From: Planctomycetota bacterium
Lineage (GTDB): Bacteria > Planctomycetota > Planctomycetia > Gemmatales > Gemmataceae
Direction: 5' to 3'
Length of the DNA stretch: 64,000 nucleotides
Assembly (NCBI GenBank): GCA_016872605.1
Contig: VGZI01000005.1
Location: 1 to 64,000, forward strand
Part shown: positions 1 to 64,000 of the stretch, piece after piece
How the letters are laid out: each line of letters begins with the position of its first letter
Numbering within the stretch: the first letter of the stretch is position 1
The notes under the pieces: model-generated
Told to the model about the DNA's origin: nothing
Databases searched by the model: none
Seen by the model: the letters and a program-made list of their open reading frames with translations, nothing else
Made by a program: the position numbers and the translations under genes

Positions 1-116
1 AAATGGCCGTCTGGGAGCAGAGCCGCAACGAAGCTTGCACGCGCATCAATTGGCGATTCACCACCGCCAATGCCCGCATCAAGCTCAAGCGGCTCTACCC
101 CTCATTCGAGATGTGA
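1..116 (+). mobile_element. IS630-type transposase, C-terminal fragment (runs off the left edge)
   Basis: The frame open from base 3 encodes 37 residues ending INWRFTTANARIKLKRLYPS and a TGA at 114-116. This is the usual C-terminal signature of IS630-family (DDE superfamily) transposases. Only the tail lies in the window, so it cannot be judged whether the element is intact. The short tandem array at 234-305 lies just outside and may belong to the element's end or its target region. The family call rests on the terminal motif only. Confidence 0.6.
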
Positions 117-233
117 CAGAGCACTAGGGCCCCGCGCATCTTTCGCGTGCTTGGTGGTGTCCTGATCTGTTGCTGGCGGAACTGGCACGAACATAGTCGA
201 TCTCCTTGGCCGAACTGGTGAGTAGCTCAACCG

Positions 234-315
234 GCGCCGGTTAGCCTATGACGGCGCCGGTTGAGATATTTCGGTGCGCCGGTTGACCTATCACCGCGCC
301 GGTTGGCTTATTACG
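234..315. repeat. Four-copy GCGCCGGTT tandem array
   Basis: GCGCCGGTT starts at 234, 254, 276 and 296, giving spacings of 20, 22 and 20 bases. The bases between copies are partly conserved (gCCTATnACgg). The spacing is close to two helical turns, so the copies would lie on one DNA face. It follows the transposase tail. A binding array or transposon-end repeats are both possible. Confidence 0.65.
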
Positions 316-723
316 GTGTATTGGAACCGGGGTGAGCCATGGTGTCAAGGAATTATCATTTTTTTTCTTGACCAGGCCATGTATTCATGAATACCGCGGG
401 GCAAAACAACGGCGACGCGGACCGTTTTTCGGGCGATGCTGGCAACGGCGCTATCGTTAGTATCGAGCGATGCATCACGGCGTGCAATGCGGTTGAAAAA
501 AAAATGCCCGGCTCTGGGTGTGCCTCCTGATTTTGGCCTGCACCAAGTTGAACCACGGGGAGCCTAGCGCGGCATAGCCGCAACCACGACTCTACGAGTT
601 CACAAATGCAGATCACGAAACCACGAAACGCCGTACCTGGCATTTGTGTTTTTCGTTATTTCGCCTGTTCGTGGTTCCGTGATTGGTTTTTGACTTTCTT
701 CGCCGGCCGCGAAGAAGTTGGCG

Positions 724-844
724 GATAGTAGTACGGGGGGATACGGGAAAGCATCAGGAGGAATGAGCGACTTGGGGAACCCAGGATTCAGATCAAAGTC
801 AGTCTTCCACTCCGCGTTGGCCCCGTGTTCCCCGTACTACTATC
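724..844. repeat. Small element with 15-bp inverted termini (MITE-like)
   Basis: GATAGTAGTACGGGG at 724-738 is the exact reverse complement of CCCCGTACTACTATC at 830-844, bounding about 120 bp without a gene. The right terminus and following bases (832-863) recur almost unchanged at 60790-60821. Such size and termini fit a non-autonomous miniature element or a large repeat. Confidence 0.5.
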
Positions 845-989
845 AATTGTTTTCTTCGTGTGAACGCCGTTGATGCCGTCCTTCGCCAGGCGATTGAGGC
901 GACCCGGCGACTGAGGTGATTGCGAAAGGTCAGGCTGGCAGGCCTGACGTACGCGGGCCACCGCGCCATGCGGAGCGAATCGCTCTTGG

Positions 990-1670
990 TCAGGCTTTCC
1001 TTTCGCTGCGAGTGGCGGGCGTGGCGCGCCGCGCCGTGGGTTTCGCGAAGGGCCGTAGCAGCGCGATCACTTCATCGTCTTCGACCTGACGAAAGTCGTC
1101 ATAAAACTCGCCGATCGCCCAGAACACTTCGGGGGTGTGCAGGCAGACGATGTCGTCGCACCATGGGCGCAGTTCCGCCAGGCGGTCCGGCGGCGCGACG
1201 GGGGCGGCCACGACGACGTCGCGCGGTTTTTGCGTGTTGATGATCTGCAGGGCGGCCATCATCGTCGAACCGGTGGCAATGCCGTCGTCGGTAACGATGA
1301 CCGATCGGCCTTCGATCGATGCCTGGGGTCGAGCCGAGCGGAACAACTTCTTGCGCCGGGTGATCTCGGCGAGTTGGTAACGGCGCTCTTGCTCGAGGAG
1401 CTCTTTTGTGACTTCGTAAGGCGTCGCGACATGCGGATTGAGGAAGACATGGCCGTCTTCGGAGATGGCGCCGATGGCGAACTCCGGCTGATCGGGGGCG
1501 CGCAGCTTGCGGGACAAGACGATGTCGAGTTCGGCGCCGAGTTCGTCGGCGAGCACGGCGCCGGTGACGACGCCGCCGCGCGGGATGGCCAACACGAGCG
1601 GATCGTGCAGTTTTCGTTTCTTGAGCAATGCCGCCAACATGTGTGCAGCGTCGATGCGGTCTCGGAACAT
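990..1670 (-). CDS. Type I phosphoribosyltransferase family protein
   Basis: The product is a 226-residue cytoplasmic protein of the predicted phosphoribosyltransferase group (COG1926-like). The PRPP-binding loop is visible as VIVTDDGIATGSTM, and IPRGGVVTGAVLADELGA near the N-terminus is the usual second motif. The start at 1670 is chosen because AAGGAGCG lies just upstream; the longer frame to 1778 lacks such a site. The natural substrate is unknown: relatives are often annotated only as PRTase or erythromycin-esterase-linked proteins. It stands alone on the minus strand, divergent from the phosphorylase gene. Confidence 0.85.
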   Translation of the reverse strand: MFRDRIDAAHMLAALLKKRKLHDPLVLAIPRGGVVTGAVLADELGAELDIVLSRKLRAPDQPEFAIGAISEDGHVFLNPHVATPYEVTKELLEQERRYQLAEITRRKKLFRSARPQASIEGRSVIVTDDGIATGSTMMAALQIINTQKPRDVVVAAPVAPPDRLAELRPWCDDIVCLHTPEVFWAIGEFYDDFRQVEDDEVIALLRPFAKPTARRATPATRSERKA

Positions 1671-2161
1671 AATCGCTCCTTGGCACGGGCCAGAAGCCGC
1701 GGTGGCTCTCGGTTCCGCCAGATGTCTTGCATATTCTGTGCCGCCGATCCGTGGCGTTGCTTGGATGCTGGAAAACACATGGCGGGACGGAATCGCTCAT
1801 TCGGTGGACGCGAATCGCACGCACCGCTCAGGCGAGTTTGAGGCGTCGGAGCGGAGCATAGGAACTATTCAAAGATGCATCGCTGCTTCGACGGGTCCGG
1901 CCCGGCTCGCTGATCGACCACACGCACACGCCGTGCTGAGTCGATTCGTCTCTGATGCTACGTCGGCTAGCGCTCATTGGCGGAGCCGAATTCGCTAGAA
2001 GGTCCGCCGATGTCCCCTCGCGTGCACTCGGGGCTGGAGACGCAGAACCCAGCGGCGGAAGCGGACGCCGGTCTTGCGTGCCGTCGAGTGATTGCCAATC
2101 AGTGCGAGCAAGATATCTTAACCTGCAAGGGATTTTCCGATCGAGCCGAGGAAGAAGTCTC
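1671..2161. other. Divergent intergenic region, no gene recognised
   Basis: These 491 bases separate the divergently transcribed phosphoribosyltransferase and alpha-glucan phosphorylase genes. The overlapping open frames have no family resemblance and no ribosome-binding sites. The stretch probably carries both promoters, but no convincing -35/-10 pair could be picked by eye. Confidence 0.4.
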
Positions 2162-4753
2162 ATGGCGACGCGCAACTTTCGAACGTTCACCGTCCTTCCT
2201 AATCTTCCCAAAGAAATGCAAGGGCTTCAAGAACTGACCTATAACTTGTGGTGGTGCTGGAATCACGATGCCATCGCGCTGTTTCGCCGCATCGACGAAA
2301 AGCTATTCGAGAAAGCCGAACATAGCCCGGTTCGTTTGTTGGCGACGGTCGGCCAGGAAAGGCTCGAGCAACTCAAGGACGACGAAGGCTATATGGCGCA
2401 CTTGGCCCGCGTGTTCGAGGCGCAGCACCGCTATCTGACGTCGGCGACGTGGTTTCACGACACCTACCTCAAGAAGGCCAACGATGCGGAGGCAGCGGTT
2501 CGGCAGCATCGCATCGCGTACTTCTCCGCGGAGTTCGGCCTGCACGAGAGCGTGCCGATCTACTCGGGTGGTCTGGGTCTGTTGGCCGGCGACCATCTCA
2601 AATCGGCCTCCGACCTCGGTCTCCCGCTGGTCGGCGTGGGGCTGATGTATCGCGAAGGCTATTTCCGCCAATACCTCAACGTCGATGGTTGGCAGCAAGA
2701 ACGCTATCCGGAGAACGATTTCTTCAACCTTCCGCTGATCTCACAGCCCGGCGCCGATGGCACGCCGCTGGTCGTGAGCGTGCCGTTGCCCGGCCGAGAC
2801 GTTGCGATTCGCGTTTGGAAGATCGACGTGGGCCGCATCCCGCTTTATCTGCTCGACACCAACATCCCGCAGAACTCGGCCGAGGATCGACAGATCACGT
2901 CGCGGCTATACGGCGGCGACCACGACATGCGCATCCGGCAGGAAATGGTCTTGGGCATCGGCGGCATGCGGGCGCTGCGCGCCATGGGCAAGGAACCGGC
3001 CGTCTGCCACATGAACGAAGGACATTCGGCGTTCTGCGGTCTGGAGCGCATCCGGGTGATGATGGAAGAGCACAAACTCGACTTCGCGGCAGCGCGCGAA
3101 GCCGTCTCGGCCGGCACCTGCTTCACGACGCACACGCCAGTCCCCGCGGGCAACGATGTCTTTGCCCCGCAGCTCATCCAGCATTACTTCGCCGGCTATC
3201 TGCCGCATCTGCATATCGACTGGAATGACTTCCTTGGCCTGGGTCGGCAGAACCCGCGCGACTTCAACGAGCCGTTCTGCATGACGGTGCTTGCGCTGCG
3301 TTTGTCGAATATTTCCAATGGCGTCAGCGCACTGCATGGCAAGGTCTCGCGCCATATGTGGAAAGCCATTTGGCCCAACCTGCCGGAAGCGGAGATTCCG
3401 ATCACATCGATCACCAACGGTGTGCACACCCGGAGCTGGATGGCCGGCGACTTCTCCGCGCTTTACGATCGCTACCTCGGCGCACATTGGGATCAGCGGC
3501 CGACCGATCACACGGTCTGGAAGAAGGTGGACAACATTCCGAACGCGGAGCTGTGGCGCACGCACGAGCGCCGGCGGGAACGGCTCGTGGTCTATGCGCG
3601 CGGGCGGCTGCGCTTGCAGTTGGAGCGGCGCGGCGCCACGCCGTCGGAGATTAATCGCGCCGACGAAGTTCTCGACCCCGAGGCGCTGACGATCGGCTTC
3701 GCGCGCCGCTTCGCCACCTACAAGCGCGGCACGCTCATCTTCCGCAACATCGAACGCCTGGCTGCCATCCTCAACAACAAGGATCGCCCCGTGCAGATCA
3801 TCTTCGCCGGCAAGGCGCACCCGCGCGACCATGGGGGCAAGGAACTGATCGCCGAGATCGTACACGTCTGCCGCCGACCGGAGTTTCGCCGACGCATGGT
3901 CTTCATCGAAGACTACGACATCAACGTCGCCCGCGTCATGGTCCAGGGCGTCGACATCTGGCTCAACAACCCGCGCCGGCCTTTCGAAGCGTCTGGCACC
4001 AGCGGCATGAAGGCCTGTATCAACGGCGGCCTCAATCTCTCCATCCTCGATGGCTGGTGGTGCGAGGGCTACAACGGCGACAACGGCTGGGCCATCGGCG
4101 CCGGCGAGGAATACTCCGACAATGATCGCACCTACCAGGACGACATTGAAAGCCGGGCCATCTACGATCTGTTGGAGCAGGAGATCGTGCCCATGTTCTA
4201 CAATCGCTCGTCCGACGGCACGCCGCGCGGCTGGGTCAACTACATGAAGCAGTCGATCAAGACCTGCTGCCCCGTCTTCAATACCCATCGGCAAGTCGAA
4301 GACTATACCAAGCGCTGCTACATTCCTTCCGCCCGCCGTTATGCGCAGTTGACGACCGACAACCTGAAATCGGCAGCCGATCTTTCCGCCTGGCGACGCA
4401 AGCTACAGCGTGAATGGGGCCAGGTCCGCATCGAGAACGTCCTGGCCGACGGAAAAGATGCCATGCATGTCGGCGCCGAGTTCGAAGTCGAAGCACGCAT
4501 CAACCTCGGCAACCTCGCCCCCGACGACGTCGAAGTCCAGCTCTTTCACGGCATCATCGACAACGCTGGCGAGATTCCGCAACCCAGCACCGTCGCCATG
4601 TCCACCAACGGCTCGTCCCACGGACAAACCTGGCTGTTCAAGGGCAAGATTCGCTGCACCACCAGCGGCCACTACGGCTACACCGTCCGCGTCCTGCCCC
4701 ACCACGACCACCTCGGCAACTCCTTCGAGCCGGGCTTGGTTTGCTGGGGATGA
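2162..4753 (+). CDS. glgP: Alpha-glucan (maltodextrin/glycogen) phosphorylase, GT35
   Basis: The 863-residue cytoplasmic enzyme releases glucose-1-phosphate from alpha-1,4-glucans using pyridoxal phosphate. The N-terminus (NLPKEMQGLQELTYNLWWCWNHD) is the DUF3417 domain of the short bacterial phosphorylases. Core motifs follow: PIYSGGLGLLAGDHLKSASD, CHMNEGHSAF, THTPVPAGND, SITNGVHTRSW, GFARRFATYKR and FAGKAHPRD. The PLP-lysine segment EASGTSGMKA is near residue 610. The start at 2162 is preceded by GAGGAAG and begins at the conserved domain; the frame upstream to 1955 shows no homology. No glycogen synthase or branching enzyme lies nearby. Confidence 0.95.
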   Translation: MATRNFRTFTVLPNLPKEMQGLQELTYNLWWCWNHDAIALFRRIDEKLFEKAEHSPVRLLATVGQERLEQLKDDEGYMAHLARVFEAQHRYLTSATWFHDTYLKKANDAEAAVRQHRIAYFSAEFGLHESVPIYSGGLGLLAGDHLKSASDLGLPLVGVGLMYREGYFRQYLNVDGWQQERYPENDFFNLPLISQPGADGTPLVVSVPLPGRDVAIRVWKIDVGRIPLYLLDTNIPQNSAEDRQITSRLYGGDHDMRIRQEMVLGIGGMRALRAMGKEPAVCHMNEGHSAFCGLERIRVMMEEHKLDFAAAREAVSAGTCFTTHTPVPAGNDVFAPQLIQHYFAGYLPHLHIDWNDFLGLGRQNPRDFNEPFCMTVLALRLSNISNGVSALHGKVSRHMWKAIWPNLPEAEIPITSITNGVHTRSWMAGDFSALYDRYLGAHWDQRPTDHTVWKKVDNIPNAELWRTHERRRERLVVYARGRLRLQLERRGATPSEINRADEVLDPEALTIGFARRFATYKRGTLIFRNIERLAAILNNKDRPVQIIFAGKAHPRDHGGKELIAEIVHVCRRPEFRRRMVFIEDYDINVARVMVQGVDIWLNNPRRPFEASGTSGMKACINGGLNLSILDGWWCEGYNGDNGWAIGAGEEYSDNDRTYQDDIESRAIYDLLEQEIVPMFYNRSSDGTPRGWVNYMKQSIKTCCPVFNTHRQVEDYTKRCYIPSARRYAQLTTDNLKSAADLSAWRRKLQREWGQVRIENVLADGKDAMHVGAEFEVEARINLGNLAPDDVEVQLFHGIIDNAGEIPQPSTVAMSTNGSSHGQTWLFKGKIRCTTSGHYGYTVRVLPHHDHLGNSFEPGLVCWG

Positions 4754-4826
4754 CGCGACACGTGGCAAGAAGTGAAGAGAGCGAGCGATTCCGACAATAG
4801 CCCGGATTGTTCACAACAAAAACCAG

Positions 4827-4859
4827 AGACCACCGTGCGGCTGAGCCGCACGGTGGTCT
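4827..4859. terminator. Bidirectional terminator between convergent genes
   Basis: A perfect 15-bp stem (4827-4841 with 4845-4859) has a 3-base loop. It is followed by TTTGTG on the plus strand and flanked by a run of A on the other side. It lies between glgP and the kinase-WD40 gene, which converge here. Confidence 0.8.
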
Positions 4860-4903
4860 TTGTGACTGTGTGGGAAGAACGTCCGTGTGTTGAAAACCTT
4901 CCC

Positions 4904-6538
4904 CTAATCCAGCGCCGGCGGACCGCCGAGTTTTTCGAGCCGCGCACGGCGTTGTTGCCACTGGGCGGCGTCGAGGATGCGCGGGTTGGCGTGCTCGTCG
5001 GCTTCGATGCCGGTGACGACTTGGGCCCACAGCATGATGCGCTCTGGGTCATCACGAAGAGGGCGCGGGATTTTCCATAATCGGGCGTCTTGTCGGCGCT
5101 GCCGGTGAGGGCCAGCGTGGCGTCGGCGGAAAGGGCGACGCGTTTGACAGCGCCTTGGTGGTGGAAAGGTGGTCCGAGGGGTTTGCCGCTCGACGCCTCC
5201 CAGAATCGAGCCGTCATGTCGTCGCTGCCGGTGAGGGATCGTTTGGCCGTCGGCGCTCAGAGCGACCCCCTCGATGGCGTCTTGATGATGGAGCGGCGGT
5301 CCGATCGGCATCCCGGTCGAAGTGTCCCAAAGGCGAGCGATGTTGTCGAGGCTTCCCGTCACAGCGATCTTGCCGTCGGCGCTCAAGGCAACAGCGACGA
5401 CGATCGTCCGATGCGGGAGCGCGCGTGCCATCGATTTTCCGGCAGCGGCGTCCCAGATGCGAGCCGATTGGTCCCAGCTTCCGGTGAGTGCCGTTTTGCC
5501 GTCGGCGCTCAAGGCGACGGCACTGATGCGACTCTGATGGTGAAGCGGCGGACCGATGAGCCTGCCGGTCGCGGTGTCCCACAGTCGCGCCGTCTTGTCG
5601 ACGCTGCCGGTGATCGCGGTCTTGCCGCCGGCGCCGACGGCTACTGCGTCGACGCGGCCACGATGCTGTAAAGGCGGTCCAATCGGCTTTCCCGTCCGGG
5701 TGTCCCATGCACGTGCCGTTTTGTCGTCGCTGCCGGTGAGCGCTGTCTTGCCGTCGGCGCTAAGGGCCACGACGCGGACGATGTCCTGATGCTGTAGCGG
5801 CGGCCCGATCGGCTTGCCCGTTGCCGTATCCCAAGCTCGAGCCTCGTGGTGACTTGCCGTGAGAGCAACGCTGCCGTCGGCGCTTAATGCGACATCGCGG
5901 ACGACCTCCGGATGCTCGAGCGGAAGTCCAGTCTGCTGGCCGGTCGCCGTGTCCCATGTCCGCACGCTGGTCTCGAAGCTTCCGGTCAGCGCCGTTTTGC
6001 CGTCGGCGCTCAAAGCGACGGCGTTGACGAGATACGGATGCTGGACCGGCGAGCCGATGAGCATGCCAGTGGCGGTCCGCCAGACGCGAGCCGTACGATC
6101 GGCGCCGCCGGTAATTGCCGTCTTGCCGTCGGTGCTGAGTGCGACGGCTCGGACAATGTCGTCATGGCGAAGCGGCGAGCCGATGAGCTTGCCGGTCGCG
6201 GTGTCCCAGGCCTGGGCCGAGTTGCCGCTCGCCGTCAAGGCGGTTGTGCCGTCGGCGCTGACGGCCACGCACCAGACGCGATCGTCATGGCCGATAATCC
6301 TGCGCAGACGATTCTTGCTCATTTCGTTGCCCCAGGCGGCGAGGTGCCGACGCATCGAATCAGCCAACGCTGGTTTCTTGAGCCCGACCGCCTTGGGCAG
6401 GATTTGCGCCATGCCCACGAACCCCAATCCGGGCCTCTCCGCCAGCATCGCGTGATAGGCGTCGAAGCCGATCTGGACGGCCACGGTCTCTGCTTCATCG
6501 CGGCGCGCATCGGCCTCGTCGCGTAGTTTTTTTTTCAT
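4904..6538 (-). pseudogene. WD40-repeat part of a kinase-WD40 protein, frame-disrupted
   Basis: This stretch encodes roughly ten WD40 blades with the repeat ALSADGKTALTGS...ARxWDTATG, forming a beta-propeller. It belongs to the kinase gene directly upstream but is out of frame with it. The join is at an A9 run (6527-6535); eight A would fuse the two parts as DDEKKLRDEADARR. Two more single-base shifts lie inside: one extra C near 5240 and one missing base near 5085. Between them the WD40 reading (MTARFWEASSGKPLG) sits in another frame before returning to ARLWKIPRPL. An independent ATG exists at 6538, so separate translation is possible, but the C-terminal blades would still be scrambled. Either real decay or sequence errors explain this. 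Confidence 0.75.
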
Positions 6539-7769
6539 CGTCGGCGAGTTTTTGCTTTTCGCGAGCAAGTTGAACGGCCTTATTCCGCTCGATTTGTTCT
6601 TGATGAAATGAGGCGTTGACGACAAAAAACGCGGTCACGAAAGTCGCCAGGGCGGCGAGCACCGCGATGTTGGCCGTTGCCAATGCCGGGTTGCGCTGGC
6701 ACCAGCGCCACGTCCGTTCGAGCGTGCCGACGGGCCTGGCGAGGATCGGCTCGCCCGCCAACCACCGGCGCAGGTCGGCGCTCAATTCCTTGGCGCTGGC
6801 GTAGCGCTGATCGGGTTCCTTCGCCATCGCTTTCATAGCGATGGTTTCCAGGTCGCGCGGCACCTTGTCGTTAAGGCTCATCGGCGCCTTCGGCTCATCG
6901 TTCAACACCTGATGCAAAAGCATCGCCCGGTTGCCGCGAAACGGCAGTTCCCCAGTCAACAGTTGATAAAGGATGACGCCCAGGCTATAGACATCGCTTC
7001 GGCCATCGACCTCATGGGCTTCGCCGCGCGCTTGTTCGGGGCTCATGTAGGCGGGAGTGCCGAGGACATCGCCTTCCGTTGTGATGGTGATCTCGCCGGC
7101 GTCGCGCTTGGCGAGGCCGAAGTCAAGCAGCATCGGCTTCCACGGCGAACCTGACGAGGCGGCGGTGGCGACGGGTCCGGTCGGATTGCTGCTTGCGCTG
7201 CCGGTGCACTGTTGCACGAGCATGATGTTCGATGGCTTCACGTCGCGATGGACAACGCCGAGCGAATGGGCATACTCCAGCGCATCGGCAATGTCGGTAA
7301 TCAAAGCGGCCGATTTGACAAAGCTGAGACGGCGCGCGGTCAACTGATCGGCGAGCGTGACGCCTTCGAGATAGTCGCAGACGAGATAGGGGACCTCGTT
7401 GTCGACGCCGACTTCGTGGATGGTGATGATCAATGGGTGGCGCAGTTGCGCGACTGCCCGCGCTTCGCGCAAGAAGCGGTCCAGCTCTTCGGGGCCCGGA
7501 CCGATGTTGCCGGCCCGCGGGACCTTGATGGCGACGATACGATCGAGCTCGGTGTCGCGCGCCTTGAACACCGTGCCGAACCCGCCGTGGCCTATCTTGC
7601 CGAGGATTTCGAATTTGCCGATGCGCTTGTTGGCCGGACCCGACCAGGCGATCGTTGAATAATTGGCAATCTCAATCGTGGAGCCGCAACTGACACATGC
7701 GACATCGCTGACGGCGGGTTCGTCGGCCAACGCAATCGGGATTTGGCAGTTTGGGCATTGTACTTCCAT
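6495..7769 (-). CDS. Membrane-anchored Ser/Thr protein kinase (kinase part of kinase-WD40)
   Basis: The protein begins with a zinc-ribbon-like segment (CPNC ... CVSC) and then a Hanks-type kinase domain. Visible motifs are the glycine loop GHGGFGTVFKARD, VAIKVPR, catalytic HRDVKPSN, DFGLAK and GTPAYMSPEQARG. One transmembrane helix (IAVLAALATFVTAFFVV) would anchor it, with the following part on the far side of the membrane. The frame ends after DDEKKTTRRGRCAPR, just past the A9 run, where the WD40 part should continue. Start 7769 (MEVQCPNC) is preceded by AGGA; 7778 is an alternative. Substrates are unknown. Kinase-WD40 fusions are expanded in planctomycetes. Confidence 0.88.
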   Translation of the reverse strand: MEVQCPNCQIPIALADEPAVSDVACVSCGSTIEIANYSTIAWSGPANKRIGKFEILGKIGHGGFGTVFKARDTELDRIVAIKVPRAGNIGPGPEELDRFLREARAVAQLRHPLIITIHEVGVDNEVPYLVCDYLEGVTLADQLTARRLSFVKSAALITDIADALEYAHSLGVVHRDVKPSNIMLVQQCTGSASSNPTGPVATAASSGSPWKPMLLDFGLAKRDAGEITITTEGDVLGTPAYMSPEQARGEAHEVDGRSDVYSLGVILYQLLTGELPFRGNRAMLLHQVLNDEPKAPMSLNDKVPRDLETIAMKAMAKEPDQRYASAKELSADLRRWLAGEPILARPVGTLERTWRWCQRNPALATANIAVLAALATFVTAFFVVNASFHQEQIERNKAVQLAREKQKLADDEKKTTRRGRCAPR

Positions 7770-7858
7770 GCAGGCCATCCTATGGCGCAGTCCGTGCCGC
7801 GTTCAAGGAGAAACCGGCGTTGCAACAGGGTGTAGCTATCTGGCTGTGGCATTCGGTA

Positions 7859-7878
7859 GTGCGGACTTTAGTCCGCAC
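7859..7878. repeat. Short palindrome in the kinase/transporter intergenic region
   Basis: GTGCGGACT and AGTCCGCAC form a perfect 9-bp stem with a 2-base loop. It lies in the 240-base divergent region between the kinase gene and the transporter at 8019. No T-run follows, so it looks more like a dispersed palindrome than a terminator. Confidence 0.55.
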
Positions 7879-8018
7879 AACGAACGGGAATCTGCCACAG
7901 CCTGGCAGATGCACGCGTTGCACCGGCGTGCCACAGAATTTGTTACGAGCCGCATTCCTTCCGCCATATACTAATAGCTTCTCACCTCCATCCACTGGCA
8001 ACGGGTAGCTTTTTGCAC

Positions 8019-9992
8019 ATGGACCACGACCAGTCGGCGCCCAAGGAAAATCCACAGGAGTCGCATGGCCATACGCAGAGCTTTTGGCTCTGGGTGATGT
8101 GCTTGACCGGCGTCGATTACTTCAGCACGCTGGGCTACCAGCCGTCGATCGCGTTCGAGGCGACCGGCATTTTGACGCCGTTCGCGACCATGATCCTGGT
8201 GGTTGTGACTCTGTTCGGCGCCTTGCCCGTGTATTCTTACGTGGCCGGAAAATCGCCGTACGGCCAGGGCTCGATCGCCATGCTGGAGAAGCTGATGCAT
8301 GGGTGGACGGCCAAGCTACTCGTGCTCATCCTGCTCGGTTTTGCCGCCACCGATTTCGTTATCACCAAGACTCTGTCGGCGGCCGACGCGGCCAAGCACA
8401 TTATCGAGAACCCCATTCTGAAGGGACGACTGACCTGGGATGGCGCCCAGATGGCGATCACGATGTTTCTGCTCGTCATGCTCGGCGCCATGTTCCTGCG
8501 TGGATTCACGGAAGTGATCGGCCTGGCCGTGGGCATTGTCGGGGCCTATCTACTGCTCAATCTGATCGTAGTCGGCAGCGGGTTGCACTATCTGAGCCAG
8601 CATGGCGAGCACTTCGATCACTGGCTTGCCGAAGTCGAAGCGGGGCGCTGGCATTTTGAGCATCACTTCGGGACGAGCGCTTCACCGTGGCACATCGCTC
8701 TCGTATGCGTGCTCCTTTTCCCAAGCCTGGCCTTGGGTCTGAGCGGATTCGAAACGGGTGTCGCCGTCATGCCGCTCGTTCAGGGAGACACCGGCGAGAG
8801 CGCCGCGGAGCCAAATGGACGCATTCGCAACACCCGGTACCTGCTTCTCACGGCTGCGCTGATCATGTCCGCGTTTCTCTTGGGATCATCGTTGGTGGTC
8901 AGCACACTGATCTCCCCGTCGGCGCTGGAGAAAAATGGCCCTGCCTTCGAAAGGGCGCTCGCATATTTAGCGCATGGCGAAAAGCTGATCGATGGTTCGC
9001 CTGGGTCGCAAATCAATCCGATGTTCGGGTTCGCCTTCGGCACGATCTATGACATCAGTACGGTAGTGATTCTCTGGTTCGCCGGCGCGAGCGCCATGGC
9101 GGGGTTGCTCAACCTCGTGCCGCAGTATCTGCCACGCTACGGCATGGCGCCCGATTGGGCCGGCGCCATTCGGCCTCTCGTTGTCTTGTTCACGGTCATC
9201 AATCTGTTTGTGACCTGGCAATTCAACGCCTCCGTGCAAGCCCAGAGCAACGCCTACGCGACGGGCGTCTTGATGCTCATGACGAGCGCCTGCGTCGCCA
9301 CCCTGATCGATCGGTGGCGCGAGAACGAAGGACCATGGTATGTGCGCCTATCGTGGCCGTTTGCGCTCATCACGGTGGTCTTCGTCTACACCACGCTCGC
9401 CAACATGATCGAGAAGCCGGATGGGTTGGTTATCGCCCTATGGTTCATCTTCGCCATCGTGGTCTCGTCGATCGTCTCGCGTTTCATGCGCAGCACGGAG
9501 CTGCGCATCCAAGGGCTGGAGTTCGTTGACGCCCAGTCGCACTTCCTGTGGGATAGCATGAAGATGCTGGAGTTCCCTGTGCTCGTCCCGCACCGGCCAG
9601 GCAGCCGCAGCATCCGCGAGAAGGAGGAATCGATCCGCAAAGAACATCGGCTCGGGCCGGAGGTCCCGATCGTTTTCATCGAGGCAAACCTCGGCGACAC
9701 CAGCGAGTTCTATCAGACGCCGGTGATCGAAGTGACGCAGGAAGAAGGCGTGTTCATTCTGCGGATCCATCGCTGTGCTTCGATCGCGCACACGATCGCG
9801 GCCATGGCGCTAGAACTGTCAAAGGTGGGCACGCCGCCGGAAATACACTTCGGCTGGTCCGACGAAAGCCCCATAGCGGCCAACATCGGGTTCTTGCTGT
9901 TCGGCCAAGGGAATGTCCCGTGGCTTGTGCGCGAGTTGATTCTCGAAGCCGAGCCCGATCCGGCGAAGCAACCACGCGTGGTCATCGGTTAG
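8019..9992 (+). CDS. APC-superfamily transporter with long C-terminal cytoplasmic region
   Basis: The 657-residue inner-membrane protein has about twelve hydrophobic helices. It opens with LWVMCLTGVDYFSTLGYQPSIAFEATG, a segment typical of the amino-acid permease (APC) fold also seen in KUP/KtrB-like and COG0531 carriers. The last 150 residues (after RFMRSTELRIQGLEFVD) are soluble and may regulate transport. ATG 8019 is preferred to the TTG at 8013; neither has a good Shine-Dalgarno. The substrate cannot be read from sequence: amino acids or potassium are both plausible. It is a single gene. Confidence 0.75.
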   Translation: MDHDQSAPKENPQESHGHTQSFWLWVMCLTGVDYFSTLGYQPSIAFEATGILTPFATMILVVVTLFGALPVYSYVAGKSPYGQGSIAMLEKLMHGWTAKLLVLILLGFAATDFVITKTLSAADAAKHIIENPILKGRLTWDGAQMAITMFLLVMLGAMFLRGFTEVIGLAVGIVGAYLLLNLIVVGSGLHYLSQHGEHFDHWLAEVEAGRWHFEHHFGTSASPWHIALVCVLLFPSLALGLSGFETGVAVMPLVQGDTGESAAEPNGRIRNTRYLLLTAALIMSAFLLGSSLVVSTLISPSALEKNGPAFERALAYLAHGEKLIDGSPGSQINPMFGFAFGTIYDISTVVILWFAGASAMAGLLNLVPQYLPRYGMAPDWAGAIRPLVVLFTVINLFVTWQFNASVQAQSNAYATGVLMLMTSACVATLIDRWRENEGPWYVRLSWPFALITVVFVYTTLANMIEKPDGLVIALWFIFAIVVSSIVSRFMRSTELRIQGLEFVDAQSHFLWDSMKMLEFPVLVPHRPGSRSIREKEESIRKEHRLGPEVPIVFIEANLGDTSEFYQTPVIEVTQEEGVFILRIHRCASIAHTIAAMALELSKVGTPPEIHFGWSDESPIAANIGFLLFGQGNVPWLVRELILEAEPDPAKQPRVVIG

Positions 9993-10217
9993 CATCATAG
10001 TCGAGCCCTATCGGCAACGATGCTCCAATGTATCGAATTAGCCAGTGCCATTTCTCAATGTGGTCAAAGAGGCCTGCAACGCATTTTTCATGCGCAACTC
10101 CGTTGGCCAACGGCACGTGTGCGTATTCGTTGCACACAGGCACTCTCACACCCCACTCCCGAAATGCAATGAATCGTGGAAAAAAGGGGCAATAGCTGCG
10201 TCCGCTGCGTCCCTCGG

Positions 10218-10757
10218 TCATGCGGTCGCGGACATTCTCAGGATCACGTCAGCAGCCACCCCGATGTCGGAAGCTACGAATGCGGGAAATTGAAGTTCTG
10301 CCCGATGCTTCACGCCGTGGCCGGTGAGAACGTAGACTCCCGTTGCCCCCACAGCGTGTGCCAATGCGATGTCCGAGGGGTGATCGCCAACGACAAAGGA
10401 CCTGGCGAGATCAATCTCAAAATCGCGCTCCGCAATCCTGAGAAAATAAGGACTCGGTTTCATGCACGCGCAGGCGTCCGATCGCTGATGAGGGCAACAG
10501 TAGACGTCTCGGATGGTCGTCCCAGCCGCGGCAAGACATTGCACGACATGATGGTTGACAGCGTCCGCTTCCTCTGAGCGGATCTGACCCTTGGCAATTC
10601 CGCTCTGGTTCGTGACGATAAACAGCACGAAGTCGCCAAGGCGCCGCAGGGCCGAGAATGTCTGCGGGTAGAACAGAACCTGAGCAGCCTCGCGAAGATA
10701 TCCCGCATCTTCGATGATGGTACCGTCGCGGTCGAGAAATACTGCTGGTTTCTTCAT
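10218..10757 (-). CDS. gmhB: D-glycero-D-manno-heptose-1,7-bisphosphate 7-phosphatase
   Basis: This 179-residue HAD-superfamily (class III) phosphatase removes the C7 phosphate of heptose bisphosphate during ADP-heptose synthesis for the LPS core. The HAD motifs are FLDRDGTIIEDAGYL (motif I), FIVTNQSGIAKG (motif II) and FVVGDHPSDIALA (motif III/IV). A zinc-type cluster CCPHQRSDACACMKP lies in the insert typical of GmhB. Length matches the family. No Shine-Dalgarno is evident, but the protein begins right at the motif. Other heptose genes are absent from the window. A histidinol-phosphatase-like role is a less likely alternative. Confidence 0.88.
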   Translation of the reverse strand: MKKPAVFLDRDGTIIEDAGYLREAAQVLFYPQTFSALRRLGDFVLFIVTNQSGIAKGQIRSEEADAVNHHVVQCLAAAGTTIRDVYCCPHQRSDACACMKPSPYFLRIAERDFEIDLARSFVVGDHPSDIALAHAVGATGVYVLTGHGVKHRAELQFPAFVASDIGVAADVILRMSATA

Positions 10758-10831
10758 AAGGAATTTTCAAGTGGGCGCCGAACATATGCAGCTTTGGTGG
10801 GAAGTATCCTGTCGTTTTCGAGGGATCGACT

Positions 10832-11779
10832 CTAACGCGCGTCTTCGCCTGGCGATTCATTTTCCATCGACGCATGCCTCGCCTCCAGCAAACCGATCAG
10901 ATTCCGCTCGATGGTTGCCGAAATGTCGCCGAGCGGTAGGTGACTCAGGTTCGTCTCGTCAAACGGGTTCTGCAGTTCAACACCGATCTGATCCAACGAA
11001 ATGAGCGGATAGGCGACTAGCATCGTGACAACCGGAATGAGCCAGTAACTGTCGATCCAGTAACTGTCGATGCGGTGCAAGAGTACGAAGGGCAACATCA
11101 GCAAGAAAAGACAGATAAACCGCCGAATTTTGATGTCGTACACAAGCGGCAACGGCGTCCTGAGGATGCGTTCACAGGCGCCGATGTGGTCGATGAGTGC
11201 CGCCCGTTCCCGGTCCACCTGCATGAACGCGAATCGGTCCATGTCGTAGCTATCGCTGGCTTCCTGAAGGAGGTCGGCAAGTTTCAGGGCAACGAAGCTC
11301 GGCATGTGAGATGATGCGGCAACTTGGTTCGAAGCCTCCTGGCCGACCAATGCCGTCACTTCCGGCGACGGCGGCTCGCCGCGCAAGCTGCAACGTGCGA
11401 TATGGGGGAACGCCGCCGCCCACTCGATGAATTTCTCGTTCCACTCCTGGTTGGCTGGGCCATACGACAATGCGCTGATAGCCACGTTGCGGCATTGATT
11501 CACGATTCCGCCCCACAACTTGCGAGCTTCCCACCACCGATCGTATCCGGCATTCGTCCGCAAGATGAGAAGCAACCCCAACGCTGCCCCCGCAAACTCA
11601 AAGGGGGCGATTTCCAGTCCGATGTCGATCTGCCACTGGCGTTGCAGCAGCCATGCCAGCACGCTGACCGCCGTGGCGAAAACGCCGAAGGCGACCACGT
11701 AGGGACTGACAAGGGGGGTAACCGATCCCTGGAGTGCGAACGCGTGACCCCAAAATCCTTCACGGTCTTGAAAAATCAC
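10832..11779 (-). CDS. Bestrophin-family (UPF0187) anion channel
   Basis: The 315-residue membrane protein matches bacterial bestrophins: an N-terminal helix pair, the LRTNAGYDRWWEARKLWGGIVNQCRN segment and the ERILRTPLPLVYDIKIRRF stretch. It is expected to form a pentameric chloride or other anion channel in the inner membrane. The GTG start at 11779 has GGAG six bases upstream. A tandem 15-bp duplication (11042-11056 and 11057-11071) gives IDSYWIDSYW before a transmembrane helix. It is near, but separately spaced from, the carbonic anhydrase gene; both would affect anion and bicarbonate balance, which is inference. Confidence 0.85.
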   Translation of the reverse strand: MIFQDREGFWGHAFALQGSVTPLVSPYVVAFGVFATAVSVLAWLLQRQWQIDIGLEIAPFEFAGAALGLLLILRTNAGYDRWWEARKLWGGIVNQCRNVAISALSYGPANQEWNEKFIEWAAAFPHIARCSLRGEPPSPEVTALVGQEASNQVAASSHMPSFVALKLADLLQEASDSYDMDRFAFMQVDRERAALIDHIGACERILRTPLPLVYDIKIRRFICLFLLMLPFVLLHRIDSYWIDSYWLIPVVTMLVAYPLISLDQIGVELQNPFDETNLSHLPLGDISATIERNLIGLLEARHASMENESPGEDAR

Positions 11780-11789
11780 TCCGGCACTC

Positions 11790-11898
11790 CCGTTCCGAGT
11801 TGTAGCGAGGGGCGAGATGAGGGGGGTGAGGGGCGAGGAAAAACACGTTATTGTCTTCTCTCGGCCCTCGCCCCTCCGATCTTTCCCCTCGCCCTCGG
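11790..11898. repeat. G/C-strand repeat between bestrophin and carbonic anhydrase genes
   Basis: GAGGGGCGAG-type sequence occurs twice on one side (about 11807-11840) and its complement CTCGCCCCTC about 40 bases later. This makes a long imperfect inverted repeat. It resembles the other intergenic palindromes of the window and could end transcription of the carbonic anhydrase gene. Confidence 0.45.
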
Positions 11899-12570
11899 TT
11901 ATATCGCCGAGGCGGTTCGACGCCGCACGGCGGATTCACTTGGCTGATACTGATACTGAGCCAAGGGGACAAACTGCCCGCTCGTCATGTCGTAAGCGAA
12001 AACCTCGCCGGTTTCGATCTTGTACACCCAGCCATGCAAGTGCAGGTCGCCCCGTACCAATCGAGACGCGACCGACGGAAGCGTTCGCAAGTTCTCAAGT
12101 TGCACCAGCACGTTTTCTTCGACCGTTGCCGTCACGAGACGATCACCCTCCAGATGTCGGTAGTTGTCGCGCACGATGCGGCGCGTGGTTTCGGCATGCG
12201 ACAACCATGACGCGACGGACGGGAGCGAAGCCACCGTTTCAGGTTGCAACAACCCTTTCATGGCCCCGCAGTGAGAGTGACCGCAAATGATGATGTCCTT
12301 CACGCCGAGGGCCGCGACGGCAAACTCGATGGTCGCCGCCTCCCCACCGTTTGCCGCACCGTGTGGTGGTACGATGTTCCCGGCGTTTCGGAGGATGAAC
12401 AAGTCGCCCGGCTTGGAGCGGGTGAGCAGGTTCGGGTCGATGCGGGAGTCGGAACAGGTGATGAACAGGGTGTCGGGGTTCTGCCCCTTCGCCAACTGCT
12501 CAAACAATCCTTGCATCGGGCGGAAGTCCTCGTCTCGGAATTGGTGAATACCCTGAATCAGCTTTTGCAT
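11899..12570 (-). CDS. Beta-class carbonic anhydrase
   Basis: The 223-residue cytoplasmic zinc enzyme interconverts CO2 and bicarbonate. Zinc ligands are visible: Cys39 and Asp41 in CSDSRID, His98 and Cys101 in [13 protein letters not shown] and [12 protein letters not shown] are the other signature segments. The start at 12570 has GGAGG about 11 bases upstream and fits the family length; the frame to 12693 lacks homology. It lies 144 bases downstream of, and in the same direction as, the ArsR regulator, so co-transcription is likely. Confidence 0.92.
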
Positions 12571-12714
12571 GGTCTGTTCGTGCCTCCATGAGGGGAGCCT
12601 GGGTGGCGATTGTTTGGTCACTAAGAGCGTCCAAAGAAATGAAGTAGGACCGCTCTCCTGAGCCGTCCGGCCGGGTCTGGAGACCCGTCCCACGTCATTT
12701 TTTGAGCCTCTAAC

Positions 12715-13068
12715 TCAGTTTGCAGCCCATTCTTTGCGAGCCTTGCCTATGGCTTTGCGAAGCTCATCGCCCACCACCGTCTCCTTTTCCAGAAACCGGG
12801 TTGCTTCCAGCAACCAGGCGGCGATTTCGGGCTGGCGCAATTGGTAGTAAACATGGCGTCCTTCGCGCCGCTCGGAAACCAGCCGGCTGGCACGCAGAAC
12901 CATCAGGTGTTGCGACACTCCCGAATGGCTGATACCGAGCGCCTCTTGCAACGAGTTCACGTCGCGTTCTCCGTCCCGAAGCTCTTCAATGATGCGGATG
13001 CGGTGGGGATGCGACAAAACGCCCAAGAACTCGGCAAGTTCTTTCGTAACCAAAGCGCGGTGCGGCAT
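12715..13068 (-). CDS. ArsR/SmtB-family transcriptional regulator
   Basis: This 117-residue protein is a winged-helix repressor: LAEFLGVLSHPHRIRIIEELRDGERDVNSLQEALGISHSGVSQHLMVLRASRLVSERREGRHVYYQL covers the HTH and wing. The ELRDGE position lacks the usual metal-binding ELCVCDL cysteines, so it may sense something other than a metal through that site. The start at 13068 follows AGAGGT. An AT-rich palindrome just upstream (13093-13108) fits autoregulation. The carbonic anhydrase gene follows. Confidence 0.9.
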   Translation of the reverse strand: MPHRALVTKELAEFLGVLSHPHRIRIIEELRDGERDVNSLQEALGISHSGVSQHLMVLRASRLVSERREGRHVYYQLRQPEIAAWLLEATRFLEKETVVGDELRKAIGKARKEWAAN

Positions 13069-13092
13069 GGCATCGACCTCTTGAATTGTTAG

Positions 13093-13108
13093 ATTCAAAC
13101 ATTTGAAT
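13093..13108. promoter_or_regulatory. Probable ArsR operator
   Basis: ATTCAAACATTTGAAT is a perfect 7-2-7 palindrome, 24 bases upstream of the arsR-like start and inside a strikingly AT-rich stretch (13085-13145) in otherwise GC-rich DNA. ArsR/SmtB operators commonly have this ATTCAAnnnnTTGAAT form. It probably overlaps the arsR promoter. Confidence 0.65.
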
Positions 13109-13223
13109 ATAAAAATATACAAATATTACTACCTGGATATGTATCTGTCAAGGGATAGCGGAAAAAAACTGCGACAAAAGCGTCGGGAGCGATGGCCCCG
13201 CGCGAACGCTAAACGAAGACGTG

Positions 13224-16200
13224 TCATTCCCGCCGCAATGCCGTCAGCACCGGCGTTTGCAGCGTCGACCAAACCGCGAGAATCGCCGAGATCAATCCAG
13301 TGCCGGCAACGAGCGCCAGGAGCAACCCGATGCGGCTCCAGAGACTTGCAGCGCCGGCGCCGGTGAGATAAGGGGCGACGGCCAGAAGCGCTGACGCCGT
13401 TCCCGCCGCCAGGCCGCACACGAGCAAGAAAACATTTTCCACGAGCACTAGCCACGCCAGTTGGCCGGATCGGAAGCCGAGCGCTTGCAACAAGGCCAAC
13501 TCCGCACGGCGTTCCCAGACGCCGCGCAGTAGCACAATCGCCAGGCCGACGGCGCCCAAGACGAGCCCCAGCCCGCCCAGGGCCTGGAATGTCGCCAAGT
13601 ACATATTGCGCACCGCCAGGTAGCCGCGGATGCGCTCCGCTGTCGTCTGCACATCCATGTTGAATGCTTCGAGTCCTTTACCCAAATCTTGTTCGATCGT
13701 CTTGAGCTTGGCGGGGTCAGGCTCACCCGTGTCGATGAGCAAGAACGAATACCCCGTCTGTTGCGGATAGAGCGACAGAAACGCCTTCTCGCCGACGATA
13801 ATCTCGCTCTGGAAAATGCTGGCGTTCAATAGGCCGACGATGCGCAGCTTGCACGGCTTCCCCTCGGCATCGTTGACTTCAACGATGCTGCCCAGCGGTG
13901 TCTTCAGCGTCCAGTCAGCTGTGTTGGCGTCGATAATGGCGGGAATGGCGTCGTCGCCGGTTTGTTTCAACTGCAGCCACGGATTCGCCTTCTCCTCGGC
14001 CGATTGCGCCAGCGATGCCGCAAAGTCGAATCCGCCGCGCTCGATTAACGCGGTCGAAAAGCTGACGACGCGCGGCTTCAGCGGCTTGTAGAGATTCAGG
14101 CAGCTCGCGTCATCGCCCGGCTGTACGCGGCACGGATGCACGACGACCTTCGCCAGCGCCGCCGTGTCGAGCCGATAGGCGTCGCGAACCTTCGGATTGT
14201 TGAGATCCTCGAAAATCGGCAAGTTGCCTTCCGCGACGAGCGTGAAACCGCCGCTGCCGCCTGTCTTCAGGTGAAAGCTCTTGTCCGTGTCCGCATGAAA
14301 CGACTCGACGGCCACGATAAGAAACGAGGCCGCCCCGAGCAGCCCGACGGTGAGTACGCTGCGCACGAGATGCCGGCCGGCGTTGCGCATGCCCAGCCCC
14401 GTGAGCGTTGGCTGCGGCGAACTCGCCTGGCCGAGGAGCTTGAGCCCGTTCCACGCTCCCGCGAGGCACGCCATCAACAACAGCGCCCCGCCGCCGAAGA
14501 AGCAGCCCGCTTGCCCCTCCGTCGATGCCACGAAGCGGGCCGAGATCGCCAACGCCATCGCGCCGACCAGCCCGATTGGGACCAGCCAGCGGCTCCAGCC
14601 AAGCTCACTGTCGTCCAGTCCGCTCGCCTGCGTCGTCTCGCCGGACAAGAGTGAGCGCGGCGGCAAGTCTCCGAGCACGCGCGTCGCCCACCATAATGTG
14701 ACGACGCTCACCAAAAGCGATGCGGAATAACCGATGAACAAGCTCATCGGCTCGGCATGCAGGCGCAAGAAGTCCAGATTTGCGCCGCCGGGCCAGTTGA
14801 CGGAGAGCATCTTGAGCATCAGGTCCGCGTACCAAAGCGCCCCGGCCAGGCCGACGCCGCTGCCAATGGCCGCGATGACGACACCTTCGCCGAGCAGAAG
14901 AAAAACTACGCGCGACGGCGCCCAGCCGATCGCTAACAGCAACCCGATCTCCGCGGCGCGGCGGTCGATGTTCAGCCTAACGAGAAGTCCGACCAGAAGC
15001 AGCGACGAGACGATGAGGAAGAAGCTGAAGTAAAGAAAATACTCGCCGAAATCAGTGGTCCCGGCACTGGCCGCCACGGCGCTTTCGCGCACTGGCTGAA
15101 ACACGAAACCGCCTTGCTCCGGCTTCAGCGCCCTCAGGAACGCGTCCGGCAGCGTTTCCGGCAACTCGCGACCCCCTTTCGCGTGCACTTGAATCGACGT
15201 CAACGCGCCGAAGCGGTTCTTCCAGAGCTCCTGCGCTCGCTTCAAATTGATGTAGGCGCGCGGCGTTGTGCGATAGCGCTTCGAGAATGCGATGTCCGCC
15301 GTCTTGTTGCGCGAAGGGTCATACGGAAACGGCGGATTCACCCAGTTGGTGACGTCGAGCTTATCCGTCACGCCCGGCACTTCCGGCACAAGATCGGGAT
15401 CGTCGAGCACGCCTTCGATCTTTTCAACCGCCTGAACAATGAACTTCTCTGACGTGAGTTGCAACTGGTTCTTCTCGTCCGGAACATAGTACGACACGGT
15501 GAGCGCGGACCCCGGTTTGGCTTGCAGCGGCGAACCGGGCCAGGTCGTCAAAAGGACCTGATCGTCGGCCAAAGCGTATTTCTCCTTGCCGTCCTTAGTG
15601 AGTACGCGGCGATCGTCGCTGGCGATGATCGAATACGGCACCTCCGCTTTGCCGTCGGAGATGGTGTCGGCCAGGTAGATGAGCAACGGCGTGATGCGCC
15701 AACGCGGGACTTTGTCGAGGTCATGCCGTTCCGGAACGAGAGATTCCATCGCCTCGACGACACGAGGTTCCAGGAGCATGCGCCGGCTTGCCAGCACATG
15801 GTAATCGCGATGCTGCTTGTAATACTCGACGACGTCGTCCTTCTTCAGCACGCCCCCGTTTTTCAGGGCTGTCTCCACGAGAGCGTCGGGCACGCGATTG
15901 ACGAACGGTTTGCCGAGCTTGTCGCGCCAGTTCTTCTGCGGGATCTGCACCTCGCCCGGCTTCTTGGCGAGCATGCGAAAAAACGCCTCGGCCCGGTCGG
16001 CGGGCGAACGATAACGCAGGCCCCAGTCGTCGAGCTTCAGTTGCTTTTGCAGATCGGCGCTCAAGCTGGGCTTGGCGTCGGCAACGAGGATCGCGTTAAT
16101 TTCGCCGGCGAGTTCGAGCTTTTGCTGCAAGAAACGCAACGGCACGAAAACGTTGCGCACCGGTTCCGGCGTCGGCTTGAGAGAAAAGCTGCCAATCCCC

Positions 16201-16760
16201 TCGTCGATGACGACGCGGCGGACCTTCACCGTCACCGGCTGAATCACGTCGCCGGCCTTGCGCTTGCCCATCAGCGTTTCGCCCGGCGCGGCACTGCCGG
16301 CTTGCACATTGAGCCGAAGCATGCTGCCAATGGAGGCGCCGAGCGCGGACGCCAGCGAGCTATTGATCACAACGTCGGCATCGCCTGACGACCAATCGAC
16401 ATCGCCGGCCGACTTGCGATCGGGCCAAAATGAGGCATCGACGCCAAAGACATTGACGCGGCCGACTCGCTTCTCATCGCCCGAGAAGGACGCGCTGCCC
16501 TGGAGCATGAGCACCGGGGCACGCTTGCCGGCCGAGACTTCGCGCGCAAGCTGCTCGCGGAAGAATCGGCCCGGCGTCATGGCGTCCTCGACCCAGCCGA
16601 GCCGACCCAGGGTCAACGCCTTCAGACTGCCGCGCAAGGAGTCGCCGACGAGCAGAGCGCCGGTGAGCACGGCACTGCCCAGGACGATGCCAAGGAAGAC
16701 GGCGACGTTGCCGCGCCAATGGTAGAACAGATTGCGAACCAGCAGCTGGAAGAAGGTCAT
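13224..16760 (-). CDS. ABC transporter permease, FtsX/MacB-like, duplicated domains
   Basis: The 1178-residue inner-membrane protein has an N-terminal helix (VRNLFYHWRGNVAVFLGIVLGSAVLTGALLVGDSLRG), a large periplasmic domain, and two FtsX-type permease regions near residues 600-760 and 1070-1178. The last ends with TGLISAILAVWSTLQTPVLTALRRE. The architecture fits permeases that extract lipophilic substrates or lipoproteins, or macrolide-type exporters. The ATG at 16760 overlaps the ATPase stop (ATGA), so the two are translationally coupled. Substrate is unknown. Confidence 0.88.
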   Translation of the reverse strand: MTFFQLLVRNLFYHWRGNVAVFLGIVLGSAVLTGALLVGDSLRGSLKALTLGRLGWVEDAMTPGRFFREQLAREVSAGKRAPVLMLQGSASFSGDEKRVGRVNVFGVDASFWPDRKSAGDVDWSSGDADVVINSSLASALGASIGSMLRLNVQAGSAAPGETLMGKRKAGDVIQPVTVKVRRVVIDEGIGSFSLKPTPEPVRNVFVPLRFLQQKLELAGEINAILVADAKPSLSADLQKQLKLDDWGLRYRSPADRAEAFFRMLAKKPGEVQIPQKNWRDKLGKPFVNRVPDALVETALKNGGVLKKDDVVEYYKQHRDYHVLASRRMLLEPRVVEAMESLVPERHDLDKVPRWRITPLLIYLADTISDGKAEVPYSIIASDDRRVLTKDGKEKYALADDQVLLTTWPGSPLQAKPGSALTVSYYVPDEKNQLQLTSEKFIVQAVEKIEGVLDDPDLVPEVPGVTDKLDVTNWVNPPFPYDPSRNKTADIAFSKRYRTTPRAYINLKRAQELWKNRFGALTSIQVHAKGGRELPETLPDAFLRALKPEQGGFVFQPVRESAVAASAGTTDFGEYFLYFSFFLIVSSLLLVGLLVRLNIDRRAAEIGLLLAIGWAPSRVVFLLLGEGVVIAAIGSGVGLAGALWYADLMLKMLSVNWPGGANLDFLRLHAEPMSLFIGYSASLLVSVVTLWWATRVLGDLPPRSLLSGETTQASGLDDSELGWSRWLVPIGLVGAMALAISARFVASTEGQAGCFFGGGALLLMACLAGAWNGLKLLGQASSPQPTLTGLGMRNAGRHLVRSVLTVGLLGAASFLIVAVESFHADTDKSFHLKTGGSGGFTLVAEGNLPIFEDLNNPKVRDAYRLDTAALAKVVVHPCRVQPGDDASCLNLYKPLKPRVVSFSTALIERGGFDFAASLAQSAEEKANPWLQLKQTGDDAIPAIIDANTADWTLKTPLGSIVEVNDAEGKPCKLRIVGLLNASIFQSEIIVGEKAFLSLYPQQTGYSFLLIDTGEPDPAKLKTIEQDLGKGLEAFNMDVQTTAERIRGYLAVRNMYLATFQALGGLGLVLGAVGLAIVLLRGVWERRAELALLQALGFRSGQLAWLVLVENVFLLVCGLAAGTASALLAVAPYLTGAGAASLWSRIGLLLALVAGTGLISAILAVWSTLQTPVLTALRRE

Positions 16761-17436
16761 GCCTGACCTCCGCACCAGGGGGCGAGAGCGCCGTCGAGCA
16801 TTTCCAGCTGTTTCGGGAGCGTTCGGGCCAGCTCGACGCTATGCGTGACGACGATGAGCATCGTTTTCTCTTGCTGGTGCATCTCGACGAGCAGTTGCCC
16901 GACCGTCTGGGCCGTCTTGCGATCGAGATTGCCCGTCGGCTCGTCGGCGAGCACCAGGAGCGGCTTGTGAATCAGGGCGCGCGCGACGGCGACGCGTTGC
17001 CGTTCACCGCCGGACAGTTCCGCAGGCCGATGATCGAGCCGACCGGCCAGCCCGACCCGCGCCAGCAATTCGCGAGCCCGCGCCTCGTAGGAATCGCCGC
17101 CGTCGGCCAGCGTCGGGATGAGTACGTTCTCAAGCACGGAACACTGGGGCAACAGGTGATGGTCCTGAAACACGAAGCCAATCGATCGATTTCGAAAATG
17201 CGCCAACTCCGCGTCGGACAGCGAGAACGGCTCCTGATCGCCAAGCTTGTAGGCCCCGGCGGTGGGGCGTTCGAGCGTGCCGAGTAGATAGAGCAACGTG
17301 CTTTTTCCTGATCCGGACGGGCCGAGGATAGCAAGAGCGTCGCCAGGCTGCATGGTGAGATTGACATCGCGCAAGACGGTGAGTTCGCCGTCGCGAATGG
17401 GATAACTCTTGCTCAGATTCTGCAGAGTAAGGCTCA
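16757..17436 (-). CDS. ABC transporter ATP-binding protein (LolD/MacB type)
   Basis: The 226-residue ATPase has Walker A GPSGSGKSTLL, signature LSGGERQRVAVARAL, Walker B LLVLADEPTGNLD and the switch histidine in IVVTHSVELA. FQDHHLLPQCSVLENVLIPTL is typical of the LolD/FtsE/MacB group. The start at 17436 is where homology begins; the frame upstream reads through a palindromic repeat. It overlaps the permease by four bases, forming a two-gene exporter unit. Confidence 0.92.
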
Positions 17437-17500
17437 TGCGGCCTATTGTATGGGCGCGCCTGGCGTTTTCGCTTGATCCCCGCATGCCGTCAGCGGTTGG

Positions 17501-17574
17501 AAAAGCAGAGAGCGCAAAGAGCGCGGAGAGCAAAACCGAAACACTCTCTGCGCTCTCTGCACACTCTGCGTTTT
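17501..17574. repeat. Palindrome of the GCAGAG family (copy 1)
   Basis: Two arms of about 30 bases made of CGCAGAG/GCGCGGAG units face each other (17501-17530 and 17543-17573). Related copies are at 22554-22630 and 60654-60720. This copy lies between the divergent ABC ATPase and HtrA genes. Confidence 0.75.
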
Positions 17575-17623
17575 CCATGCGATAAGATAAGGAATGAGTT
17601 GGTCGTACCTTGGAGCACTTCCG

Positions 17624-19075
17624 ATGAGAACCCCTCTTGTTGCATTCAGCTTCCTAGTGATCGGCTTCGTCGCCGGCGGCGCCCTGGTGTTGCAAGGGCA
17701 GCCGAATCCGCCGGGAGCGTTGCCGCGCGAATTGACATCCTACCGCGACGTGGTCAAGCGCGTGCTGCCCGCCGTCGTCAGCATCGAGACGTACGCCAAA
17801 CCGAAAGGGGCGGCGAATCCGCAGTTCTTCGACGACCCGAATATTCCAGAGCCCTTTCGCCGACCGCCCGGCAAAACCGACCCGAATCGCCTCGGCTTCG
17901 GCTCCGGGTTCTTCGCCGATCCCGCAGGCGTCGTTGTGACGAATTATCACGTGATTGAGGGGGCCGAGGTCGCAGTCATCCATCTGCACGATGGCCGCAA
18001 GGTTAGCTCGAAAGCAATTCGTGTCGATCGGCGGACGGACATCGCCGTCATCCTGCTCGACGCCAAGGACGCGCGGTTTCCATCGCTTGCATTCGGCGAT
18101 TCGGATGCGATGGAGATCGGCGATCGCGTGCTGGCGGTGGGGGCGCCGTTCGGTCTGGCGGGGAGCGTCACGCACGGCATCATCAGCGCCAAGGGGCGCA
18201 ACGGGCTGAACATGAGCATGTACGAGGATTTCTTGCAGACCGACGCGGCTATCAACCCAGGCAACTCCGGCGGTCCGCTCGTCAGCCTGGAGGGCAAGGT
18301 GATCGGGATCAACGCCGCCATCAAGAGCAAATCTGGCGGTTTCCAGGGCGTCGGCCTCGCGGTCGCCAGCAATCTCGCCAAGTCGGTTGTCCCCGCCTTG
18401 CGCTCGAGCGGTGTCGTCAAGCGCGGCTACCTCGGCGCTCACATTCGCGAACTCGACGCCGAAGTCGCCGATCGGCTCGGCGCGCCCAAGGACGGCGGCG
18501 TGGTCGTGGCGGAGGTCTTCGACAAGACGCCCGCATCCAAGGCCGGGCTGCAAGCGGGCGACATCATCACTTCAATCTCCGGCAAATCGATCAAGGACGG
18601 CAACGTACTGCAACGCGTCATCGCCTCGGCAACGATCGATCAGGCGATCGACATGGACGTGCTGCGCGCCGGCAAAACGCAGCGTCTGACGGTCATCGTC
18701 GAAGAACAACCCGCCGACTATGGCGTCACCCCGGGACCGACGCCGATGCCGAACGTCCGCCCCTTGCCTCCGGGCGTCGCGATTGAGACCCTTGGCGTGG
18801 ACATCGCGGTGTTGACTGAAGAGTTGGCGGCGGACCTCGGTTTTGGCAAGGGCGTTCAGGGCGTCGTGATCACACGCGTTCACGACGCCAGCCCGGCATC
18901 GGTCGCGGCGCTTCGCGCCGGCACGCTCTTGAGCAAGGTCGACGGCAACACCGTTGCCACTCCCGCCGCCGCCCGCCTCGCCTTGCAGGCCACCAACTTC
19001 GCCAAGGGCGTCGTGTTGCAGATCGCTACCCCGCAAGGGGGCGTGAGTTACGTCCTCGTCAAGAGTATTCGGTAG
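17624..19075 (+). CDS. HtrA/DegP-type serine protease with two PDZ domains
   Basis: The 483-residue periplasmic protease starts with a hydrophobic segment (VAFSFLVIGFVAGGALVL) acting as signal or anchor. The trypsin-like triad is His109 (VVTNYHVIEG), Asp139 (RRTDIAVI) and Ser215 (NPGNSGGPLV). PDZ1 begins at GYLGAHIRELDAEVADRLG and PDZ2 near VDIAVLTEELAADLGFGKG. The ATG at 17624 is preceded by GGAG; the ATG at 17594 has its purine run too close. The role is probably envelope protein quality control. A palindromic element begins six bases after the stop. Confidence 0.92.
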   Translation: MRTPLVAFSFLVIGFVAGGALVLQGQPNPPGALPRELTSYRDVVKRVLPAVVSIETYAKPKGAANPQFFDDPNIPEPFRRPPGKTDPNRLGFGSGFFADPAGVVVTNYHVIEGAEVAVIHLHDGRKVSSKAIRVDRRTDIAVILLDAKDARFPSLAFGDSDAMEIGDRVLAVGAPFGLAGSVTHGIISAKGRNGLNMSMYEDFLQTDAAINPGNSGGPLVSLEGKVIGINAAIKSKSGGFQGVGLAVASNLAKSVVPALRSSGVVKRGYLGAHIRELDAEVADRLGAPKDGGVVVAEVFDKTPASKAGLQAGDIITSISGKSIKDGNVLQRVIASATIDQAIDMDVLRAGKTQRLTVIVEEQPADYGVTPGPTPMPNVRPLPPGVAIETLGVDIAVLTEELAADLGFGKGVQGVVITRVHDASPASVAALRAGTLLSKVDGNTVATPAAARLALQATNFAKGVVLQIATPQGGVSYVLVKSIR

Positions 19076-19080
19076 CCATC

Positions 19081-19132
19081 GTAGACCTCACGCTCCGCGT
19101 GAGGAATCCGTCACGCGGAGCGTGACGCCTAC
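19081..19132. repeat. Double-hairpin palindrome, intergenic copy (same family as in priA)
   Basis: Outer GTAG/CTAC arms enclose two inner hairpins, CTCACGCTCCGCGTGAG and GTCACGCGGAGCGTGAC. The same layout, with outer GTAGAC/GTCTAC, lies in frame within priA at 56542-56599. Here it directly follows the htrA stop and may serve as a terminator. Confidence 0.8.
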
Positions 19133-19158
19133 GGTGCCGCAAAACGGGGGATGATAAA

Positions 19159-20208
19159 TCAATTGATCTTGATCTTCGCTCGTACGCGCTGGCCGATGAT
19201 GAGCTTGGAGCGGTCGGCGTTGGTGAGCGAGATGATGCAATCGAGCGTGCGGACGTCGTTGTAGCGGAAGGGCTCGATCACCGGGCTGCGCACCTGAGCG
19301 TACCACTTCGCCTTTGACTTGACCTTGCCTTTCCAGACCTCGCCTTTGAACGTGTCGTCCTCGATCTCCACGTCCTGCTGCTCTTGGACAAATCGTCCCC
19401 ATTCCTGCCAAACCTCCGCTTTCACGACAACGGCGCCGTCAGGCAGGAACTCGAGCGCCGGCGCCATCGGGTTGGGGCCGAGCACCTCACCTTTGCGAAC
19501 ATTGACGCGCAGCAGCGTACCCGCACTCGGAGCGACGATTTGGAAATGCTTGAGCATTTCAGTTGCTTGCAGGTGTCGAGCCTTCTTGGCATCCAGATCG
19601 GCTTTGGCTTGGTCGATCTTCAGATCGGCGTCTTGCAGCTTGATCTGCTTCAGCTTGGCCTCCTCGGCTTTCTTCTTCTCGTCGAGTTGCGCCAGCCCTT
19701 CCGTGTAGAGTTTCTTGATCGTCTCGGCAAGCTTAGACTCGGGGTCGGGAAGCGAGCGGATTTCGCGATCGCGCTTCTGCTCGAGATTGCTGCGTTCGTG
19801 CCCGATCGACCGAATCAGCGCTTCCTGTTGCTCGGCTTGCAGCTTGTAAAGGTCAGGCAGTTTCCTTGCTTCCGCCAGTTGCTTCTCGGCGGCGGTGACG
19901 TCGGCCTCGGCGCGCTTCACGTCGAGCCTGGCGAGAGCGTCGTTGACTTGCAGTAGTACCTTGCCGGGCGTGTCGACATGGGTGTTCTCCGGCAAGACAT
20001 CGGTAACGTCGCCGAATTGCCTTGGATAGAGTTTTGCTACACCCGACTCTCCGTCGAGATAGCCCCAGCAGACGACTTTTTCGGGGCGATCCGACTCGCT
20101 GTTTTTGGCATGGGCGTTGATTGAGGCCGACTGGAAATCGCGAAGCCAAACGGTGCCGACGATGCTGACAATCAGCACAATGACGCCGAGAATAACGGCC
20201 GTTCGCAT
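19159..20208 (-). CDS. HlyD/DevB-type membrane fusion protein
   Basis: The 349-residue periplasmic adaptor has one N-terminal membrane helix (AVILGVIVLIVSIVGTVWL). A barrel/lipoyl half follows, then a long coiled coil (about residues 85-210, rich in AEKQL, EQKR and KKAEEAK), the second half FQIVAPSAGTLLRVNVRKGEVLGPNPMAPALEF, and a beta domain. The ATG at 20208 has AAGGAG eight bases upstream. It is transcribed after the DevA-like ATPase at 20289-21044; the permease usually found with these is missing. Confidence 0.83.
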   Translation of the reverse strand: MRTAVILGVIVLIVSIVGTVWLRDFQSASINAHAKNSESDRPEKVVCWGYLDGESGVAKLYPRQFGDVTDVLPENTHVDTPGKVLLQVNDALARLDVKRAEADVTAAEKQLAEARKLPDLYKLQAEQQEALIRSIGHERSNLEQKRDREIRSLPDPESKLAETIKKLYTEGLAQLDEKKKAEEAKLKQIKLQDADLKIDQAKADLDAKKARHLQATEMLKHFQIVAPSAGTLLRVNVRKGEVLGPNPMAPALEFLPDGAVVVKAEVWQEWGRFVQEQQDVEIEDDTFKGEVWKGKVKSKAKWYAQVRSPVIEPFRYNDVRTLDCIISLTNADRSKLIIGQRVRAKIKIN

Positions 20209-20241
20209 GATGCACACTCCTTGCGTGCGACGTTGAGCCAG

Positions 20242-20290
20242 AGATCAGAAGTCAGAGGTCGAATGACTTCTGACCTCTGACTTCTGGTCT
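20242..20290. repeat. Hairpin between ABC ATPase and membrane fusion genes
   Basis: AGATCAGAAGTCAGAGGTC (20242-20260) pairs with GACCTCTGACTTCTGGTCT (20272-20290). Its right edge reaches the ATPase stop codon. No T-run follows, so it may be an intra-operon processing or attenuation structure or simply another repeat. Confidence 0.7.
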
Positions 20291-21044
20291 AGAAGTCGGA
20301 GGCGATTGAAGGATCGTGATACATCTCGGCGGGCTTCTCGGAGCCTTCGAACAAAACGCCATCATCCAGGTGCAACACACGATCGACGAAGGGAATGATG
20401 CGCGAGTCGTGAGCCACTACCAGGATCGTCGAGTTCTGATCGTGGGCGGCGGCACGCAAGAGTTCGATGACGTGTTGCCCGTGCTTCCAGTCGAGGGCGG
20501 CGGTCGGCTCGTCCGCAAAGACAAAGCCCGGTTGCTTGATCAAGGCGCGCCCGATGGCTACTCTTTGCTTCTCGCCGCCCGACAACTGCAATGGCCGCAG
20601 GTGAGCCCGATTCGATAGGCCGAGCATGGCGAGCATCTCGGTCGTGCGTTCGTGCGCTTCTTCGTAACTAGCGTCCGAACCCCAGCGGAGGATCATCTCC
20701 AATTGCTCCCGCGCCGTCAAGGCGGGGAACAGATTGTAGCCCTGGAAGATGAAGCCGAAGTGTTGCAGGCGAAAGGCCTCGCATTCGTCTTCTTCCATGG
20801 CCCAGAGGTCTTGATCAAGGGCCAGGACGCTGCCGCAATCGGGGTGCAGAAGGCCGGAGAGCACCGCCAAAAGGGTCGACTTGCCGCTGCCGGACGGGCC
20901 CATGAGCAGTGCGATCTGCCCGGGATAGAGTTCGAGGCTGACATTCCGCAGGGCGTAGATCTTGCTTTCTTCATCGTCGCCGAAACTGCGCGTGATGCCG
21001 CGGGCTTTCATGCTCGGCATCAGCGGGGCTTCATCAGTCGGCAT
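20289..21044 (-). CDS. ABC transporter ATP-binding protein (DevA-like)
   Basis: The 251-residue ATPase shows Walker A GPSGSGKSTLL, signature LSGGEKQRVAIGRAL, Walker B FVFADEPTAALD and switch VVAHDSRI. FGFIFQGYNLFPALTAREQLEMIL is typical of DevA/LolD ATPases. Start 21044 (MPTDEAPLMPS) has AGGGA upstream; 21065 and 21077 are alternatives. It is followed by the HlyD-like gene, so the pair is probably part of a DevBCA-type glycolipid or lipid exporter. No DevC permease is present on either side. Confidence 0.88.
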   Translation of the reverse strand: MPTDEAPLMPSMKARGITRSFGDDEESKIYALRNVSLELYPGQIALLMGPSGSGKSTLLAVLSGLLHPDCGSVLALDQDLWAMEEDECEAFRLQHFGFIFQGYNLFPALTAREQLEMILRWGSDASYEEAHERTTEMLAMLGLSNRAHLRPLQLSGGEKQRVAIGRALIKQPGFVFADEPTAALDWKHGQHVIELLRAAAHDQNSTILVVAHDSRIIPFVDRVLHLDDGVLFEGSEKPAEMYHDPSIASDF

Positions 21045-21263
21045 GTCCCGTCCCTGCAATGGCATATTAGCGATCATAGGTGGAGTATTATATTCAAAAA
21101 ACCTTTGCGTTTTCCATCGATTTTACAGACCTGAACCACCGTGACGCCCTGCCGAGTGGCGAATTTGCGGATTGTACCGACCGTCGCGCCGGCACGATCG
21201 GCATGATCGCTATAGTCTTACGCTCGCTTGCGACATGGAATTCAACGTGAGAAGATGGGGATT

Positions 21264-21851
21264 TTATTCCAGCAATCCCTTGCCGGCTTCCTTGAGCATG
21301 TGCACGACGCGTGATTTGGCGATGAAGACGGCATTGGGCGTCATGCCAAGGTCGGCGGCCACTTCGTCCACCGGAAATCCTTCCAGTACTGTGCGTTGAA
21401 ACGCTAGCCAGGTCTTCGCTTCGAAGCGAGGGCGAATCATCTCGAGCAGGCGGCGGGTCACGTGCTCATCATGTTCCTTGTCCCAGAGTTGACTCAGCGC
21501 GCTCTCTTTGTCTTCGAGTTGCGCCAGGACTTCGGCAAAGCTCTCGCGGCCCGTCGCCCTGGGTCGAAAGCGCTGACTTCGCCAGAAGCCGCGTAGGCAG
21601 TTCACGGTGATGGTGCGCAGCCAGCGCCGAAACGAGCCAATCTGGCTTTTGCGCTTAAACTCCGGGATCTTGCGGACCACGACGGCGAGAACCTCTTGCA
21701 CGAGATCGTCGGCGTCCTGCTCCAGCAGAGCGTAGCGGCGCAGCCAGGAGCGAATGAGCGGCGAGTAGAGATCGACCAGACGCTGCCAGGCCGCATCATC
21801 GGGATGAAGCTGAACGTTAACCAAAAGGCTCAGGCTCGTGGTAGCGGACAT
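21264..21851 (-). CDS. RNA polymerase sigma factor, ECF type
   Basis: The 195-residue protein has region 2 (WQRLVDLYSPLIRSWLRRYALLEQDADDLVQEVLAVVVRKIPEF ... GSFRRWLRTITVNCLRGFWR) and region 4 (LAFQRTVLEGFPVDEVAADLGMTPNAVFIAKSRVVHMLKE). The MSATTSLSLL start at 21851 is preceded by GGGGGA and matches the N-terminal style of planctomycete ECF factors. No anti-sigma factor is adjacent; in planctomycetes such factors are often partnered with protein kinases. Confidence 0.9.
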   Translation of the reverse strand: MSATTSLSLLVNVQLHPDDAAWQRLVDLYSPLIRSWLRRYALLEQDADDLVQEVLAVVVRKIPEFKRKSQIGSFRRWLRTITVNCLRGFWRSQRFRPRATGRESFAEVLAQLEDKESALSQLWDKEHDEHVTRRLLEMIRPRFEAKTWLAFQRTVLEGFPVDEVAADLGMTPNAVFIAKSRVVHMLKEAGKGLLE

Positions 21852-21873
21852 GGGATCCCCCATATCATTTGTT

Positions 21874-21931
21874 ACCAGCCCGGAGCGCCAGCGACGGGTG
21901 AAACTGCCCGTCGCTCGCGCTTCGGGCTGGT
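21874..21931. repeat. Palindrome upstream of the sigma factor gene
   Basis: Two 25-base arms (21874-21898 and 21907-21931) built on ACCAGCCCGGAGCGCCAGC and its complement form an imperfect stem with an 8-base loop. A related CGAGCCCCGAGCGCCAGCGA half is at 45719-45739. It lies between the sigma factor start and the gene ending at 21947. Confidence 0.65.
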
Positions 21932-21946
21932 AGAGTCGTGTTTTTT

Positions 21947-22426
21947 CTACGCCGTCTTGCGCGCTCGTTCGCGTGTCCGGAGCTCTGCCGGATCGGTGAC
22001 AGACGGATGCCTCTGCCAAGAGGTGCTTTGTGCACAGCGTTCCTCGGCTCTTACCGGCGGCCCATCGGGGCGGTCAAACTCCTTCTTGCCCTTGCCTTTC
22101 CCCTTTTTCTCCGGCGCACCGTCGCCTTCCCTGGGCGGACCTTTCGGCCCCTTGTCCAACTCCTTGACGCGCTGAAGCTGTTGCTCCGTCAGAATCTTCA
22201 AGAGCTTCGCGCGAACTTCCTGTTCCAACTCGGTGATCTTGCGCTGCTGATCCTCGGTCAGGTCGAGCCCATCGCGAATGTGCGGGGGGATCAGCTTGCC
22301 CGGCTCCCAGCCTTTTTTCTCCTTTTTCGGCCCTTTGTCCTTTTCGCCCTGTTGCTCAGCAAATCCGGTAAAGCAGATGACGCCGAGCGTGCCGAGTGCG
22401 AAGGTGGCGATCACAGATTTCAGCAT
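21947..22426 (-). CDS. Small secreted protein with Spy/CpxP-like LTxxQ motifs
   Basis: The 159-residue protein has a signal peptide (MLKSVIATFALGTLGVICFTGFA). A helical region follows, with LTEDQQRKITELEQEVRAKLLKIL and LTEQQLQRVKEL, the LTxxQ pattern of periplasmic Spy/CpxP-type proteins. The C-terminal half is lysine-, proline- and glycine-rich low complexity. The ATG at 22426 follows GGAG with good spacing. Function is not known; a periplasmic chaperone or metal-responsive role is a guess. Confidence 0.6.
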   Translation of the reverse strand: MLKSVIATFALGTLGVICFTGFAEQQGEKDKGPKKEKKGWEPGKLIPPHIRDGLDLTEDQQRKITELEQEVRAKLLKILTEQQLQRVKELDKGPKGPPREGDGAPEKKGKGKGKKEFDRPDGPPVRAEERCAQSTSWQRHPSVTDPAELRTRERARKTA

Positions 22427-22553
22427 GTGTTGTCTCCAGCAGATGTGGAAGGTTAGCACTACACCTGCAGCATTATACGTCGCGAACCTTAAGCCTTGCT
22501 GAAGCACCGCGATTTTTTCTGGTACCTGCGCGGCCCAGAAGGGCTGCCAGAAA

Positions 22554-22630
22554 TGAAACGCAGAGTGCGCAGAGGCCGCGGAGAGTATGAGCCGAATCCT
22601 CTCCGCGGCCTCTGCGCACTCTGCGTTTCA
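22554..22630. repeat. Perfect 32-bp palindrome of the GCAGAG family (copy 2)
   Basis: Arms 22554-22585 and 22599-22630 are exact reverse complements over 32 bases, built of CGCAGAGTGCGCAGAG units, with a 13-base loop. The left half is nearly identical to 60654-60685. It lies two bases beyond the stop of the membrane protein gene at 22633 and probably terminates it. Confidence 0.85.
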
Positions 22631-22632
22631 AA

Positions 22633-23901
22633 CTACCCCTTCCAGAACATCGCCATGATGAAAACGAACACCAGATCGAGCGCCGTCATGATGAAGAGAT
22701 TCGCCCAAACCTGCAACGTGCGGCCTTCGATCATGAAATCCAATACGCCGGTGAATAGCGCAACCGCGAAGGTCGGCCTTTTCGTGCTCCGCTCCGGCAT
22801 GAAGTTTTCTTCGGCCTTCCGCTTGGCTTCTTCCTTGGCAATCCGTTCTTTCTCGGCGCGCTTCTCGTAGTAGTCGGCAACGTCCTGAGGCCGATCGGCC
22901 TCCGGAATCTCCTCGTAGTCACGTGTCGCGTGCTCGGTAGTGTCGTACGGCTTTTTTTCGAGCGACCACTCATCCTCTTCCTCTTCGGCGACCAGCGTCG
23001 GCGACTTCAGCGGCGCGGGGGGCATCGGCACGCTTCCCGGCGCCGTCGGCGTCTCGTCAAAACTCATCGCCTCCGGATCACTCACCAGCCCATACGGCTT
23101 CGTGTCCGCCCACTCGTCTTCAGGTTCGCTCACCGGCGCGGGCGGTTCATCGTGCGGTAACTCGTCCTCGTTCGCCCCCGCGTCGTATTGAGCCGGTTGC
23201 GGAGCCGGCGGTTCTTCCGAATCAACATAAATCGGCGTGCCTCGCGGGAAATCAGGCTCCGGGTCCGACGCTCCTTCACCGACGCCGTTCGGCACGAAGT
23301 GCAGCGACAGCCAGGCGAATCGGCCCCACTGCCGAGCGTAGAACAAAATCGCCGTCGGAATCGCAAACGCCGCCGGCACGCCCCACCAGTAACTTTGGGT
23401 CAGCATGGCGTACAGCAGCGCCACGGGAATGCCCACCACGACGGACGTAACAATCTGCACGTAGACGAATGCAACGAAGTGTGTCAGCATCCGCCCAAGA
23501 ATTGTCGGATGCATGTAGAAAAACCAGTTTCGCGTGTAAAGCGACGAGATCACGCCGAGCGGAAACGCGAACCACAACAAGATGCCCCAGGAAATCAGAA
23601 ACGTCTGCATGCTATGGAAGAGCGCCGGAAAGATGATCAAGGCCCCCGGCACGATCCAAACGAACAGGATCCACAAGCACAAGAGCGGTTTCCACCACCA
23701 GGTGGCAATCGTTTCGTCGTTGGGAAAATGAACTTCATCGTGGCCGGAGGTCGAGTGAATGATCGTGACGAGAAAATAATGGGCGGCGAAGATGGCGAAG
23801 ATCATCGTGCAGATGGTGAAGCCGACGAGTCCGCACAGGAAGATGAGGGCGGACCCGATGCCCCCGATGAGGGCTTGTCCCCCGATTTGTGCGAGGAGCA
23901 T
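22633..23901 (-). CDS. Uncharacterised multi-pass membrane protein, last gene of the thiC unit
   Basis: The 422-residue protein has about five N-terminal helices (IGSALIFLCGLVGFTICTM; LCLWILFVWIVPGALIIF; LISWGILLWFAFPLGVI; FVYVQIVTSVVVGIPVALL; VPAAFAIPTAILFYA). An acidic, proline-rich cytoplasmic stretch carries two DEWxxxKPY motifs, and a last helix lies near the C-terminus (NLFIMTALDLVFVFIMAMF). The ATG at 23901 follows GAGGTG. It starts 74 bases after thiC in the same direction. No known family was recognised. Confidence 0.75.
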   Translation of the reverse strand: MLLAQIGGQALIGGIGSALIFLCGLVGFTICTMIFAIFAAHYFLVTIIHSTSGHDEVHFPNDETIATWWWKPLLCLWILFVWIVPGALIIFPALFHSMQTFLISWGILLWFAFPLGVISSLYTRNWFFYMHPTILGRMLTHFVAFVYVQIVTSVVVGIPVALLYAMLTQSYWWGVPAAFAIPTAILFYARQWGRFAWLSLHFVPNGVGEGASDPEPDFPRGTPIYVDSEEPPAPQPAQYDAGANEDELPHDEPPAPVSEPEDEWADTKPYGLVSDPEAMSFDETPTAPGSVPMPPAPLKSPTLVAEEEEDEWSLEKKPYDTTEHATRDYEEIPEADRPQDVADYYEKRAEKERIAKEEAKRKAEENFMPERSTKRPTFAVALFTGVLDFMIEGRTLQVWANLFIMTALDLVFVFIMAMFWKG

Positions 23902-23975
23902 GGGTTCACCTCTGTCTGCCGCTTGCGGCTTCTCGCTCGCAGCAAAGCGCCGGAACGCGAAACCAGAAGCGGTGG

Positions 23976-25361
<1,386 letters not shown>

Positions 25362-25832
25362 TCAAATGGTCTTAGGGTCTTTTAGCCAGCTACGGACGAA
25401 CGTAAACAACACATTCCATTCGACAATCCACCATAGGATGACGAATATCGTCGTGGGGATGAAGAGGTAGATCACGGTGATATTGAGGCCTTGGAAAAAA
25501 TCCTCCAAGGAGAAACAATAAATCATGATGCCCGATGCGAGGCCGAGAAAGCCGATGAGCAAAACAAAATGCACGATCCCCGCGGGCAGGTCGACGAGCA
25601 TCTCGATGACGAAGTAGTCGAGCGCGGTGATGCCGACGGCGGCAAGAGCGAAGAAGAGCGACGCCCGCCAGCCGCGCGGCCAGAGCTCATCTTCGAACTC
25701 CTCCCGAATCTCTTTGACGCCGTGCCAAATCTTATATGCATACACCGCCCAGGGAGCCGTCAGCGGAAACAGAACGGAGACGGACAGCGTCCATGCCAGC
25801 ATGTTCCACGAGAAGATGTATAGCGATTGCAT
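25362..25832 (-). CDS. Unknown 4-TM membrane protein, first gene behind the TPP riboswitch
   Basis: The 156-residue protein has four hydrophobic stretches (MLAWTLSVSVLFPLTAPWAV; SLFFALAAVGITALDYFVI; FVLLIGFLGLASGIMIY; VIYLFIPTTIFVILWWIV). A charged loop (KEIREEFEDELWPRGWR) lies between the first two. It is the first gene after the riboswitch and 75 bases upstream of thiC. It is not a recognised ThiT, PnuT, ThiBPQ or CytX-type transporter. Position alone suggests a role in uptake or handling of thiamine or its precursors. The exact start is uncertain; GGAG lies about 12 bases before ATG 25832. Confidence 0.7.
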   Translation of the reverse strand: MQSLYIFSWNMLAWTLSVSVLFPLTAPWAVYAYKIWHGVKEIREEFEDELWPRGWRASLFFALAAVGITALDYFVIEMLVDLPAGIVHFVLLIGFLGLASGIMIYCFSLEDFFQGLNITVIYLFIPTTIFVILWWIVEWNVLFTFVRSWLKDPKTI

Positions 25833-25914
25833 GACGCCCGGAATCTCCAGGAATCGCGGTGCTCAACTTGAGACTCGATGGGAATGACCGAGACGGTGCG
25901 CGACCGAAAGAAAG

Positions 25915-25995
25915 ATCGCTTTCCCACGCCGGCATGATCCGGATCAGGTCCCAGGGTTTGCTCTCAGTTCGCGGTAAGCGGACACCCCTAGCGAT
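25915..25995 (-). promoter_or_regulatory. TPP riboswitch (THI element)
   Basis: On the minus strand the conserved core is complete: GGGGTG, CTGAGA, ACCCTGGGACCTGATCCGG, ATCATGCCGGCGTGGGAA. Closing P1 arms ATCGCT (25995-25990) and AGCGAT (25920-25915) pair perfectly. About 80 bases separate it from the first gene, enough for an expression platform. Binding of thiamine pyrophosphate should lower expression of the downstream unit including thiC. Confidence 0.93.
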
Positions 25996-26083
25996 TACGA
26001 TTAGTTTATGCGAGCACGCAGCGCAAGCAAGTGCGGACAGCGGCCGCTTGCGTTGGGTCACACCATCTGGTACAGTCGTTGTC

Positions 26084-27016
26084 ATGGCCAAGCGGCCCCA
26101 ACTCCGTGATGATTTCGATAGCCCCTGGAAGGAGGCGCTGCAACTCTATCTGCCGGCCTTCCTTTCGCTGTGCTGGCCTAACGTCCATACGGAGATCGAT
26201 TGGTCGCGCGGGTACCAGTCCTTGGACAAGGAATTTCAGCGAATTCTCCGCCGCGCCAAGCTGGGCAAACGCATCGCCGACAAGCTGTTCAAGGTATGGT
26301 TGAAGGACGGCATCGAATGCTGGGTGCTCGTGCACGTCGAAGTCCAGGGCTACGTTGACCAAGAATTCCCAAAGCGCATGTTCGAGTATCATGTCGCGAT
26401 CCGGCAGATGTATAATCAAGACGTGGTGAGTTTGGCGATCCTTTGCGACGATCAACCGGATTGGAGACCCCATCAATTCGCCTTCGCTCGCTGGGGTTGC
26501 AGCATCGACTTTAGGTTCCCGATCGTCAAGCTTCTGGACTTCGCGCGTCGGAAGGCCGAGCTTGAAGCGAGCGACAATCCGATTGCCGCCGTCGTCGTGG
26601 CCCACTTGGAAACCTTGGAGACGCGCCACGACCTGGCGGAGCGAAAGGACCGAAAGCTCCAGTTGGCCAAAGCGCTCCTTCAGCGAAACTGGTCGAAGGA
26701 CGACGTTCGCGAAGTCTTGCGGCTCATCGATTGGCTCATGACGTTGCCCGATGATCTTCACGACCAGTTCTTGACAGAGATTCATGAATTTGAAAAGGAG
26801 GCAGCCGTGCCGTTTGTCCCGAGCTATGAACGCGCCGCCCTGAAGAAAGGGCTTCTCGAGGGAATCGATATTTTACTGGACCTGAGGTTCGGAGCAAAAG
26901 GCCGAAAGCTCATGCCAGTGGTGAAGACAATTGAAGACCCCGATGAGCTACGGAAGCTCGCTCGCTTCCTGAAAAAAGCCCAGACTCTGGACGAAGTGCG
27001 CGCGTACCTGAAATGA
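26084..27016 (+). CDS. Rpn/YhgA-like PD-(D/E)XK nuclease-family protein
   Basis: The 310-residue protein resembles the Rpn (recombination-promoting nuclease, transposase_31/DUF4351-associated) family. WVLVHVEVQGYVDQEFPKRMFEYHVAIRQMY holds the ExQ-type catalytic core with the upstream acidic DxSRGYQSLDKEFQRI. The C-terminal region is helical and charged. Start 26084 lies at the beginning of homology; no Shine-Dalgarno is clear. Such genes are common, often mobile, and associated with genome rearrangement. The next gene starts 10 bases downstream. Confidence 0.7.
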   Translation: MAKRPQLRDDFDSPWKEALQLYLPAFLSLCWPNVHTEIDWSRGYQSLDKEFQRILRRAKLGKRIADKLFKVWLKDGIECWVLVHVEVQGYVDQEFPKRMFEYHVAIRQMYNQDVVSLAILCDDQPDWRPHQFAFARWGCSIDFRFPIVKLLDFARRKAELEASDNPIAAVVVAHLETLETRHDLAERKDRKLQLAKALLQRNWSKDDVREVLRLIDWLMTLPDDLHDQFLTEIHEFEKEAAVPFVPSYERAALKKGLLEGIDILLDLRFGAKGRKLMPVVKTIEDPDELRKLARFLKKAQTLDEVRAYLK

Positions 27017-27026
27017 GGGCCATCCG

Positions 27027-29474
27027 ATGGCGCGATTGGCTGCCTTGCTCCTTGTCGTGATCGGCGCCGGCGTTGCGTCGGCCCAGGCACGTCCCGAACC
27101 GTTGGTGCATGACGTCAAAGCCCGAATCGCCAAAGGCGTCGCGTATCTCGTCGCGCAGCAGAAACGCGACGGGAGCTGGGAGAACACCGTCGATGAGGAC
27201 AAATCCGATTACTACGGCGGCTCGACGGCTCTTTGCGTGCTGGCCCTTCTCAATTGCGACGGCGTGCTCGACGATCCGATACGCGACAAGGAACGCCAAG
27301 ACGCGATCGTCGCGGGATTGAAGAATCTACGCAATGTTCAATCGCCAAAAGTCTACGTGCGAGCGCTGCAAACGATGGCCTTTGCCGAGGCACGCAGCGA
27401 TTTCAAGCTCATCAAGGAAAACGTTGATTGGATCATCCAAGCCCGAGTCTTCAGGGACGGCAAATTCATCGGCTGGGACTATCACACGGCACGCGCAGGC
27501 TATCATGTCACCGACGCCTCCAACTCCCAGTATGCCATGCTCGCCCTGTGGCATGCCCGCCAAGCAGGCATCGAAATACCGCGCGACGTTTGGCAGAGCA
27601 TCCACGACCTCTATCGGCGGACACAGGACCCGAAGCAGGGATTCTGGATCTACTCCCCCTACTACACTGACAACGAGCTCAAACGCCCGTCCGTCACCAT
27701 GACCATCGCCGGGCTGTGCGGTCTCTACATCGCCGGCGCCGAACTCAACGGCGGCCGCGAACAATGGCAAAAGAACGGACGTTTCGCGAACTGCGGCGAT
27801 TATCCGGACAGCGAGAATACCGCGAAAGCACTCGCCTGGATCAGCAAGAACTTCAGCTTCGATCTGCCGAGCCGAACCTATTACCACCTCTACGGCTTGG
27901 AGCGGGCGGGCCGGCTTTCGGGGATGCGATTCTTCGGCGAGCACGACTGGTATCGCGAAGGCTGCGAATACCTCGTGAAGCGCCAGGAGCCGAACGGTGC
28001 ATGGAAAACGCATGGCGGCTGGGATCGCTGGCCGCACGTCAACACCAGCTTCGCCCTGCTGTTCCTCTCCAAGGGCCGCACGCCGGTGGTCATAAGCAAG
28101 CTCGTGCACGGCAATTGGCCGCGCCGCGAGGACGATCAAGATTGGAACAACGATCGCAATGACCTGCGCCATCTCACCGAATTTATCTCGCGCGAAGGCA
28201 TTTTCGACCCGAAGCCCAGGGGTGAACGCAGCGAGCCCCTGGGATTGAAGAAACCGGTCGGCTGGCAAACCTACGACATCATGCGTGCTCTCTACGCCCG
28301 TAATGGCGACCGCTACACGAAGGAAGAGGAAACCGCCACCGTCGCCGACATGAGGCAATCGCCGATCCTCTACATCACCGGGCACAACGCGCCGCTCAAT
28401 CGTATTCAAGGAACCGAGACGGCGCTGATCCAACGCTACGTCGAGAACGGCGGGTTCGTTTTCGCCGAGGCGTGCTGCGGCGATCCCGATTTCGACAAGG
28501 GCTTCAAGCAGTGGGTCGCCAACACCTGGCCCGATCACAAGCTCGAGTATCTCAAGCCGGAGCATCCGGTCTGGAGTTCGGAATACGTGATCCCCCCGGG
28601 GGATCCGTACAAATTGATGGGCCTGGACGTCGGCTGCCGAACCGTATTGATCTACAGCCCGCAGGATGCGTCGTGCCACTGGGAGTCGAACAACTTCAAG
28701 GATGGCCGTGGACAACTCGCGTTTCGGCTTGGCGCGAACGTGGTGGCGCTGGCGACGGGAAAGTCGCCTCCGCTGCCGCGGTTGACGCCGTTCGATGTGG
28801 CGAGTGATCGTCCGCCGATGAAGGACCCGGAAACGAACGGGTTTTTCCAGGTAGGCCAAATCCGCCATTCGGACAACTGGCAGCCGGCGCCCAAGGCGAT
28901 GATCCACTTGATGGAGCACGTCCACAAGGCGACCGGCCTCGATGTGCTGGTGCGGCCGCGCGAGATTCGCCTGACCGAACCGATCAGTGTGCGCGAGTCG
29001 AAGTTTCTCTACATGCACGGTCGCGGCCCGTTTCGCGTCGACGCCAAGAATCTAGACGCGTTGCGATTCACGCTGGAGAATGGCGGTCTGCTCTTCGCCG
29101 ATGCGTGCTGCGGCGATCCGGAGTTCGATCAGGCATTTCGCCAGTTCGTCGAGCTGCTGTTTCCCAAAGAAAAGCTGACTCGTCTTGCGACTGACGAGAA
29201 GGACCGCGACCGGCTCTTCAGCGCCGCCCTGAATCGTGGCGAAACGATCACGGCGGCCAACATCAAGTGCCGGACGACAAGGAATGCCGCGCCGGTCGCC
29301 ATGGAACCGTTCCTGGAAGGGATCAAGATCGATGGCCGATGGGTCGTACTCTACAGCAAGTACGACATCGGCTGCGCCCTGGAAGGCGGTGCGTCGGCCG
29401 TGTGCGTCGGCTACGACCGCGACAGCGCTCTGCGTATCGCCACTGCGGCGGTGCGTTACAACACACGGCCGTAG
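27027..29474 (+). CDS. Secreted prenyltransferase/squalene-oxidase-repeat protein with two DUF4159 domains
   Basis: The 815-residue protein has a signal peptide (LAALLLVVIGAGVASAQA). An alpha/alpha toroid-like repeat region (KGVAYLVAQQKRDGSWEN ... STALCVLALL ... PNGAWKTHGGWDRWPHVNTSFALLFL) reaches about residue 380. Two DUF4159 domains follow, around 445-600 (GGFVFAEACCGDPDFDKGF) and 645-815 (GGLLFADACCGDPEFDQAF). A palindrome inserted in frame encodes PRGERSEPLG at residues 397-406, between the two parts. It starts 10 bases after the nuclease-like gene, with GAGGG in that gene's end. Function is unknown. Confidence 0.85.
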   Translation: MARLAALLLVVIGAGVASAQARPEPLVHDVKARIAKGVAYLVAQQKRDGSWENTVDEDKSDYYGGSTALCVLALLNCDGVLDDPIRDKERQDAIVAGLKNLRNVQSPKVYVRALQTMAFAEARSDFKLIKENVDWIIQARVFRDGKFIGWDYHTARAGYHVTDASNSQYAMLALWHARQAGIEIPRDVWQSIHDLYRRTQDPKQGFWIYSPYYTDNELKRPSVTMTIAGLCGLYIAGAELNGGREQWQKNGRFANCGDYPDSENTAKALAWISKNFSFDLPSRTYYHLYGLERAGRLSGMRFFGEHDWYREGCEYLVKRQEPNGAWKTHGGWDRWPHVNTSFALLFLSKGRTPVVISKLVHGNWPRREDDQDWNNDRNDLRHLTEFISREGIFDPKPRGERSEPLGLKKPVGWQTYDIMRALYARNGDRYTKEEETATVADMRQSPILYITGHNAPLNRIQGTETALIQRYVENGGFVFAEACCGDPDFDKGFKQWVANTWPDHKLEYLKPEHPVWSSEYVIPPGDPYKLMGLDVGCRTVLIYSPQDASCHWESNNFKDGRGQLAFRLGANVVALATGKSPPLPRLTPFDVASDRPPMKDPETNGFFQVGQIRHSDNWQPAPKAMIHLMEHVHKATGLDVLVRPREIRLTEPISVRESKFLYMHGRGPFRVDAKNLDALRFTLENGGLLFADACCGDPEFDQAFRQFVELLFPKEKLTRLATDEKDRDRLFSAALNRGETITAANIKCRTTRNAAPVAMEPFLEGIKIDGRWVVLYSKYDIGCALEGGASAVCVGYDRDSALRIATAAVRYNTRP
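28215..28243. repeat. In-frame palindrome inside the prenyltransferase/DUF4159 gene
   Basis: CCCAGGGG and CCCCTGGG arms close a 29-base palindrome that is read as PRGERSEPLG without breaking the frame. It lies at the linker between the toroid-like domain and the first DUF4159 domain. Confidence 0.65.
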
Positions 29475-29479
29475 CCCGC

Positions 29480-29538
29480 TTGGCCGTTCGCCTTTGGCGA
29501 GCACCCATGGCCTCGCTCGCCGAAGGCGAGCGGCCAAG
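29480..29538. repeat. GCTCGCC-type palindrome, copy 1
   Basis: Arms 29480-29502 and 29516-29538 pair as TTGGCCGTTCGCC...GGCGAGCGGCCAA, each arm itself containing the small palindrome CGCCTTTGGCG. It starts six bases after a stop codon. A related copy is at 35639-35691. Confidence 0.7.
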
Positions 29539-29552
29539 AAACGGTTTTATAG

Positions 29553-29655
29553 AACCCCTCTCCCACTGGGAGAGGGGCAGGGGTGAGGGTGGATGATCAA
29601 GCATTTTTGCGAGCTCAACCCTCACCCCCAACCCCTCTCCCAGAGGGAGAGGGGA
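29553..29655. repeat. CCCCTCTCCC/CCCTCACCCC element, inverted pair
   Basis: Two copies of the element face each other (29553-29590 and 29617-29655). Related sequence is found in frame inside trpC (41185-41229) and inside the two-haem gene (50380-50424). Confidence 0.8.
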
Positions 29656-29828
29656 GTCGTAAACGGGCCGGGTATCACGTCACAACCGTCACGCACGGCG
29701 CACCCGGCAAATCGGTTGTAAATTCCTGTTCCTTTGTTGTTGCACACGCATTCATTGGTGCGTTATAATTTTTCCAAAGGCCCTGCGCGCGTGATCGTCG
29801 CTCCGCCAGGGACCGGAGGTTGGCTCAC

Positions 29829-30758
29829 ATGGCAAACAATCCCGTCGAAGCGCTGCGCAAACAAGCGCAGGACGCCATGTCGCGCGGACAGTACCAGGAA
29901 GCACGTCAGCTCTACCTGCAACTCCTCGGCCTGCAGCCCGACAATCCGGATGTGCACTACGGCCTGGCAACCGTATTCTTCCTGGTCGGCGACGCCGAGA
30001 GTGCCGCGCATCACTTCAAGCAGGTCATTCGCCTGGACCCGCTGCGGGCAGCCGCCTACGTCAACCTCGGCGCGGTTCAGAATCGACTCGAACAGCATGA
30101 CGAAGCCCTGGCAACATTGCGCAAGGCCATCCAACTCGATCCGAACCGGGCTGAAGGCTACTACAACATGGGCCTCGTCTACAAGCAACTCGGGCAACTC
30201 GATATGGCCGTCAATGCCTACCGAGAAGCGATTCGTATCAACCCGCGCATGTACGACGCGCATTACAACCTGGGCAACATTTTTCTCGAACGAGAACAGT
30301 ATCATCAGGCGATCGCGCATTATAAGCAAGCGCTCGAAATTCGCCCGGACTGGCCCAAGGGCAAAGCTGCGTTGGACAGCGCGCTCGCCCATCAGCAGGA
30401 AGTGAAACATGGCAGCGGTGTAAGTCCCGCGCCCGCGCCGGCGTCAGAAGCCAAACTCGATCCCGATCGCTTGCTCGATCCCAACTTCCACGCCCAATTG
30501 CTGCGTGACCTTCACGAGATCGTCATCGAGGCCGACAATGAGACACAGGCGATGCTGGAGTTCCTGCAAAAGGAAGTCGAAGAAGCCATTCGGAATCTCT
30601 CGATCTGCATTCTGACTCCGAAAGACCCCAAGTACAACCTCGACGACTCCATCGCCCGCTTCGACGAGGTGGTGGTCAAGTTGAAGCACTTCCAAGAAAC
30701 TTTGCAAAAGAAGATGCTGCGTTCCAAGCTTCTGGGCGAACAGATCGCGCGAATCTAG
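29829..30758 (+). CDS. TPR-repeat protein
   Basis: The 309-residue soluble protein has five or so tetratricopeptide repeats over residues 1-180. Examples are NPDVHYGLATVFFLVGDAES, AAAYVNLGAVQNRLEQHDEA, AEGYYNMGLVYKQLGQLDMA and YDAHYNLGNIFLEREQYHQA. A proline-rich linker and a helical C-terminal region without TPR character follow. ATG 29829 has GGAGG eight bases upstream. It probably serves as a protein-interaction scaffold; partner unknown. Confidence 0.88.
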   Translation: MANNPVEALRKQAQDAMSRGQYQEARQLYLQLLGLQPDNPDVHYGLATVFFLVGDAESAAHHFKQVIRLDPLRAAAYVNLGAVQNRLEQHDEALATLRKAIQLDPNRAEGYYNMGLVYKQLGQLDMAVNAYREAIRINPRMYDAHYNLGNIFLEREQYHQAIAHYKQALEIRPDWPKGKAALDSALAHQQEVKHGSGVSPAPAPASEAKLDPDRLLDPNFHAQLLRDLHEIVIEADNETQAMLEFLQKEVEEAIRNLSICILTPKDPKYNLDDSIARFDEVVVKLKHFQETLQKKMLRSKLLGEQIARI

Positions 30759-31075
30759 ATCTGCTTTTTTTCATGGCCGCAGAGTAGCTTCCTCAGCTCA
30801 GCCGCAAACGCACGAGGAACTCGTGCAGGGCCTCCTTGCCGCGCGGGCCGTTAGGCAAATTGCTGGCCTGATACGACGCCTCCCGCAGGCGTGTGATGTC
30901 TACGATACAGCAGCCACGAATATCGCGACGATTCTTCCAGGAATCGGCTTGGCGCGTCACCATCGGCAAAACCCATCTTTCCGTCAAGCTCTACCCATCT
31001 TTTTGCCGAAATAACAAGATACATGAAGTATTCCGCCACGCAGGGGGCGACGCCTGAACTGAGAGAGCACGGAGC
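30759..31075. other. Intergenic region, one doubtful small frame
   Basis: Nothing convincing was found in these 317 bases. A 64-codon frame on the minus strand (30793-30987) starts with TTG, has no ribosome-binding site and matches no known family. The promoter of the gene at 31076 should lie here. Confidence 0.35.
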
Positions 31076-31927
31076 ATGAAATATTACCGATGGATCGGGT
31101 TGGTCTTGGCATTGGGAGTGGTTTGTCCGAATGCACTCGCCCAACTTGCGTCGACGACACCCATCTTCCCGGCCCCTTCGCCGCTCTCGCCCGAGGGCAC
31201 CCAGATTCGACCCACCGAGCCCATGAAGGTCGAGCCCGGCAGTCTGTCGCCGTGGATCGTCTATCGGCGTGAATGCTGCGAGGGAGGCACTGGCTTTGTG
31301 GCGCCGATTTACACGGAAATCTACGTCAGTTCCGGCCCCACATTTCCGGTCGGCGGGATGACCCTGAGCCGCGAACTGCAAACCGGCTGGTCGTTCATGG
31401 TCGGCGCGCGAGCGCTTTTCTTCAACGAGCCGCACGATCGCGCCTGGCTCGTTGATCTTCACTTCATGCGCACTCACGAGAGCGGCGGCAAGCAAGACAC
31501 GCAGTTTCCGGTTGTGTTCTTTCAAAACGGCCGACGGTCGGATCAGCCCGATCTTCAGGGCAATCCCGGGCGGACCACCTTCTCGATCCAGGATTCCGGA
31601 CGCTCCATGGTCGGCCTCGGTCTGGGTCGCGTGTGGTATCCCTGGCGGCCGGCGAACGACGAAGACGGTTGCCGCTGGCGCATCGGTGTCGACGCCGGCG
31701 GACGCTATGGAGCGCATCGCATCAACTTCAACGAATTCGGCCACGTGACCGATGCCATCGGATCGGTTTACGCGGGCGTCCAAACGATGGTTGAAATCCC
31801 CTGGCGTACCTGCCTTTTCCAAACCGGCGTGCGCTTCGAATGGGCCTACACGTGGAGCGACATCCTCCAGCGCACCAGCGACGTGCAGGACCTGAGCGTT
31901 ATGCTGACGATTGGGTTGCGGTACTAA
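31076..31927 (+). CDS. Secreted outer-membrane barrel-like protein
   Basis: The 283-residue protein has a signal peptide (WIGLVLALGVVCPNALAQ) and a proline-rich stretch. Alternating beta-strand segments follow (TEIYVSSGPTF, QTGWSFMVGARALFF, WLVDLHFMRTHE, SMVGLGLGRVWYP, TGVRFEWAYTWSDIL, LSVMLTIGLRY), ending on an aromatic residue as outer-membrane barrels do. Function is unknown. Convergent with the next gene, with a palindrome between. Confidence 0.65.
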   Translation: MKYYRWIGLVLALGVVCPNALAQLASTTPIFPAPSPLSPEGTQIRPTEPMKVEPGSLSPWIVYRRECCEGGTGFVAPIYTEIYVSSGPTFPVGGMTLSRELQTGWSFMVGARALFFNEPHDRAWLVDLHFMRTHESGGKQDTQFPVVFFQNGRRSDQPDLQGNPGRTTFSIQDSGRSMVGLGLGRVWYPWRPANDEDGCRWRIGVDAGGRYGAHRINFNEFGHVTDAIGSVYAGVQTMVEIPWRTCLFQTGVRFEWAYTWSDILQRTSDVQDLSVMLTIGLRY

Positions 31928-31933
31928 TCCTAA

Positions 31934-31988
31934 GAGGCGCGTACGAAGTAAGCGGCGGGTCGGATGCCGCTTACTTCGTGCGCGCCTC
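31934..31988. terminator. Palindrome between convergent genes (CGAAGTAAGCGGC family)
   Basis: Arms 31934-31956 and 31966-31988 (GAGGCGCGTACGAAGTAAG and complement, with one or two mismatches) form a strong hairpin seven bases after the upstream stop. The core CGAAGTAAGCGGC recurs at 37506-37547 in an equivalent convergent position, so it likely ends transcription from both sides. Confidence 0.7.
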
Positions 31989-32018
31989 TTTGCGCGCGCA
32001 GCGCTTGGACGTATCAAC

Positions 32019-33419
32019 TCACGCCACGATTTCATCAATCACATGCCCGTGCACATCGGTCAGCCGGCGGTCGATGCCATTGTGGCGGAAGATTAGGCGT
32101 GTGTGGTCGATGCCCAAAAGGTGCAGGATCGTGGCGTGGACGTCGTAACAGTAAGTCGAATGCTCGGCAGCGCGGAAGGACCATTCGTCGCTTGAGCCGT
32201 AGGTGACGCCGCCTTTGACGCCGCCGCCAGCCAGCCAGGTCGTGAAGGTGAACGGGTTGTGATCGCGGCCCAAGCTCCCCTGACTGCACGGCATCCGGCC
32301 GAACTCGGTCGTCCACATCACGATCGTGTCGTCGAGCAAGCCGCGGCGCTTCAAATCCTGAAGGAGCGCGGCGGTCGGGCGGTCCATGCTCGTGCCCATG
32401 TCGTAGTGATCGCGTTCGAGATGTTCGTGCGAATCCCAATTGCGGCGGGGGAAGCCGTTGTCGGCGCCGGACCAGACTTGCACGAAGCGGACGCCGCGCT
32501 CTAATAGACGACGCGCGATCAGGCAATGGCGGCCGAACTCGGCGGTGATCGGCTGATCGAGCCCGTAAAGCCGCTGCGTCTCGCGCGTTTCGCCCGAGAT
32601 GTCGAGCACTTCAGGTGCGCTGAGTTGCAAGCGGGCGGCAAGCTCGTAGGTCTGAATCCGGCCCTCAAGCCGCGTGTCGCCGGGACGCGTCTCGGCGTGG
32701 CGACGGTTCATCTCTTGCAGCAGACGCAGGCCGTCCCGTTCGCTATCGGGGGTGATGTAGGTGTTCGGGCCGGGGAAAAGATCGAAGATCGGATTGCGGT
32801 CGCTCGGGCGTATCGTCGTACCCTGGTTGCTGGCGGGGAGGAAAGCGCTCGACCAGTTGGCGGGGCCGTTCGGAGCGTAGCCTCGCGAATCGGGGATGAC
32901 GACGAACGCGGGGAGGTTGTCGGTCATCGAGCCGAGGCCATAGGTGATCCAGGCGCCCATCGAGGGGAAGCCCGGCAGTACGAAGCCGGTGTTTTGCATG
33001 AAGGTGGCCGGCCCATGCACGTTGGAGCGTGACACCATCGACGGGATGAAGGCGATGTCATCGACGCAGGAAGCGATGTGAGGCAGGAGATCGCTGATCC
33101 ACTTGCCACACTGGCCGTGCTGCCGCCAGCGCCACGGCGATTGCATGACGTGGCCAGGGTTGGACTGAAACAGTTCGACGCGTCCGCCCGGATCGAACGC
33201 CTGCCCGTTGCGCCGAATGAGGGCCGGCTTGTAATCGAACGTGTCGCATTGGCTCGCGGCTCCGGACATGAAGAGTTGGACGACGCGCTTGGCCGGCGCG
33301 TTAGCCCGACGCGCAAGCGAGGGAGTGTGTGCGAGGAGCCCGTCATCGCCCAGCAGCGCCGCGAGCGCAATGCCGCCCAGGCCGCCGCCGTACTGCCAGA
33401 GGAAATCGCGACGATTCAT
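32019..33419 (-). CDS. DUF1501 secreted protein
   Basis: The 466-residue protein starts with a Tat-like signal (MNRRDFLWQYGGGLGGIALAALLG), then typical DUF1501 segments: QLFMSGAASQCDTFDYKP, DDIAFIPSMVSRSNVHGP, ARRLLERGVRFVQVWSG, TIVMWTTEFGRMP and GRDHNPFTFTTWLAGGGVKGG. DUF1501 is related to the alkaline-phosphatase/sulfatase fold. In planctomycetes it is usually paired with a DUF1549/DUF1553 cytochrome-like gene, which is absent here. Start 33419 begins at the signal motif. Confidence 0.92.
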   Translation of the reverse strand: MNRRDFLWQYGGGLGGIALAALLGDDGLLAHTPSLARRANAPAKRVVQLFMSGAASQCDTFDYKPALIRRNGQAFDPGGRVELFQSNPGHVMQSPWRWRQHGQCGKWISDLLPHIASCVDDIAFIPSMVSRSNVHGPATFMQNTGFVLPGFPSMGAWITYGLGSMTDNLPAFVVIPDSRGYAPNGPANWSSAFLPASNQGTTIRPSDRNPIFDLFPGPNTYITPDSERDGLRLLQEMNRRHAETRPGDTRLEGRIQTYELAARLQLSAPEVLDISGETRETQRLYGLDQPITAEFGRHCLIARRLLERGVRFVQVWSGADNGFPRRNWDSHEHLERDHYDMGTSMDRPTAALLQDLKRRGLLDDTIVMWTTEFGRMPCSQGSLGRDHNPFTFTTWLAGGGVKGGVTYGSSDEWSFRAAEHSTYCYDVHATILHLLGIDHTRLIFRHNGIDRRLTDVHGHVIDEIVA

Positions 33420-33668
33420 TCGAGTGATCTCGCAAGCCGCCGATACTCTGTACTCTGTACTCGGTACAGTGTCGTCCCGGCTCATCATATCGCGAATCGG
33501 AACGAAAATCCGCCGACCGACGCCAATTGGTGATTGCACTTCTCGCCATCGCCGTCTACACTCAACCTCGCCCCCCAAAAGACACCGGTCGCTTACGCTT
33601 CCGGCTCTGATGCCGGTCGCTTACGCTCCCGGCCTCGCCATCACCACACTTTTTTGAAGGAGCCACTC

Positions 33669-34373
33669 ATGCGTCTCGCACTCGTTCCGCTCGCCATCCT
33701 CGCCGTCGCCTTGACCACCCGCGCCGGCGACGACTTCAAGCCGGAGCCCGGCTACGTGAGCCTGTTCAATGGCAAGGACCTTGCCGGCTGGAAGTACGGC
33801 AAGGAAACCGACCTCGCCGGCAAAACCGAAACCGCCGACAAACGCTTCCGCGTCGCCGACGGCATCATCGTCGCCGAGGAAGGCAAAGGCATCAAGGATC
33901 TCTATACCGTCAAGGCATTCAACACCGAATTCAACCTGAAGCTGGAATTCCGCGCCGCCCTCAAGGCCGACAGCGGCGTCTATATCCGTGGCCCACAACT
34001 CCAGGTCCGCGACTTCATCCGCCGCGGCGAGATGAAAGGCAAACTCACGAAATTCAAAAACGATGGCTGGAACGAACTCGACATCACCGTGAAGAACGGC
34101 GTCGTCACCACCACCGTCAACGGCAAGGCCCTCACCGAGAAGGATTCCCTGGCCCTGAGCGTCGAGAATGGCAAACCGATCGCGATGCTCAATGGCAAGT
34201 CGGTCGACATCAACAAGATCGAGTGCAGCGTCGGCGCCGTCGCTCGCTGCCTGTGCAACGGCGAACTCATGGAGAACATGAAGATCCCACAAAAGAGCGG
34301 CCAAGGCATCGGCCTGCAAGCCGAGACCGGCAAGTTTGAGTTTCGCCGCATCCGCGTCAAAGAAATGCCGTGA
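33669..34373 (+). CDS. DUF1080 (3-keto-disaccharide hydrolase domain) secreted protein
   Basis: The 234-residue protein has a signal peptide (LALVPLAILAVALTTRAG) and the DUF1080 fold, a concanavalin-like jelly roll. It begins with YVSLFNGKDLAGWKYG, followed by FNLKLEFRAALKADSGVYIRG and ending with GIGLQAETGKFEFRRIRVKEM. The ATG at 33669 has AAGGAG upstream; the frame before it runs through GCTTACGCTTCCGGC repeats. It likely acts on or binds sugars outside the cytoplasm. Confidence 0.9.
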   Translation: MRLALVPLAILAVALTTRAGDDFKPEPGYVSLFNGKDLAGWKYGKETDLAGKTETADKRFRVADGIIVAEEGKGIKDLYTVKAFNTEFNLKLEFRAALKADSGVYIRGPQLQVRDFIRRGEMKGKLTKFKNDGWNELDITVKNGVVTTTVNGKALTEKDSLALSVENGKPIAMLNGKSVDINKIECSVGAVARCLCNGELMENMKIPQKSGQGIGLQAETGKFEFRRIRVKEMP

Positions 34374-34515
34374 CGTTCACCACAATCGCATGCCCACGAA
34401 GCCGAATTGTGAGCGGCGCGAACCATCCGAATCACACGGTTGCCTGACCGCCGATGTCGTCGCGCCGCGACGGGTCGATTGACTGTGCAGGCTCGACGCA
34501 GCCTGTGCATAAAAA

Positions 34516-34541
34516 AACCCGCAGTCTCACGACTGCGGGTT
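34516..34541 (-). terminator. Terminator of the thioredoxin-like gene
   Basis: An 11-bp perfect stem (AACCCGCAGTC/GACTGCGGGTT) with a 4-base loop is followed on the minus strand by seven T (34511-34517). It lies between the convergent DUF1080 and thioredoxin-like genes. Confidence 0.85.
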
Positions 34542-34561
34542 CAGGAGGTGGGCAGGCGTTT

Positions 34562-35533
34562 TCATTTGCCGCGTGGGCCGCGATTGTTCCAGGGGAACGG
34601 ATCGACGACTTCGACAGGGAGCGTCGAAATGCGCTCGCCGAGGATGCCTTCGAAGACGGAGGCATAGACGCGATCGATCTTGGCCATCGAATGGGCGGCC
34701 ATCAGCGTGTGGACCTGGCCTTGCGTGGAGAGCACCCAGCGACGGCCAGCTTTGTCGGCGGCAGCCTTGGCGAACGGAGCACCCTTGTTCTGTGCTTGCG
34801 TCGCTTCGAGCTGGGCGCGGAACGTCACGTCCGGCCCGTCGATCGGCGCGGGACGGAGCACCGGAGCGAGCGGCTGGCCGGTTGGGTCGCGATACTGAAT
34901 CGCGTCGTTGGGGTTCTGCGGTTCGGGCGGATCGAACGTGATCGGTTCGACCGTCAGGCCGTGGTCACGGCGTAATTTCTCGGCGTGGGCGGTCCGCATG
35001 GCGATCTTGAACTTGCCGCCGTCGCCTTTGCTGTCGGCGATGGCTTTTTTGGTGGTCTCGATGATCCACTGGGCTTCGGCCATGAATTGTTGAGCGTTCA
35101 CGGGCCCAGCCACGGCGTGGAGCACCCGGCCGTCGGGAGCGCAGAAGTAGCAAGCGACGTTGCCGCCTTGTTTTTGCTTGCCAACGATGCGGAAGGTGCC
35201 GACGCGTTGGAAAGCGGAGACGAAATACTTGTCGACGTATTCGCCGACCTTCTTGTCCGCCAGAGCGTTCACACGGAGCGCTTCAGCGTTGTTTCAGGTA
35301 TAGTCCGGTTCTTCGAAGTAGCCGGAAATGTGGATGGCCAGGACGAGCTTTTGCTCTTTGGCAGCCTTGGCGGCCGCGTCCTTGACGCTCTTTTCAAAGT
35401 GAACGTTCGTTCCATGATCGCCGCAGGTTTCGGGAACTAACCCCGGCTTCTTCAATCCGCCTGTCCAGCCCGGCGAGGCGGCCAGCGCCAACGCCAACAG
35501 GCCGAGGACGGCACCACGCAAATACGATCGCAC
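34562..35533 (-). CDS. Secreted thioredoxin-like protein with in-frame TGA (selenocysteine candidate)
   Basis: The frame is continuous from the GTG at 35533, which has AAAGGAGG six bases upstream, to 34562, except for one TGA at 35294-35296 (codon 80). The N-terminus has a signal peptide (LRGAVLGLLALALAASPGW). Residues 50-170 look thioredoxin-like: KEQKLVLAIHISGYFEEPDYT, then TGA, then NNAEALRV ... VGEYVDKYFVSAFQRVGTFRI. Protein-like sequence continues unchanged on both sides of the TGA in the same frame. Either selenocysteine is inserted, or this is a point nonsense mutation or sequence error. A stem-loop just after the TGA is described separately. The C-terminal half is of unknown type. Confidence 0.72.
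35259..35287 (-). promoter_or_regulatory. Possible SECIS-like hairpin after the in-frame TGA
   Basis: Six bases after the TGA, GCTGAAGCG can pair with CGCTCTGGC (eight of nine positions counting two G-U pairs) around an 11-base loop. Position and size are close to bacterial SECIS elements, but the loop lacks a G in its first two positions, which those elements normally have. Confidence 0.3.
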
Positions 35534-35638
35534 GTTTGACCTCCTTTGCAATTCTCTGATTGAGATCATCGTCAACAAATAAGACGAGCGAGAGTCGCTT
35601 TTCGATTGACGCTTGCCAAAATAACTTTGGTGTTTAGC

Positions 35639-35691
35639 CGCTCGCCTTTGGCGAGCGCGAACATCGCGCTCGCCAAAAGCGAGCGGGTAAA
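35639..35691. repeat. GCTCGCC-type palindrome, copy 2
   Basis: CCGCTCGCCTTTGGCGAGCG and its imperfect complement CGCTCGCCAAAAGCGAGCGG face each other just upstream of the SUMF1-TolB gene. The copy at 29480-29538 shares the core. It lies in a divergent promoter region, so it is unlikely to be a terminator. Confidence 0.75.
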
Positions 35692-35706
35692 CAAGAGGAA
35701 CGAATA

Positions 35707-37491
35707 ATGCCGCAGATCATTCGAATCGCAACGATCATTCTACTGACGCTGACTGCTGGCTGTCGGCGCGACGCCGGCAAGTCACAGAACGACTCCAAGC
35801 CGGCCGACACCATCACCTCGAAAACGGGTGGAGAACTCGTGCTCGTCCCCGGCGGGTCCTTCACCATGGGCGATGCCGCCGGACGTGAGGACGAAACGCC
35901 GCACCCCGTGACGGTGTCGGCGTTTTACATGGATAAGCATGCCGTCACGCAAGAGCTTTACACGAAGGTCATGGGAACCAATCCGTCGAAGCATGTCAAT
36001 GTCAAGTGCCCCGTCGAACGCGTGCAATGGATCGACGCGGTCCGCTTCTGCAACAAATGCTCCGAACTCGACGGGCTGACGCCGTGTTACAACACCGACA
36101 CGTGGGACTGCAATTTCGCCGCCGACGGATATCGCCTGCCGACGGAAGCCGAGTGGGAATTCGCGTGCCGAGCTAGAGGAACCGGACGCTTTTGCTTCGG
36201 CGACGACGAAAAGGAGTTGCCCAAGTACGCCTGGCTTTATCCGGACTCGAAGGGCAAAACGCATCCGGTCGGCGAAAAGCTGGCTAACAGGTTCGGCCTG
36301 TACGACATGCATGGCAACGTGTGGCAATGGTGCCATGACCGCTACAGCGATTCGTACTACAAGCAAAGCCCCAAGGACGACCCGCGCGGCCCGACGACCG
36401 GCGACAAGCGAGTTTTGCGCGGCGGCGCCTGGGACACCAAGGCGGAGAAATGCCGATCCGCCTATCGTCACAAAGATTTTGCCGTGCTCGCCGACCTCTG
36501 CTTCGGCACCGACCCCTACGGCTTTCGGAGAGTGCGCGCCATGGACGCAACACCTCGCGGCGCCATGGCGGCGCTTCGTGGTGCGACGCTCCGCGTCGCA
36601 TTTCACGACGCGAAGCGTCGGGCCACGTTGTCGCTAAATCAATTATCGTTTGTCAGCACGGGCGCCGAAGACGAGAAGAAAACGCTGCCCAAAGGTAAAC
36701 CCGACGCCGCCAAACTCAAAGGAACCATCATCTTCGTCAGCGATCGCTCCGGTTCGCTCAAGATCTGGAGCATGGATGCGAGCGGCAAAAACGCCAAGCA
36801 ACTCACCAAAAGCGAAGGCCCCGATGCAGACCCGCGTTTCTCGCCCGACGGCAAACTCATTCTTTACACCACCGTCGTCGGCGGATTCCCCGAAGTCTGG
36901 GTCATGAATCGCGACGGCTCGCAACCAAAAAAAATCACCACCGGACGCGAAGCGAGCTGGGCCCCCAACGGCAAATCGATCGTCTTCATCAACGACAACC
37001 AAACCTTCGTCCGCGACCTCGACACCGGCAAGGAACGCCTCGTCACCCCCAAGGACTGGGAACGCTGCGGCGTCCCCGCCTTCAGCCCCGACGGCAAGAC
37101 CATCGCTGTCGCCAGCCGGCATCTCCCCAAGATCGGCATCTTTCTCGTCGATCTCACCGGCAAGCCACTCGGCCAACTCAAAACCGAGGAAGCCTGCTGC
37201 ACCCCCGCCTGGTCCAAAGACGGCAAGCGAATCCTCTGTCAGTCCGACAAAGGCCATATCCACGAAGTCCGCGTCGACGGCAAATCGGACGAGCAAATCA
37301 CCACCCGCCCCGACGTCCAGCACGACGCTCGCTATTCCCCCGACGGCACGATGTTCTTGTTTTGCCGGGCGCCAACGCCGAAAGGTCCCTGGCAGATTTG
37401 CGTCCAGCGCATCGACGGCGATGAGGACGATTTTGTGGTGCTAACAAAGGAAGGCTCGAACCAGTCGCCCGATTGGCACGCGCATGAGTGA
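35707..37491 (+). CDS. Lipoprotein with formylglycine-generating-enzyme-like domain and TolB-type propeller
   Basis: The 594-residue protein has a lipoprotein signal (IILLTLTAGC, Cys19). A SUMF1/FGE-sulfatase domain spans residues 40-280 (VPGGSFTMGDAAGRED; RLPTEAEWEFACRARG; GLYDMHGNVWQWCHDRY; RVLRGGAWD). A PD40/TolB-like propeller runs from about 335 to the end (FVSDRSGSLKIWSMDASGKNAKQLT; FSPDGKLILYTT). The join contains a palindromic insertion (residues 291-307). GAGGAA precedes the ATG. The domain may bind or modify sugars or proteins; the fusion's job is unknown. Confidence 0.85.
   Translation: MPQIIRIATIILLTLTAGCRRDAGKSQNDSKPADTITSKTGGELVLVPGGSFTMGDAAGREDETPHPVTVSAFYMDKHAVTQELYTKVMGTNPSKHVNVKCPVERVQWIDAVRFCNKCSELDGLTPCYNTDTWDCNFAADGYRLPTEAEWEFACRARGTGRFCFGDDEKELPKYAWLYPDSKGKTHPVGEKLANRFGLYDMHGNVWQWCHDRYSDSYYKQSPKDDPRGPTTGDKRVLRGGAWDTKAEKCRSAYRHKDFAVLADLCFGTDPYGFRRVRAMDATPRGAMAALRGATLRVAFHDAKRRATLSLNQLSFVSTGAEDEKKTLPKGKPDAAKLKGTIIFVSDRSGSLKIWSMDASGKNAKQLTKSEGPDADPRFSPDGKLILYTTVVGGFPEVWVMNRDGSQPKKITTGREASWAPNGKSIVFINDNQTFVRDLDTGKERLVTPKDWERCGVPAFSPDGKTIAVASRHLPKIGIFLVDLTGKPLGQLKTEEACCTPAWSKDGKRILCQSDKGHIHEVRVDGKSDEQITTRPDVQHDARYSPDGTMFLFCRAPTPKGPWQICVQRIDGDEDDFVVLTKEGSNQSPDWHAHE
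36577..36627. repeat. In-frame palindrome inside the SUMF1-TolB gene
   Basis: Arms 36577-36598 and 36606-36627 match over 22 positions with three mismatches around a 7-base loop; each arm contains CGACGCT(C/T)CGCGTCG. It is read in frame as RGATLRVAFHDAKRRAT, exactly between the two domains. The core GACGCTCCGCGTC resembles the CACGCTCCGCGTG core of the priA and htrA elements. Confidence 0.75.
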
Positions 37492-37505
37492 TCCGTCAGA
37501 GCCTC

Positions 37506-37547
37506 GCACGAAGTAAGCGGCGACGGAGTGCGCCGCTTACTTCGTGC
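37506..37547. terminator. Palindrome between convergent genes (CGAAGTAAGCGGC family)
   Basis: GCACGAAGTAAGCGGCG (37506-37522) pairs perfectly with CGCCGCTTACTTCGTGC (37531-37547). It lies between the convergent SUMF1-TolB and prenyltransferase-like genes and shares its core with 31934-31988. Confidence 0.75.
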
Positions 37548-37563
37548 ACGGCTCGTCAATTCT

Positions 37564-38454
37564 TCATGGCGTTTTCAACCAATGCATGGTAATGACCGCG
37601 AAGTAGGTGGCGCCGACGGTCGATGTCTTGCCGGGGGCAATGCCGTACCCGCCGTCCGCATTTCGGCACTTGGCGACGAAGGAGCGCACGCCTTCGACGT
37701 TGTCGGGCTGGGCCTTGAGCATCATAAAGCAGCGCATGACGCGGTAAGTGGTTTCGAGGTCGGAAGCGATTTCGTTGTCGCCTTTGCCCCAGCCGCCGTT
37801 CTGCCGCTGGCCGGCGCGAATGACTTTCAGGATGCGCTCCTTCGGCAAATCGGCGCTAGGCTCGAGGCGCATCAGCGTGACGGCGGCGCTTGCCGAGTCG
37901 CGCGCCAGGCCGGGGCCTTTGCCGAACGTGCCGTCGTCGTTGCGCAGCGCCGCGATTGGCTTGTGCCACAGCTCGACTTTTGGGGTCGTCGCCTTGAGAT
38001 TCTCCATGCCAGCGGCCGCGAGCCGCACTTCTTCGAACGTCCGGGCGTTGTCGCGAAAATACTTGATCGATGCGTCGGAGTAGGCTTGCGTGGACAGCTG
38101 GAGGTTAACGACCGCCATGATGCCGACAGCCGTCGTGAAGACGTCGGGCTTGCCCTTGGGTTCATCGCAAAACGCGCCGGCGTCGCGGTCCCAGCAGCTT
38201 TCGACGAACTTGACACAGCCTTCTTTGTTTGGCAACTCGCCGCCCAGGTACTTCAGTGCTCGAATCGCGGCTGAGGTGGAACGCAGAGTCGGACCCGGCG
38301 TCGGCTCATCCGATTTCGCCTCGAAGGGGCGAAACGCGCCGTTGGCGGCTTGCAACTTTTGCACGTAGTCGATGGTTTTCTTGACGCTGGGATCGCCCGC
38401 GTTTGCCGACGCCGCGACGAGTACGCCAATGAAAAGGAACATGAATCGATGCAT
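37564..38454 (-). CDS. Secreted prenyltransferase-like alpha/alpha-toroid protein
   Basis: The 296-residue protein has a signal peptide (FLFIGVLVAASANA) and repeated helical-hairpin units typical of the prenyltransferase/squalene-oxidase repeat fold: VKKTIDYVQKLQAANGAF, STSAAIRALKYLGG, GVRSFVAKCRNADGGYG. The start at 38454 follows GAGGG. It resembles protein prenyltransferase beta subunits in fold, but the secreted location argues against that activity. Function is unknown. Confidence 0.8.
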   Translation of the reverse strand: MHRFMFLFIGVLVAASANAGDPSVKKTIDYVQKLQAANGAFRPFEAKSDEPTPGPTLRSTSAAIRALKYLGGELPNKEGCVKFVESCWDRDAGAFCDEPKGKPDVFTTAVGIMAVVNLQLSTQAYSDASIKYFRDNARTFEEVRLAAAGMENLKATTPKVELWHKPIAALRNDDGTFGKGPGLARDSASAAVTLMRLEPSADLPKERILKVIRAGQRQNGGWGKGDNEIASDLETTYRVMRCFMMLKAQPDNVEGVRSFVAKCRNADGGYGIAPGKTSTVGATYFAVITMHWLKTP

Positions 38455-38500
38455 TTTCAGCCCTCGGGTAGTGAATGTCGATATATGAATCAAACCGGTT

Positions 38501-38570
38501 TTCGTTTAGCGCTCGCGTTGCACTGCCAGCGACTCCATTCCACCAGGCGAGCCGCGGGCGCTGAACGAGA
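38501..38570. repeat. TTTAGCGCTCGC/GCGCTAAACG-family repeat (diverged copy)
   Basis: TTCGTTTAGCGCTCGC at 38501-38516 faces GGGCGCTGAACGA near 38556-38568. It is a longer-loop version of the elements at 41406, 51896, 53576 and 55709. It lies in the divergent region upstream of the prenyltransferase-like gene. Confidence 0.6.
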
Positions 38571-38720
38571 AACCAATCCATTTTTTCTCCAATCTCCTCT
38601 GGACAACTCATCCCGTTTCTGGCATAGGGCCGCCACACTTGAGCGAAAAATCAGAAAAACGTCGATCGGCCCTCTTTGTGGGGAAGAAGGCGTTCGGAAT
38701 ATGGGGCACGGGGGAAGACC

Positions 38721-39122
38721 ATGCGCTTCACGTGGGCAGCGTTAACGATCGCGCTGAGCCTCGGCATCGTCGGCCTGGCGTCGGCGCAAGAATCAGGCAA
38801 CTGGTTCACACGCTGGTTCACGCCCACGCTCGAACGCAAGTCGGAGAAACCCGCCAAGGAAGAGGTCAAGCCCGACACCGCCAAGCTCCAGGAAACTATT
38901 AACGCCACCAAAGCGACGCAGGCCACCAACGATTGGCTGCGCCGCCAGGAAATCTGCAATCGGCTCATGGAAATCGCCAACGCGACCGGCGACGAGGACC
39001 TTCGCCGCAAGGCCCAAGTACTGGACGGCCGAGCTTATGACATCTACCTGGCGACCAAGAACCAGATTCGAACAGTCGTGCCTTCGGCGAACGAAACCGA
39101 CACAAAGAAGGGAGGCCGCTGA
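38721..39122 (+). CDS. Small secreted protein of unknown function
   Basis: The 133-residue protein has a signal peptide (FTWAALTIALSLGIVGLASA) and a helical, charged body with GNWFTRWFTPTLERK and ATNDWLRRQEICNRLMEIANATGDEDLRRKAQVLDGRAYDIYLA. ATG 38721 has GGGGGA upstream. The stop overlaps the start of the following lipoprotein gene (TGATG), so the two are probably translated together and may act together at the cell surface. Confidence 0.7.
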   Translation: MRFTWAALTIALSLGIVGLASAQESGNWFTRWFTPTLERKSEKPAKEEVKPDTAKLQETINATKATQATNDWLRRQEICNRLMEIANATGDEDLRRKAQVLDGRAYDIYLATKNQIRTVVPSANETDTKKGGR

Positions 39123-39364
39123 TGAAGCGAATTGCCATCCTTGTCGGACTGCTGTTGTGTGCGGGATGCTTCACCGCCGCGCCGCCCCCCGCACTGATCA
39201 CGATGCCGCCGCTGGTTGACATGAACGTCAAAGCGTTCCCGGCGGTTTTGCCGGAACAGATTAACGAGCAGAACGCCCATCAAAGAGCGCAAGAGTTGGA
39301 GGATGAACTCAATCGCGAACAGCAACGGCTCACGCTGAGCACCGGCTCGCGCGAACGCCCGTAG
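39122..39364 (+). CDS. Small lipoprotein of unknown function
   Basis: The 80-residue protein has a lipobox (LLLCAGC) after a short signal, a proline-rich stretch (APPPALITMPP) and a helical C-terminus (INEQNAHQRAQELEDELNREQQRL). It overlaps the preceding gene at TGATG and is followed by a strong terminator. Confidence 0.7.
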   Translation: MKRIAILVGLLLCAGCFTAAPPPALITMPPLVDMNVKAFPAVLPEQINEQNAHQRAQELEDELNREQQRLTLSTGSRERP

Positions 39365-39398
39365 CTAGAAAAAACGCGAGAGGCTGGCACTCTCACGT

Positions 39399-39447
39399 AG
39401 CAGGTCGGCCGCCTATCGGGGGAACGGCGCCGGCCTGCATTTTTTTG
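39399..39447 (+). terminator. Rho-independent terminator
   Basis: GCAGG-CGGC-CGCC on the left pairs with GGCG-CCGG-CCTGC on the right, with a bulge, followed by CATTTTTTT. It closes the two-gene unit 38721-39364. Confidence 0.8.
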
Positions 39448-39514
39448 CGCGCTCCTCGTTTCGCGCCCGCCCGGCGCCTTGCAAACGATGAATCCGCTCT
39501 GAATTTCTTTGCGC

Positions 39515-39541
39515 TTCCTTCGCTTACGCTTCAGGCTCTGA
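39515..39541. repeat. TTCGCTTACGCTTCAGGCTCTGA repeat overlapping the tilS stop
   Basis: The TTCGCTTACGCTTCAGG element appears here, as an inverted pair at 51030-51087, at 58243-58267, and in degenerate tandem form near 33592-33635. On the minus strand it supplies the last codons (SEPEA) and the TAA of tilS. Confidence 0.75.
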
Positions 39542-40549
39542 TGGCAAACGAATCTGCACGACGCGGCCGACACGCGCGACGTGCAGGCGTCCCGGGAAAT
39601 CGCACGCCGACGCTCTGCCCATTGCAATCTGTGCCAAGCGTTGCCAGCGGTCGTAGTCCATGTCGCCCATCGGAAAACTCTCGCGCTGCCAGACCAGCCG
39701 AAATATTGCGCGAACATCGTCCACTGGGGCTTTCTCAAGAACTATCGCCGACAACACGAGGACGTCCTTCGCCCGAGGCAATTCGGCTTGCTCCAATAGG
39801 GCTTCCGCACGTTGCGATTCTTCCGTGGCAAGGCCTCGGCATTGGTCGGCCAGTCGGCAAAGTACGTCGACAATCGCCGGATTGTACTCTTCCGTCAAGC
39901 GAGGCAGCAAATCAAGACGCAGCCGATTTCGCATGAAACGCATATCGGCGTTGGATGAATCAATGCGATACGTGATCCGTCGGTCTTGCAGGTACTGTAG
40001 GACATCGGCACGGCGAACAGAGAGCAGCGGCCGAACGAGCGACACGGTCACGTCGAGCGGTCGGCATTCGGTCATGCCGGAGAGCCCTTGAACGCCGCTG
40101 CCACGCAACAAGCGAAACAACACCGTCTCCGCCTGGTCGTCGGCCGTGTGTCCGACGGCGATCCAGGCCGCTTGTTCTTGGACCGCGAGTTCGGTGAGCC
40201 AGCGATAGCGCTCGCGTCGGGCTACGCCTTCGAGGTTTTCTCGCTCGGCCTCGGCAATCGTCGCGACGGCGATTCGCGTTGTGACGCAGCGAATGCGCGG
40301 CGTGTCGGCGAGGTTCCAGGCCATCGGGAGGTCCTGGACGAACGCTTCGTCGCCGTCACTCTCGTCGCCGCGCAGTTGATGGTTGATATGAGCCAACGTG
40401 AGTCGCGGAAGTGTGCCAGATCGCAAGAGGTCGGCGCACACATGCGCCAGCGCCACGCTATCGGGTCCGCCGGAAACGGCGACGATGCCGGGCGATTGAC
40501 CGTGGCCATGGCGCTGTAGGCACTCGGCAACGTGTACGGATAAGGTCAT
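39524..40549 (-). CDS. tilS: tRNA(Ile)-lysidine synthetase
   Basis: The 341-residue cytoplasmic enzyme attaches lysine to C34 of the CAU-anticodon isoleucine tRNA, changing it to read AUA. The PP-loop is VAVSGGPDSVALAH (residues 26-31 core), followed by HINHQLRGDESDGDEAFV and WIAVGHTADDQAETVLFRLLRGSG. The ATG at 40549 overlaps the trpC stop (ATGA), so it is coupled to trpC. The C-terminal SEPEA and stop come from a dispersed repeat. Length is on the short side for the family, consistent with a reduced C-terminal domain. Confidence 0.93.
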   Translation of the reverse strand: MTLSVHVAECLQRHGHGQSPGIVAVSGGPDSVALAHVCADLLRSGTLPRLTLAHINHQLRGDESDGDEAFVQDLPMAWNLADTPRIRCVTTRIAVATIAEAERENLEGVARRERYRWLTELAVQEQAAWIAVGHTADDQAETVLFRLLRGSGVQGLSGMTECRPLDVTVSLVRPLLSVRRADVLQYLQDRRITYRIDSSNADMRFMRNRLRLDLLPRLTEEYNPAIVDVLCRLADQCRGLATEESQRAEALLEQAELPRAKDVLVLSAIVLEKAPVDDVRAIFRLVWQRESFPMGDMDYDRWQRLAQIAMGRASACDFPGRLHVARVGRVVQIRLPSEPEA

Positions 40550-41373
40550 CCGTTGCCTCGCAGTTCGCGCAGCTTTGCGCCAATGTCATCGGAGCGCATA
40601 AACGTCTCGCCGACGAGCACTGCCTTGACGCCGGCGGCCTCGAGTCGCTCCATGTCGGCCCGTGTTCGGATGCCGCTCTCGCTCACACAGCAGCACTCTG
40701 CGGGAATGCTCTCAACGAGTTCCAGCGTGTGGTCGAGGCTGGTCACGAACGTGCGCAGGTTGCGATTGTTGATCCCCACGATTTTTGCGCCGGCATCGAG
40801 CACTCGTTGCAGATTTTCGCGATCGTACAACTCGACGAGCGCTTGCATGCCGAGGTCATGGATCTGCGTCAAGAGCGCCGGGAGTTCGCGAGGGCCGAGG
40901 ATCTCGGCAATCAACAGGACGGCATCGGCGCCGGCGACGCGGGCTTCGATCACCTGGTAGGCATCGACAATGAAGTCCTTGCGCAGCACCGGCGGCGCGA
41001 CCGCTTGGCGAATCGCGGTCAGATACGACAAGTGTCCCTGGAAGAAGGGCTCATCGGTGAGCACGCTGATGGCGTCGGCGCCATTGGCTGCGTAGATGCG
41101 GGCGATGGCGACCGGATCGAAGTCGGCCCGCAACACGCCGGCGGAGGGCGACGCCTTCTTGACCTCGGCGATGATCGCGAGTTTTCCGCGCGCCCCTTGT
41201 GGGAGAGGGGTCAGGGGTGAGGGGGACATGCCCCGTTCGAGGGCGGCGCGGAAGTTGCGCACCGGCGGAGCGATCGACAATCGCGCCTCCAGGTGAGCAA
41301 CCGGAGTGGCGTCTCGGCGACGCTCTAGGTCCCGCCGCGTTGAAATCACGATGCGTTCGAGGATGTTGTTCAT
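40546..41373 (-). CDS. trpC: Indole-3-glycerol phosphate synthase with repeat-derived insertion
   Basis: The 275-residue TIM-barrel enzyme closes the indole ring in tryptophan synthesis. IIAEVKKASPS, VLTDEPFFQG, VLRKDFIVDAYQV, GADAVLLIAEIL, IVGINNRNLRTF and VSESGI are clear TrpC motifs. Residues 49-63 (MSPSPLTPLPQGARG) are encoded by a dispersed repeat and are absent from ordinary TrpC. They lie before the first beta strand, so the barrel core is kept. ATG 41373 begins at the conserved N-terminus. It is coupled to tilS; no other trp genes are nearby. Confidence 0.93.
   Translation of the reverse strand: MNNILERIVISTRRDLERRRDATPVAHLEARLSIAPPVRNFRAALERGMSPSPLTPLPQGARGKLAIIAEVKKASPSAGVLRADFDPVAIARIYAANGADAISVLTDEPFFQGHLSYLTAIRQAVAPPVLRKDFIVDAYQVIEARVAGADAVLLIAEILGPRELPALLTQIHDLGMQALVELYDRENLQRVLDAGAKIVGINNRNLRTFVTSLDHTLELVESIPAECCCVSESGIRTRADMERLEAAGVKAVLVGETFMRSDDIGAKLRELRGNG
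41185..41229. repeat. In-frame CCCTCACCCC/CCCCTCTCCC element inside trpC
   Basis: The minus strand reads CCCCCTCACCCCTGACCCCT followed by CTCCCACAAGGGGCGCG, the same kind of sequence as the intergenic pair at 29553-29655. It adds 15 residues (45 bases) to TrpC without changing frame. Confidence 0.8.
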
Positions 41374-41405
41374 ACAAAACGACTTTGCCGCCGCGTGGTG
41401 TTCCG

Positions 41406-41455
41406 CCTCTTCGTTTAGCGTTCGCACGGCGCCACGCGGGCGCTAAACGAAGAGG
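41406..41455. repeat. CGTTTAGCG/CGCTAAACG palindrome, copy upstream of trpC
   Basis: A 50-base palindrome with ends CCTCTTCGTTTAGCG and CGCTAAACGAAGAGG and a GCGCC centre. Near-identical elements lie at 51896-51942, 53576-53620 and 55709-55757. It sits in the divergent gap between trpC and the CPBP gene. Confidence 0.85.
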
Positions 41456-41489
41456 CTGTTACTCATGTTATCCGAAAAAAAGGATCGCC

Positions 41490-42635
41490 GTGAACGATGG
41501 CCTGCATGATCTGAAGTGGAACGCCATCGCCTATGCCATCGTCGCCGGCGTCTCCGTGATCGCGCTGGTGGTCATGTGGTTTCTTGTTCCCGCGCTGAGC
41601 GAGCGCTGGCTGCCGATTCAGCGACTGCGGCCCGGCTCATGGACGGGACAAGAAGTCTTCATCAGCATCTGCGCCACCTTCGGGTTTCCGCTTCTGATCG
41701 TGCAAGGTCTGATCGCCGTGGGTTTCTTCCTGCCTCTCATTGGGCCGAGTCCCGATCTCGAGCGAATGACGCCTGAACTGCGCGAGTATGTCCAGCGCTG
41801 CGCCGTCATCAGCAGTCCGTTGAGCCTTACGGTGATACTGGCTTTCTTGTTCTACCTGCTCTACATTCGCATCGGCGATCGACCGCACCAGTACGGCCTG
41901 ACGTGGGCGCGCTGGCCGAACAACGTCGCCCTCGGCCTGGCGGTGTTCGTGCCGGTGACGCCGATCGTGCTTGGCATCTTCGCCCTTCTGACATTCTTGT
42001 TGCCGAGTACCATTCATCAGATGGTGGCGCAGGGCCGGCACGATCCGCCCTTCTGGGAATGGACCCTGATGGGCTTCCAAGCCACAATAGCGGCGCCGAT
42101 CCTCGAAGAAGTCCTCGTGCGCGGCATTCTGCTGGGCTGGTTGAGGCGGGCATCGCTCGTCGGGCATGTCGTTCTTGTCGCGTCGTCCGTTTTCTTGGTT
42201 GGACACGATGTTGTCCCGTTCAACCTGGACTCGGGCCGCTTTGAGGTCAACTACGAGAAAGTACTACCGTCCTTTTTTGCAGTCACGCTGGCCTTCGGCT
42301 ATGCCTACTGGATGCACAAACTGAAACGCGATTTCGACCTTGACGAAATGGAAACGCAAGATTGGATGCTCGAGCCAAGCCCGGAACCCAGCGAGCGCGA
42401 CGAGGCCAGGCAATACAAATGGTCGCACGCCAACTCTTATCTTGCGATCTATGGCTCAGCGATGTGGTTCGCCGTGATTCATCCTTGGCCCGCCCCGGTG
42501 CCGCTCTTCCTCTTCGGTCTAGTGCTCGGCTGGATCGCCTACCGCACGCAAAGCCTGGTCGGCCCGATTACGCTGCATGTCGCGCTGAATTTGCTGTCGT
42601 TCATTGCCCTGTACGGCAGCGTGGCGACTCGTTAG
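41490..42635 (+). CDS. CPBP-family (CAAX/Abi) intramembrane metalloprotease
   Basis: The 381-residue membrane protein has about eight helices. Catalytic motifs are EEVLVRGILLGWLRR (EExxxR, near residue 203), FAVIHPWPAPVPLFLFGLVLGWIAYRT (His of motif 3) and LHVALNLLSF (HxxxN). The GTG start at 41490 has AAGGA upstream. It may process signal-bearing or prenylated peptides; the target is unknown. The stop codon lies in the outer arm of a palindrome shared with ygfZ. Confidence 0.85.
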   Translation: MNDGLHDLKWNAIAYAIVAGVSVIALVVMWFLVPALSERWLPIQRLRPGSWTGQEVFISICATFGFPLLIVQGLIAVGFFLPLIGPSPDLERMTPELREYVQRCAVISSPLSLTVILAFLFYLLYIRIGDRPHQYGLTWARWPNNVALGLAVFVPVTPIVLGIFALLTFLLPSTIHQMVAQGRHDPPFWEWTLMGFQATIAAPILEEVLVRGILLGWLRRASLVGHVVLVASSVFLVGHDVVPFNLDSGRFEVNYEKVLPSFFAVTLAFGYAYWMHKLKRDFDLDEMETQDWMLEPSPEPSERDEARQYKWSHANSYLAIYGSAMWFAVIHPWPAPVPLFLFGLVLGWIAYRTQSLVGPITLHVALNLLSFIALYGSVATR

Positions 42636-42687
42636 CTGGACGCGCAAGCGACGGACACTCCATCCGTCGCTTGCGCGTCCGGCTAAC
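42631..42687. terminator. Bidirectional palindrome containing both convergent stop codons
   Basis: Perfect 18-bp arms (42638-42655 and 42663-42680), extended outward by GTTAGC and GCTAAC, enclose a 7-base loop. The TAG of the CPBP gene (42633-42635) and the stop of ygfZ (42683-42685) lie in the outer ends. Confidence 0.8.
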
Positions 42688-43582
42688 AAAACGGCAACGC
42701 GCTGACAATTCCGGGTCTGCCATCGACTTCGACCTTCGTCCCCGCGTCCCACGAGCCGCGTTTCAAATAAGCGAGGGCGATCACTTGTCCAAGCCGCGGC
42801 GAGAACACGGACGATGTGACCTGGCCGACCTCGTCGTTGCCGCGCATCGCCTTGGCGCCGGCGGCGAATGGCGTGTCGCCGGCGATCGTGATTCCCATGA
42901 GGAGCCGATTGACCTGGCCGCGATCGCGCGCCATTACGATGGTTTCCTGGCCGAGGTAGCAGCCCTTGTTGTAGGAGATGGCCTGCGGGCGGTTGACTTC
43001 CATGGCCAGGCGATTTTCGTCGATGTCGATGCCGTACTCGGGCAGCCCGGCTTCGATGCGTAGGACGTTGTACCAAGCGGCATCGCCGAGCGTCGCTCCG
43101 GCGGCGACAAGTGATTGGCGAAGCGTCGCCGCTTCCTTGATCGGGTAGAAGCAATCGACCCCTTCGACGCCGGACAATTGGTGCGATCGGCCGTGCGATC
43201 CCGCGAGTGAGCCAGCGCCCGCCCCGATGACGCGCAGGACGCCAACTTCCAGCGTGCGATCGGTCAACTCGACCTGTTCGCTGATCAGAAAGCGATTGAG
43301 ATGCTCGAGGATTTTTTCCGCCTGCCGGGCGACCGTCTCGAGCCAAAACAGATTGGTCGCCCGGTGCGTGATCCACACGTGAGCCACGACGCGAGCCTTG
43401 TTCGTCGTCAAGAACGCTTCACGCGTTTCGCCGACAGGCAACGTCTTAATGTCCTGCGTGCAGAGATTATGCAAAAACGTGGCCGCATCCGGCCCGGCTG
43501 CTTCGATCACGGTGCGGCCGGTGAGGTCGAAGAGGATAGGGCTGTCGAGGGTGGAGCGATTTTCGGTCGATGAATTGGCCAT
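42683..43582 (-). CDS. ygfZ: YgfZ/GcvT-type folate-binding protein
   Basis: The 299-residue protein belongs to the YgfZ group, which uses folate to help iron-sulfur cluster assembly and repair. The hallmark is KGCYLGQETIVMARDRGQVNRLLMG. The N-terminus (FDLTGRTVIEAAGPDAATFLHNLCTQDI) is the usual fold start. Start 43582 is chosen from the family beginning; 43618 is possible, and neither has a clear Shine-Dalgarno. The last codon and stop fall within a palindrome. Confidence 0.9.
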   Translation of the reverse strand: MANSSTENRSTLDSPILFDLTGRTVIEAAGPDAATFLHNLCTQDIKTLPVGETREAFLTTNKARVVAHVWITHRATNLFWLETVARQAEKILEHLNRFLISEQVELTDRTLEVGVLRVIGAGAGSLAGSHGRSHQLSGVEGVDCFYPIKEAATLRQSLVAAGATLGDAAWYNVLRIEAGLPEYGIDIDENRLAMEVNRPQAISYNKGCYLGQETIVMARDRGQVNRLLMGITIAGDTPFAAGAKAMRGNDEVGQVTSSVFSPRLGQVIALAYLKRGSWDAGTKVEVDGRPGIVSALPFC

Positions 43583-43637
43583 GATACCACTATGTTGCCC
43601 GTCGGCGGTATTCGGCATGAAAAGCCGTTTCTATCAG

Positions 43638-43656
43638 CCCAGGCCAAAGGCCTGGG
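43638..43656. repeat. Short palindrome upstream of ygfZ
   Basis: CCCAGGCC and GGCCTGGG form an 8-bp stem with a 3-base loop, and CAGCCC/GGGCTG echoes extend it. It lies between the propeller gene and ygfZ on the same strand. Confidence 0.5.
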
Positions 43657-43703
43657 TGCAGGCCGATGTGTTTTTGTTTCCGGGCTGACAGGCCGAGATA
43701 CCA

Positions 43704-45698
43704 TCACTCCTTCGTAATCACCACATCCCCCGAACCCCAGGTGCCCGCGGCGTTGCGGACGCGCAGCACCAGCACGTGCGTGCCGGGGCGAAGGGCGTCC
43801 GTCTTGAAGCGGAACGTCTCCGTTTTCGAATCGAACAGGCCGTCGGTCGGAAACACATTAGTCCAGCGCTTACCGTCGACGGCGAACGACGCCTCGGTGA
43901 GCCGAACGAACGGGTCGGTCGCGCTGGCTTCGATGATGGCTGCGCCGTTCTCGAAGCCGACCAGCTTCACCGTCACGCTCGGCGGCAGGTGCGTCACCGG
44001 CACAGGATTGCTGATGCGCTGTGCCGTCAACGCGTCCTCGTCGGCGTTGTCCTTGCGATCGCTGGCGACCACCTTGATCTGATACAGCCCCGACGGGATG
44101 CCGGTCGTGTCCCAGTCGTAGTTGTTCTTGTCGTAGTTCTCTTCGAGCAGGACCCAATCCTTCCAGCCTTCTTTCTTGCAGTAGATGGTGAAGGTCAACT
44201 CGTCGTCGTTGGGGTCGCTGGCGTTCCAGCGGATTTTGAGCTTCTTGGCGTTCTCGATGTCCTTGGTGTCGAGATCGGGAACCTCAAGACTGGAAACCTC
44301 CGGGGCCTGATTGATCGTTTGATAGCGCAGCGCGAGTTGGCGAAACTCCGGCGTTGCCTTGGGATTGTCGCTCGTCAGCGTGACCCGGTATTGCAGATAG
44401 CGGCCCAGCGGCGCATTGGCCTTCGTGCCCGGCGCGGTCTGCTCGATTGACCAGGGGCTCCACGTGTCGTCGGGCTCGGCGACGTTGCCCGAGCGGACGG
44501 CGACGCTGACCGATGTGCCCGCCGGTGTGTCGGCCTTCCAGGTCATTGCACCCCACTTGCTCTGGATTTTGGTATCGAGCACTTCCGACAGCACCGTGCC
44601 TTTGCCAGCGAAGCGATCGTCGAGAACGAACAGCTTCCCCGGATCGCCGGTGCCCAGCACGATTTGGCCGTCGCGGCGCAACAGCAGCGCGTGAATCTGT
44701 CCGGCCTCAAGGCGGGCGATTTCGGTCTTCTCCTTGGTCGATTCGTTGATCTCAAAGAGTTGGCCCTGCATCCCGGTGGCGACAAGCATCTTGCCGCGCT
44801 GTTGAGCAAGGCGAAGCAACATCGTTTTATCCCGATAGAGTTCGCGGACGCTGCCGTCGGCGGCGATGCGATACAGGGAGTTCTCGCCGGGCGCGGGGCC
44901 CTTGTCGTCGAACTTCGACGGGCCGCCGCTAAAGCCTCCCTTGCGGGCCACCGGTGCGCTGGTGCCGGCGAAAACGATGTCGCCGGAGACGAGCAGTGTA
45001 CGAACCTCCGGCTGATTGGCGTGATAGAGGACGAATCCTTTGCCCGCCGGCGCGATGCGATAGATCAATCCGCCCTTGTCGGTGCCTGCGTAGAGCGTGC
45101 CCTTGTCGCCGACGGCCAAACTGAGAACGTGGTCCTGCTTGGTCGTGTAAAAGACCGCGGCCTCGCGCGGCGTGACGCGATAGATTTTTCCTTTCGGCCC
45201 CGTGCCGGCGTATAGGTTTTGCGATGTCGGGTCGTAAGCCAAGCACCAGACATAGTTGCCCAGATCCTCGGCAATCGTGTTTGCCTTGCCGTCTTCATGA
45301 ACACGGATGATCTTGCCCGTCGGCCCTGTCCCCGCGTACACGGTCCCCTCCGGCGTGACGGCCAGCGAGAAAATGTGGCTATCCTTGCTCGTGTAAATGA
45401 GCGTGACCTTGCCGTCGGGAGTGACCTTGTAGAGCTTGCCTTCGTCGCCGGTGGCGACATAGAGATTGCCCGCCTTGTCCTCGGCCAGGTCCCAAACATT
45501 GCTCGCCTCCAGCCCGGGCAGCGGTTTCACAAGGCGCGACAGCCGCAGCGCCCCTTCGCTGGTGACGACAGCGTCCTTGAACTTGGCTTTGTCGTAATGA
45601 CTCTGCTGATGCGGATGCCAAACTTTGACCTTGGCGGCTTGGGTGGGCGATGGAACCAACAGGAGAAGCAAACCGATCGAAAAAGTGCGGATTGGCAT
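43704..45698 (-). CDS. Secreted beta-propeller protein
   Basis: The 664-residue protein has a signal peptide (TFSIGLLLLLVPSPTQAA). About seven propeller blades follow with the pattern GxLYAGTGxxGKIYRV (LYVATGDEGKLYKVTPDGKV; VYAGTGPTGKIIRV; LYAGTDKGGLIYRI). The C-terminal 250 residues contain fibronectin-like beta segments (APEVSSLEVPDLDTKDIENAKKLKIRWNASDPNDDELTFTIYCK). ATG 45698 has AAGGAG at good spacing. Function is unknown. Confidence 0.82.
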   Translation of the reverse strand: MPIRTFSIGLLLLLVPSPTQAAKVKVWHPHQQSHYDKAKFKDAVVTSEGALRLSRLVKPLPGLEASNVWDLAEDKAGNLYVATGDEGKLYKVTPDGKVTLIYTSKDSHIFSLAVTPEGTVYAGTGPTGKIIRVHEDGKANTIAEDLGNYVWCLAYDPTSQNLYAGTGPKGKIYRVTPREAAVFYTTKQDHVLSLAVGDKGTLYAGTDKGGLIYRIAPAGKGFVLYHANQPEVRTLLVSGDIVFAGTSAPVARKGGFSGGPSKFDDKGPAPGENSLYRIAADGSVRELYRDKTMLLRLAQQRGKMLVATGMQGQLFEINESTKEKTEIARLEAGQIHALLLRRDGQIVLGTGDPGKLFVLDDRFAGKGTVLSEVLDTKIQSKWGAMTWKADTPAGTSVSVAVRSGNVAEPDDTWSPWSIEQTAPGTKANAPLGRYLQYRVTLTSDNPKATPEFRQLALRYQTINQAPEVSSLEVPDLDTKDIENAKKLKIRWNASDPNDDELTFTIYCKKEGWKDWVLLEENYDKNNYDWDTTGIPSGLYQIKVVASDRKDNADEDALTAQRISNPVPVTHLPPSVTVKLVGFENGAAIIEASATDPFVRLTEASFAVDGKRWTNVFPTDGLFDSKTETFRFKTDALRPGTHVLVLRVRNAAGTWGSGDVVITKE

Positions 45699-45819
45699 TC
45701 GCGACTCCTTGTGCGGACGACGAGCCCCGAGCGCCAGCGAACGGAGCCTTAGATTCATGATACAACAAGATGCACATCGCGATTGAGATCCCGCGCAAAC
45801 CGGCAGAGCGTAATAACCG

Positions 45820-47124
45820 CTATCGTTCAGGCCTCTTCGTTATGGCACAGATGCAAACGGCCGCGATCAGCAATCCTCCCGACAGATAAAAGGCGTAGTC
45901 GAGGCTGCCGGTGACGTCTTCGATGTAGCCGGCGATCTGCGAGACGGCGAAAGCGAAACCCCAGCCGAGGAAGACCAGCCCGTAGTTGAAGCCGAGGTTC
46001 TTCGAGCCGAAGAAGTCGGCGGTGAACGCGGGCAAGAGCGCCAGGCCGCCGCCATACTGCCAGTACGCCACGCCGATGACGAGGAACAACAGCACGACGT
46101 TGCCGCTCTGCATGATCCACGGCGTCACGAACAAGCAGATCGCCGAGACGGCGCCGTTGATAAGGTAGGCGTTGGATCGGCCGATGCGATCCGAGTAACT
46201 CCCCGTGCCGACCCGGCCGACCGCATTGACCAGGCCGCCGTAGGATGACAGGATCCACGCATTGGCGCCGAAGAACGCGACCGTGGCGGCATCGGCGTAC
46301 AGCGCGGTGTCCTTGAGCAACTGCGTCGCGTTGGCGATCACCAGTAGCCCGGATTGCGCCGAGCCGAAGAAGAGAAACACCAGCGCATAGAACTGAACGG
46401 TCCGCATCATGTCGCCTGCGGACCAATCTTCGCCGCTAGGCATTGACGAGCCGGACGCGTTAGCGATGGGAGGTATAACCACGCCCGGCGCTGGCGCGAC
46501 ATATTCGTCGGGCGGCCACGCGAGAAGTTGTCCGGCGATGACAACGACGACGGCGAAGAAGATGCCCAGCCCGATGAAGCTGCCGGAGATGCCGTAGTTG
46601 TCAATCAGGTATTTGGCGAGCGGCGAGATGTAGATGGCGGCCCCGCCATAGCCGCCGACGACCAGGCCGACGATGAGCCCGCGCTGGTGCGGCCCGAACC
46701 ACTTGACGGCCGCCGGCGTAGTGGCCGCGTACGCCAAGCCCATGCCGATACCGCCGAGGATACCGAAGCCGAGGATGAGGCCGAGATAGCTTTTCATCAG
46801 CCCGGAAAGGATGCACCCGGCGGCGAGAAAGAGCCCACCGCCCGTCGCGCCGACCTTCGGGCCGAAATGGTCTTGAATGCGTCCACCGGCGATCATGAAT
46901 ATCGCGAAGACGAAACCGCAAATTGAGTAGGCCCAGGTTCCTTCCGCCTTCGTCAGATACACCCAGCCTTCGTTGACGCCAACCATCGCCGAGCCTGCCG
47001 GATGCTCGGCTGTGGCGATCAAGCTGTTCTTCCAGACGTTCCAGGCATAAAGGATGCCGAGACAAAGGTTGATCGCCGTCCCCGCGAAGGTGACGACCCA
47101 GGCTTGCATCGGCACGGACGACAT
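45820..47124 (-). CDS. MFS transporter, oxalate/formate antiporter (OxlT) type
   Basis: The 434-residue protein has twelve helices. It matches OxlT-like carriers: LCLGILYAWNVWKNSLI, GGIGMGLAYAATTPAAVKWFGPHQRGLIVGLVVGGYGGAA, WILSSYGGLVNAVGRVGTGSYSDRIGRSNAYL. The ATG at 47124 has AGGAG upstream. Oxalate, formate or another monocarboxylate is a likely substrate. It is 44 bases downstream of a PepSY-like gene on the same strand. Confidence 0.85.
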   Translation of the reverse strand: MSSVPMQAWVVTFAGTAINLCLGILYAWNVWKNSLIATAEHPAGSAMVGVNEGWVYLTKAEGTWAYSICGFVFAIFMIAGGRIQDHFGPKVGATGGGLFLAAGCILSGLMKSYLGLILGFGILGGIGMGLAYAATTPAAVKWFGPHQRGLIVGLVVGGYGGAAIYISPLAKYLIDNYGISGSFIGLGIFFAVVVVIAGQLLAWPPDEYVAPAPGVVIPPIANASGSSMPSGEDWSAGDMMRTVQFYALVFLFFGSAQSGLLVIANATQLLKDTALYADAATVAFFGANAWILSSYGGLVNAVGRVGTGSYSDRIGRSNAYLINGAVSAICLFVTPWIMQSGNVVLLFLVIGVAYWQYGGGLALLPAFTADFFGSKNLGFNYGLVFLGWGFAFAVSQIAGYIEDVTGSLDYAFYLSGGLLIAAVCICAITKRPER

Positions 47125-47168
47125 TCAGGCTCCTCGATTCCGCCGGTCGCGGCGTAGCAGTCGGATTG

Positions 47169-47648
47169 TCACTTCTTGTTCGTCTGGGTCTCTTCGAGCA
47201 CCTCGCCCGCCGGGCTGACGACGAGTTCCAACTCGCGGTTGTCAGCCGTGACGAGGTCGACCTCATATTGCAGAAGCCTCTCGACCCCCTTCTCCACGAC
47301 ATAGATGGCGCAGATGTCGTCGATCTCGGCCTTTGGGTATTTGGTCGCCAGCGTTTTGGTCACGGCCCTGGGCAGGTCTTTTTCTGTGATCTCACGGCGA
47401 ATCTCGGTGATGACGCCTGCCGGCGTCAGGGCAACTTCAATGTACATTCCATTCCGGTCGAGTTCGATTTCATACGTCGTCACGCCTGCCTCGACGACGC
47501 GCGTGGCTTGCTTGATCTGAGCCTTGGGAAACCGTTTCTTGACCGCATTCAAAACCGGCGCCGGCACCTGCTTGAGCGGCACAACGACTTCGTCGGCGGA
47601 CACCGTACCGAGCAGGATCATCATCACTGCCGCTGCACTCGGATGCAT
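47169..47648 (-). CDS. Secreted PepSY-like (DUF2874) protein
   Basis: The 159-residue protein has a short signal (AAAVMMILLGTVSADE) and two repeats of the PepSY-like unit: VKKRFPKAQIKQATRVVEAGVTTYEIELD ... VALTPAGVITEIRREI, and LATKYPKAEIDDICAIYVVEKGVERLLQYEVDL ... LVVSPAGEVLEE. ATG 47648 has GGAG. It is probably periplasmic; the role is unknown. It may share a transcript with the MFS gene. Confidence 0.82.
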   Translation of the reverse strand: MHPSAAAVMMILLGTVSADEVVVPLKQVPAPVLNAVKKRFPKAQIKQATRVVEAGVTTYEIELDRNGMYIEVALTPAGVITEIRREITEKDLPRAVTKTLATKYPKAEIDDICAIYVVEKGVERLLQYEVDLVTADNRELELVVSPAGEVLEETQTNKK

Positions 47649-47745
47649 AGCGTCACTCCGCAATTCACATTGAGGCGAACCGAGGCGTTCACAGGTCGGC
47701 AAACAAACCGGCCGTCTCACCAAGGATCAGGCATGCCAGTTCGGC

Positions 47746-50700
47746 TCATTGTCTTGCAACCGAGATCGTCCGCACGATACGTGATTCGTTCCCCTGGCGA
47801 TCGCGAACGGAAACGGTCAGCACGCCGCGCGGCAATTCCGTCACTGACGTCGTCAGGCGGTATTCCCAGACGCCCTGGTTGACGGCCTTGAACTTTGACG
47901 CCAAGTTCTCGCCCGGCTTGACGCCGTCGATCGCGAAGTCGGCCGTCACCGTGAACGACTTCAGGTCGAGCCCGGTGTCGTAGTCGTGCATGCCGATCAG
48001 AATGCGATCGAGCTTGGCGTTGACGTTCGGCGTCGGAGACGTCACGGTCAGCGTCGGACGATTATCATCGAGCATCCAACCATAGCCTCGCGCTTGGGGC
48101 GTGGCGGGATCGTAATCCAGGTCGATCGGACAGCCGAGATCGATCCAGCGAACGAACGTGCGTTTCTCTTCATCCGACAGCGGCGGGACCTTGCCGTCGG
48201 GCGGCGGACATTGCGGCGGCAGGTAATCGAGATCGGCGAGGTTGCGATTCTGCGGCGTGTTCGCGACCGGCTGACCTTTCAACATCAGCGTGTTGGCGTC
48301 GCCGGGGACCTTTTCGGTCGGGAAGTCGTCGTTCGAAAAGCCGTCGAGACGTTCGCCGTAGATTTTCCAAATCAGCATGCTGCGGCGTGACTGGAACTCG
48401 CGGATGTAGCGCGAGGCGTTGGTCTGCCGCCATTGCCCGTTGTGGATCACCGGCTTGTGGCCGAACTTGGCCTCGCGGTCCATGGCGAGGCGATAGTACG
48501 TCCCCGGAACAGCGGGCCGATTGGACACGGGCATGACCTTGTCGTCATCGAGCACTAGCTTGGCGGGCGGGTTGGCGGACTTCTGCGTGTGGCAGGCGGC
48601 GCAGCTGCGATCGAGCAGCGGCTTGATGTCTCGGTGGTATTCGACGTTGACAACGTGGCTTCCTCCCCCCGCTGACGAGGGAGGCACGCCGTAACGCAAT
48701 CCGGTCTCGTTCTTGCCGTCCCAGCGCTGCTTCGATTCGTCCTTCGCTTTCGTCGTCAACAGCGGCGCTTTCGTGGTCAGGTCGAAGATCGGATAGTCCT
48801 TTTTGGCTGCGGCGGTTGCAGAGAACGGCGTGGGGTGCTGGCTGTGGGCGTGGCAGCCGCCGCAGTCGTTGCGGATTTCGCCGGGGCGGACTTGATGCCA
48901 GGTCTGGGCCATGTTGAGCACCATGCCGCGTTTGTCGAGCGTCTGGAAGGTGAAGGCGACGTCGGCAGGGATCTTGGCGAGGAAACTGGTATCGGGATTG
49001 CCATCGGGATCGAGCAGTTGCTTGCCGTCTTGGAAGTGGCGTAGCGGAATCTCGCCCAGGATGCGCAGGCGTTCCTGGGCGTGGCTGAAGAAGCGTCGGC
49101 CCGCCTTGTAGCCTTGCTGGCGATCGGTCGTCGGCTCCATGACAAGAATGCGAACGGCATGGATGTCGTCGTTCGAGTATCGTCCGGCGTCGGCGCCTTG
49201 GTTGACCCAGTTGAGCGACGCGCCATTCTCGGAGGTGTTGAACGGATCGAGCCCTTCGTAGCCGCCTTTCTTCTTGCCCATGTAGGTCGCGGTGACGCTG
49301 CCCTGGGGGACGCCGCCGCCCGGATAGCTCTCGCGCTTGTAGAAGCTCGAGGTCCCGATGAGGCCATAAGGCGTGCCTTCGGGCAGATGTTTCGACAGCT
49401 TGCCGTCGTTGGCGAGGCGGGTGAGGTTCGTCGGCTCATCGACGCCGAAGATGCGTTTGTATGGCACGACGGCGCGAGGCCATTGCTCGTTGAACTTCGG
49501 GTCGTTCTTAATGAGGCGCATCTGAGCCGGTTCGTCGATCGGCTTGCCGTCCTTGATCAGATAGATGCCGCCGTCGGGCATCGGGTAGTGAGCGTATTGA
49601 TGATTGGCGGGGCCGGGCGTGTAGCAGGTGAGTAGATGGTTGTCGGGAGCGCCGGACGGATGGGTGAACTTGCCGACGGCGGGCGAATCCTTCTGATCGC
49701 GCACGGAGGGGTCCGCCGGGCCTTCGCCGAAGTTGGCGAAACGCGTGAACGACTCGATGGCGTACGGGCTGAACGGCAGCCGCGAGTACTTGCCGCGACC
49801 GTTGGAGAACCGCCCATTGCGCAGCGGCGGGTTGCGTTCATCGCCTTGCCAGGCCGGGCCGAACGCTGGCGGCATGCGTTTGGCTACGTACTCCGCATCG
49901 TAGCTTTCCGAGCGCGGGCGAGGCAGCTTGTAATATCCGCCGAAGCCGCTGTTGTTCTGGTTGTAGTATTCTTCCGCGATGATGTGCTCGCTCGATATCT
50001 GCGTCTGGAAGTGGAACGCGTTCGGCGCTCCTTCGCCGGGCAGTAGGGCGCTCAGCACCGGCCCCCAGTTTGTGCCGTCCGGGTTGATGATCCACAGGCC
50101 CCACAGAATCCCCGAACGCAATCCTTGCGATTCAAGCGAGCTGAAAATGACGCGACCATCTTTCAGGACCACCGGATGCAAGGCCATGCCAATGTTGAGA
50201 TGGCCGATCATTTCTACGTTCTTGCCGTCGTCGTCCATGACGAAGAGTTGCAACGTCGGCGACGGATGCTTGGGCGGCTTGAAGGCGTTGCGGTTCGACG
50301 TGAAGATCAATCGCCCGCCGGGCAGCGGGCACGGTCCCATGTTCAAGACGCCGTAGTTGAGCCAGGTCGTGTCCTTCTCCTTCACCCTCACCCCCGGTCC
50401 CTCACCCGGAGCGCGAGGGGAGAGCATGCCGCTCGACCACTTCGCGGCGCCAAGGTTCGGCGTCCATGCTTGGTGCGTGAGCTGGACGATCTTCTTCGTC
50501 CTGACGTTGATCTTGAAAATGTCCGCGCCTTGATACGGCGGCTGCCCGTGCTGGCTCGTGCCTTTGAGTCCCTTGAGGTGCGAATAGTACACCCATTGGC
50601 CGTCGAATGAGACGTAGGGATCGGTGACCGAGCCGTCGATGCCGCCTTCGACGAGCAACTCTTCGCTGCCGTCCGGATGCAGGAGCATCAGATCGCCTTG

Positions 50701-50940
50701 CGGATCCATGATGGCAGGATGAGCGATCTCGGTCCATTTGCTGCTCGCTTTATCGCCCTTGCGCGGCGTGCGGACGTAGACGATGTCGTAATCGTACTTG
50801 ACGCTCTTGTCCGTCGAAATGTGCGGCACCTTGACGTTGATCGGATCGAGGAACAACTCCTCTTTCTTCTGCTGCGAAACCGCGGGCAGTCCGGCGATGG
50901 CGGCCAATGCCAGAGTGAATGCCATGTAGCGAGCGTTCAT
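47746..50940 (-). CDS. Large secreted PD40-propeller protein with two c-type haem motifs
   Basis: The 1064-residue protein has a signal peptide (MAFTLALAAIAGLPAVS). A propeller with PD40-type blades occupies about residues 50-450 (DPYVSFDGQWVYYSHLKGLKG; GGRLIFTSNRNAFK). Haem motifs are CGGCH near residue 691 and CAACH near 778. The layout resembles the alpha subunit of hydrazine synthase and its relatives in non-anammox planctomycetes. Activity is unknown; no oxidoreductase partner is adjacent. A repeat-derived insertion encodes LSPRAPGEGPGVRVK (173-187), and VPPSSAGGGSHVV near 756 may be a second. Confidence 0.82.
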   Translation of the reverse strand: MNARYMAFTLALAAIAGLPAVSQQKKEELFLDPINVKVPHISTDKSVKYDYDIVYVRTPRKGDKASSKWTEIAHPAIMDPQGDLMLLHPDGSEELLVEGGIDGSVTDPYVSFDGQWVYYSHLKGLKGTSQHGQPPYQGADIFKINVRTKKIVQLTHQAWTPNLGAAKWSSGMLSPRAPGEGPGVRVKEKDTTWLNYGVLNMGPCPLPGGRLIFTSNRNAFKPPKHPSPTLQLFVMDDDGKNVEMIGHLNIGMALHPVVLKDGRVIFSSLESQGLRSGILWGLWIINPDGTNWGPVLSALLPGEGAPNAFHFQTQISSEHIIAEEYYNQNNSGFGGYYKLPRPRSESYDAEYVAKRMPPAFGPAWQGDERNPPLRNGRFSNGRGKYSRLPFSPYAIESFTRFANFGEGPADPSVRDQKDSPAVGKFTHPSGAPDNHLLTCYTPGPANHQYAHYPMPDGGIYLIKDGKPIDEPAQMRLIKNDPKFNEQWPRAVVPYKRIFGVDEPTNLTRLANDGKLSKHLPEGTPYGLIGTSSFYKRESYPGGGVPQGSVTATYMGKKKGGYEGLDPFNTSENGASLNWVNQGADAGRYSNDDIHAVRILVMEPTTDRQQGYKAGRRFFSHAQERLRILGEIPLRHFQDGKQLLDPDGNPDTSFLAKIPADVAFTFQTLDKRGMVLNMAQTWHQVRPGEIRNDCGGCHAHSQHPTPFSATAAAKKDYPIFDLTTKAPLLTTKAKDESKQRWDGKNETGLRYGVPPSSAGGGSHVVNVEYHRDIKPLLDRSCAACHTQKSANPPAKLVLDDDKVMPVSNRPAVPGTYYRLAMDREAKFGHKPVIHNGQWRQTNASRYIREFQSRRSMLIWKIYGERLDGFSNDDFPTEKVPGDANTLMLKGQPVANTPQNRNLADLDYLPPQCPPPDGKVPPLSDEEKRTFVRWIDLGCPIDLDYDPATPQARGYGWMLDDNRPTLTVTSPTPNVNAKLDRILIGMHDYDTGLDLKSFTVTADFAIDGVKPGENLASKFKAVNQGVWEYRLTTSVTELPRGVLTVSVRDRQGNESRIVRTISVARQ
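48658..48690. repeat. Possible in-frame palindrome in the two-haem gene
   Basis: CCTCCC and GGGAGG form a six-base stem around CCCGCTGACGA. It is read as PPSSAGGG just before the second haem motif. No second copy is seen in the window, so this is tentative. Confidence 0.35.
50380..50424. repeat. In-frame CTCACCCCC repeat inside the two-haem gene
   Basis: CACCCTCACCCCCGGTCCC followed by TCACCCGGAGCGCGAGGGGAG matches the type of repeat in trpC and at 29553-29655. It adds 15 residues to the protein within the propeller. Confidence 0.75.
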
Positions 50941-51029
50941 GAGAATTCCCCTGTGCGAAGAGCGTCGTTGGCGAGAAGGTTGAGTCTACTCGGTTTGCGG
51001 GCCCGCGCCAATTGTTTTTCGGTCAAACA

Positions 51030-51087
51030 TCAGAGCCTGTAGCGTAAGCGAAGAGAACGCATCCTTCGCTTACGCTTCAGGCTCTGA
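51030..51087. repeat. Inverted pair of the TTCGCTTACGCTTCAGG element
   Basis: TCAGAGCCTGTAGCGTAAGC (51030 on) and its complement CTTACGCTTCAGGCTCTGA (ending 51087) form a long hairpin between the two-haem gene and the small gene at 51091. The copies at 39515-39541 and 58243-58267 are single arms. Confidence 0.8.
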
Positions 51088-51090
51088 CGG

Positions 51091-51369
51091 TTACTTGCTC
51101 GCCTGCAGTTCCTTCACCAGCTCCGCGACCATGACTGGGTTCTTCTGAGCCATGATCTGATCGACGCGTGGCTTCGGGACTTTGAGTTTCTCCATCACCT
51201 TCTGCACGTTCTGCCAGAGCTTTTCTTTCTTCTTCCCTTCGGCCAGGTACAATTCTCCTACGAGGTCGGACAGCCTCTGCAGAGCAATGCCGTCGATGTT
51301 GTCGTAGTAGCGCTTGATGATCTTCTGCTGATGGGCGGAGTATTCGCGCTTCGGTTTGTGGTCGCTCAT
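51091..51369 (-). CDS. Small conserved-looking cytoplasmic protein of unknown function
   Basis: The 92-residue protein is helical and charged (QQKIIKRYYDNIDGIALQRLSDLVGELYLAEGKKKEKLWQNVQKVMEKLKV), with no signal or membrane segment. The ATG at 51369 has GGAGGAG at good spacing, which supports a real gene. It ends four bases before the repeat pair. Function is not recognised. Confidence 0.7.
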   Translation of the reverse strand: MSDHKPKREYSAHQQKIIKRYYDNIDGIALQRLSDLVGELYLAEGKKKEKLWQNVQKVMEKLKVPKPRVDQIMAQKNPVMVAELVKELQASK

Positions 51370-51385
51370 GATGGACTCCTCCTAT

Positions 51386-51414
51386 CCCGCGGTTTCGCTG
51401 CGCTGAACCGCGGG
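51386..51414. repeat. Palindrome between the 92-residue gene and dtd
   Basis: CCCGCGGTT and AACCGCGGG form a perfect 9-bp stem with an 11-base loop. It lies in the divergent gap between the 92-residue gene and dtd. Confidence 0.55.
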
Positions 51415-51451
51415 CTTCAAGGGATAATAGAAGAAGTTGGAGAAGAACGCC

Positions 51452-51895
51452 ATGCGTGCGGTCGTGCAGCGAGTGTCGCGGGCCAACGTCGTGATCGATG
51501 GGGCGACCGTTGGCGCCATTGACGCGGGACTTCTCGTCCTCTTGGGAATCACGCACGACGACACGGCCGAACGCGCTCGCTGGCTGGCCGAGAAGATCGT
51601 CGGCCTGCGCATCTTCAACGACGCCGACGGCAAAATGAACCGCGATCTCGCCGAAGTCGGCGGCGCGATGCTCATCGTCAGCCAGTTCACGCTGTTCGGC
51701 GATTGCCGCAAGGGCAAGCGACCCAGCTTCATCGACGCCGCTCCGCCTCCCATCGCGATTCCACTTTACGAGACGTTTATTGATGCCGTCAAGGCGCTCG
51801 GCATCCCGGCCGCGACCGGCGTCTTCGGGGCCGACATGAAGGTCGAGCTCGTCAACGACGGCCCGGTGACGTTGATCGTTGAACGCACGTCCTGA
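51452..51895 (+). CDS. dtd: D-aminoacyl-tRNA deacylase
   Basis: The 147-residue cytoplasmic enzyme removes D-amino acids (and glycine from tRNA-Ala) from charged tRNAs. [34 protein letters not shown] and the C-terminal Gly-Pro motif [10 protein letters not shown] are diagnostic. Start 51452 follows GGAG and matches the universal MRAVVQRV beginning. The stop is directly followed by a palindromic element. Confidence 0.96.
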
Positions 51896-51942
51896 TTTTC
51901 GTTGAGCGCTCGCATGGCGCCGCGCGAGCGCTAAACGAAATC
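51896..51942. repeat. GCGCTCGC/GCGCTAAACG palindrome after dtd
   Basis: CGTTGAGCGCTCGC faces GCGAGCGCTAAACG around a GGCGCC centre, directly after the dtd stop. It belongs to the family at 41406, 53576 and 55709. Confidence 0.8.
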
Positions 51943-52025
51943 ATGGAAAACCCTTTGCCAATCGATTACGCTTTTGTTACCCTTCCCTGATACCCATCTC
52001 GCAGTCCGGTCGGAAAGGAAGCAGC

Positions 52026-53573
52026 ATGAGCACGCAGGCAGCGCCGACCTTTCAGCAAAAACTCGGACTGTTCGACGCCACCATGCTCGTTGCCGGGTCG
52101 ATGATCGGCTCCGGCATCTTCATCGTCTCGGCCGACATTGCGCGCGACGTCGGTTCGCCAGGCTGGTTGATCCTCGTTTGGCTGCTCACCGGCGTGCTCA
52201 CCGTCATCGGCGCTCTCAGCTATGCGGAACTCGCCGCCATGATGCCCGACGCCGGCGGACAGTACGTCTTCCTGCGTGAAGCCTATGGGCCACTCTGGGC
52301 GTTTCTCAACGGCTGGACGACCTTTCTCGTCATTCAGACCGGCTTCATCGCGGCGGTCGGCGTTGCGTTTGCTAAATTCCTCGGAGTTCTAGTGCCGGAG
52401 CTGGGCACGAACTATTACATCCCCGCGCTAACCTTGAGCGAGACGACGTATATCATCGAGATACCAGTGCCCTGGATGGAGAAGCCGATCGAGTTCTTCA
52501 AACGGGAGGGCTTCAAGGTCTCGTCGGGCCAACTGGTCGCCGTCGCCGTCGCGGTGATTCTTGCGGCGATCAACACCTTCGGCATCGAAGGCGGACGCTG
52601 GGTTCAGAACTTGTTCACCGTGTCGAAGCTCCTCGGCCTGGCGCTGCTGATTGTGCTCGGCCTGACCGTCGCCGCCAACGCTGACGCCATTAGCCGAAAC
52701 ACCGCCGATCTGTGGAACGGCATGTACACGACGGACGCCTTCAAGCAGATGGACTCCTTCACGCACTGGGCGCCGCTGGCGATTGTCCTAGTGCTCAGCG
52801 GCGCCATGGTCGGCTCGCTGTTCTCGTCGGACGCCTGGAACAACGTCACCTACGTCGCCGGCGAAGTAAAGGAACCGGAGCGCACCCTGCCCTGGGGATT
52901 GGTCCTCGGCACCGGCAGCGTCATTCTCCTTTACATCCTCGCCAACTTCGCGTACCTGTCGGCCCTCCCCATGAACGGCAAGAAGGACGTGCCCGACAAC
53001 GCCGAGAACGCAGCGTTTCAGCGCGGCATCAATCACGCCAAAGACGATCGCGTCGGGACGGCCGTGCTGGAGGAAGTCTCGCCAGGGGTCGGCGTGCCAT
53101 TGATGGCCGTCATCATCATGATCTCGACCTTCGGTTGCAACAATGGCCTGACCATCATGGGCGCACGCATGTATTACGCGATGGCCAAAGACGGGCTCTT
53201 CTTTCAATCGTGCGGACGACTCAATGGTTACGGCGTGCCCGCGGTCGGCATTTGGCTGCAATGTGCATGGGCCATCGTGCTCATCTTCTCCGGCGGATAC
53301 AGCGACCTGTTGGACTACATCATCTTCGCGGCGCTCTTCTTTTACATCCTGACGGTTTCGGCCGTCTTTGTGCTGCGGCACACCAAGCCCGATGCGCCGA
53401 GGCCTTATCAAGCATGGGGTTACCCGGTCATCCCGGCTCTATATATTGTGGTTTGTGCCGTCATCATGCTTTCGCTGTTGGTCGCCAAGCCGAAGTACAG
53501 TTGGCCAAGCTTCTTGATCGTGCTGACGGGGATACCGGTGTATTTTCTGTGGCGACGGATGAATCGGGAGTAA
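52026..53573 (+). CDS. APC-family amino-acid permease
   Basis: The 515-residue membrane protein has about twelve helices. FDATMLVAGSMIGSGIFIVSADIA is the conserved first helix with the G-S/A-G motif, and GGQYVFLREAYGPLWAFLNGW is helix 3. The start at 52026 has AAGGAAG upstream. A hydrophilic loop around residues 320-340 (NGKKDVPDNAENAAFQRGINHAK) is longer than usual. Substrate is not determined. It is followed by a second APC gene with a palindrome between. Confidence 0.88.
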   Translation: MSTQAAPTFQQKLGLFDATMLVAGSMIGSGIFIVSADIARDVGSPGWLILVWLLTGVLTVIGALSYAELAAMMPDAGGQYVFLREAYGPLWAFLNGWTTFLVIQTGFIAAVGVAFAKFLGVLVPELGTNYYIPALTLSETTYIIEIPVPWMEKPIEFFKREGFKVSSGQLVAVAVAVILAAINTFGIEGGRWVQNLFTVSKLLGLALLIVLGLTVAANADAISRNTADLWNGMYTTDAFKQMDSFTHWAPLAIVLVLSGAMVGSLFSSDAWNNVTYVAGEVKEPERTLPWGLVLGTGSVILLYILANFAYLSALPMNGKKDVPDNAENAAFQRGINHAKDDRVGTAVLEEVSPGVGVPLMAVIIMISTFGCNNGLTIMGARMYYAMAKDGLFFQSCGRLNGYGVPAVGIWLQCAWAIVLIFSGGYSDLLDYIIFAALFFYILTVSAVFVLRHTKPDAPRPYQAWGYPVIPALYIVVCAVIMLSLLVAKPKYSWPSFLIVLTGIPVYFLWRRMNRE

Positions 53574-53575
53574 CC

Positions 53576-53620
53576 GCTTGCGGCGTAGCGATTGCATGGC
53601 GCCGGGCGAGCGCTAAACGT
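53576..53620. repeat. GCGCTAAACG palindrome between the two transporter genes
   Basis: A degenerate left arm (CGGCGTAGCGATTGCATGG) faces GGGCGAGCGCTAAACG, with the same GGCGCC centre as its relatives at 51896 and 55709. The three copies frame the two transporter genes. Confidence 0.7.
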
Positions 53621-53639
53621 AAACAACAAAGGGATGCCT

Positions 53640-55706
53640 ATGTTCTGGGACCGACTATTCGCGACAAAGACATTGGAGATGCTCGATGCCGAGGCGAAGG
53701 GGGAGAACCGCCTGCGCCGGGTGCTGGGGCCGGTCGGCCTGACGTCGCTGGGCGTCGGAGCGATCATCGGGGCCGGTATCTTCGTGATGACCGGCCGCGT
53801 CGCAGCGAATGACGCTGGGCCGGGCGTCTTGCTGTCGTATGCCATCGCGGGAATCGCCTGCGCCCTGGCGGCGTTCTGCTACTCTGAATTCGCTTCAATG
53901 GCGCCGGTCGCCGGCAGCGCGTACACCTACGCCTACGCCACTCTGGGCGAAGTCTTTGCCTGGATCATCGGCTGGGACTTGATCCTCGAATACGCTATGA
54001 GCGCCGCCACGGTTGCCTCGTTTTGGTCCAACTACCTTAACAAGCTCTTGGAGGTGCTGCACATCCCGAAAGTGCCGTGGTGGCTTTGCAGCGACCCCTT
54101 CTCGACGCCCGGCGCGATCATGAACCTCCCGGCCGTGGTCATCCTCATGGCCTGCACGGCGGTGCTCGTCATCGGCATTCGTGAAAGCGCCGCGTCCAAC
54201 ACGGCGCTGGTGCTTCTCAAGCTCGGCGTCGTGATCTTCGTCATCATCGTCGGCATCAGCTACATCAACTCCGAGAACTTCTTCGGCATTCCTTCCGAAG
54301 GCCGTAAACTCCCGGAGCAGACCATCATTCCCGACAAGGCCCAAGAGCACGCAAAACTGGAAGCAACACTGTTGAAAGTCGCCGGCGACTGGTCGAAGCA
54401 GTTCGTCGATGATGAACAGAAGGCCAAGAAGCTCGAAGTCCAGAGCGTCAACGTGACCACGAACAACGCCGGCACGAAGGAACTGGTGAGCGACAAATCC
54501 CCAGAGCCCAAATCCGAAGCGGAGCGAAAGGCCGACGAGGAAGCGAAAAAGGATCCCGTTCGCACTCGCGCCAAAAAGCTGACCGATCAAGCCCTCGCCG
54601 CCTTCATCGTCGGCATTGCCGACAAGGAGGAACACAAACAGTCCGAACACTGGAAGGCGATGAAGAAGAAGTATGAGGGGAAACTCCCGACGTCGGAAAA
54701 GGACAAGGAGATCGTCAAGGTCATCATTCGGCAAGCCAAGGAGGAAGCCCCCAAGAAAGTCGCCGAAAAGTGGGGCATGGTCGGCGAGCTCGGCATCAAC
54801 GAAACGCTCACCACCATCGACAACAAGACACGCAACAACTTTATGCCCTATGGCATTTCCGGCGTCATGCTCGGGGCTGCCTTGGTGTTCTTTGCCTTCA
54901 TCGGCTTCGACTCGATCTCGACGCACTCCGAGGAGGCCATCGACCCGCAGCGCGACGTTCCGATCGGCATTCTCGCGTCGCTCGGCATTTGCACTGTCTT
55001 GTACATCCTCGTCTCAGCTGTGATTACGGGCATGGTCCCGTACTACGACATCGACGTGTCGGCGGCGATCGCGTCGGCCTTCACCGACGAAGGGACGCGC
55101 ACGCACAGTTGGATCCTCAATGCGGCCGGCGGGTTGATCGCGGCCGGCGCCCTGGCCGGCATGACCAGCGTGCTCCTGATCACGTTCCTTAGCCAGTCGC
55201 GCATCTTCCTGGCGATGGCCCGCGACGGCCTGATGCCTCACAGCATCTTCGGCGCCGTCCACGAGGATTTCAAGACGCCGCACATCTCGACCATTGTCAC
55301 GGGCACGCTGATGTCGCTCGTGTCGGCCTTCACGCCCATCGCCGTTCTCGAGGAAATGGTCAACATCGGCACGCTCTTCGCGTTTGTCGTGGTCTGTGCG
55401 GCCGTGTTGATTCTGCGCATCAAGCGGCCCGATGCGCCGCGGCCGTTCACGTGTCCGATGGTGTTTGTCATCGCACCGCTCGGCATCCTGGTGAACCTGA
55501 CGCTGATGTTCTTCCTGCCGGCCGACACCTGGTATCGGCTCATTGTCTGGCTCGGTTTGGGCCTGGTGATTTACTTCGGGTTCGGGTATCACTATAGCGT
55601 GATGCGCGACGTGGAAGCCGGCGGCGCTGTACCCGGAGCGGCGGGGTCCGCCGAAGCGCCGGCGGAACCCGCCGTCAAGCCGCCAGAGACCGGGATCAAG
55701 GAGTGA
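53640..55706 (+). CDS. CAT-type amino-acid transporter with a large inserted soluble segment
   Basis: The 688-residue protein follows cationic amino-acid transporter (APC) architecture: GLTSLGVGAIIGAGIFVMTG, YAYATLGEVFAWIIGWDLILEYA, FFAFIGFDSISTHSEEAIDPQRDVPIGI. Between NSENFFGIP (about residue 213) and NNFMPYGISG (about 397) lies some 180 residues of lysine- and glutamate-rich soluble sequence where ordinary CAT proteins have a short loop. The C-terminus is proline/alanine-rich. ATG 53640 has AAGGG upstream. Confidence 0.85.
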   Translation: MFWDRLFATKTLEMLDAEAKGENRLRRVLGPVGLTSLGVGAIIGAGIFVMTGRVAANDAGPGVLLSYAIAGIACALAAFCYSEFASMAPVAGSAYTYAYATLGEVFAWIIGWDLILEYAMSAATVASFWSNYLNKLLEVLHIPKVPWWLCSDPFSTPGAIMNLPAVVILMACTAVLVIGIRESAASNTALVLLKLGVVIFVIIVGISYINSENFFGIPSEGRKLPEQTIIPDKAQEHAKLEATLLKVAGDWSKQFVDDEQKAKKLEVQSVNVTTNNAGTKELVSDKSPEPKSEAERKADEEAKKDPVRTRAKKLTDQALAAFIVGIADKEEHKQSEHWKAMKKKYEGKLPTSEKDKEIVKVIIRQAKEEAPKKVAEKWGMVGELGINETLTTIDNKTRNNFMPYGISGVMLGAALVFFAFIGFDSISTHSEEAIDPQRDVPIGILASLGICTVLYILVSAVITGMVPYYDIDVSAAIASAFTDEGTRTHSWILNAAGGLIAAGALAGMTSVLLITFLSQSRIFLAMARDGLMPHSIFGAVHEDFKTPHISTIVTGTLMSLVSAFTPIAVLEEMVNIGTLFAFVVVCAAVLILRIKRPDAPRPFTCPMVFVIAPLGILVNLTLMFFLPADTWYRLIVWLGLGLVIYFGFGYHYSVMRDVEAGGAVPGAAGSAEAPAEPAVKPPETGIKE

Positions 55707-55708
55707 CG

Positions 55709-55757
55709 CTCTTCGTTTATCGTTCGCATGGCGCCACGCGGGCGCTAAACGAAGAGG
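55709..55757. repeat. CGTTTATCG/CGCTAAACG palindrome after the CAT-type gene
   Basis: CTCTTCGTTTATCGTTCGC faces GGGCGCTAAACGAAGAG; only a few bases differ from 41406-41455. It starts three bases after the stop. Confidence 0.85.
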
Positions 55758-55761
55758 ATCA

Positions 55762-55802
55762 ATCGCGCATGTTCCGCGCGGAACATGCGCGATCATTTTT
55801 TT
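55762..55802 (+). terminator. Perfect 32-base palindrome followed by a T-run
   Basis: The palindrome at 55762-55793 (left half ATCGCGCATGTTCCGC) is exact and is followed by CATTTTTTTG. It is well placed to end transcription of the transporter gene. Confidence 0.85.
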
Positions 55803-55847
55803 GCAACCGACATGGCAATTCTCACTCGGACCTGGGTATGCTGAACA

Positions 55848-55897
55848 GTGGAGCACATTTTCAACGTGCCGCGAAGCACGTTGAAAACATGCTCCAC
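55848..55897 (+). promoter_or_regulatory. Hairpin directly upstream of the priA ribosome-binding site
   Basis: Arms 55848-55869 and 55876-55897 pair over 22 positions with two mismatches around a 6-base loop (CGCGAA). The priA Shine-Dalgarno GGAGG starts two bases later. A 5' leader hairpin stabilising or masking the site is possible. Confidence 0.6.
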
Positions 55898-55908
55898 GGA
55901 GGTTCTGC

Positions 55909-58230
55909 ATGCAGCCCAGCCTTTTTGAGCCGGACGCCCTCGCGCAGACGATTTCCGCCGGGTTCGCGGAAGTCGTTTTCGATCGCCCGCTCGATCATGC
56001 CTACACTTACGCCGTACCGGCGGCGCTGCGCGATCGGCTACGCGTCGGCAAACGCGTGTTGGCCCCGTTCGGGCGAGGCGACAAGCAAATCGTCGGCTTC
56101 TGTGTCGGCGTGAGCGATGCGAAGCCGGAACGCAAAGTCAAGGCGATCCTCGATGTGCTCGACGACGACGCCCTATTGACCGAGCCGCTCTTGAAGCTGA
56201 CGCGCTGGATGGCGGACTATTATTTGTGCGGCTGGGGCCAGGTGCTCAACGCGGTAGTGCCGGCGGGGGTCAAGAAGCAGGCCGGCACGCGCATGACGCC
56301 GATCGTGGAGCTGGTTCCCGACGCGCTCCTGCCCGATCCGTTGCCGCACCTCTCGCCGAAACAGAAACGCGTCTACGAGTACTTGAAGGCCAACGCGGCG
56401 CCGATCGAGTTGCGTCGCATCATCGCCGAAACGGGTTGTGGCAACGCGCCGATCGAGGCGCTCGTGGAGAAGGGGTACGCGCGGCGGCGGTCGGGGCGCG
56501 TGGAAAGCGAGACGACGATCTCGCAACCCGTGGACGATCTTGATCGTAGACTTCACGCTCCGCGTGAAGCTCCTCTCGCGGAGCGAGAGGTCTACGATCT
56601 GACTGCAGATCAAGCCGCCGCTTGGACCGTCCTCGAACCGGCGCTGCAATCGGGCGGATTTCGCTCGTTCCTGTTGCACGGGATCACCGGCAGCGGCAAG
56701 ACAGAACTGTACTTGCGCGCGATCGAAGAGATCAGGCGCCAGGGCAAGACGGCCCTCGTTCTCGTTCCGGAGATCAGCCTGACGCCGCAGACCATCGACG
56801 CCTTTCGTGGAAGATGCGGCGACATCGCGGTGCTGCACAGTCACCTGCACACGGCCGAGCGCGGCAGTCATTGGCGTCGCATCGCCCGCGGCGAAGCGAC
56901 CGTCGTCGTTGGCGCCCGCAGCGCCGTCTTCGCGCCGACGCAAAACCTCGGCCTCATCGTCATCGATGAAGAACATGAGACCAGCTTCAAGCAAGAAGCA
57001 ACGCCGCGCTACCACGCCCGCGATGTCGCCGTCATGCGGGCGCGCCTCGAGAACATCCCCATCCTCCTCGGTTCTGCGACGCCGTCGCTGGAAAGCTGGC
57101 ACAACGCCCAGCGCGGGCAGTACACGCTCTTGTCGTTGCCTAAGCGCGTCGCCGATCGCCCGTTGCCTCAAGTTCGGCTCATCGATCTGCGTCACGATCG
57201 CCATCCCGATAAAAAGCCGCACGGCCTCTCGCCGAGCCTGCAGCGAGCGATGAAGCACGCGCTCGACACCGGCGGCCAGGTCATGCTCTTGCTCAACCGC
57301 CGTGGTTACTCGACGTACTTGCACTGCCCGGCGTGCGGCCACGTCGAGCATTGCAAGTTCTGCGACCTGTCGATGACGTATCACCGCGATCGCCACGTCA
57401 CCATGTGCCATTATTGCGGCTTCGAGAACAAGCCGCCCGATCGCTGCGCCGTGTGCGGCACGGGCGTCGTCGTGTATCAAGGCATGGGCACCGAGAAACT
57501 GCAAGCCGAGATCGAAGCGAAGTTCCCGAATCACTCGGTCGAACGCATGGACTCGGACACCATGAAGCGGCCCGGCAGCCACCAAAAGGTGCTGGCCGCA
57601 TTTCGGCGCGGCGAGATTCAGATCCTGCTCGGCACTCAGATGATCGCCAAGGGGCTCGACTTTCCGAACGTGACGTTGGTGGGCGTCGTCAACGCAGATG
57701 TTGGTCTGCACCACGCCGACTTCCGGGCCTCGGAACGCACGTTTCAACTCTTGGCTCAGGTTGCTGGCCGCACCGGGCGCGGCGAAGCGGGCGGGTACGT
57801 GTACATTCAGACGATGCAGCCGGAGCATCCGAGCATCGCCTTGGCGGTGAATCACGATTACCTGACGTTTGCGCATGAAGAGATGCAGATCAGGCGGGCG
57901 CACAATTATCCGCCGTTCCAGCGAATGGCGAGACTCATCGTGCGATCCAAGGACGAGAAGGCCGGCAACGAATACGCCGACCGCCTCGCCGCCGCGTTTC
58001 GCGTCGTGCTGGATCAACGCAAGCAAGCCGCCGAGCCGGGCGAGTTGCGCTTGCTCGGTCCGGCCGAGGCGGCGGTATTTCGCTTGAAGGGCTATTTTCG
58101 CTTTCACTTTCAGTTGCAGAGCGCGAGTTCAGCGGTACTGCATCAAGTGCTGCGCGCCGTGCTGCCGACGGTGCGCGTCCCGGTCGGCGTGGAGTTGACG
58201 ATCGACATCGATCCGCAGGACATGCTGTGA
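55909..58230 (+). CDS. priA: Primosomal replication-restart helicase PriA, with repeat insertion
   Basis: The 773-residue helicase reloads the replisome at stalled forks. Walker A is GITGSGKTE (near residue 257), the DEEH box is IDEEHETSFKQE (near 352), and the zinc cluster is CPACGHVEHCKFCDLS ... CHYCGFENKPPDRCAVCG (about 472-520). The ATG at 55909 has GGAGG. A 58-base palindromic element is in frame at residues 212-230, between the N-terminal DNA-binding part and the helicase core. The helicase motifs are intact. Confidence 0.96.
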   Translation: MQPSLFEPDALAQTISAGFAEVVFDRPLDHAYTYAVPAALRDRLRVGKRVLAPFGRGDKQIVGFCVGVSDAKPERKVKAILDVLDDDALLTEPLLKLTRWMADYYLCGWGQVLNAVVPAGVKKQAGTRMTPIVELVPDALLPDPLPHLSPKQKRVYEYLKANAAPIELRRIIAETGCGNAPIEALVEKGYARRRSGRVESETTISQPVDDLDRRLHAPREAPLAEREVYDLTADQAAAWTVLEPALQSGGFRSFLLHGITGSGKTELYLRAIEEIRRQGKTALVLVPEISLTPQTIDAFRGRCGDIAVLHSHLHTAERGSHWRRIARGEATVVVGARSAVFAPTQNLGLIVIDEEHETSFKQEATPRYHARDVAVMRARLENIPILLGSATPSLESWHNAQRGQYTLLSLPKRVADRPLPQVRLIDLRHDRHPDKKPHGLSPSLQRAMKHALDTGGQVMLLLNRRGYSTYLHCPACGHVEHCKFCDLSMTYHRDRHVTMCHYCGFENKPPDRCAVCGTGVVVYQGMGTEKLQAEIEAKFPNHSVERMDSDTMKRPGSHQKVLAAFRRGEIQILLGTQMIAKGLDFPNVTLVGVVNADVGLHHADFRASERTFQLLAQVAGRTGRGEAGGYVYIQTMQPEHPSIALAVNHDYLTFAHEEMQIRRAHNYPPFQRMARLIVRSKDEKAGNEYADRLAAAFRVVLDQRKQAAEPGELRLLGPAEAAVFRLKGYFRFHFQLQSASSAVLHQVLRAVLPTVRVPVGVELTIDIDPQDML
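56542..56599. repeat. In-frame double-hairpin palindrome inside priA
   Basis: Perfect outer arms GATCGTAGAC/GTCTACGATC enclose CTTCACGCTCCGCGTGAAG and CTCTCGCGGAGCGAGAG. The arrangement is the same as the intergenic copy after htrA (19081-19132). It adds about 19 codons without breaking the frame. Confidence 0.85.
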
Positions 58231-58242
58231 TGTTGCATCAAT

Positions 58243-58267
58243 TCAGAGCTTGAAGCGTAAGCGAAGG
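58243..58267. repeat. Single arm of the TTCGCTTACGCTTCAGG family
   Basis: TCAGAGCTTGAAGCGTAAGC occurs 13 bases after the priA stop, in the gap to the convergent DUF1501 gene. The right side continues as CCTTCGCGGGCGCTGACGG, a degenerate second arm. Confidence 0.65.
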
Positions 58268-58314
58268 CTGTGACTTGCCCTTCGCGGGCGCTGACGGTCG
58301 GAGGTACGCCCAAC

Positions 58315-59778
58315 CTACGCCAAAATCGAGTCAAGCACATGCCCGTGCACGTCGGTAAGGCGGCGTTCGATGCCGTTGTGGTAGAAACTCAGGCGTTCGT
58401 GATCGAGGCCCAAAAGGTGCAGGATCGTTGCGTGTAAATCGTAGATGGTTGTGACACGCGAGACGGCCTGATAGCCGAAGTCGTCGGTGGCGCCGTACGA
58501 CAAGCCATGCTTGACGCCGGCGCCGGCGAGCCAAACGGTGAACCCATGCGGGTTGTGATCGCGGCCTGTGGCGCCGCGCTGGAACGTCGGCATGCGGCCA
58601 AATTCGGTCACCCAGGCGACCAGCGTGTCGTCCAGAAGGCCGCGCTGCTTCAGATCGCGCAAGAGCGCGGCGCACGGCTGATCGAGGATGGGGCCGTGGA
58701 TGTCGTACTGGGTCTTCAGGACGCGATGGCCGTCCCAGTTGCCGACGCCTTCGCCCATGGCATAGGCGCCGTTGAAGAGCTGGACGAACCGGACGCCCTG
58801 CTCGAGAAGTCGGCGGGCGAGGACACAGTTGCGCGCGAAGCCGGCCTTGATGCGATTGCTGTCGTTGACGCCGTAGCGATTGAGCGTCGCCGTGGATTCG
58901 CGCGACAGATCGCCGACCTCTGCGGCGCGCAGTTGCATGCGGGCGGCAAGTTCATAGCTGGCGATGCGGGCGGCCAACTCGGTGTCGCCCGGCCGTCGCC
59001 GCAGATGCTCCTCGTTTAGCGCTCGCAGAAAATCGCGCGTCGCATTGTCCTCCGGCAGTGAAATCTCCGCGGGCCGAGCCAAATGGGCGATCGGCCGATC
59101 CGCGTTGAACGCCGTCCCCTGAAAGACGGCCGGGAGAAACGCGCTGCCCCAGTTGTTCGGTCCGACTTGAGGGACGCCGCGCGGATCGGGGATGGCGACG
59201 AACGCGGGCAGGTCGGCGCTCTCGCTGCCAAGTGCGTAGCTCACCCACGCGCCGATCGACGGGAAGCCATCGAGCGTGTAGCCGGTCGACATCTGATTCT
59301 CGGCCGGCCCGTGCGTGTTGGAGCGAGCCGTCATCGAGTGTATAAAGCACATCTCGTCGGCCAGCTCGGCGAGGTTCGGCAACAGGTCCGAGATCATCTT
59401 GCCCGACTGCCCGCGCGGCCGAAAACGCCAGAGCGGCCCAGCCAAGTTTCCGTTCTCGCCCTGAAACGTGATGAGCCGATCGACGCCCGGCATCGGCTGA
59501 CCGTCGCGCCGCACCAGTTCCGGTTTGTAGTCGAACGTGTCGACATGGCTCACGGCGCCGGAGCAGAAGATCATCAGCACGCGATTGGCCTTTGCGGCGA
59601 AGTGCGGCGGTCGAGCAGCGTACGGCGCTTCGGGACGAATGCTCGGCCTGATCGGGTTCGCGAGCAATCCTTCATCGGCGAGCAGCGACGCCAGCGCAAT
59701 GCTGCCCAGCCCGCCGGCGGCTTGAAGGAAGCTACGGCGGTCGAGCATTTCGGTAGATCGCGAGGCTGGTGAAGTCAT
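58315..59778 (-). CDS. DUF1501 secreted protein
   Basis: The 487-residue protein starts [25 protein letters not shown], a Tat-type signal. DUF1501 motifs follow: [73 protein letters not shown] and [24 protein letters not shown] 59778 has GGAAG; 59748 is the alternative. As for the other two DUF1501 genes, no DUF1549/1553 partner is present. It is convergent with priA. Confidence 0.92.
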
Positions 59779-59977
59779 GTTCTGCTTCCGGATAGCTGTC
59801 ACGATTCAGGCGTTACTTCTCATCGTATATGAAGTGTTCATCGTTCAAATGATCAGCCGTGACGCGATCGGCTTTTTTTGAAAAAAGATCGTGCCGTTCG
59901 GCCAGGATTATGCGATCATTCAACATTCAGTTGCGTAAGCCGAATCGATGCATTTTCGTCAAAGGGAGGATCTGATC

Positions 59978-60586
59978 ATGCTGGGCCAGTGCACGTGGAG
60001 AGTTTCGGCAATCATGGCGATGGGCGCGTGCCTATTCGCGTTCTGGTTGAGCGATTCACCCGTTGATGGGCGTGAGAAGGGGAAGGACGCAGCCGTGCTC
60101 AAGGGCAAGATCGGCGCCATCGACACGGATAACCGAACAATCACGCTGGTGATTACAGCATACGATCGCAAGAAACAGGAAGCGACGGAGACGGAGAAGG
60201 TGTTGCAAGTGCCGAAGGACGCCATCATCATGCAGGACGACGTGCCAACGAAGCTCGACGATGTCAAGCGCGGCTGCCCGACCACGGTCAAGGTGGAAAA
60301 GGACAAAGCTGTCAGCATCGCCGTGGACGGACCGACGATTCGCGGCCAGTTCAAGGCGACGAATCCCGATCGGAACACCATCACGGTGATCGCCGGACGC
60401 GACATGGGCGAGAAGGTCTACCACCTCTTGAAGTCGACGAAAGTGACGAACAAGGACGGCAAGACGAGCAAAGTTCAGGACATTCAGGTCGGCGCGGAAA
60501 TCGTGCTGACGCTATCAGTGGCCGGAGACAGCACCGTAATCCGCATTCAGCCGGTTGTGCTGGAAAAGAACAGACGCGGAGACTGA
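59978..60586 (+). CDS. Small secreted protein of unknown function
   Basis: The 202-residue protein has an N-terminal hydrophobic signal (VSAIMAMGACLFAFWLSDSP). Its beta-rich body has two similar units, KGKIGAIDTDNRTITLVI and GQFKATNPDRNTITVIAG, suggesting duplicated small barrels. The ATG at 59978 has AAAGGGAGGA, a strong ribosome-binding site. No known family was recognised beyond this. Confidence 0.75.
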   Translation: MLGQCTWRVSAIMAMGACLFAFWLSDSPVDGREKGKDAAVLKGKIGAIDTDNRTITLVITAYDRKKQEATETEKVLQVPKDAIIMQDDVPTKLDDVKRGCPTTVKVEKDKAVSIAVDGPTIRGQFKATNPDRNTITVIAGRDMGEKVYHLLKSTKVTNKDGKTSKVQDIQVGAEIVLTLSVAGDSTVIRIQPVVLEKNRRGD

Positions 60587-60653
60587 ACGCTATCGCGCGA
60601 GTGAGATTCAACCACGGATGAACACGTCGCGCCTTTGATGCCGAAACCAAAAA

Positions 60654-60720
60654 TGAAACGCAGAGTGCGCAGAGAACGCGGAGTGCCGAGCGAATCACTC
60701 TCCGCGTTCTCTGCGTTTCA
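60654..60720. repeat. Palindrome of the GCAGAG family (copy 3)
   Basis: Its left arm starts with the same TGAAACGCAGAGTGCGCAGA as the perfect palindrome at 22554; the right arm ends with CTCTGCGTTTCA but lacks one GCGCACT unit. It lies downstream of the gene ending at 60586. Confidence 0.75.
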
Positions 60721-60789
60721 AAATTGGGTGTCGAAAATCGATTGCGCAGCGGCGTGCGCGTCCAAGTGGTGGAGGAATGCGATGCATAT

Positions 60790-60821
60790 CCGTACTACTA
60801 TCAATCAATTTCTTCGTGTGA
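60790..60821. repeat. Direct repeat of 832-863
   Basis: CCGTACTACTATCAAT and TTTCTTCGTGTGA are shared exactly, separated by three differing bases. The other end of the element at 724-844 is not found here. Confidence 0.6.
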
Positions 60822-61215
60822 CAACGAGATTATCTGAGACCCCGGATCACTTGATGGTACGGATAAAGAGAAAAGAGATTATTTGGACGTCGCCACTTTG
60901 AAGCCCTGCGACCCCTCATTGCGGCGAACGAGCGTTGGTCAAACTGGTTCCCGCTTTCGTTGCATTTCGTGGGGGGATGAGTGTGCAACGAATGCGCGCA
61001 CGTGCTTTTTTCTAAAGGAGTTACGTATCAAAAATACGTTGCATGGTGTTGACCAAGTTGAAGAAGTGGCGCTGTCCAACTAAGGAAGTGCGGAAAGCAC
61101 AAGAGAGTTGGGCGGTTCAGTATCTCCACGTTCCCGCTTGGTCACGGCCGCTCCCGTATCACCTATCTGTGCGATCAGTGTAATCCGTGGTTGGTTCTTG
61201 GTGGTTGCAGCCTAC

Positions 61216-61239
61216 CCGCGCTAGGCTCCCCGTGGTTCA
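61216..61239. repeat. Inverted repeat of 549-572
   Basis: Twenty-four bases are the exact reverse complement of 549-572, and similarity continues more weakly on the outer side (GTGGTTGC). The two copies are about 60 kb apart. Confidence 0.65.
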
Positions 61240-61265
61240 GTGCCGGCGGCGATCAGCGAAAAACA

Positions 61266-62141
61266 TCATTTTTGCTGCGGCGAATTCGGTGGCGGAAACT
61301 CTTTGAGCACGATCTCGAGGCTCTTGCCATAGCCTTTCGGCACCGCCTCGAAGGCGTCGATGTGCCAGAGCGCCATCAGGGCGATACCGCGCGTCGTAGT
61401 GTGCGCCTTGGCCAGCCCGGCGCGAATGCGATCTTCGGTCGCCTTCGGAAGCGCCCCCGGCTTGTACACGATGACGGCTGGCGGAACGACGGCGGACTGA
61501 TCGAGGACCTTGAGATTCTTGGCGAACACCGGCCCCTTGAGCTCCTTGTAGAGGTCGAGCCAAATCGTGTCGATGACGGTCGCGTCCGCCTTCTTGCGCG
61601 CCACCTGATCGAGCGCTTCGAACTGGGAACCGGACTTTGCAACGGACGCGAAAAACTTTTGCCCATTCGCGACCTTGTCCAGATAGATGCGACAATACTC
61701 TTTGGTGCCCGACGGTAGGTCGAGCGTCTTGCCGCCCAGCTCGGCGATCGACTTGCCTGTGAAATTCTGGTGAACGATGAGGTGGGCTCGCTTGTCTTTT
61801 TGCTTCGTCGCTGCGATCAGGAATGGCTGTAGATCGGGGTGCTTTTTCTGTGCCCAGGCGAACTCATGAGCGTAAAGGATGCCGTAGTCGAGTTGCTTGC
61901 TGTGAATCCTGGCCGCGATCTCCTCCGCCGTGAGCTTGACCTCGAGGTCGCCGGCCAGGCCGGTCGTCTCTTTCATGACCTCCTTGAACTCGCCCACGGC
62001 AATTTCGATGAAGACCTTGGGTTGATCATGGAGAAACGTCCTGGCCATCGCGATACGAATGGCCTTGGGTTTTTGGCCGTTGCTCGCATTGATGAACAAC
62101 AGGACGACAGTTAAAACCAACGTAACTCGTGGCAAGTTCAT
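61266..62141 (-). CDS. PhnD-type phosphate/phosphonate-binding periplasmic protein (orphan)
   Basis: The 291-residue protein has a signal peptide (VTLVLTVVLLFINASNG) and resembles PhnD-family substrate-binding proteins: KQLDYGILYAHEFAW, RAHLIVHQNFTGKSIAELGGKTLDLPSGTKEYCRIYL, ADATVIDTIWLDLYKE. No ABC permease or ATPase is adjacent, as is common for planctomycete PhnD-like proteins. The start at 62141 has no clear Shine-Dalgarno. The ligand need not be a phosphonate. Confidence 0.82.
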   Translation of the reverse strand: MNLPRVTLVLTVVLLFINASNGQKPKAIRIAMARTFLHDQPKVFIEIAVGEFKEVMKETTGLAGDLEVKLTAEEIAARIHSKQLDYGILYAHEFAWAQKKHPDLQPFLIAATKQKDKRAHLIVHQNFTGKSIAELGGKTLDLPSGTKEYCRIYLDKVANGQKFFASVAKSGSQFEALDQVARKKADATVIDTIWLDLYKELKGPVFAKNLKVLDQSAVVPPAVIVYKPGALPKATEDRIRAGLAKAHTTTRGIALMALWHIDAFEAVPKGYGKSLEIVLKEFPPPNSPQQK

Positions 62142-62251
62142 ACTAGACTGTCTCACATCGATTAACGCCGCATGGCATTTTGACATCAGCGGTGTTGCTT
62201 TGCGGGCACTGATGATTCCAATGCGTCCGCCGCGATCAAGACGGTGTCCCC

Positions 62252-62660
62252 TCAATCACGCATCAGCGCCTCGAAGCCAGCCTGAACGAAACGCTGGTCG
62301 AACGTCAGCGCTTCTTCGATTTTCGCCGCTCACATCACGGCGAAGGCGAAGCAATCGACCAGGCCCCATTCCTTGTCGCGATGCGATTGATATATGGCGA
62401 AACCTTCATCGAAGATTCCTTGTGTGAGCCGGACCAGTTGGACGCCGGTCCGAGGCTAGAAAGTGATGCATAAACTCGACCCAGCGGTCCCGGAAGTTCC
62501 GAGCCAGAGCATTGCCGATCTCCAGCAGCACGGAATCCGTGATGAGGAAACGGCGTCCTGCAAGTTCCTCGGCAAGCTGGTCGGCACGTTCGTGGTATTG
62601 ATCGCGCTCGTTCACGAGCGCGACCTCAAAGAGCGTGTCAATGAAGATTATCTTCGACAC
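62252..62660 (-). pseudogene. VapC-type PIN-domain toxin, disrupted
   Basis: A PIN-domain reading (IIFIDTLFEVALVNERDQYHERA ... ITDSVLLEIGNALAR ... GLVDCFAFAVM, AAKIEEALTFDQRFVQAGFEALM) can be followed across the stretch. It is broken by a +1 frameshift near 62445-62458 and by a TGA at 62330-62332 where W is expected. VapC toxins are RNases; this copy should be inactive. The GTG start at 62660 overlaps the end of the upstream antitoxin-like gene. Confidence 0.75.
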
Positions 62661-62883
62661 GTTTTTCTCCGCTCGTGTAGATATCGAGGTTCTCAGCGAA
62701 ATCCGCCGGCGCCCGAATCTTCTTCACTCGTCTCAGTTTTTCCATGATCCCAGGCTCGTGCTTGCCCTTGTGCGTGGCGGCAGCATACTCCTGGACCATC
62801 CGGTACAACTCGTCAAGATTCTCTTCGGGAATCGTATCAATGACCGCCTGGATTCGTTCTCTAGTGCTTATGATCACCGCCAC
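62638..62883 (-). CDS. Probable antitoxin of the VapC-type module
   Basis: The 81-residue protein (TRERIQAVIDTIPEENLDELYRMVQEYAAAT) is helical with a charged C-terminus (EKLRRVKKIRAPADFAENLDIY). It directly precedes and overlaps the PIN-domain gene by 23 bases, the usual type II toxin-antitoxin layout. The GTG at 62883 begins 12 bases after the DUF1501 stop. The toxin is broken while this frame is intact. Confidence 0.7.
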   Translation of the reverse strand: MAVIISTRERIQAVIDTIPEENLDELYRMVQEYAAATHKGKHEPGIMEKLRRVKKIRAPADFAENLDIYTSGEKRVEDNLH

Positions 62884-62895
62884 AATGCGATTCCA

Positions 62896-64000
62896 TCACG
62901 CCAAAATCTCGCGCACCAGGCGGCCATGCACGTCGGTCAGGCGGAAGTCGCGGCCTTGGAAACGATAGGTCAGACGCGTGTGCTCCAGGCCCATCTGCTG
63001 CAGGACGGTCGCTTGCAGGTCGTGGACGTGGACGACGCCATTGACGGCGTTGTAGCCGATCTCATCGGTTTCGCCGTGGATGTAGCCGCGCTTGATGCCG
63101 GCGCCGGCAAGCCACATCGTGTAGCCGTCGATGTGATGATCGCGGCCCAGACTCTCTCGCGGCTCGCCCATAGGGGTTCGGCCAAACTCGCCACCCCAGA
63201 TCACCAGCGTGTCGTCGAGCATGCCCCGGCGTTTCAGGTCCTTGATCAGGGCGGAACTTGGCCGATCAACCTCGCGCGTGATGGAGTCGATCGACGTTTC
63301 GAGATTCAAGGGGCCGCCGTGATGGTCCCAATCGGTGTGGATGAGCTGAATATAGCGCACGCCGCGTTCGACCAGCCGACGCGCCAATAAGCAGTTGGCG
63401 GCGAACGACGCCTGGCCCGGCGTGACGCCGTAGAGCCGCAGCGTTTCCGCCGTTTCGCCGGCGAGGTTCATGACCTCCGGCGCCGCAGTTTGCATGCGAA
63501 ACGCCGTCTCGTAGGCGTTGATGCGCGTCTCGATCTCCGGGTCGCCGGTTTCGTTCAGTCGCATGCGGTTGAGATCGCGCACAACGTCGATGAATTGTGC
63601 TTGTTGTTGCGGGTTGACGCCCGGCGGATTTTGCAGATCGAGGATCGGCTGCGGGCCTCGCAGAAACGGCGTGCCGGAGTAGAGCGTCGGCAGAAACCCA
63701 CTCGACCAGATCGCCGCCCCGCCGCGCGGCCCGCGCGGCCCCGATTGCAGCACGACGAACGCCGGCAGGCTGTTCGACTCCGAACCCAGGCCGTAGACGA
63801 TCCATGAGCCCATCGATGGCCGACCGAACTGCGGCGACCCGGTGTTCAAAAAGACCTTGGCCGGCCCGTGATTGAACACGTCGGTCTTCATTCCCTTCAA
63901 AAAGCAGATGTCGTCGGCGATCTCGCGATGGAACGGCAACAACTCGCTGATGTCCGCACCGATGCGCCCCGCTTTCGCAAATCGCCGCCGCGTGCCGAGC
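62896..64000 (-). CDS. DUF1501 secreted protein, N-terminus beyond the window
   Basis: The frame runs off the right edge; upstream of MLPFHREIADD the reading GRIGADISE is still DUF1501-like. Visible motifs are DDICFLKGMKTDVFNHGP, QFGRPSMGSWIVYGLGSESNSLPAFVVL, ARRLVERGVRYIQLIHTDWDHHGG, TLVIWGGEFGRTP and GRDHHIDGYTMWLAGAGIKRG. The 3' end is followed by the antitoxin-like gene. Confidence 0.92.
   Translation of the reverse strand, partial: LGTRRRFAKAGRIGADISELLPFHREIADDICFLKGMKTDVFNHGPAKVFLNTGSPQFGRPSMGSWIVYGLGSESNSLPAFVVLQSGPRGPRGGAAIWSSGFLPTLYSGTPFLRGPQPILDLQNPPGVNPQQQAQFIDVVRDLNRMRLNETGDPEIETRINAYETAFRMQTAAPEVMNLAGETAETLRLYGVTPGQASFAANCLLARRLVERGVRYIQLIHTDWDHHGGPLNLETSIDSITREVDRPSSALIKDLKRRGMLDDTLVIWGGEFGRTPMGEPRESLGRDHHIDGYTMWLAGAGIKRGYIHGETDEIGYNAVNGVVHVHDLQATVLQQMGLEHTRLTYRFQGRDFRLTDVHGRLVREILA

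What the first reader, a model, noticed from the sequence alone, without database searches (positions are those of the whole stretch)
25362..25995. A TPP riboswitch controls an unknown four-helix membrane protein ahead of thiC
The riboswitch is complete and the first gene behind it is a 156-residue membrane protein that I cannot assign to a known thiamine or HMP transporter family. thiC follows 75 bases later. Genes placed this way are usually transporters or enzymes of the thiamine pathway.
Basis: partly seen in the sequence, partly recalled or inferred. Interest (0 to 1): 0.7.

Follow-up and report, generated by a model that had tools for sequence, protein, structure and literature searches.

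The report
Vitamin-B1-switched orphan membrane protein before thiC
In some bacteria of the family Gemmataceae, the RNA switch that normally turns off the vitamin B1 gene thiC has a small, never-described membrane protein gene placed right behind it, and the gene stays there in every clear relative found, so it probably helps with vitamin B1, though how is not known.

Summary
A complete TPP riboswitch (Rfam 61.7 bits), a 156-residue ORF and thiC lie in that order on the minus strand, with 75 nt between ORF and thiC. The ORF is a real gene. I found orthologs in 10 Gemmataceae genomes (six genera), and all ten sit between a TPP riboswitch and thiC. In the other 62 riboswitch loci of the family no homolog intervenes, and in 60 of them thiC follows directly. 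In three orthologs the start codon lies within about 8 nt of the aptamer's last helix, so this gene is the riboswitch's direct target. Samples of the class (397 genomes) and phylum (392) showed none outside this family. No Pfam, NCBIfam, PHROG, PDB-sequence or confident fold match exists.

These genomes have the de novo route (ThiC, ThiG, ThiD2-ThiE, ThiL). But classical ThiD (HMP kinase) and thiamine pyrophosphokinase were not found in any carrier, so imported HMP or thiamine has no recognised way in. One remote relative, in a complete genome, is unlinked to thiamine genes. Function is inferred only: B1-vitamer uptake is my first guess, a ThiC-associated membrane factor second, a passenger third.

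The parts
25904..25999 (-). TPP riboswitch aptamer (THI element), complete
   Evidence: Rfam RF00059, 61.7 bits, model 1-105 of 105
25833..25903 (-). 71-nt leader between aptamer and ORF, with a possible Shine-Dalgarno GGAG in CCTGGAGATTCCGGG before the ATG; mechanism of switching not resolved
   Evidence: sequence; whole-leader folding is not better than shuffles, z 0.35, so no structure is claimed
25362..25832 (-). orf156: 156-residue integral membrane protein with four hydrophobic segments, no known family
25287..25361 (-). 75-nt spacer with thiC's own ribosome site (AAGGAAAGG, about 25296-25304)
   Evidence: no second riboswitch in the window
23976..25286 (-). thiC (phosphomethylpyrimidine synthase), 436 aa, second cistron
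   Evidence: PF01964 E 1.4e-191
22633..23901 (-). possible third cistron: about 422-residue membrane protein after thiC, no family; membership of the unit not shown
   Evidence: homologs directly after thiC in two relatives (L054, L056), not in a third (L055); no Pfam match

Best explanation
A TPP riboswitch controls a two-gene unit, orf156-thiC. SHOWN by sequence: orf156 is the first gene behind the aptamer in all ten clear orthologs, and in three lineages its start codon lies at or within about 8 nt of the last aptamer helix, so the riboswitch acts first on orf156. INFERRED from established knowledge of TPP riboswitches: when TPP is plentiful the mRNA is shut off; when it is scarce the membrane protein and ThiC are made together. 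INFERRED, weakly: the four-helix protein, probably as an oligomer, lets in a vitamin B1 vitamer or related solute when TPP is low. Thiamine monophosphate or diphosphate would fit the enzymes found best, because ThiL is present but HMP kinase and thiamine pyrophosphokinase were not found.
For: Linkage: 10 of 10 clear orthologs between TPP riboswitch and thiC. Direct control: the start codon overlaps or abuts helix P1 in L007 and L022 and lies eight bases after it in L006. Real protein under constraint: pN/pS 0.42-0.82, four hydrophobic segments kept. Low TPP turns on uptake and synthesis genes in known thiamine regulons (general knowledge; PMC12632268 abstract). The well-known alternative PnuC/PnuT-type transporter is absent from all 10 carriers and clearly present in 2 of 12 non-carriers (too few to count as a trend). 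ThiL is present in all carriers, so TMP or TPP could be used.
Against: No transporter family, PDB sequence or fold match. HMP import would be useless without ThiD, which was clearly found in only one of 22 genomes, a non-carrier at the thiC locus; the family's ThiD2 does not act on free HMP (PMC12345177). Thiamine import would need a kinase; TPK in 0 of 22. Patchy distribution, at least four changes on the ThiC tree. The protein diverges several times faster than ThiC. A remote relative in G014 has no riboswitch near it and no thiamine gene that I recognised.
Confidence: 0.35

Rival explanations
1. orf156 is a membrane partner of ThiC or of another step of de novo synthesis (docking, electron or iron-sulfur supply, by-product handling), not a permease.
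For: The gene beside it is always thiC, the committed de novo enzyme; the genomes look dedicated to de novo synthesis, with recognised salvage kinases missing. In two relatives and the window a second membrane protein follows thiC.
Against: Most Gemmataceae run the same riboswitch-thiC arrangement and the same pathway without orf156, so ThiC does not need it. The ORF varies far more than ThiC, unlike a tight partner.
Confidence: 0.25
2. Passenger: a membrane gene with another job landed between the riboswitch and thiC in an ancestor and now shares its control without a role in thiamine.
For: Patchy presence, fast divergence, an unlinked remote relative in the complete genome G014, no clear pathway gap that it would fill.
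Against: Ten of ten clear orthologs across six genera, down to 17% identity, kept exactly this position, and in three lineages the start codon is fitted against the aptamer.
Confidence: 0.25
3. It exports a thiamine intermediate or an antivitamin.
For: Genes for thiamin antivitamins occur with ThiD2 and an ABC transporter in Microcystis clusters (PMC12345177); these genomes use ThiD2 too.
Against: A gene switched off by TPP is expected to be on when TPP is scarce, the wrong moment to export; no antivitamin genes were looked for.
Confidence: 0.07

Closest known systems
TPP riboswitch-thiC units (e.g. E. coli thiC, Neisseria meningitidis thiC; most Gemmataceae)
   Same: Same aptamer family and same enzyme gene under it.
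   Different: An extra membrane-protein gene lies between aptamer and thiC and takes over the riboswitch-proximal start site.
Riboswitch-linked thiamine or HMP transporters (ThiT, PnuT, ThiW, CytX)
   Same: A TPP-controlled membrane protein next to thiamine genes.
   Different: 156 aa with four hydrophobic segments; no hit to any of their Pfam models, no HMMER match to PDB sequences. CytX is found in organisms lacking ThiC (PMC5874261), whereas orf156 is only with thiC.
Remote relative in G014 (L138, ORF ending at 5810, minus strand; about 135 aa)
   Same: Aligns over 124 profile positions at 42.8 bits, best of 2000 shuffles 8.6; keeps the G, R, acidic-x-x-G and P motif positions.
   Different: No riboswitch in its 13-kb surroundings; no thiamine gene that I recognised among its neighbours.

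Membership tests
TPP riboswitch (RF00059) | Covariance-model match above the curated threshold over the whole aptamer | tested here: met
   61.7 bits against 54.3, positions 1-105
TPP riboswitch (RF00059) | TPP binding and TPP-dependent repression | not testable with these tools
   needs in-line probing or a reporter assay
ThiC | Full-length match to the ThiC radical-SAM family | tested here: met
   PF01964 E 1.4e-191, positions 1-419 of 420
Known thiamine/HMP transporter families (ThiT PF09515, ThiW PF09512, PnuC/PnuT PF04973, CytX PF02133) | Sequence match of orf156 to the family model | tested here: not met
   Pfam scan of the window protein (E up to 10) and of nine family members (E up to 1): none of these families listed. 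This does not exclude that it works as a transporter.
Known thiamine/HMP transporter families | Shared fold | tested here: inconclusive
   Model pLDDT 77 from five sequences; Foldseek PDB no match at E <= 0.001; VIA-align best Z 6.7, within what unrelated helical proteins give
Known thiamine/HMP transporter families | Transport of thiamine or a precursor | not testable with these tools
   needs uptake assay
Thiamine-regulon member (functional linkage) | Conserved co-location with thiamine genes or TPP riboswitch across genera | tested here: met
   10 of 10 clear orthologs, six genera; one remote relative unlinked

The most novel reading that the evidence does not exclude
orf156 founds a new, Gemmataceae-restricted family of small four-helix membrane proteins that take up phosphorylated thiamine (TMP or TPP) in bacteria lacking the usual salvage kinases.
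Probability: 0.12. Interest if true: 0.75.

Novelty: new variant of a known kind. Interest (0 to 1): 0.45.

Why it matters
Riboswitches are among the best guides to gene function in unstudied bacteria. Here one points firmly at a membrane protein family with no name, in a group whose recognised B1 salvage enzymes are missing. If it carries a B1 vitamer it would be a new, very small transporter type; if it serves ThiC it would be an unknown part of a well-studied pathway. Either way the gene is a defined, testable candidate.

Tried and rejected
Sequence families: Pfam, NCBIfam, PHROGs, PDB sequences gave nothing usable. Fold search: no match at E <= 0.001; VIA-align rows are GPCR and other helical proteins with Z up to 6.7, not interpreted. 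Leader folding: not better than shuffles, so no expression-platform model is offered. Three weak hits inside ORFs of 551-560 aa at E 0.002-0.007 (L010-L012) vanished with the profile and were dropped. Kinship of orf156 with the membrane protein after thiC: hhalign probability 0.1%, rejected. Insertion-like long gaps in genus g19: these are a longer ThiC with an N-terminal extension, not another gene. One ORF-less 378-nt gap in G012 was not pursued. Alignment A1 could not be used for the named-genome scan; A2 gave four loci, which have the same matches as four of the genomes already found.

Full report
What is there. On the minus strand a complete TPP riboswitch (25999-25904, 61.7 bits) is followed after 71 nt by a 156-codon ORF (25832-25362), then 75 nt later by thiC (25286-23976, PF01964 E 1.4e-191). 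It is the only TPP riboswitch match in the genome.

Is the ORF a gene? Yes. Relatives in eight further Gemmataceae genomes at 28-49% identity keep start, length and four hydrophobic segments, with the second weaker in two of them by simple hydropathy. The tenth member, in G484, is at 17% identity to the window but found by profile at E 4.8e-7. pN/pS is 0.42-0.82 at near-saturated pS: constrained, but evolving much faster than ThiC (pN 0.27-0.35 against 0.02-0.06 within the genus).

Distribution. In 95 genomes of the family, 10 carry it. Samples of the class (397 genomes, 11 matches, all in this family) and phylum (392 genomes, only the window's own) add no other family. The named-genome scan returned four metagenome-assembled genomes; two are labelled Gemmataceae bacterium, isolates Baikal-deep, and one comes from groundwater.

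Linkage. Every one of the ten clear orthologs lies between a TPP riboswitch and thiC. The other 62 riboswitch matches of the family were all examined: 55 have thiC within 158 nt of the aptamer, five (genus g19) have a longer ThiC starting there, one has a 378-nt gap without an ORF, one could not be resolved at a contig end. None holds a homolog. So the clear orthologs sit in exactly one kind of place.

Direct control. In G010 the ATG overlaps the last base of helix P1; in G484 it begins one base after P1; in G009 a GTG start lies eight bases after it. The aptamer is thus fitted to this gene's start, which a chance neighbour would not need. How the window's own 71-nt leader switches is unresolved.

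History. On the ThiC tree carriers are clustered but need at least four changes: most carriers share one part of the tree with four non-carriers, G026 and G484 stand apart. Old presence with several losses, or repeated gain, both fit.

Pathway. In 10 carriers plus 12 non-carriers: ThiE in 22 of 22, in the two read out fused to ThiD2 behind a Clp_N-like domain; ThiG in 20, including all carriers; ThiL in all, 20 over the cut-off. A clear classical ThiD was found only in G014, thiamine pyrophosphokinase in none, clear PnuC/PnuT only in G467 and G014, neither of which has the gene at thiC. ThiD2 phosphorylates HMP phosphate but not HMP (PMC12345177). Most are draft genomes, but single-contig non-carriers agree on the missing pyrophosphokinase. 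ThiK-type kinases, ThiM, TenA and other transporters were not searched.

Reading. A gene on when TPP is low, always beside thiC, should help B1 supply. Uptake is the usual role for such membrane proteins, but free HMP and probably free thiamine have no recognised use in these cells; TMP or TPP would. A ThiC partner is possible, although most of the family does without it. A passenger is possible: G014, a complete genome, has a remote relative (42.8 bits against at most 8.6 for 2000 shuffles) with no riboswitch in 13 kb and no thiamine gene that I recognised around it.

Verdict. The function remains inferred.

Noticed in passing
window 22633-23901 (-): Membrane protein of about 422 residues after thiC, with hydrophobic ends and a proline/glutamate-rich middle; homologs directly follow thiC in L054 and L056 but not L055. 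No family.
   Followed up: partly
L097 601-2103; L103 586-2109: ThiE is fused to ThiD2 and carries a Clp_N-like domain at its N-terminus (PF02861, PF17792, PF02581). The Clp_N part is unexplained.
   Followed up: partly
L043-L046, L092 (genus g19): A different, longer ThiC (about 48% identical) with an N-terminal extension, directly behind a TPP riboswitch.
   Followed up: partly
L002 1974-2009, L003 1972-2006; window 41413-41448: Palindromes with arms GTTTAGC...GCTAAAC lie between the ORF and thiC in relatives and elsewhere in the window; other long palindromes fill the same spacer in L004, L005, L007, L008. They look like dispersed repeats.
   Followed up: partly
window 26085-27016 (+): YhgA-like putative transposase gene (PF04754, 20.0 bits, just under cut-off) divergent from the riboswitch, between it and a DUF4159 gene (27027-29474).
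   Followed up: no
window 22554-22630: 35-nt inverted repeat, 97% complementary with a 7-nt loop, just beyond the end of the gene after thiC.
   Followed up: no
L024 1600-1978 (G012): 378 nt without an ORF between riboswitch and thiC; perhaps a decayed gene.
   Followed up: no

Follow-up and report, generated by a model that had tools for sequence, protein, structure and literature searches.

The question raised by this locus is whether a TGA that interrupts a protein-like reading frame should be read as a stop codon, as an error or recent damage to the gene, or as a codon for an amino acid. The window, by which we mean the whole stretch of 64,000 nucleotides that was analysed, contains on its minus strand a gene at positions 34562..35533 with 323 codons plus a stop, and the only internal stop in frame 1 of this gene is the TGA at codon 80 (35294..35296). 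A sequence-only reading had proposed that this codon specifies selenocysteine (Sec). The comparative evidence given below strongly supports that proposal, and we estimate the probability that Sec is inserted at codon 80 of a thioredoxin-fold protein at roughly 0.93. The gene can thus be described, on the basis of its homologs, as encoding a very probable thioredoxin-like selenoprotein, presumably secreted, in which a single TGA is read through.

The gene itself has the parts which the sequence-only reading had reported. The TGA does interrupt a protein-like frame, with coding-like sequence on either side; a strong Shine-Dalgarno sequence (AAGGAGGT, 35539..35546, minus strand, by direct reading) precedes the GTG start at 35531-35533; and the gene is closed by an intrinsic terminator with a 12-pair stem and a T run (34515..34542, minus). 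The first 24 residues, VRSYLRGAVLGLLALALAASPGWT (35462..35533, minus), look like a signal peptide when read by eye. They are followed by a thioredoxin-fold domain, probably of the DsbH type, at residues 35-175 (35009..35431, minus), in which Sec80 takes the place of the nucleophilic Cys, and by a C-terminal region of residues 176-323 (34565..35008, minus; e.g. ILGERISTLPVEVVDPFPW) which is conserved within the main subfamily. The true stop at 34562..34564 (minus) is a TGA as well, and among homologs the final stop codon is TGA in 16, TAA in 13 and TAG in 8 cases. About 0.05% of random sequence of the same GC content would remain open across the 243 codons that follow the TGA at codon 80. Stronger evidence than this chance of ORF length is that, in homologs of 40-85% identity, the reading frame is conserved both before and after the TGA.

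Searches for homologs covered 40 relatives and a sample of 297 genomes of the class. In a protein search, the matches that span codon 80 have one TGA, which is shared by the close homologs with the exception of one paralog (L053, G020:C201). The codon was TGA in 52 of 52 extracted copies of the UNNA type, obtained with a pattern that also admitted Cys, Ser and Ala, and neither TAA nor TAG was found at the position in any homolog. Two paralogs within the source genome (G000) carry a TGA at the same position (L052, G000:C229:3303-3716, plus strand; L055, G000:C75:26076-26567, minus strand). A profile search further revealed distant planctomycete subfamilies in which UNNAEALR is replaced by UTNARLAR, USAGHSLRAV, USAAHAMR or UNAGQLMG, with the TGA falling in the same HMM column as codon 80. 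A count gave 72 distinct copies with TGA, to which a later reading added five; the 72 were obtained with a pattern that required TGA or the known Cys motif and therefore do not give an unbiased rate. The paralog L053 has Ser at the Sec column, and is possibly decayed or has a different function.

Pairs of Sec- and Cys-containing homologs are the classical criterion for recognizing selenoproteins. Alignment of homologs, which had been proposed as a check on the TGA, gave a conserved in-frame UGA at codon 80 and a Cys codon (TGC) at the Sec column in four remote relatives (L097, L101, L121 and L122, uncharacterised proteins of planctomycetes), where the surrounding sequence is SCANSRFF or SCANSRYF. 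Among the close homologs no Cys form was found; the Cys forms are restricted to these remote relatives. Two of them, L097 and L101, have a long C-terminal region, and for these two proteins a comparison with Pfam and NCBIfam yielded no credible assignment.

The sequence-only reading had also located a SECIS-like stem past the TGA, in the range 35259-35287, and a hairpin that covaries and under which synonymous variation is constrained indeed lies within this range, at 35265..35281 (minus), which is nt 13-29 past the UGA. Its sequence is GCGCUC-CGUGU-GAACGC, with an apical loop CGUGU (35271-35275, minus) that has G at loop position 2, and with one C-A mismatch at the fourth pair that is also present in 23 of 49 homologs. 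The family consensus over the same nucleotides is GCGYUC-CGUGU-GRRYGC. Among 22 distinct sequences, picked for diversity from 49, 94.7% of the cells of the stem were paired and 11 cells were changed on both sides, and none of 500 shuffles matched the observed pairing or covariation score; for an additional outer pair (12-30), covariation fell short of significance (p 0.19). Codons +5 to +9, which encode conserved amino acids, had a relative codon entropy of 0.09-0.31, as compared to 0.91 ± 0.21 (sd) elsewhere in the gene, and the choice of codons beneath the hairpin is narrow, with CTC for Leu in 38 of 39 and CGT for Arg in 45 of 51 cases.

The USAG and UTNA subfamilies possess a separate stem of six pairs at nt 18-35, of which 99.2% is paired and which was reached by none of 500 shuffles. 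Both stems carry a CGUG loop, whose first base is a first codon position in one subfamily but a third codon position in the other; because of this different codon phase, it is the RNA that is conserved and not the peptide, which is the behaviour expected of a SECIS element. The selD gene of the source genome has a hairpin after its TGA too, with a different loop (GGUCC). In the model of the bacterial SECIS element, the main requirement is a G within the first two positions of the loop, and such a G is present in all three hairpins, i.e. the main stem, the USAG/UTNA stem and that of selD.

Insertion of Sec requires that the host has the apparatus for it, and the sequence-only reading had pointed to selA, selB, selC and selD as the genes to look for. 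All four were found in the source genome, a draft assembly of 372 contigs that is 93% complete: it encodes a tRNA-Sec (72.9 bits; anticodon TCA, i.e. UCA, according to ARAGORN), SelA (579.8 bits), SelB (368.3 bits) and SelD (345.8 bits; L024, G000:C92, minus strand). The selD gene has an in-frame TGA of its own, in SCAGUAGKL, and is itself a selenoprotein gene. In the sample of the class the family was found in 47 of 297 genomes. A selA gene above the cut-off occurs in 43 of these 47, as compared to 116 of the 250 genomes that lack the family (Fisher p = 2e-9, in a test that treats genomes as independent of ancestry), and the remaining four bearers (G022, G148, G233 and G264) have selB over the cut-off. 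With selA or selB in 47 of 47, the Sec trait is present in every genome that bears the family. When two genomes with a Cys form were checked for selB, one of them (G434) had none above the cut-off.

These observations bear on three other explanations of the TGA. The first is that of an ordinary Cys protein with a nonsense mutation or sequencing error, since a lone in-frame stop in a single gene of a 372-contig draft often reflects an error or a decayed gene. Such an accident would hardly recur as the same TGA in dozens of independent genomes, leave the frame intact before and after it, and place the synonymous codons past the TGA under constraint; the conservation of the TGA at more than 70 distinct loci refutes this explanation, and we give it virtually no weight. 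That the TGA is a real stop, followed by a separate gene which is re-initiated at the GTG at 35270-35272, would fit with the output of an ORF finder, which reports ORFs of 94 and 236 aa. A single thioredoxin-fold domain would then be cut in two at its nucleophile, where the remote relatives simply continue with Cys. Moreover, a real stop need not always be TGA, whereas neither of the other stop codons occurs at this place, and in the class sample the family is confined to genomes with selA or selB. Two genes are thus a very improbable description of the locus.

The third explanation accepts that the UGA is translated, as some other amino acid, by genome-wide reassignment or by non-specific read-through. 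Some bacteria have reassigned TGA to Trp or Gly, so the idea has precedents. Of the 22 ORFs in the window that have 400 codons or more, 10 end in TGA, as does the selenoprotein gene itself, which indicates that the codon is not reassigned; a dedicated tRNA-Sec together with SelA, SelB and SelD is encoded by the genome; and the remote relatives have Cys at the position, not Trp or Gly. We consider an amino acid other than Sec highly unlikely at codon 80, and the following discussion proceeds from Sec insertion.

The suggestion that the protein is thioredoxin-like was a guess when made from the sequence, and comparisons of profiles and of structures now support it. When the single protein sequence was compared with Pfam, NCBIfam and the PDB, nothing useful came up, and searching the PDB with a profile brought chance matches only. 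Since AlphaFold gave a poor model of the whole protein (pLDDT 45), the domain of residues 35-175 was modelled alone, giving a mean pLDDT of 73 and a pTM of 0.73. The model, which has a shallow alignment behind it, is poor near the Sec loop, with domain residues 43-53 below pLDDT 50. The best Foldseek match was 7tkv, a Thioredox_DsbH protein (E 8.6e-4), and AGR3, 3ira and DsbH came next. VIA-align gave Z values of 10-11 against thioredoxin-fold and DsbH-like chains; it re-examined the list produced by Foldseek, so that the absence of a chain carries no meaning. In an HMM-HMM comparison (hhalign) with DsbH-family proteins of the same and related genomes, a probability of 94% and an E value of 1e-7 were obtained, and in this alignment Sec80 is opposite the first Cys of CHWC, with the second Cys opposite Ala. 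The Foldseek matches to 7tkv, 3ira and 2ju5, together with the hhalign result and the moderate-confidence model, provide good support for a predicted fold of the DsbH type.

It is of interest to compare this domain with established families. Proteins of PF03190 (DUF255) and PF13899 (Thioredoxin_7) have the same order of fold elements and the same helix plus (F/L)xDPxV...NxxF block past the active site. In the window family UxxA stands in place of their CxxC, the active site of the window protein being U-N-N-A, and the window protein differs further by an insertion of about six residues before Sec; aligned with thioredoxin, it has GNV at the position of the cis-Pro motif. The gathering score of PF03190 or PF13899 was reached by none of the members scanned, the best relative having E 1.6e-4 and 22.1 bits as compared to 27, and the window protein gave no match to PF03190. 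Because the scores of the Pfam DsbH model are below threshold, the family is not filed under PF03190. The eukaryotic ER proteins AGR2 and AGR3, which came up as structural matches, have a thioredoxin fold of the same subtype and an active site CxxS with one catalytic Cys; they have no Sec, and their relation to the window family is structural, with none shown at the sequence level.

The catalogued thioredoxin-like selenoproteins (Trx with UxxC; VPGUxxT, NF041383; Trx7/PDZ, NF041199; HUIPC, NF047660) share with the window family the presence of Sec in a thioredoxin-like fold by means of UGA and a SECIS element. The selenoprotein models of NCBIfam release 20.0 gave no match to the window protein at E values up to 1 and none reached its cut-off; for the members of the family there was no credible match either, one UTNA member reaching NF041383 at 13.8 bits with a cut-off of 275. 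A catalogue of 119 prokaryotic selenoprotein families that appeared in May 2026 contains no UNNA, UTNA, USAG or USAA motif (PMC13188914, Table 1). The genes thus apparently form an uncatalogued family of planctomycete thioredoxin-like selenoproteins with an unusual UxxA active site.

From these data a mechanism can be envisaged. SelB and Sec-tRNA(UCA) would bind the hairpin 13-29 nt past the UGA, Sec would be inserted at codon 80 in the motif T-U-N-N-A, and the second, terminal TGA would end the protein. Export is probable and has good support, the signal peptide having been read by eye. The selenol, with which the active-site helix begins at its N-terminal end, would most likely attack disulfides or oxidised substrates such as peroxides outside the cytoplasm. 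Since the resolving Cys of CxxC is replaced by Ala, resolution of the selenenyl or selenenylsulfide intermediate would have to come from a different conserved Cys or from an external thiol. Candidates are Cys131, in the motif YFCAPDG (55 of 74 sequences), and Cys37 (43 of 74); the role of Cys131 is doubtful because in the predicted topology it is at the end of a beta-strand. We read the protein as a secreted mono-selenol oxidoreductase, with a catalytic cycle that we infer, and lean slightly to an exported disulfide or peroxide reductase.

A paper from 2016 reported Sec genes and some selenoproteins of planctomycetes, and in Gemmata obscuriglobus the complete set of genes for insertion (PMC4807772); the selenoprotein list of that paper is in its supplement and may name a relative of the window family. 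In the open literature on planctomycete selenoproteins, no description of the family was found. According to the paper on deep-Sep from 2025, Cys homologs now seem to exist for every known selenoprotein, and the method may miss selenoproteins that lack them (PMC12013277). The finders for bacterial selenoproteins that are now in use filter by Cys-containing homologs, and since the Cys forms of the window family are confined to a remote branch, it would probably be missed by such a method. Furthermore, its genes are easily annotated as two broken ORFs. With this family the selenoproteome of Planctomycetota gains an exported redox branch, and SECIS recognition can be tested in the phylum on a clean case. 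The family also raises the question what the role is of a thioredoxin fold with UxxA in place of CxxC. It is somewhat more likely than not that the genes belong to a large superfamily of DsbH-like thioredoxins in planctomycetes, exported and mono-selenol, of which a genome has several genes; Sec would be its normal state, and Cys forms rare and remote. If this is true, discovery pipelines that demand Cys homologs would remove the family, and it could be a main reason that the lineage keeps the Sec system.

A comparison of the gene neighbours in the window with related loci showed no conservation, so that no operon partner can be named and the surroundings give no hint on the substrate or redox partner. 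The divergently oriented gene at 35707-37491 (plus) encodes an FGE-sulfatase (formylglycine-generating-enzyme-like) domain fused to a WD40-like PD40 beta-propeller, and the genes on the other flank, at 33534-34373 (plus) and 32019-33578 (minus), encode a 3-keto-disaccharide hydrolase domain (PF06439) and a DUF1501 protein. Elsewhere in the window, a TPP riboswitch aptamer is present at 25904-25999 on the minus strand (61.7 bits).

Follow-up and report, generated by a model that had tools for sequence, protein, structure and literature searches.

Palindromic repeats that form part of coding sequences have been described mainly in Rickettsia and Wolbachia, together with some intragenic REPs elsewhere. 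Rickettsia palindromic elements (RPEs; Ogata et al. 2000, 2002) are located between genes as well as in frame inside conserved genes; the classical elements are 105 to 146 bp long, 19 intragenic cases have been reported, and for one host protein, Gmk, both translation and activity have been demonstrated (PMC2229807). REPs of the GTAG/CGTC type, which are defined by their GTAG/CGTC tag, occur singly or as inverted dimers, and some of them lie inside conserved genes; intragenic REPs are known in many species, and Xanthomonas recB, in which different REPs are found at approximately one site, provides a direct precedent for the sharing of sites reported below (PMC3733652). Nematomorpha mitochondria carry inverted repeats inside protein genes that are long, perfect, and apparently maintained (PMC6649704), and the byp elements of Magnusiomyces mitochondria are skipped in translation (cited in PMC6649704).

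The locus described here lies in a 64,000-nucleotide stretch (the window) of a planctomycete genome of 6.7 Mb, available as a fragmented assembly of 372 contigs. The window includes a trpC gene that contains a copy of a dispersed repeat, which is referred to here as family A. The relevant features are as follows.

40546 to 41373, minus strand: trpC, indole-3-glycerol phosphate synthase, 275 aa, start codon ATG at 41373.
41185 to 41229, minus strand: inserted codons 49 to 63 (MSPSPLTPLPQGARG), repeat-encoded, not found in any of 40 aligned relatives, modeled as a loop with low confidence.
41201 to 41223, plus strand: exact family A core within trpC, GGGAGAGGGG-TCA-GGGGTGAGGG.
29553 to 29656: intergenic BIME-like pair of oppositely oriented family A copies, approximately 29 bp apart.
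29568 to 29589, plus strand: first core of that pair.
29619 to 29641, minus strand: second core of that pair.
50385 to 50423, minus strand: fourth family A copy of the window, imperfect (90%), in frame.

The gene was identified by Pfam (IGPS; E value, 1.8e-84) and by the NCBIfam TrpC equivalog NF001377 (312 bits; cutoff, 260), and it was the sole TrpC match in a genome-wide search of the source genome. Residues M49 to G63 are the exact product of the minus strand at 41185 to 41229. The first-pass annotation, which had attributed 15 residues of TrpC to a repeat, was therefore correct on the encoded residues, but the net gain is 14 residues (42 bp; FRAALERGMSPSPLTPLPQGARGKLAIIAEVKK here versus FRAALERGPNLGVIAEVKK in congeners). 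It was also right that the insert is a multiple of three without stops, given the stop-free, in-frame translation and the net 42 bp, and that its DNA matches the repeat at 29553 to 29655, where the core recurs in both orientations. The outer hairpin arm of the trpC copy has partly decayed, and the stretch SPSPLTPLPQGAR is part of the loop sequence. An inverted repeat of 52 bp (GCCTCTTCGTTTAGC...GCTAAACGAAGAGGC) is located at 41405 to 41456, just upstream of the trpC start; near-identical copies at 55709 to 55757, at 51898 to 51939, and on other contigs identify it as a further dispersed palindrome.

TrpC was searched for in 59 relatives, of which 55 had a match, and the resulting alignment contained 41 rows (i.e., the source genome and 40 relatives). 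The residues attributed to the repeat were found in none of the 40 aligned relatives, even in congeners with as many as 111 and 174 copies of family A, and most of the aligned sequences had just 4 or 5 residues separating FRAAL from (I/V)IAEVKK. The first-pass annotation had named the presence of these residues in relatives lacking the repeat as refuting its interpretation; this was not observed, and the interpretation is supported. The nearest other insertion was detected at the same site in a congener (G006) and corresponds to a different palindrome. Residues E70, K72, K132, E181, N202, and S233, which match the known IGPS catalytic set, were invariant in the 41-row alignment. An AlphaFold2 model based on this alignment had a mean pLDDT of 94 overall and of approximately 60 for residues 51 to 60, and its best structural match was the Pseudomonas IGPS 6y88 (Z, 40.4; rmsd, 1.2 over 262 residues). 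In the model, helix alpha0 ends at residue 49 and strand beta1 starts at residue 66, and the insert is predicted to be a flexible linker from helix alpha0 to beta1, preceding the N-terminal end of beta1. The catalytic residues of (beta/alpha)8 barrels are located at the C-terminal ends of the strands. An earlier suggestion that the insertion lies beside the active-site entrance is unsupported, because the predicted secondary structure puts the insert before beta1 and the catalytic residues would be at the opposite strand ends.

Family A was searched for with the core pattern GGGAGAGGGG-N0-6-GGGGTGAGGG, and the reversed pattern served as a control. We detected 97 exact copies genome-wide versus 0 for the reversed control, bearing out the earlier view that the repeat is dispersed in the genome; the core was also absent from 100 dinucleotide shuffles of the window. 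The exact pattern undercounts the family, as it missed the 90% copy at 50385 to 50423, which is read as LSPRAPGEGPGVRV within a 1064-aa open reading frame (ORF; 47746 to 50940, minus strand). The aligned copies yielded the consensus TCCCCTCTCCC-n-GGGAGAGGGG-nn-GGGGTGAGGG (n, a few bases; nn, two or three), i.e., a unit of approximately 37 to 45 bp composed of a hairpin and then a G-rich tail. Most copies had 10-bp hairpin arms, and they were arranged singly or as inverted pairs approximately 50 bp apart. Four G-tracts are present on the G-rich strand (GGGAGAGGGGCCGGGGGTGAGGG), a pattern that matches a G-quadruplex motif.

In a sample of 392 genomes from the phylum, 26 contained family A. The copy number was 3 to 174 in congeners, reached 305 in a member of another genus of the family, and was 0 in many other genomes, and this patchy occurrence suggests a mobile rather than a fixed sequence. 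One genome from another family of the same class (G412) contained 166 copies, and nearly all sampled members of its family contained none, which hints at a recent gain or transfer of family A.

TrpC is one case of many, and the first-pass annotation missed how widespread these insertions are. We analyzed 96 distinct family A copies with their surrounding regions, calling ORFs by codon periodicity rather than by full annotation. About half of the copies (50/96) were located inside ORFs with clear codon periodicity. The hosts, as identified by Pfam and NCBIfam, include leucyl-, alanyl-, and glutaminyl-tRNA synthetases (LeuRS, AlaRS, and GlnRS), citramalate synthase, PurH, PurL, RimO, MqnC, lipoamide dehydrogenase, DNA polymerase X (PolX), a PfkB kinase, and several DUF1553, DUF1549, and DUF1501 proteins. 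The citramalate synthase gene (L012) was also considered as LeuA; this assignment was rejected, and the name is that given by NCBIfam. In about two dozen genes, by our own count, a single Pfam match was split by family A. Congeners had empty in-frame sites in PurL, PolX, lipoamide dehydrogenase, PfkB, a GFO/IDH enzyme, and TrpC. In-frame N-terminal copies at two loci (L014 and L161) may be in 5' leaders and were left out as evidence. To assess frame keeping, we compared the coding phases of both flanks, ignoring stops inside the element. The phase was kept across 36 of the 38 copies for which both flanks were coding on one strand (one-third expected; P of approximately 2e-15). This is a mark of translation under selection and argues against skipping or RNA removal.

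Some host proteins carried family A at recurrent positions. In four DUF1501 proteins (L162, L190, L195, and L198), the copy was near the N terminus and in each case a short distance ahead of the domain match, suggestive of a single permissive linker common to the DUF1501 paralogues. In four DUF1553 (PSD1) proteins (L013, L154, L200, and L183), it followed the motif (D)(W/Y)LA(V/L)(E/T)F, apparently at the same place. AlaRS (L016, 1480 to 1600) contained a whole inverted A-A dimer in frame (approximately 30 residues), adjoining the conserved EFCGGTH motif.

At the site of the insert, the TrpC linker of G006 contained FRAALVNPSLSASEGLAGPFAGAQARTAELSVIAEVKK, which is encoded by an unrelated, almost perfect 57-bp palindrome with 26-bp arms. 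As a probe for this insert, the pattern GAGCCTNNNGCNNNAGCGAGGG gave almost no matches; the full palindrome revealed a second dispersed family (family B), with 45 to 85 matches listed per genome (both strands counted) in six congeneric genomes. Short and weak matches to the family B palindrome were present in the window at 2014 to 2035, 33311 to 33323, and 45723 to 45741. A third palindrome (family C), with 29-bp arms, was found in the AlaRS of G006 and is also dispersed, with approximately 80 matches (both strands counted) in G006 and the source genome. Of 15 genes with family A in the source genome, the following 4 have congeneric counterparts in which another palindromic family occupies the A site.

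TrpC: family B in G006.
Citramalate synthase: family A in the source genome; a family B palindrome occupying that loop in G001.
AlaRS: A-A inverted dimer in the source genome; family B in G001 and G002; family C in G006.
PEP-utilizing enzyme: family B at the A site in G001.

Two or more species had family A itself at a common site in LeuRS (the source genome, G002, and G006), RimO, MqnC, an FAD/Fe-S protein, and GlnRS, and some of these copies may be inherited. Another LeuRS insert, QRAGSVSDGLS (G003 and G005), is family B-like and was left out of the same-site count because its DNA is no longer palindromic. Elsewhere in the same stretches, there were two or three clear palindromic insertions. 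A rough binomial calculation of the same-site excess (6/9 at a p of 0.05 to 0.1) gave 1e-6 to 6e-5, for events that are few, were sorted by us, and may lack independence (e.g., the AlaRS family B cases of G001 and G002 may be one event).

Most probably, a selfish, nonautonomous family A palindrome entered trpC in frame, was translated as a flexible loop, and was kept by a selective filter. The 45-bp insert is a copy of a nonautonomous dispersed palindromic repeat and would be translated as a flexible Pro/Gly-rich loop from helix alpha0 to strand beta1. Family A would spread for its own sake, and copies that shift the frame or disturb the fold would be lost to selection; the copies surviving in genes would thus be stop-free, net multiples of three, and located in length-tolerant loops. 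Passage of the unrelated families B and C through the same filter would account for insertions recurring in the same loops across species. The copies presumably move as selfish DNA, the putative mover being an HUH/Y1 (RAYT-like) transposase or similar machinery, and the insert is probably neutral for TrpC. Among eight Y1_Tnp (HUH) matches, none was directly bordered by family A; one had a copy approximately 1.2 kb away, and the other seven had no copy in the flanks examined. The copy that moves family A may be absent from the fragmented assembly. With respect to MITEs, which have terminal inverted repeats with target-site duplication, family A has hairpin and inverted-pair forms, but its net insert lengths vary and a target-site duplication could not be established.

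The repeated use of the same loops may be more than loop tolerance by itself can explain. We tentatively consider, with somewhat less than even confidence, that three or more unrelated palindromic families have repeatedly settled in the same loops of the same housekeeping enzymes in related species via a shared insertion preference or mutual replacement; if this is true, the shared loops are standing entry ports for selfish DNA that rewrites protein surfaces. That the loop sharing reflects targeting or exchange of elements rather than selection alone appears rather unlikely; in this reading, the machinery that moves families A, B, and C would favor particular DNA targets, or one palindrome would take the place of another at an occupied site by recombination. 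Such targeting or exchange would fit the presence of another family at the A site in 4 of the 15 genes with few clear palindromic insertions elsewhere, the rough binomial values, and the similar ends of families B and C (AGCCC...GGGCT). However, inspection by eye found no common target sequence at the shared sites, the events are few, possibly nonindependent, and sorted by us, and tolerant loops are rare per protein, so that a selective filter could yield the same picture. Loop tolerance combined with selection is the simplest cause of the loop sharing.

It is improbable that the inserted peptides were recruited for a function (e.g., tuning enzyme stability or interactions). From one species to another, the insert varies in its sequence, its reading frame, and its family, most orthologues are without it, and it is modeled as a floppy loop, even if single-copy enzymes of biosynthesis and translation have retained copies and three genomes share family A at the LeuRS site. 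Bypassing is known elsewhere (PMC6649704), and the elements form stable hairpins within conserved genes; the hairpin might thus be skipped in translation, as byp elements are, or cut from the RNA, giving a protein without the insert. This appears very improbable, since skipping would demand neither frame keeping nor a stop-free element, whereas the phase is kept across 36 of 38 copies, and the sole element frame with a TGA cannot be used. Scarcely credible is an assembly artifact or a chance G-rich expansion in place of an inserted repeat: the assembly is fragmented, but the 97 copies have a fixed consensus, phase keeping is exact, and the same or other palindromes occur at the same sites in independent assemblies.

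With in-frame entry and selective filtering of a selfish palindrome as the preferred reading, family A in dozens of enzymes and unrelated repeats in the same loops indicate that these loops tolerate spreading DNA, which becomes protein. A free-living phylum now shows coding palindromes in dozens of genes per genome, including those of aminoacyl-tRNA synthetases and purine enzymes. Congeners in which a loop is empty or filled by family A, B, or C constitute a natural experiment on insertion-tolerant protein sites, and the same loop variants inform how selfish DNA becomes protein sequence.

In-frame palindromes are already known from RPEs and intragenic REPs. What appears new to the literature searched is the occurrence in this phylum, the count of affected core enzymes, and the use of shared loops by three families; our search, which included the core letters, returned unrelated matches only and no paper naming the repeat in planctomycetes, a result that does not show that none exists. 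Unlike the palindromes of Nematomorpha, family A is short, dispersed, and, in trpC, decaying. It resembles REPs in comprising short palindromes that occur singly or as inverted dimers and are in part intragenic, and it differs from them in that the ends of the aligned copies have no GTAG or CGTC tag. No RAYT gene was located beside family A among the eight Y1_Tnp matches, but the gene that moves family A may lie outside the assembled sequence. The closest likeness in description is to RPEs, which are likewise palindromic, dispersed, and present in intergenic regions as well as in frame within conserved protein-coding genes. Because its length is outside the range of 105 to 146 bp, we do not file family A as an RPE but regard it as working like one. 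Family A differs from RPEs in its length of approximately 37 to 45 bp, its G+C richness, its occurrence in Planctomycetota, and its approximately 50 likely intragenic copies in one genome, as well as in the two further families that use some of the same loops in its congeners.

Follow-up and report, generated by a model that had tools for sequence, protein, structure and literature searches.

In-frame palindromic repeats in a planctomycete priA gene occupy a linker that holds different palindromes in sister species

The window analysed here, a stretch of 64,000 nucleotides from a planctomycete genome, carries on its forward strand priA (55909-58230, +), which encodes a replication restart helicase of 773 amino acids. 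The assignment relies on both profile and fold matches: the open reading frame is recognized by TIGR00595 at 617 bits (cut-off 230) and by PF17764, PF00270, PF00271, PF18319, and PF18074, with a PriA_3primeBD domain at residues 21-118, a DEAD domain at residues 234-395, a Zn_ribbon and a PriA_C domain, and the fold matches the PriA structures 4nl4 and 6dgd of the PDB. A palindromic element (56542-56599, +) lies within this gene, and the reading frame remains open across it. Its DNA corresponds to residues 212-231 (DRRLHAPREAPLAEREVYDL), located between the winged-helix part of the protein and the DEAD helicase core; a reading made from the sequence alone had already described this in-frame translation, with all helicase motifs intact, and the domain assignment agrees. 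The AlphaFold model of PriA, which drew on 49 PriA proteins from planctomycetes and other phyla, has a mean pLDDT of 89, and its only internal segments below 50 are residues 203-214 and 217-220, so that the insert falls in a linker predicted to be disordered; the element is thus predicted to be translated as a disordered extension of the linker that joins the winged-helix and helicase parts. Two more palindromes lie 5' of priA, one just before the start codon (55848-55897) and one at 55762-55793, the latter being followed by a T run and resembling a terminator. Other palindromes are present upstream of priA in five congeners.

The priA element, whose full sequence is GATCGTAGACTTCACGCTCCGCGTGAAGCTCCTCTCGCGGAGCGAGAGGTCTACGATC, consists of two GTAG-tagged palindromic repeats in inverted orientation (a REP doublet, REPIN-like). 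Perfect 10-base outer arms, GATCGTAGAC (56542-56551) and GTCTACGATC (56590-56599), enclose two inner hairpins recognized in the sequence, CTTCACGC-TCC-GCGTGAAG (56551-56569, +) and CCTCTCGC-GGA-GCGAGAGG (56572-56590, +); the extent of the element, its arms and its hairpins had all been given correctly by the sequence-only reading. Each unit takes the form of GTAG, NNN, and TCACGCTCCGCGTGA, and comprises the GTAG tag, an 8-bp stem and a TCC loop, with one unit per strand, so that the two face each other. The first unit (GTAGACTTCACGCTCCGCGTGA, 56546-56567, +) matches the family pattern exactly, while the second, inverted unit (GTAGACCTCTCGCTCCGCGAGA, 56574-56595, -) carries two mismatches that compensate each other in the stem (TCTCGC/GCGAGA). 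Over the whole element the arms pair at 21 of 23 positions, and the DNA folding energy of -25.4 kcal/mol (z = -7.9) was equalled by none of the shuffles. Excision of the segment from GTAG to CTAC together with one GATC (54 bp) would leave ISQPVDDLDLTADQ in priA. An Rfam search gave no match at the element.

The GTAG REP family to which the priA element belongs, referred to here as family A, is not confined to this gene. Its unit pattern, GTAGNNNTCACGCTCCGCGTGA, has four matches in the window, where shuffles give 0.04: twice in the priA element and twice in an intergenic doublet of 52 bp (19081-19132, +) that begins 6 bases past the stop codon of an HtrA-type protease (ORF 17594-19075), where the same arrangement had been noted earlier. 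The search of the window's own genome (G000, a planctomycete by its PriA relatives; 6.70 Mb, 372 contigs, 92.8% complete) for further copies, proposed in the sequence-only reading, returned 160 units at up to two mismatches, compared with one for a reversed-pattern control. With at most one mismatch allowed, each of the seven members of the genus has between 14 and 124 copies of family A. Beyond the genus, G020 alone holds it in abundance, mostly in the form of a GTAC variant, and it is rare in G009 and G027. All genomes are drafts, and most or all of them are metagenome-assembled. In a gene survey that covered 2.0 Mb (30% of G000, GC content 60%) with a simple gene caller, 60 units were found, 40 of which lie between genes, 14 within called genes and 6 partly within them. 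The in-gene doublets are read in the frame RxHAPRE, a phase bias that is partly built in, as called genes cannot hold a stop, and from which no proof is drawn. Family A thus displays three traits of GTAG REPs and REPINs: a tag with a stem-loop, a high and mostly extragenic copy number, and inverted doublets, of which there are 30, 17 being exactly 52 bp long.

The ends of these doublets were also inspected. The tetranucleotide GATC, which is self-complementary, stands at both ends of the priA copy and is common at family A ends; it occurs immediately outside the GTAG/CTAC ends in approximately one third of the doublets, far above expectation, and could belong to the element or mark a preferred target. 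A MITE with a target-site duplication was considered and rejected: no duplication was found at the non-palindromic flanks of family A doublets, and since these flanks do not repeat, GATC was not accepted as such a duplication.

Family A is read in frame in metH, eno, and queA of G000 as well as in priA (the first three genes being confirmed by NCBIfam), and in an oxidoreductase, a PaaK-like ligase and a glycosyltransferase gene named by sequence only. Palindromes of other families are present in leuS, polA, and alaS (also confirmed by NCBIfam) and in LarE-like and SelB-like genes. A strict scan of the surveyed part of the genome detected 19 intragenic palindromes, compared with one after synonymous shuffling, and the density of palindromes per base, whatever their family, is 23-fold lower in genes than in intergenic sequence, as expected from purifying selection. 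The sequence-only reading had considered it unusual for an essential-type replication gene to accept such an element; this view is only partly right, as eno, leuS, alaS, polA, metH, and queA carry them too, and in-frame GTAG REPs have been published, many of them in replication and repair genes (PMC3733652).

The main point, which is not visible from the window alone, is that congeners hold different palindromes at the same PriA site. Comparison with planctomycete relatives, in which a recurrence of the same residues encoded by unrelated codons would have marked the palindrome as coincidental, showed residues 212-231 to be absent from the PriA of all other planctomycetes examined. The linker is shorter in other genera, and is extended in six of six congeners by sequences that differ from that of G000. 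In G006 and G004 it contains GGGAGGGCGAGGCTCCCGCCGAGCC followed by its complement (family B), in G002 CCGTGTTAGCCGGACGCG...CGCGTCCGGCTAACACGG (family C), and in G001 two hairpins that start with GTTTAGCCGCTCGCC (family D type), while the sister species G003 and G005 have in common an insert of similar length without a clear palindrome, perhaps a decayed one. Congener inserts thus comprise palindromes of three other families and one non-palindromic insert. The estimate of 19 extra residues made from sequence is approximate, and no exact gain is given because every congener has another insert and none is empty. The insertion points vary by up to five codons between species. The family in priA is an abundant one in G000 (A), in G006 (B), and in G002 (C): family B has 111 matches in G006, 157 in G000, and 6 in G004, and family C has 208 in G002 and 5-57 elsewhere. 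G004 is a counter-case, family B being scarce there despite the B-like element in its priA. No insertion events were counted on the seven-genome species tree (FastTree), because G001 is weakly placed on it.

Orthologues of eno, polA, leuS, metH, and alaS were collected from the congeners, which together with priA gives six genes in seven species. The polA site is occupied by family E in G000, B in G006, an E-like element in G001 and a CCCTCTCCCC-type palindrome in G002. Its counterpart in G003 and G005 is merely a short stretch with no palindrome. The leuS site has four or five different palindromes among the species and none in G004. In metH, site 1 contains three different elements and is empty in two orthologues, site 2 contains family A in G000 only (a net 19 codons) and is without it in five congeners, and site 3 contains at least three kinds of element. 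All six species read have palindromic sequence in the alaS loop that precedes SVEFCGGTH, and at least three kinds are represented. In eno, G000, G004, and G001 share family A, which the remaining four species lack. Overall, the 39 open reading frames hold 28 palindromes, compared with 2.2 in synonymous shuffles. Of 19 congener palindromes, 17 lie at sites used in G000, where 1.3 would be expected and the maximum in 100,000 random placements was 8; the six genes were picked for having a G000 element, but the positions of the congener elements were not so picked. In 14 of these 17 the family, assigned by hand, differs from that of G000.

These observations are likely to be explained by the insertion of a GTAG-type REP doublet into the priA linker, with such doublets surviving in genes only at tolerant loops. 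Roughly a dozen families would strike the genome often, in-gene insertions would persist only where a loop can take up about 20 to 30 additional residues and the frame stays open, and each lineage would tend to show, at such loops, a family that is abundant in it. If survival is restricted in this manner, the same few loops should be filled repeatedly. The predicted disorder of the PriA linker, the existence of empty orthologues, the differing insertion points and the depletion of palindromes in genes all back this account. However, loops of approximately 15-30 bp are filled in 17 of 41 congener cases (41% by a strict count, a rate raised by ascertainment, as the sites were chosen for their G000 element) compared with 19 of 52 (37%) gene flanks of 250 bp, which is more than tolerance alone readily gives.

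This rate bears on a second explanation, attraction or exchange at the target, to which we give a modest chance: new elements would prefer or replace existing palindromes, through hairpins formed on single-stranded template DNA, and a filled loop would become a cassette. Unrelated families at one site in priA, polA, leuS, metH, and alaS, with no double occupancy of a single site seen in these five genes, are consistent with such exchange, as is the higher occupancy per base of re-used loops relative to gene flanks; the eno insertion, which lacks the short stretch present in empty orthologues, also resembles a replacement. Nevertheless, insertion points in the priA linker lie several codons apart between species, and the existence of empty orthologues (five for metH site 2, four for eno, two for polA) indicates that prior occupancy is not needed for insertion; furthermore, no co-occurrence across species was found for intergenic elements at gene flanks (7/18 vs 12/34). 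That some loops are true exchange cassettes, at which many unrelated families preferentially insert and whose content they replace, is rather doubtful; were it so, linkers of replication, tRNA-charging and metabolic enzymes would turn over within a genus by transposition.

A third possibility, which appears improbable, is that the linkers are adaptive, the encoded peptides or the mRNA hairpins being kept for a benefit to PriA or for slowed translation between domains. The occupied PriA site does lie at a domain junction, as indicated by the profiles and the AlphaFold model, and the occupied sites of PolA, LeuRS, and MetH presumably do so as well, given their established domain layout. The encoded sequences are nonetheless unrelated between species, and element-free orthologues exist.

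Very little probability attaches to divergence, in which the different palindromes would all descend by drift from one insertion in the ancestor of the genus; such a history has been proposed for RPE-4, -6, and -7 of Rickettsia (PMC3767692). The occupation of the same sites by different RPE groups in Rickettsia orthologues offers a precedent, and the common non-palindromic priA insert of the sisters G003 and G005, of similar length, would fit such a history, but several elements match almost perfectly a family that has tens to hundreds of copies in their genome, which drift would not bring about, and several sites have element-free orthologues. For priA, divergence is largely refuted by the assignment of the elements to families A, B, and C. 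Finally, a chance palindrome produced by codon usage in a GC-rich gene (GC content 60%) has next to no probability and is refuted by pattern counts far above controls in the window (4 vs 0.04), in the genome (160 vs 1) and under synonymous shuffling (28 vs 2.2).

With regard to the agent of mobility, GTAG REPs and REPINs are thought to be mobilized by RAYTs, REP-associated tyrosine transposases (PMC3733652, PMC3116915, PMC6006769), and family A is probably moved by such an enzyme. A genome search identified eight Y1-transposase matches in G000, none of which was found to be flanked by family A. In G004, a family A doublet follows within a few bases of the end of a RAYT-type gene (NF047646, 60.7 bits, short of the cut-off of 80); the repeat is on the 3' side only, where the contig ends. 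In congeners, Y1-transposase or RAYT-like genes (L258, L273, L265, and L266) have palindrome pairs on either side that belong to families E (CAGAGCCTGAAGCG), G (AAGCCGCAAGCGGC), and I (GAGGTACTCCGAACC), a REPtron-like arrangement with non-GTAG repeats.

The elements described here resemble the GTAG REPs of PMC3733652 in their GTAG tag, short GC-rich stem-loop, inverted doublets and mostly intergenic location, and in the presence of some copies in frame in genes for DNA synthesis, repair, and tRNA-related functions. That work listed in-frame GTAG REPs in 2013, many in replication and repair genes, reported different REPs at about the same recB site in two Xanthomonas species, and noted REP families in Planctomycetes; no further planctomycete study of in-frame REPs was found among the open-access papers searched. 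PriA does not figure in its main text, and here, in contrast, unrelated families re-use sites in at least five genes within one genus. As in the REPINs of Pseudomonas fluorescens, two inverted REPs form the mobile unit, which is RAYT-associated there; REPINs were described from extragenic space (PMC3116915), whereas some of the present elements are translated.

The parallel with Rickettsia palindromic elements drawn in the sequence-only reading holds for in-frame insertion into conserved genes, found here in priA, eno, metH, queA, leuS, polA, and alaS, but not for anatomy, by which the priA element is a GTAG REP doublet and not a Rickettsia-type RPE. RPE-1 to RPE-7 likewise add residues in frame to the products of conserved genes, in solvent-exposed positions (PMC10969869; PMC3767692), their orthologues may hold different groups at the same sites, and the affected genes include dnaE, queA, and tRNA synthetase genes. 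RPEs as first reported are longer, at about 150 bp, and the main origin given for RPE-4, -6, and -7 was the divergence of a single ancestral insertion, unlike the distinct high-copy families found here. Site re-use is the same kind of event as in these known cases, but repeated occupation by distinct families is better supported here. In-frame palindromes have so far been known mainly from Rickettsia and from scattered REP cases, and the choice between hotspot and old divergence was open, the Rickettsia authors favouring divergence of one insertion while leaving hotspots open (PMC3767692); distinct high-copy families at the same loops, together with empty orthologues, make this choice decidable by sequence comparison. 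A few loops of housekeeping proteins thus act as repeated landing sites for selfish DNA and provide a natural insertion map of the regions of PriA, PolA, LeuRS, AlaRS, and MetH that tolerate 20-30 extra residues.

The window contains a dozen other strong palindromes of several families, at 20242, 21873, 22554, 29479, 29555, 31932, 35631, 37499, 41405, 42631, 51030, and 60668, nearly all intergenic or at gene ends, or approximately one per 4-5 kb. A weaker hairpin pair without a GTAG tag, ACGCTCCGCGT / ACGCTTCGCGT (36583-36622), is read in frame in ORF 35707-37491, apparently where a formylglycine-generating-type domain meets a TolB-like repeat domain, both identified by eye, and is perhaps a decayed in-frame element. 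The sole Rfam match in the window is a TPP riboswitch at 25904-25999 (-) (RF00059, 61.7 bits).
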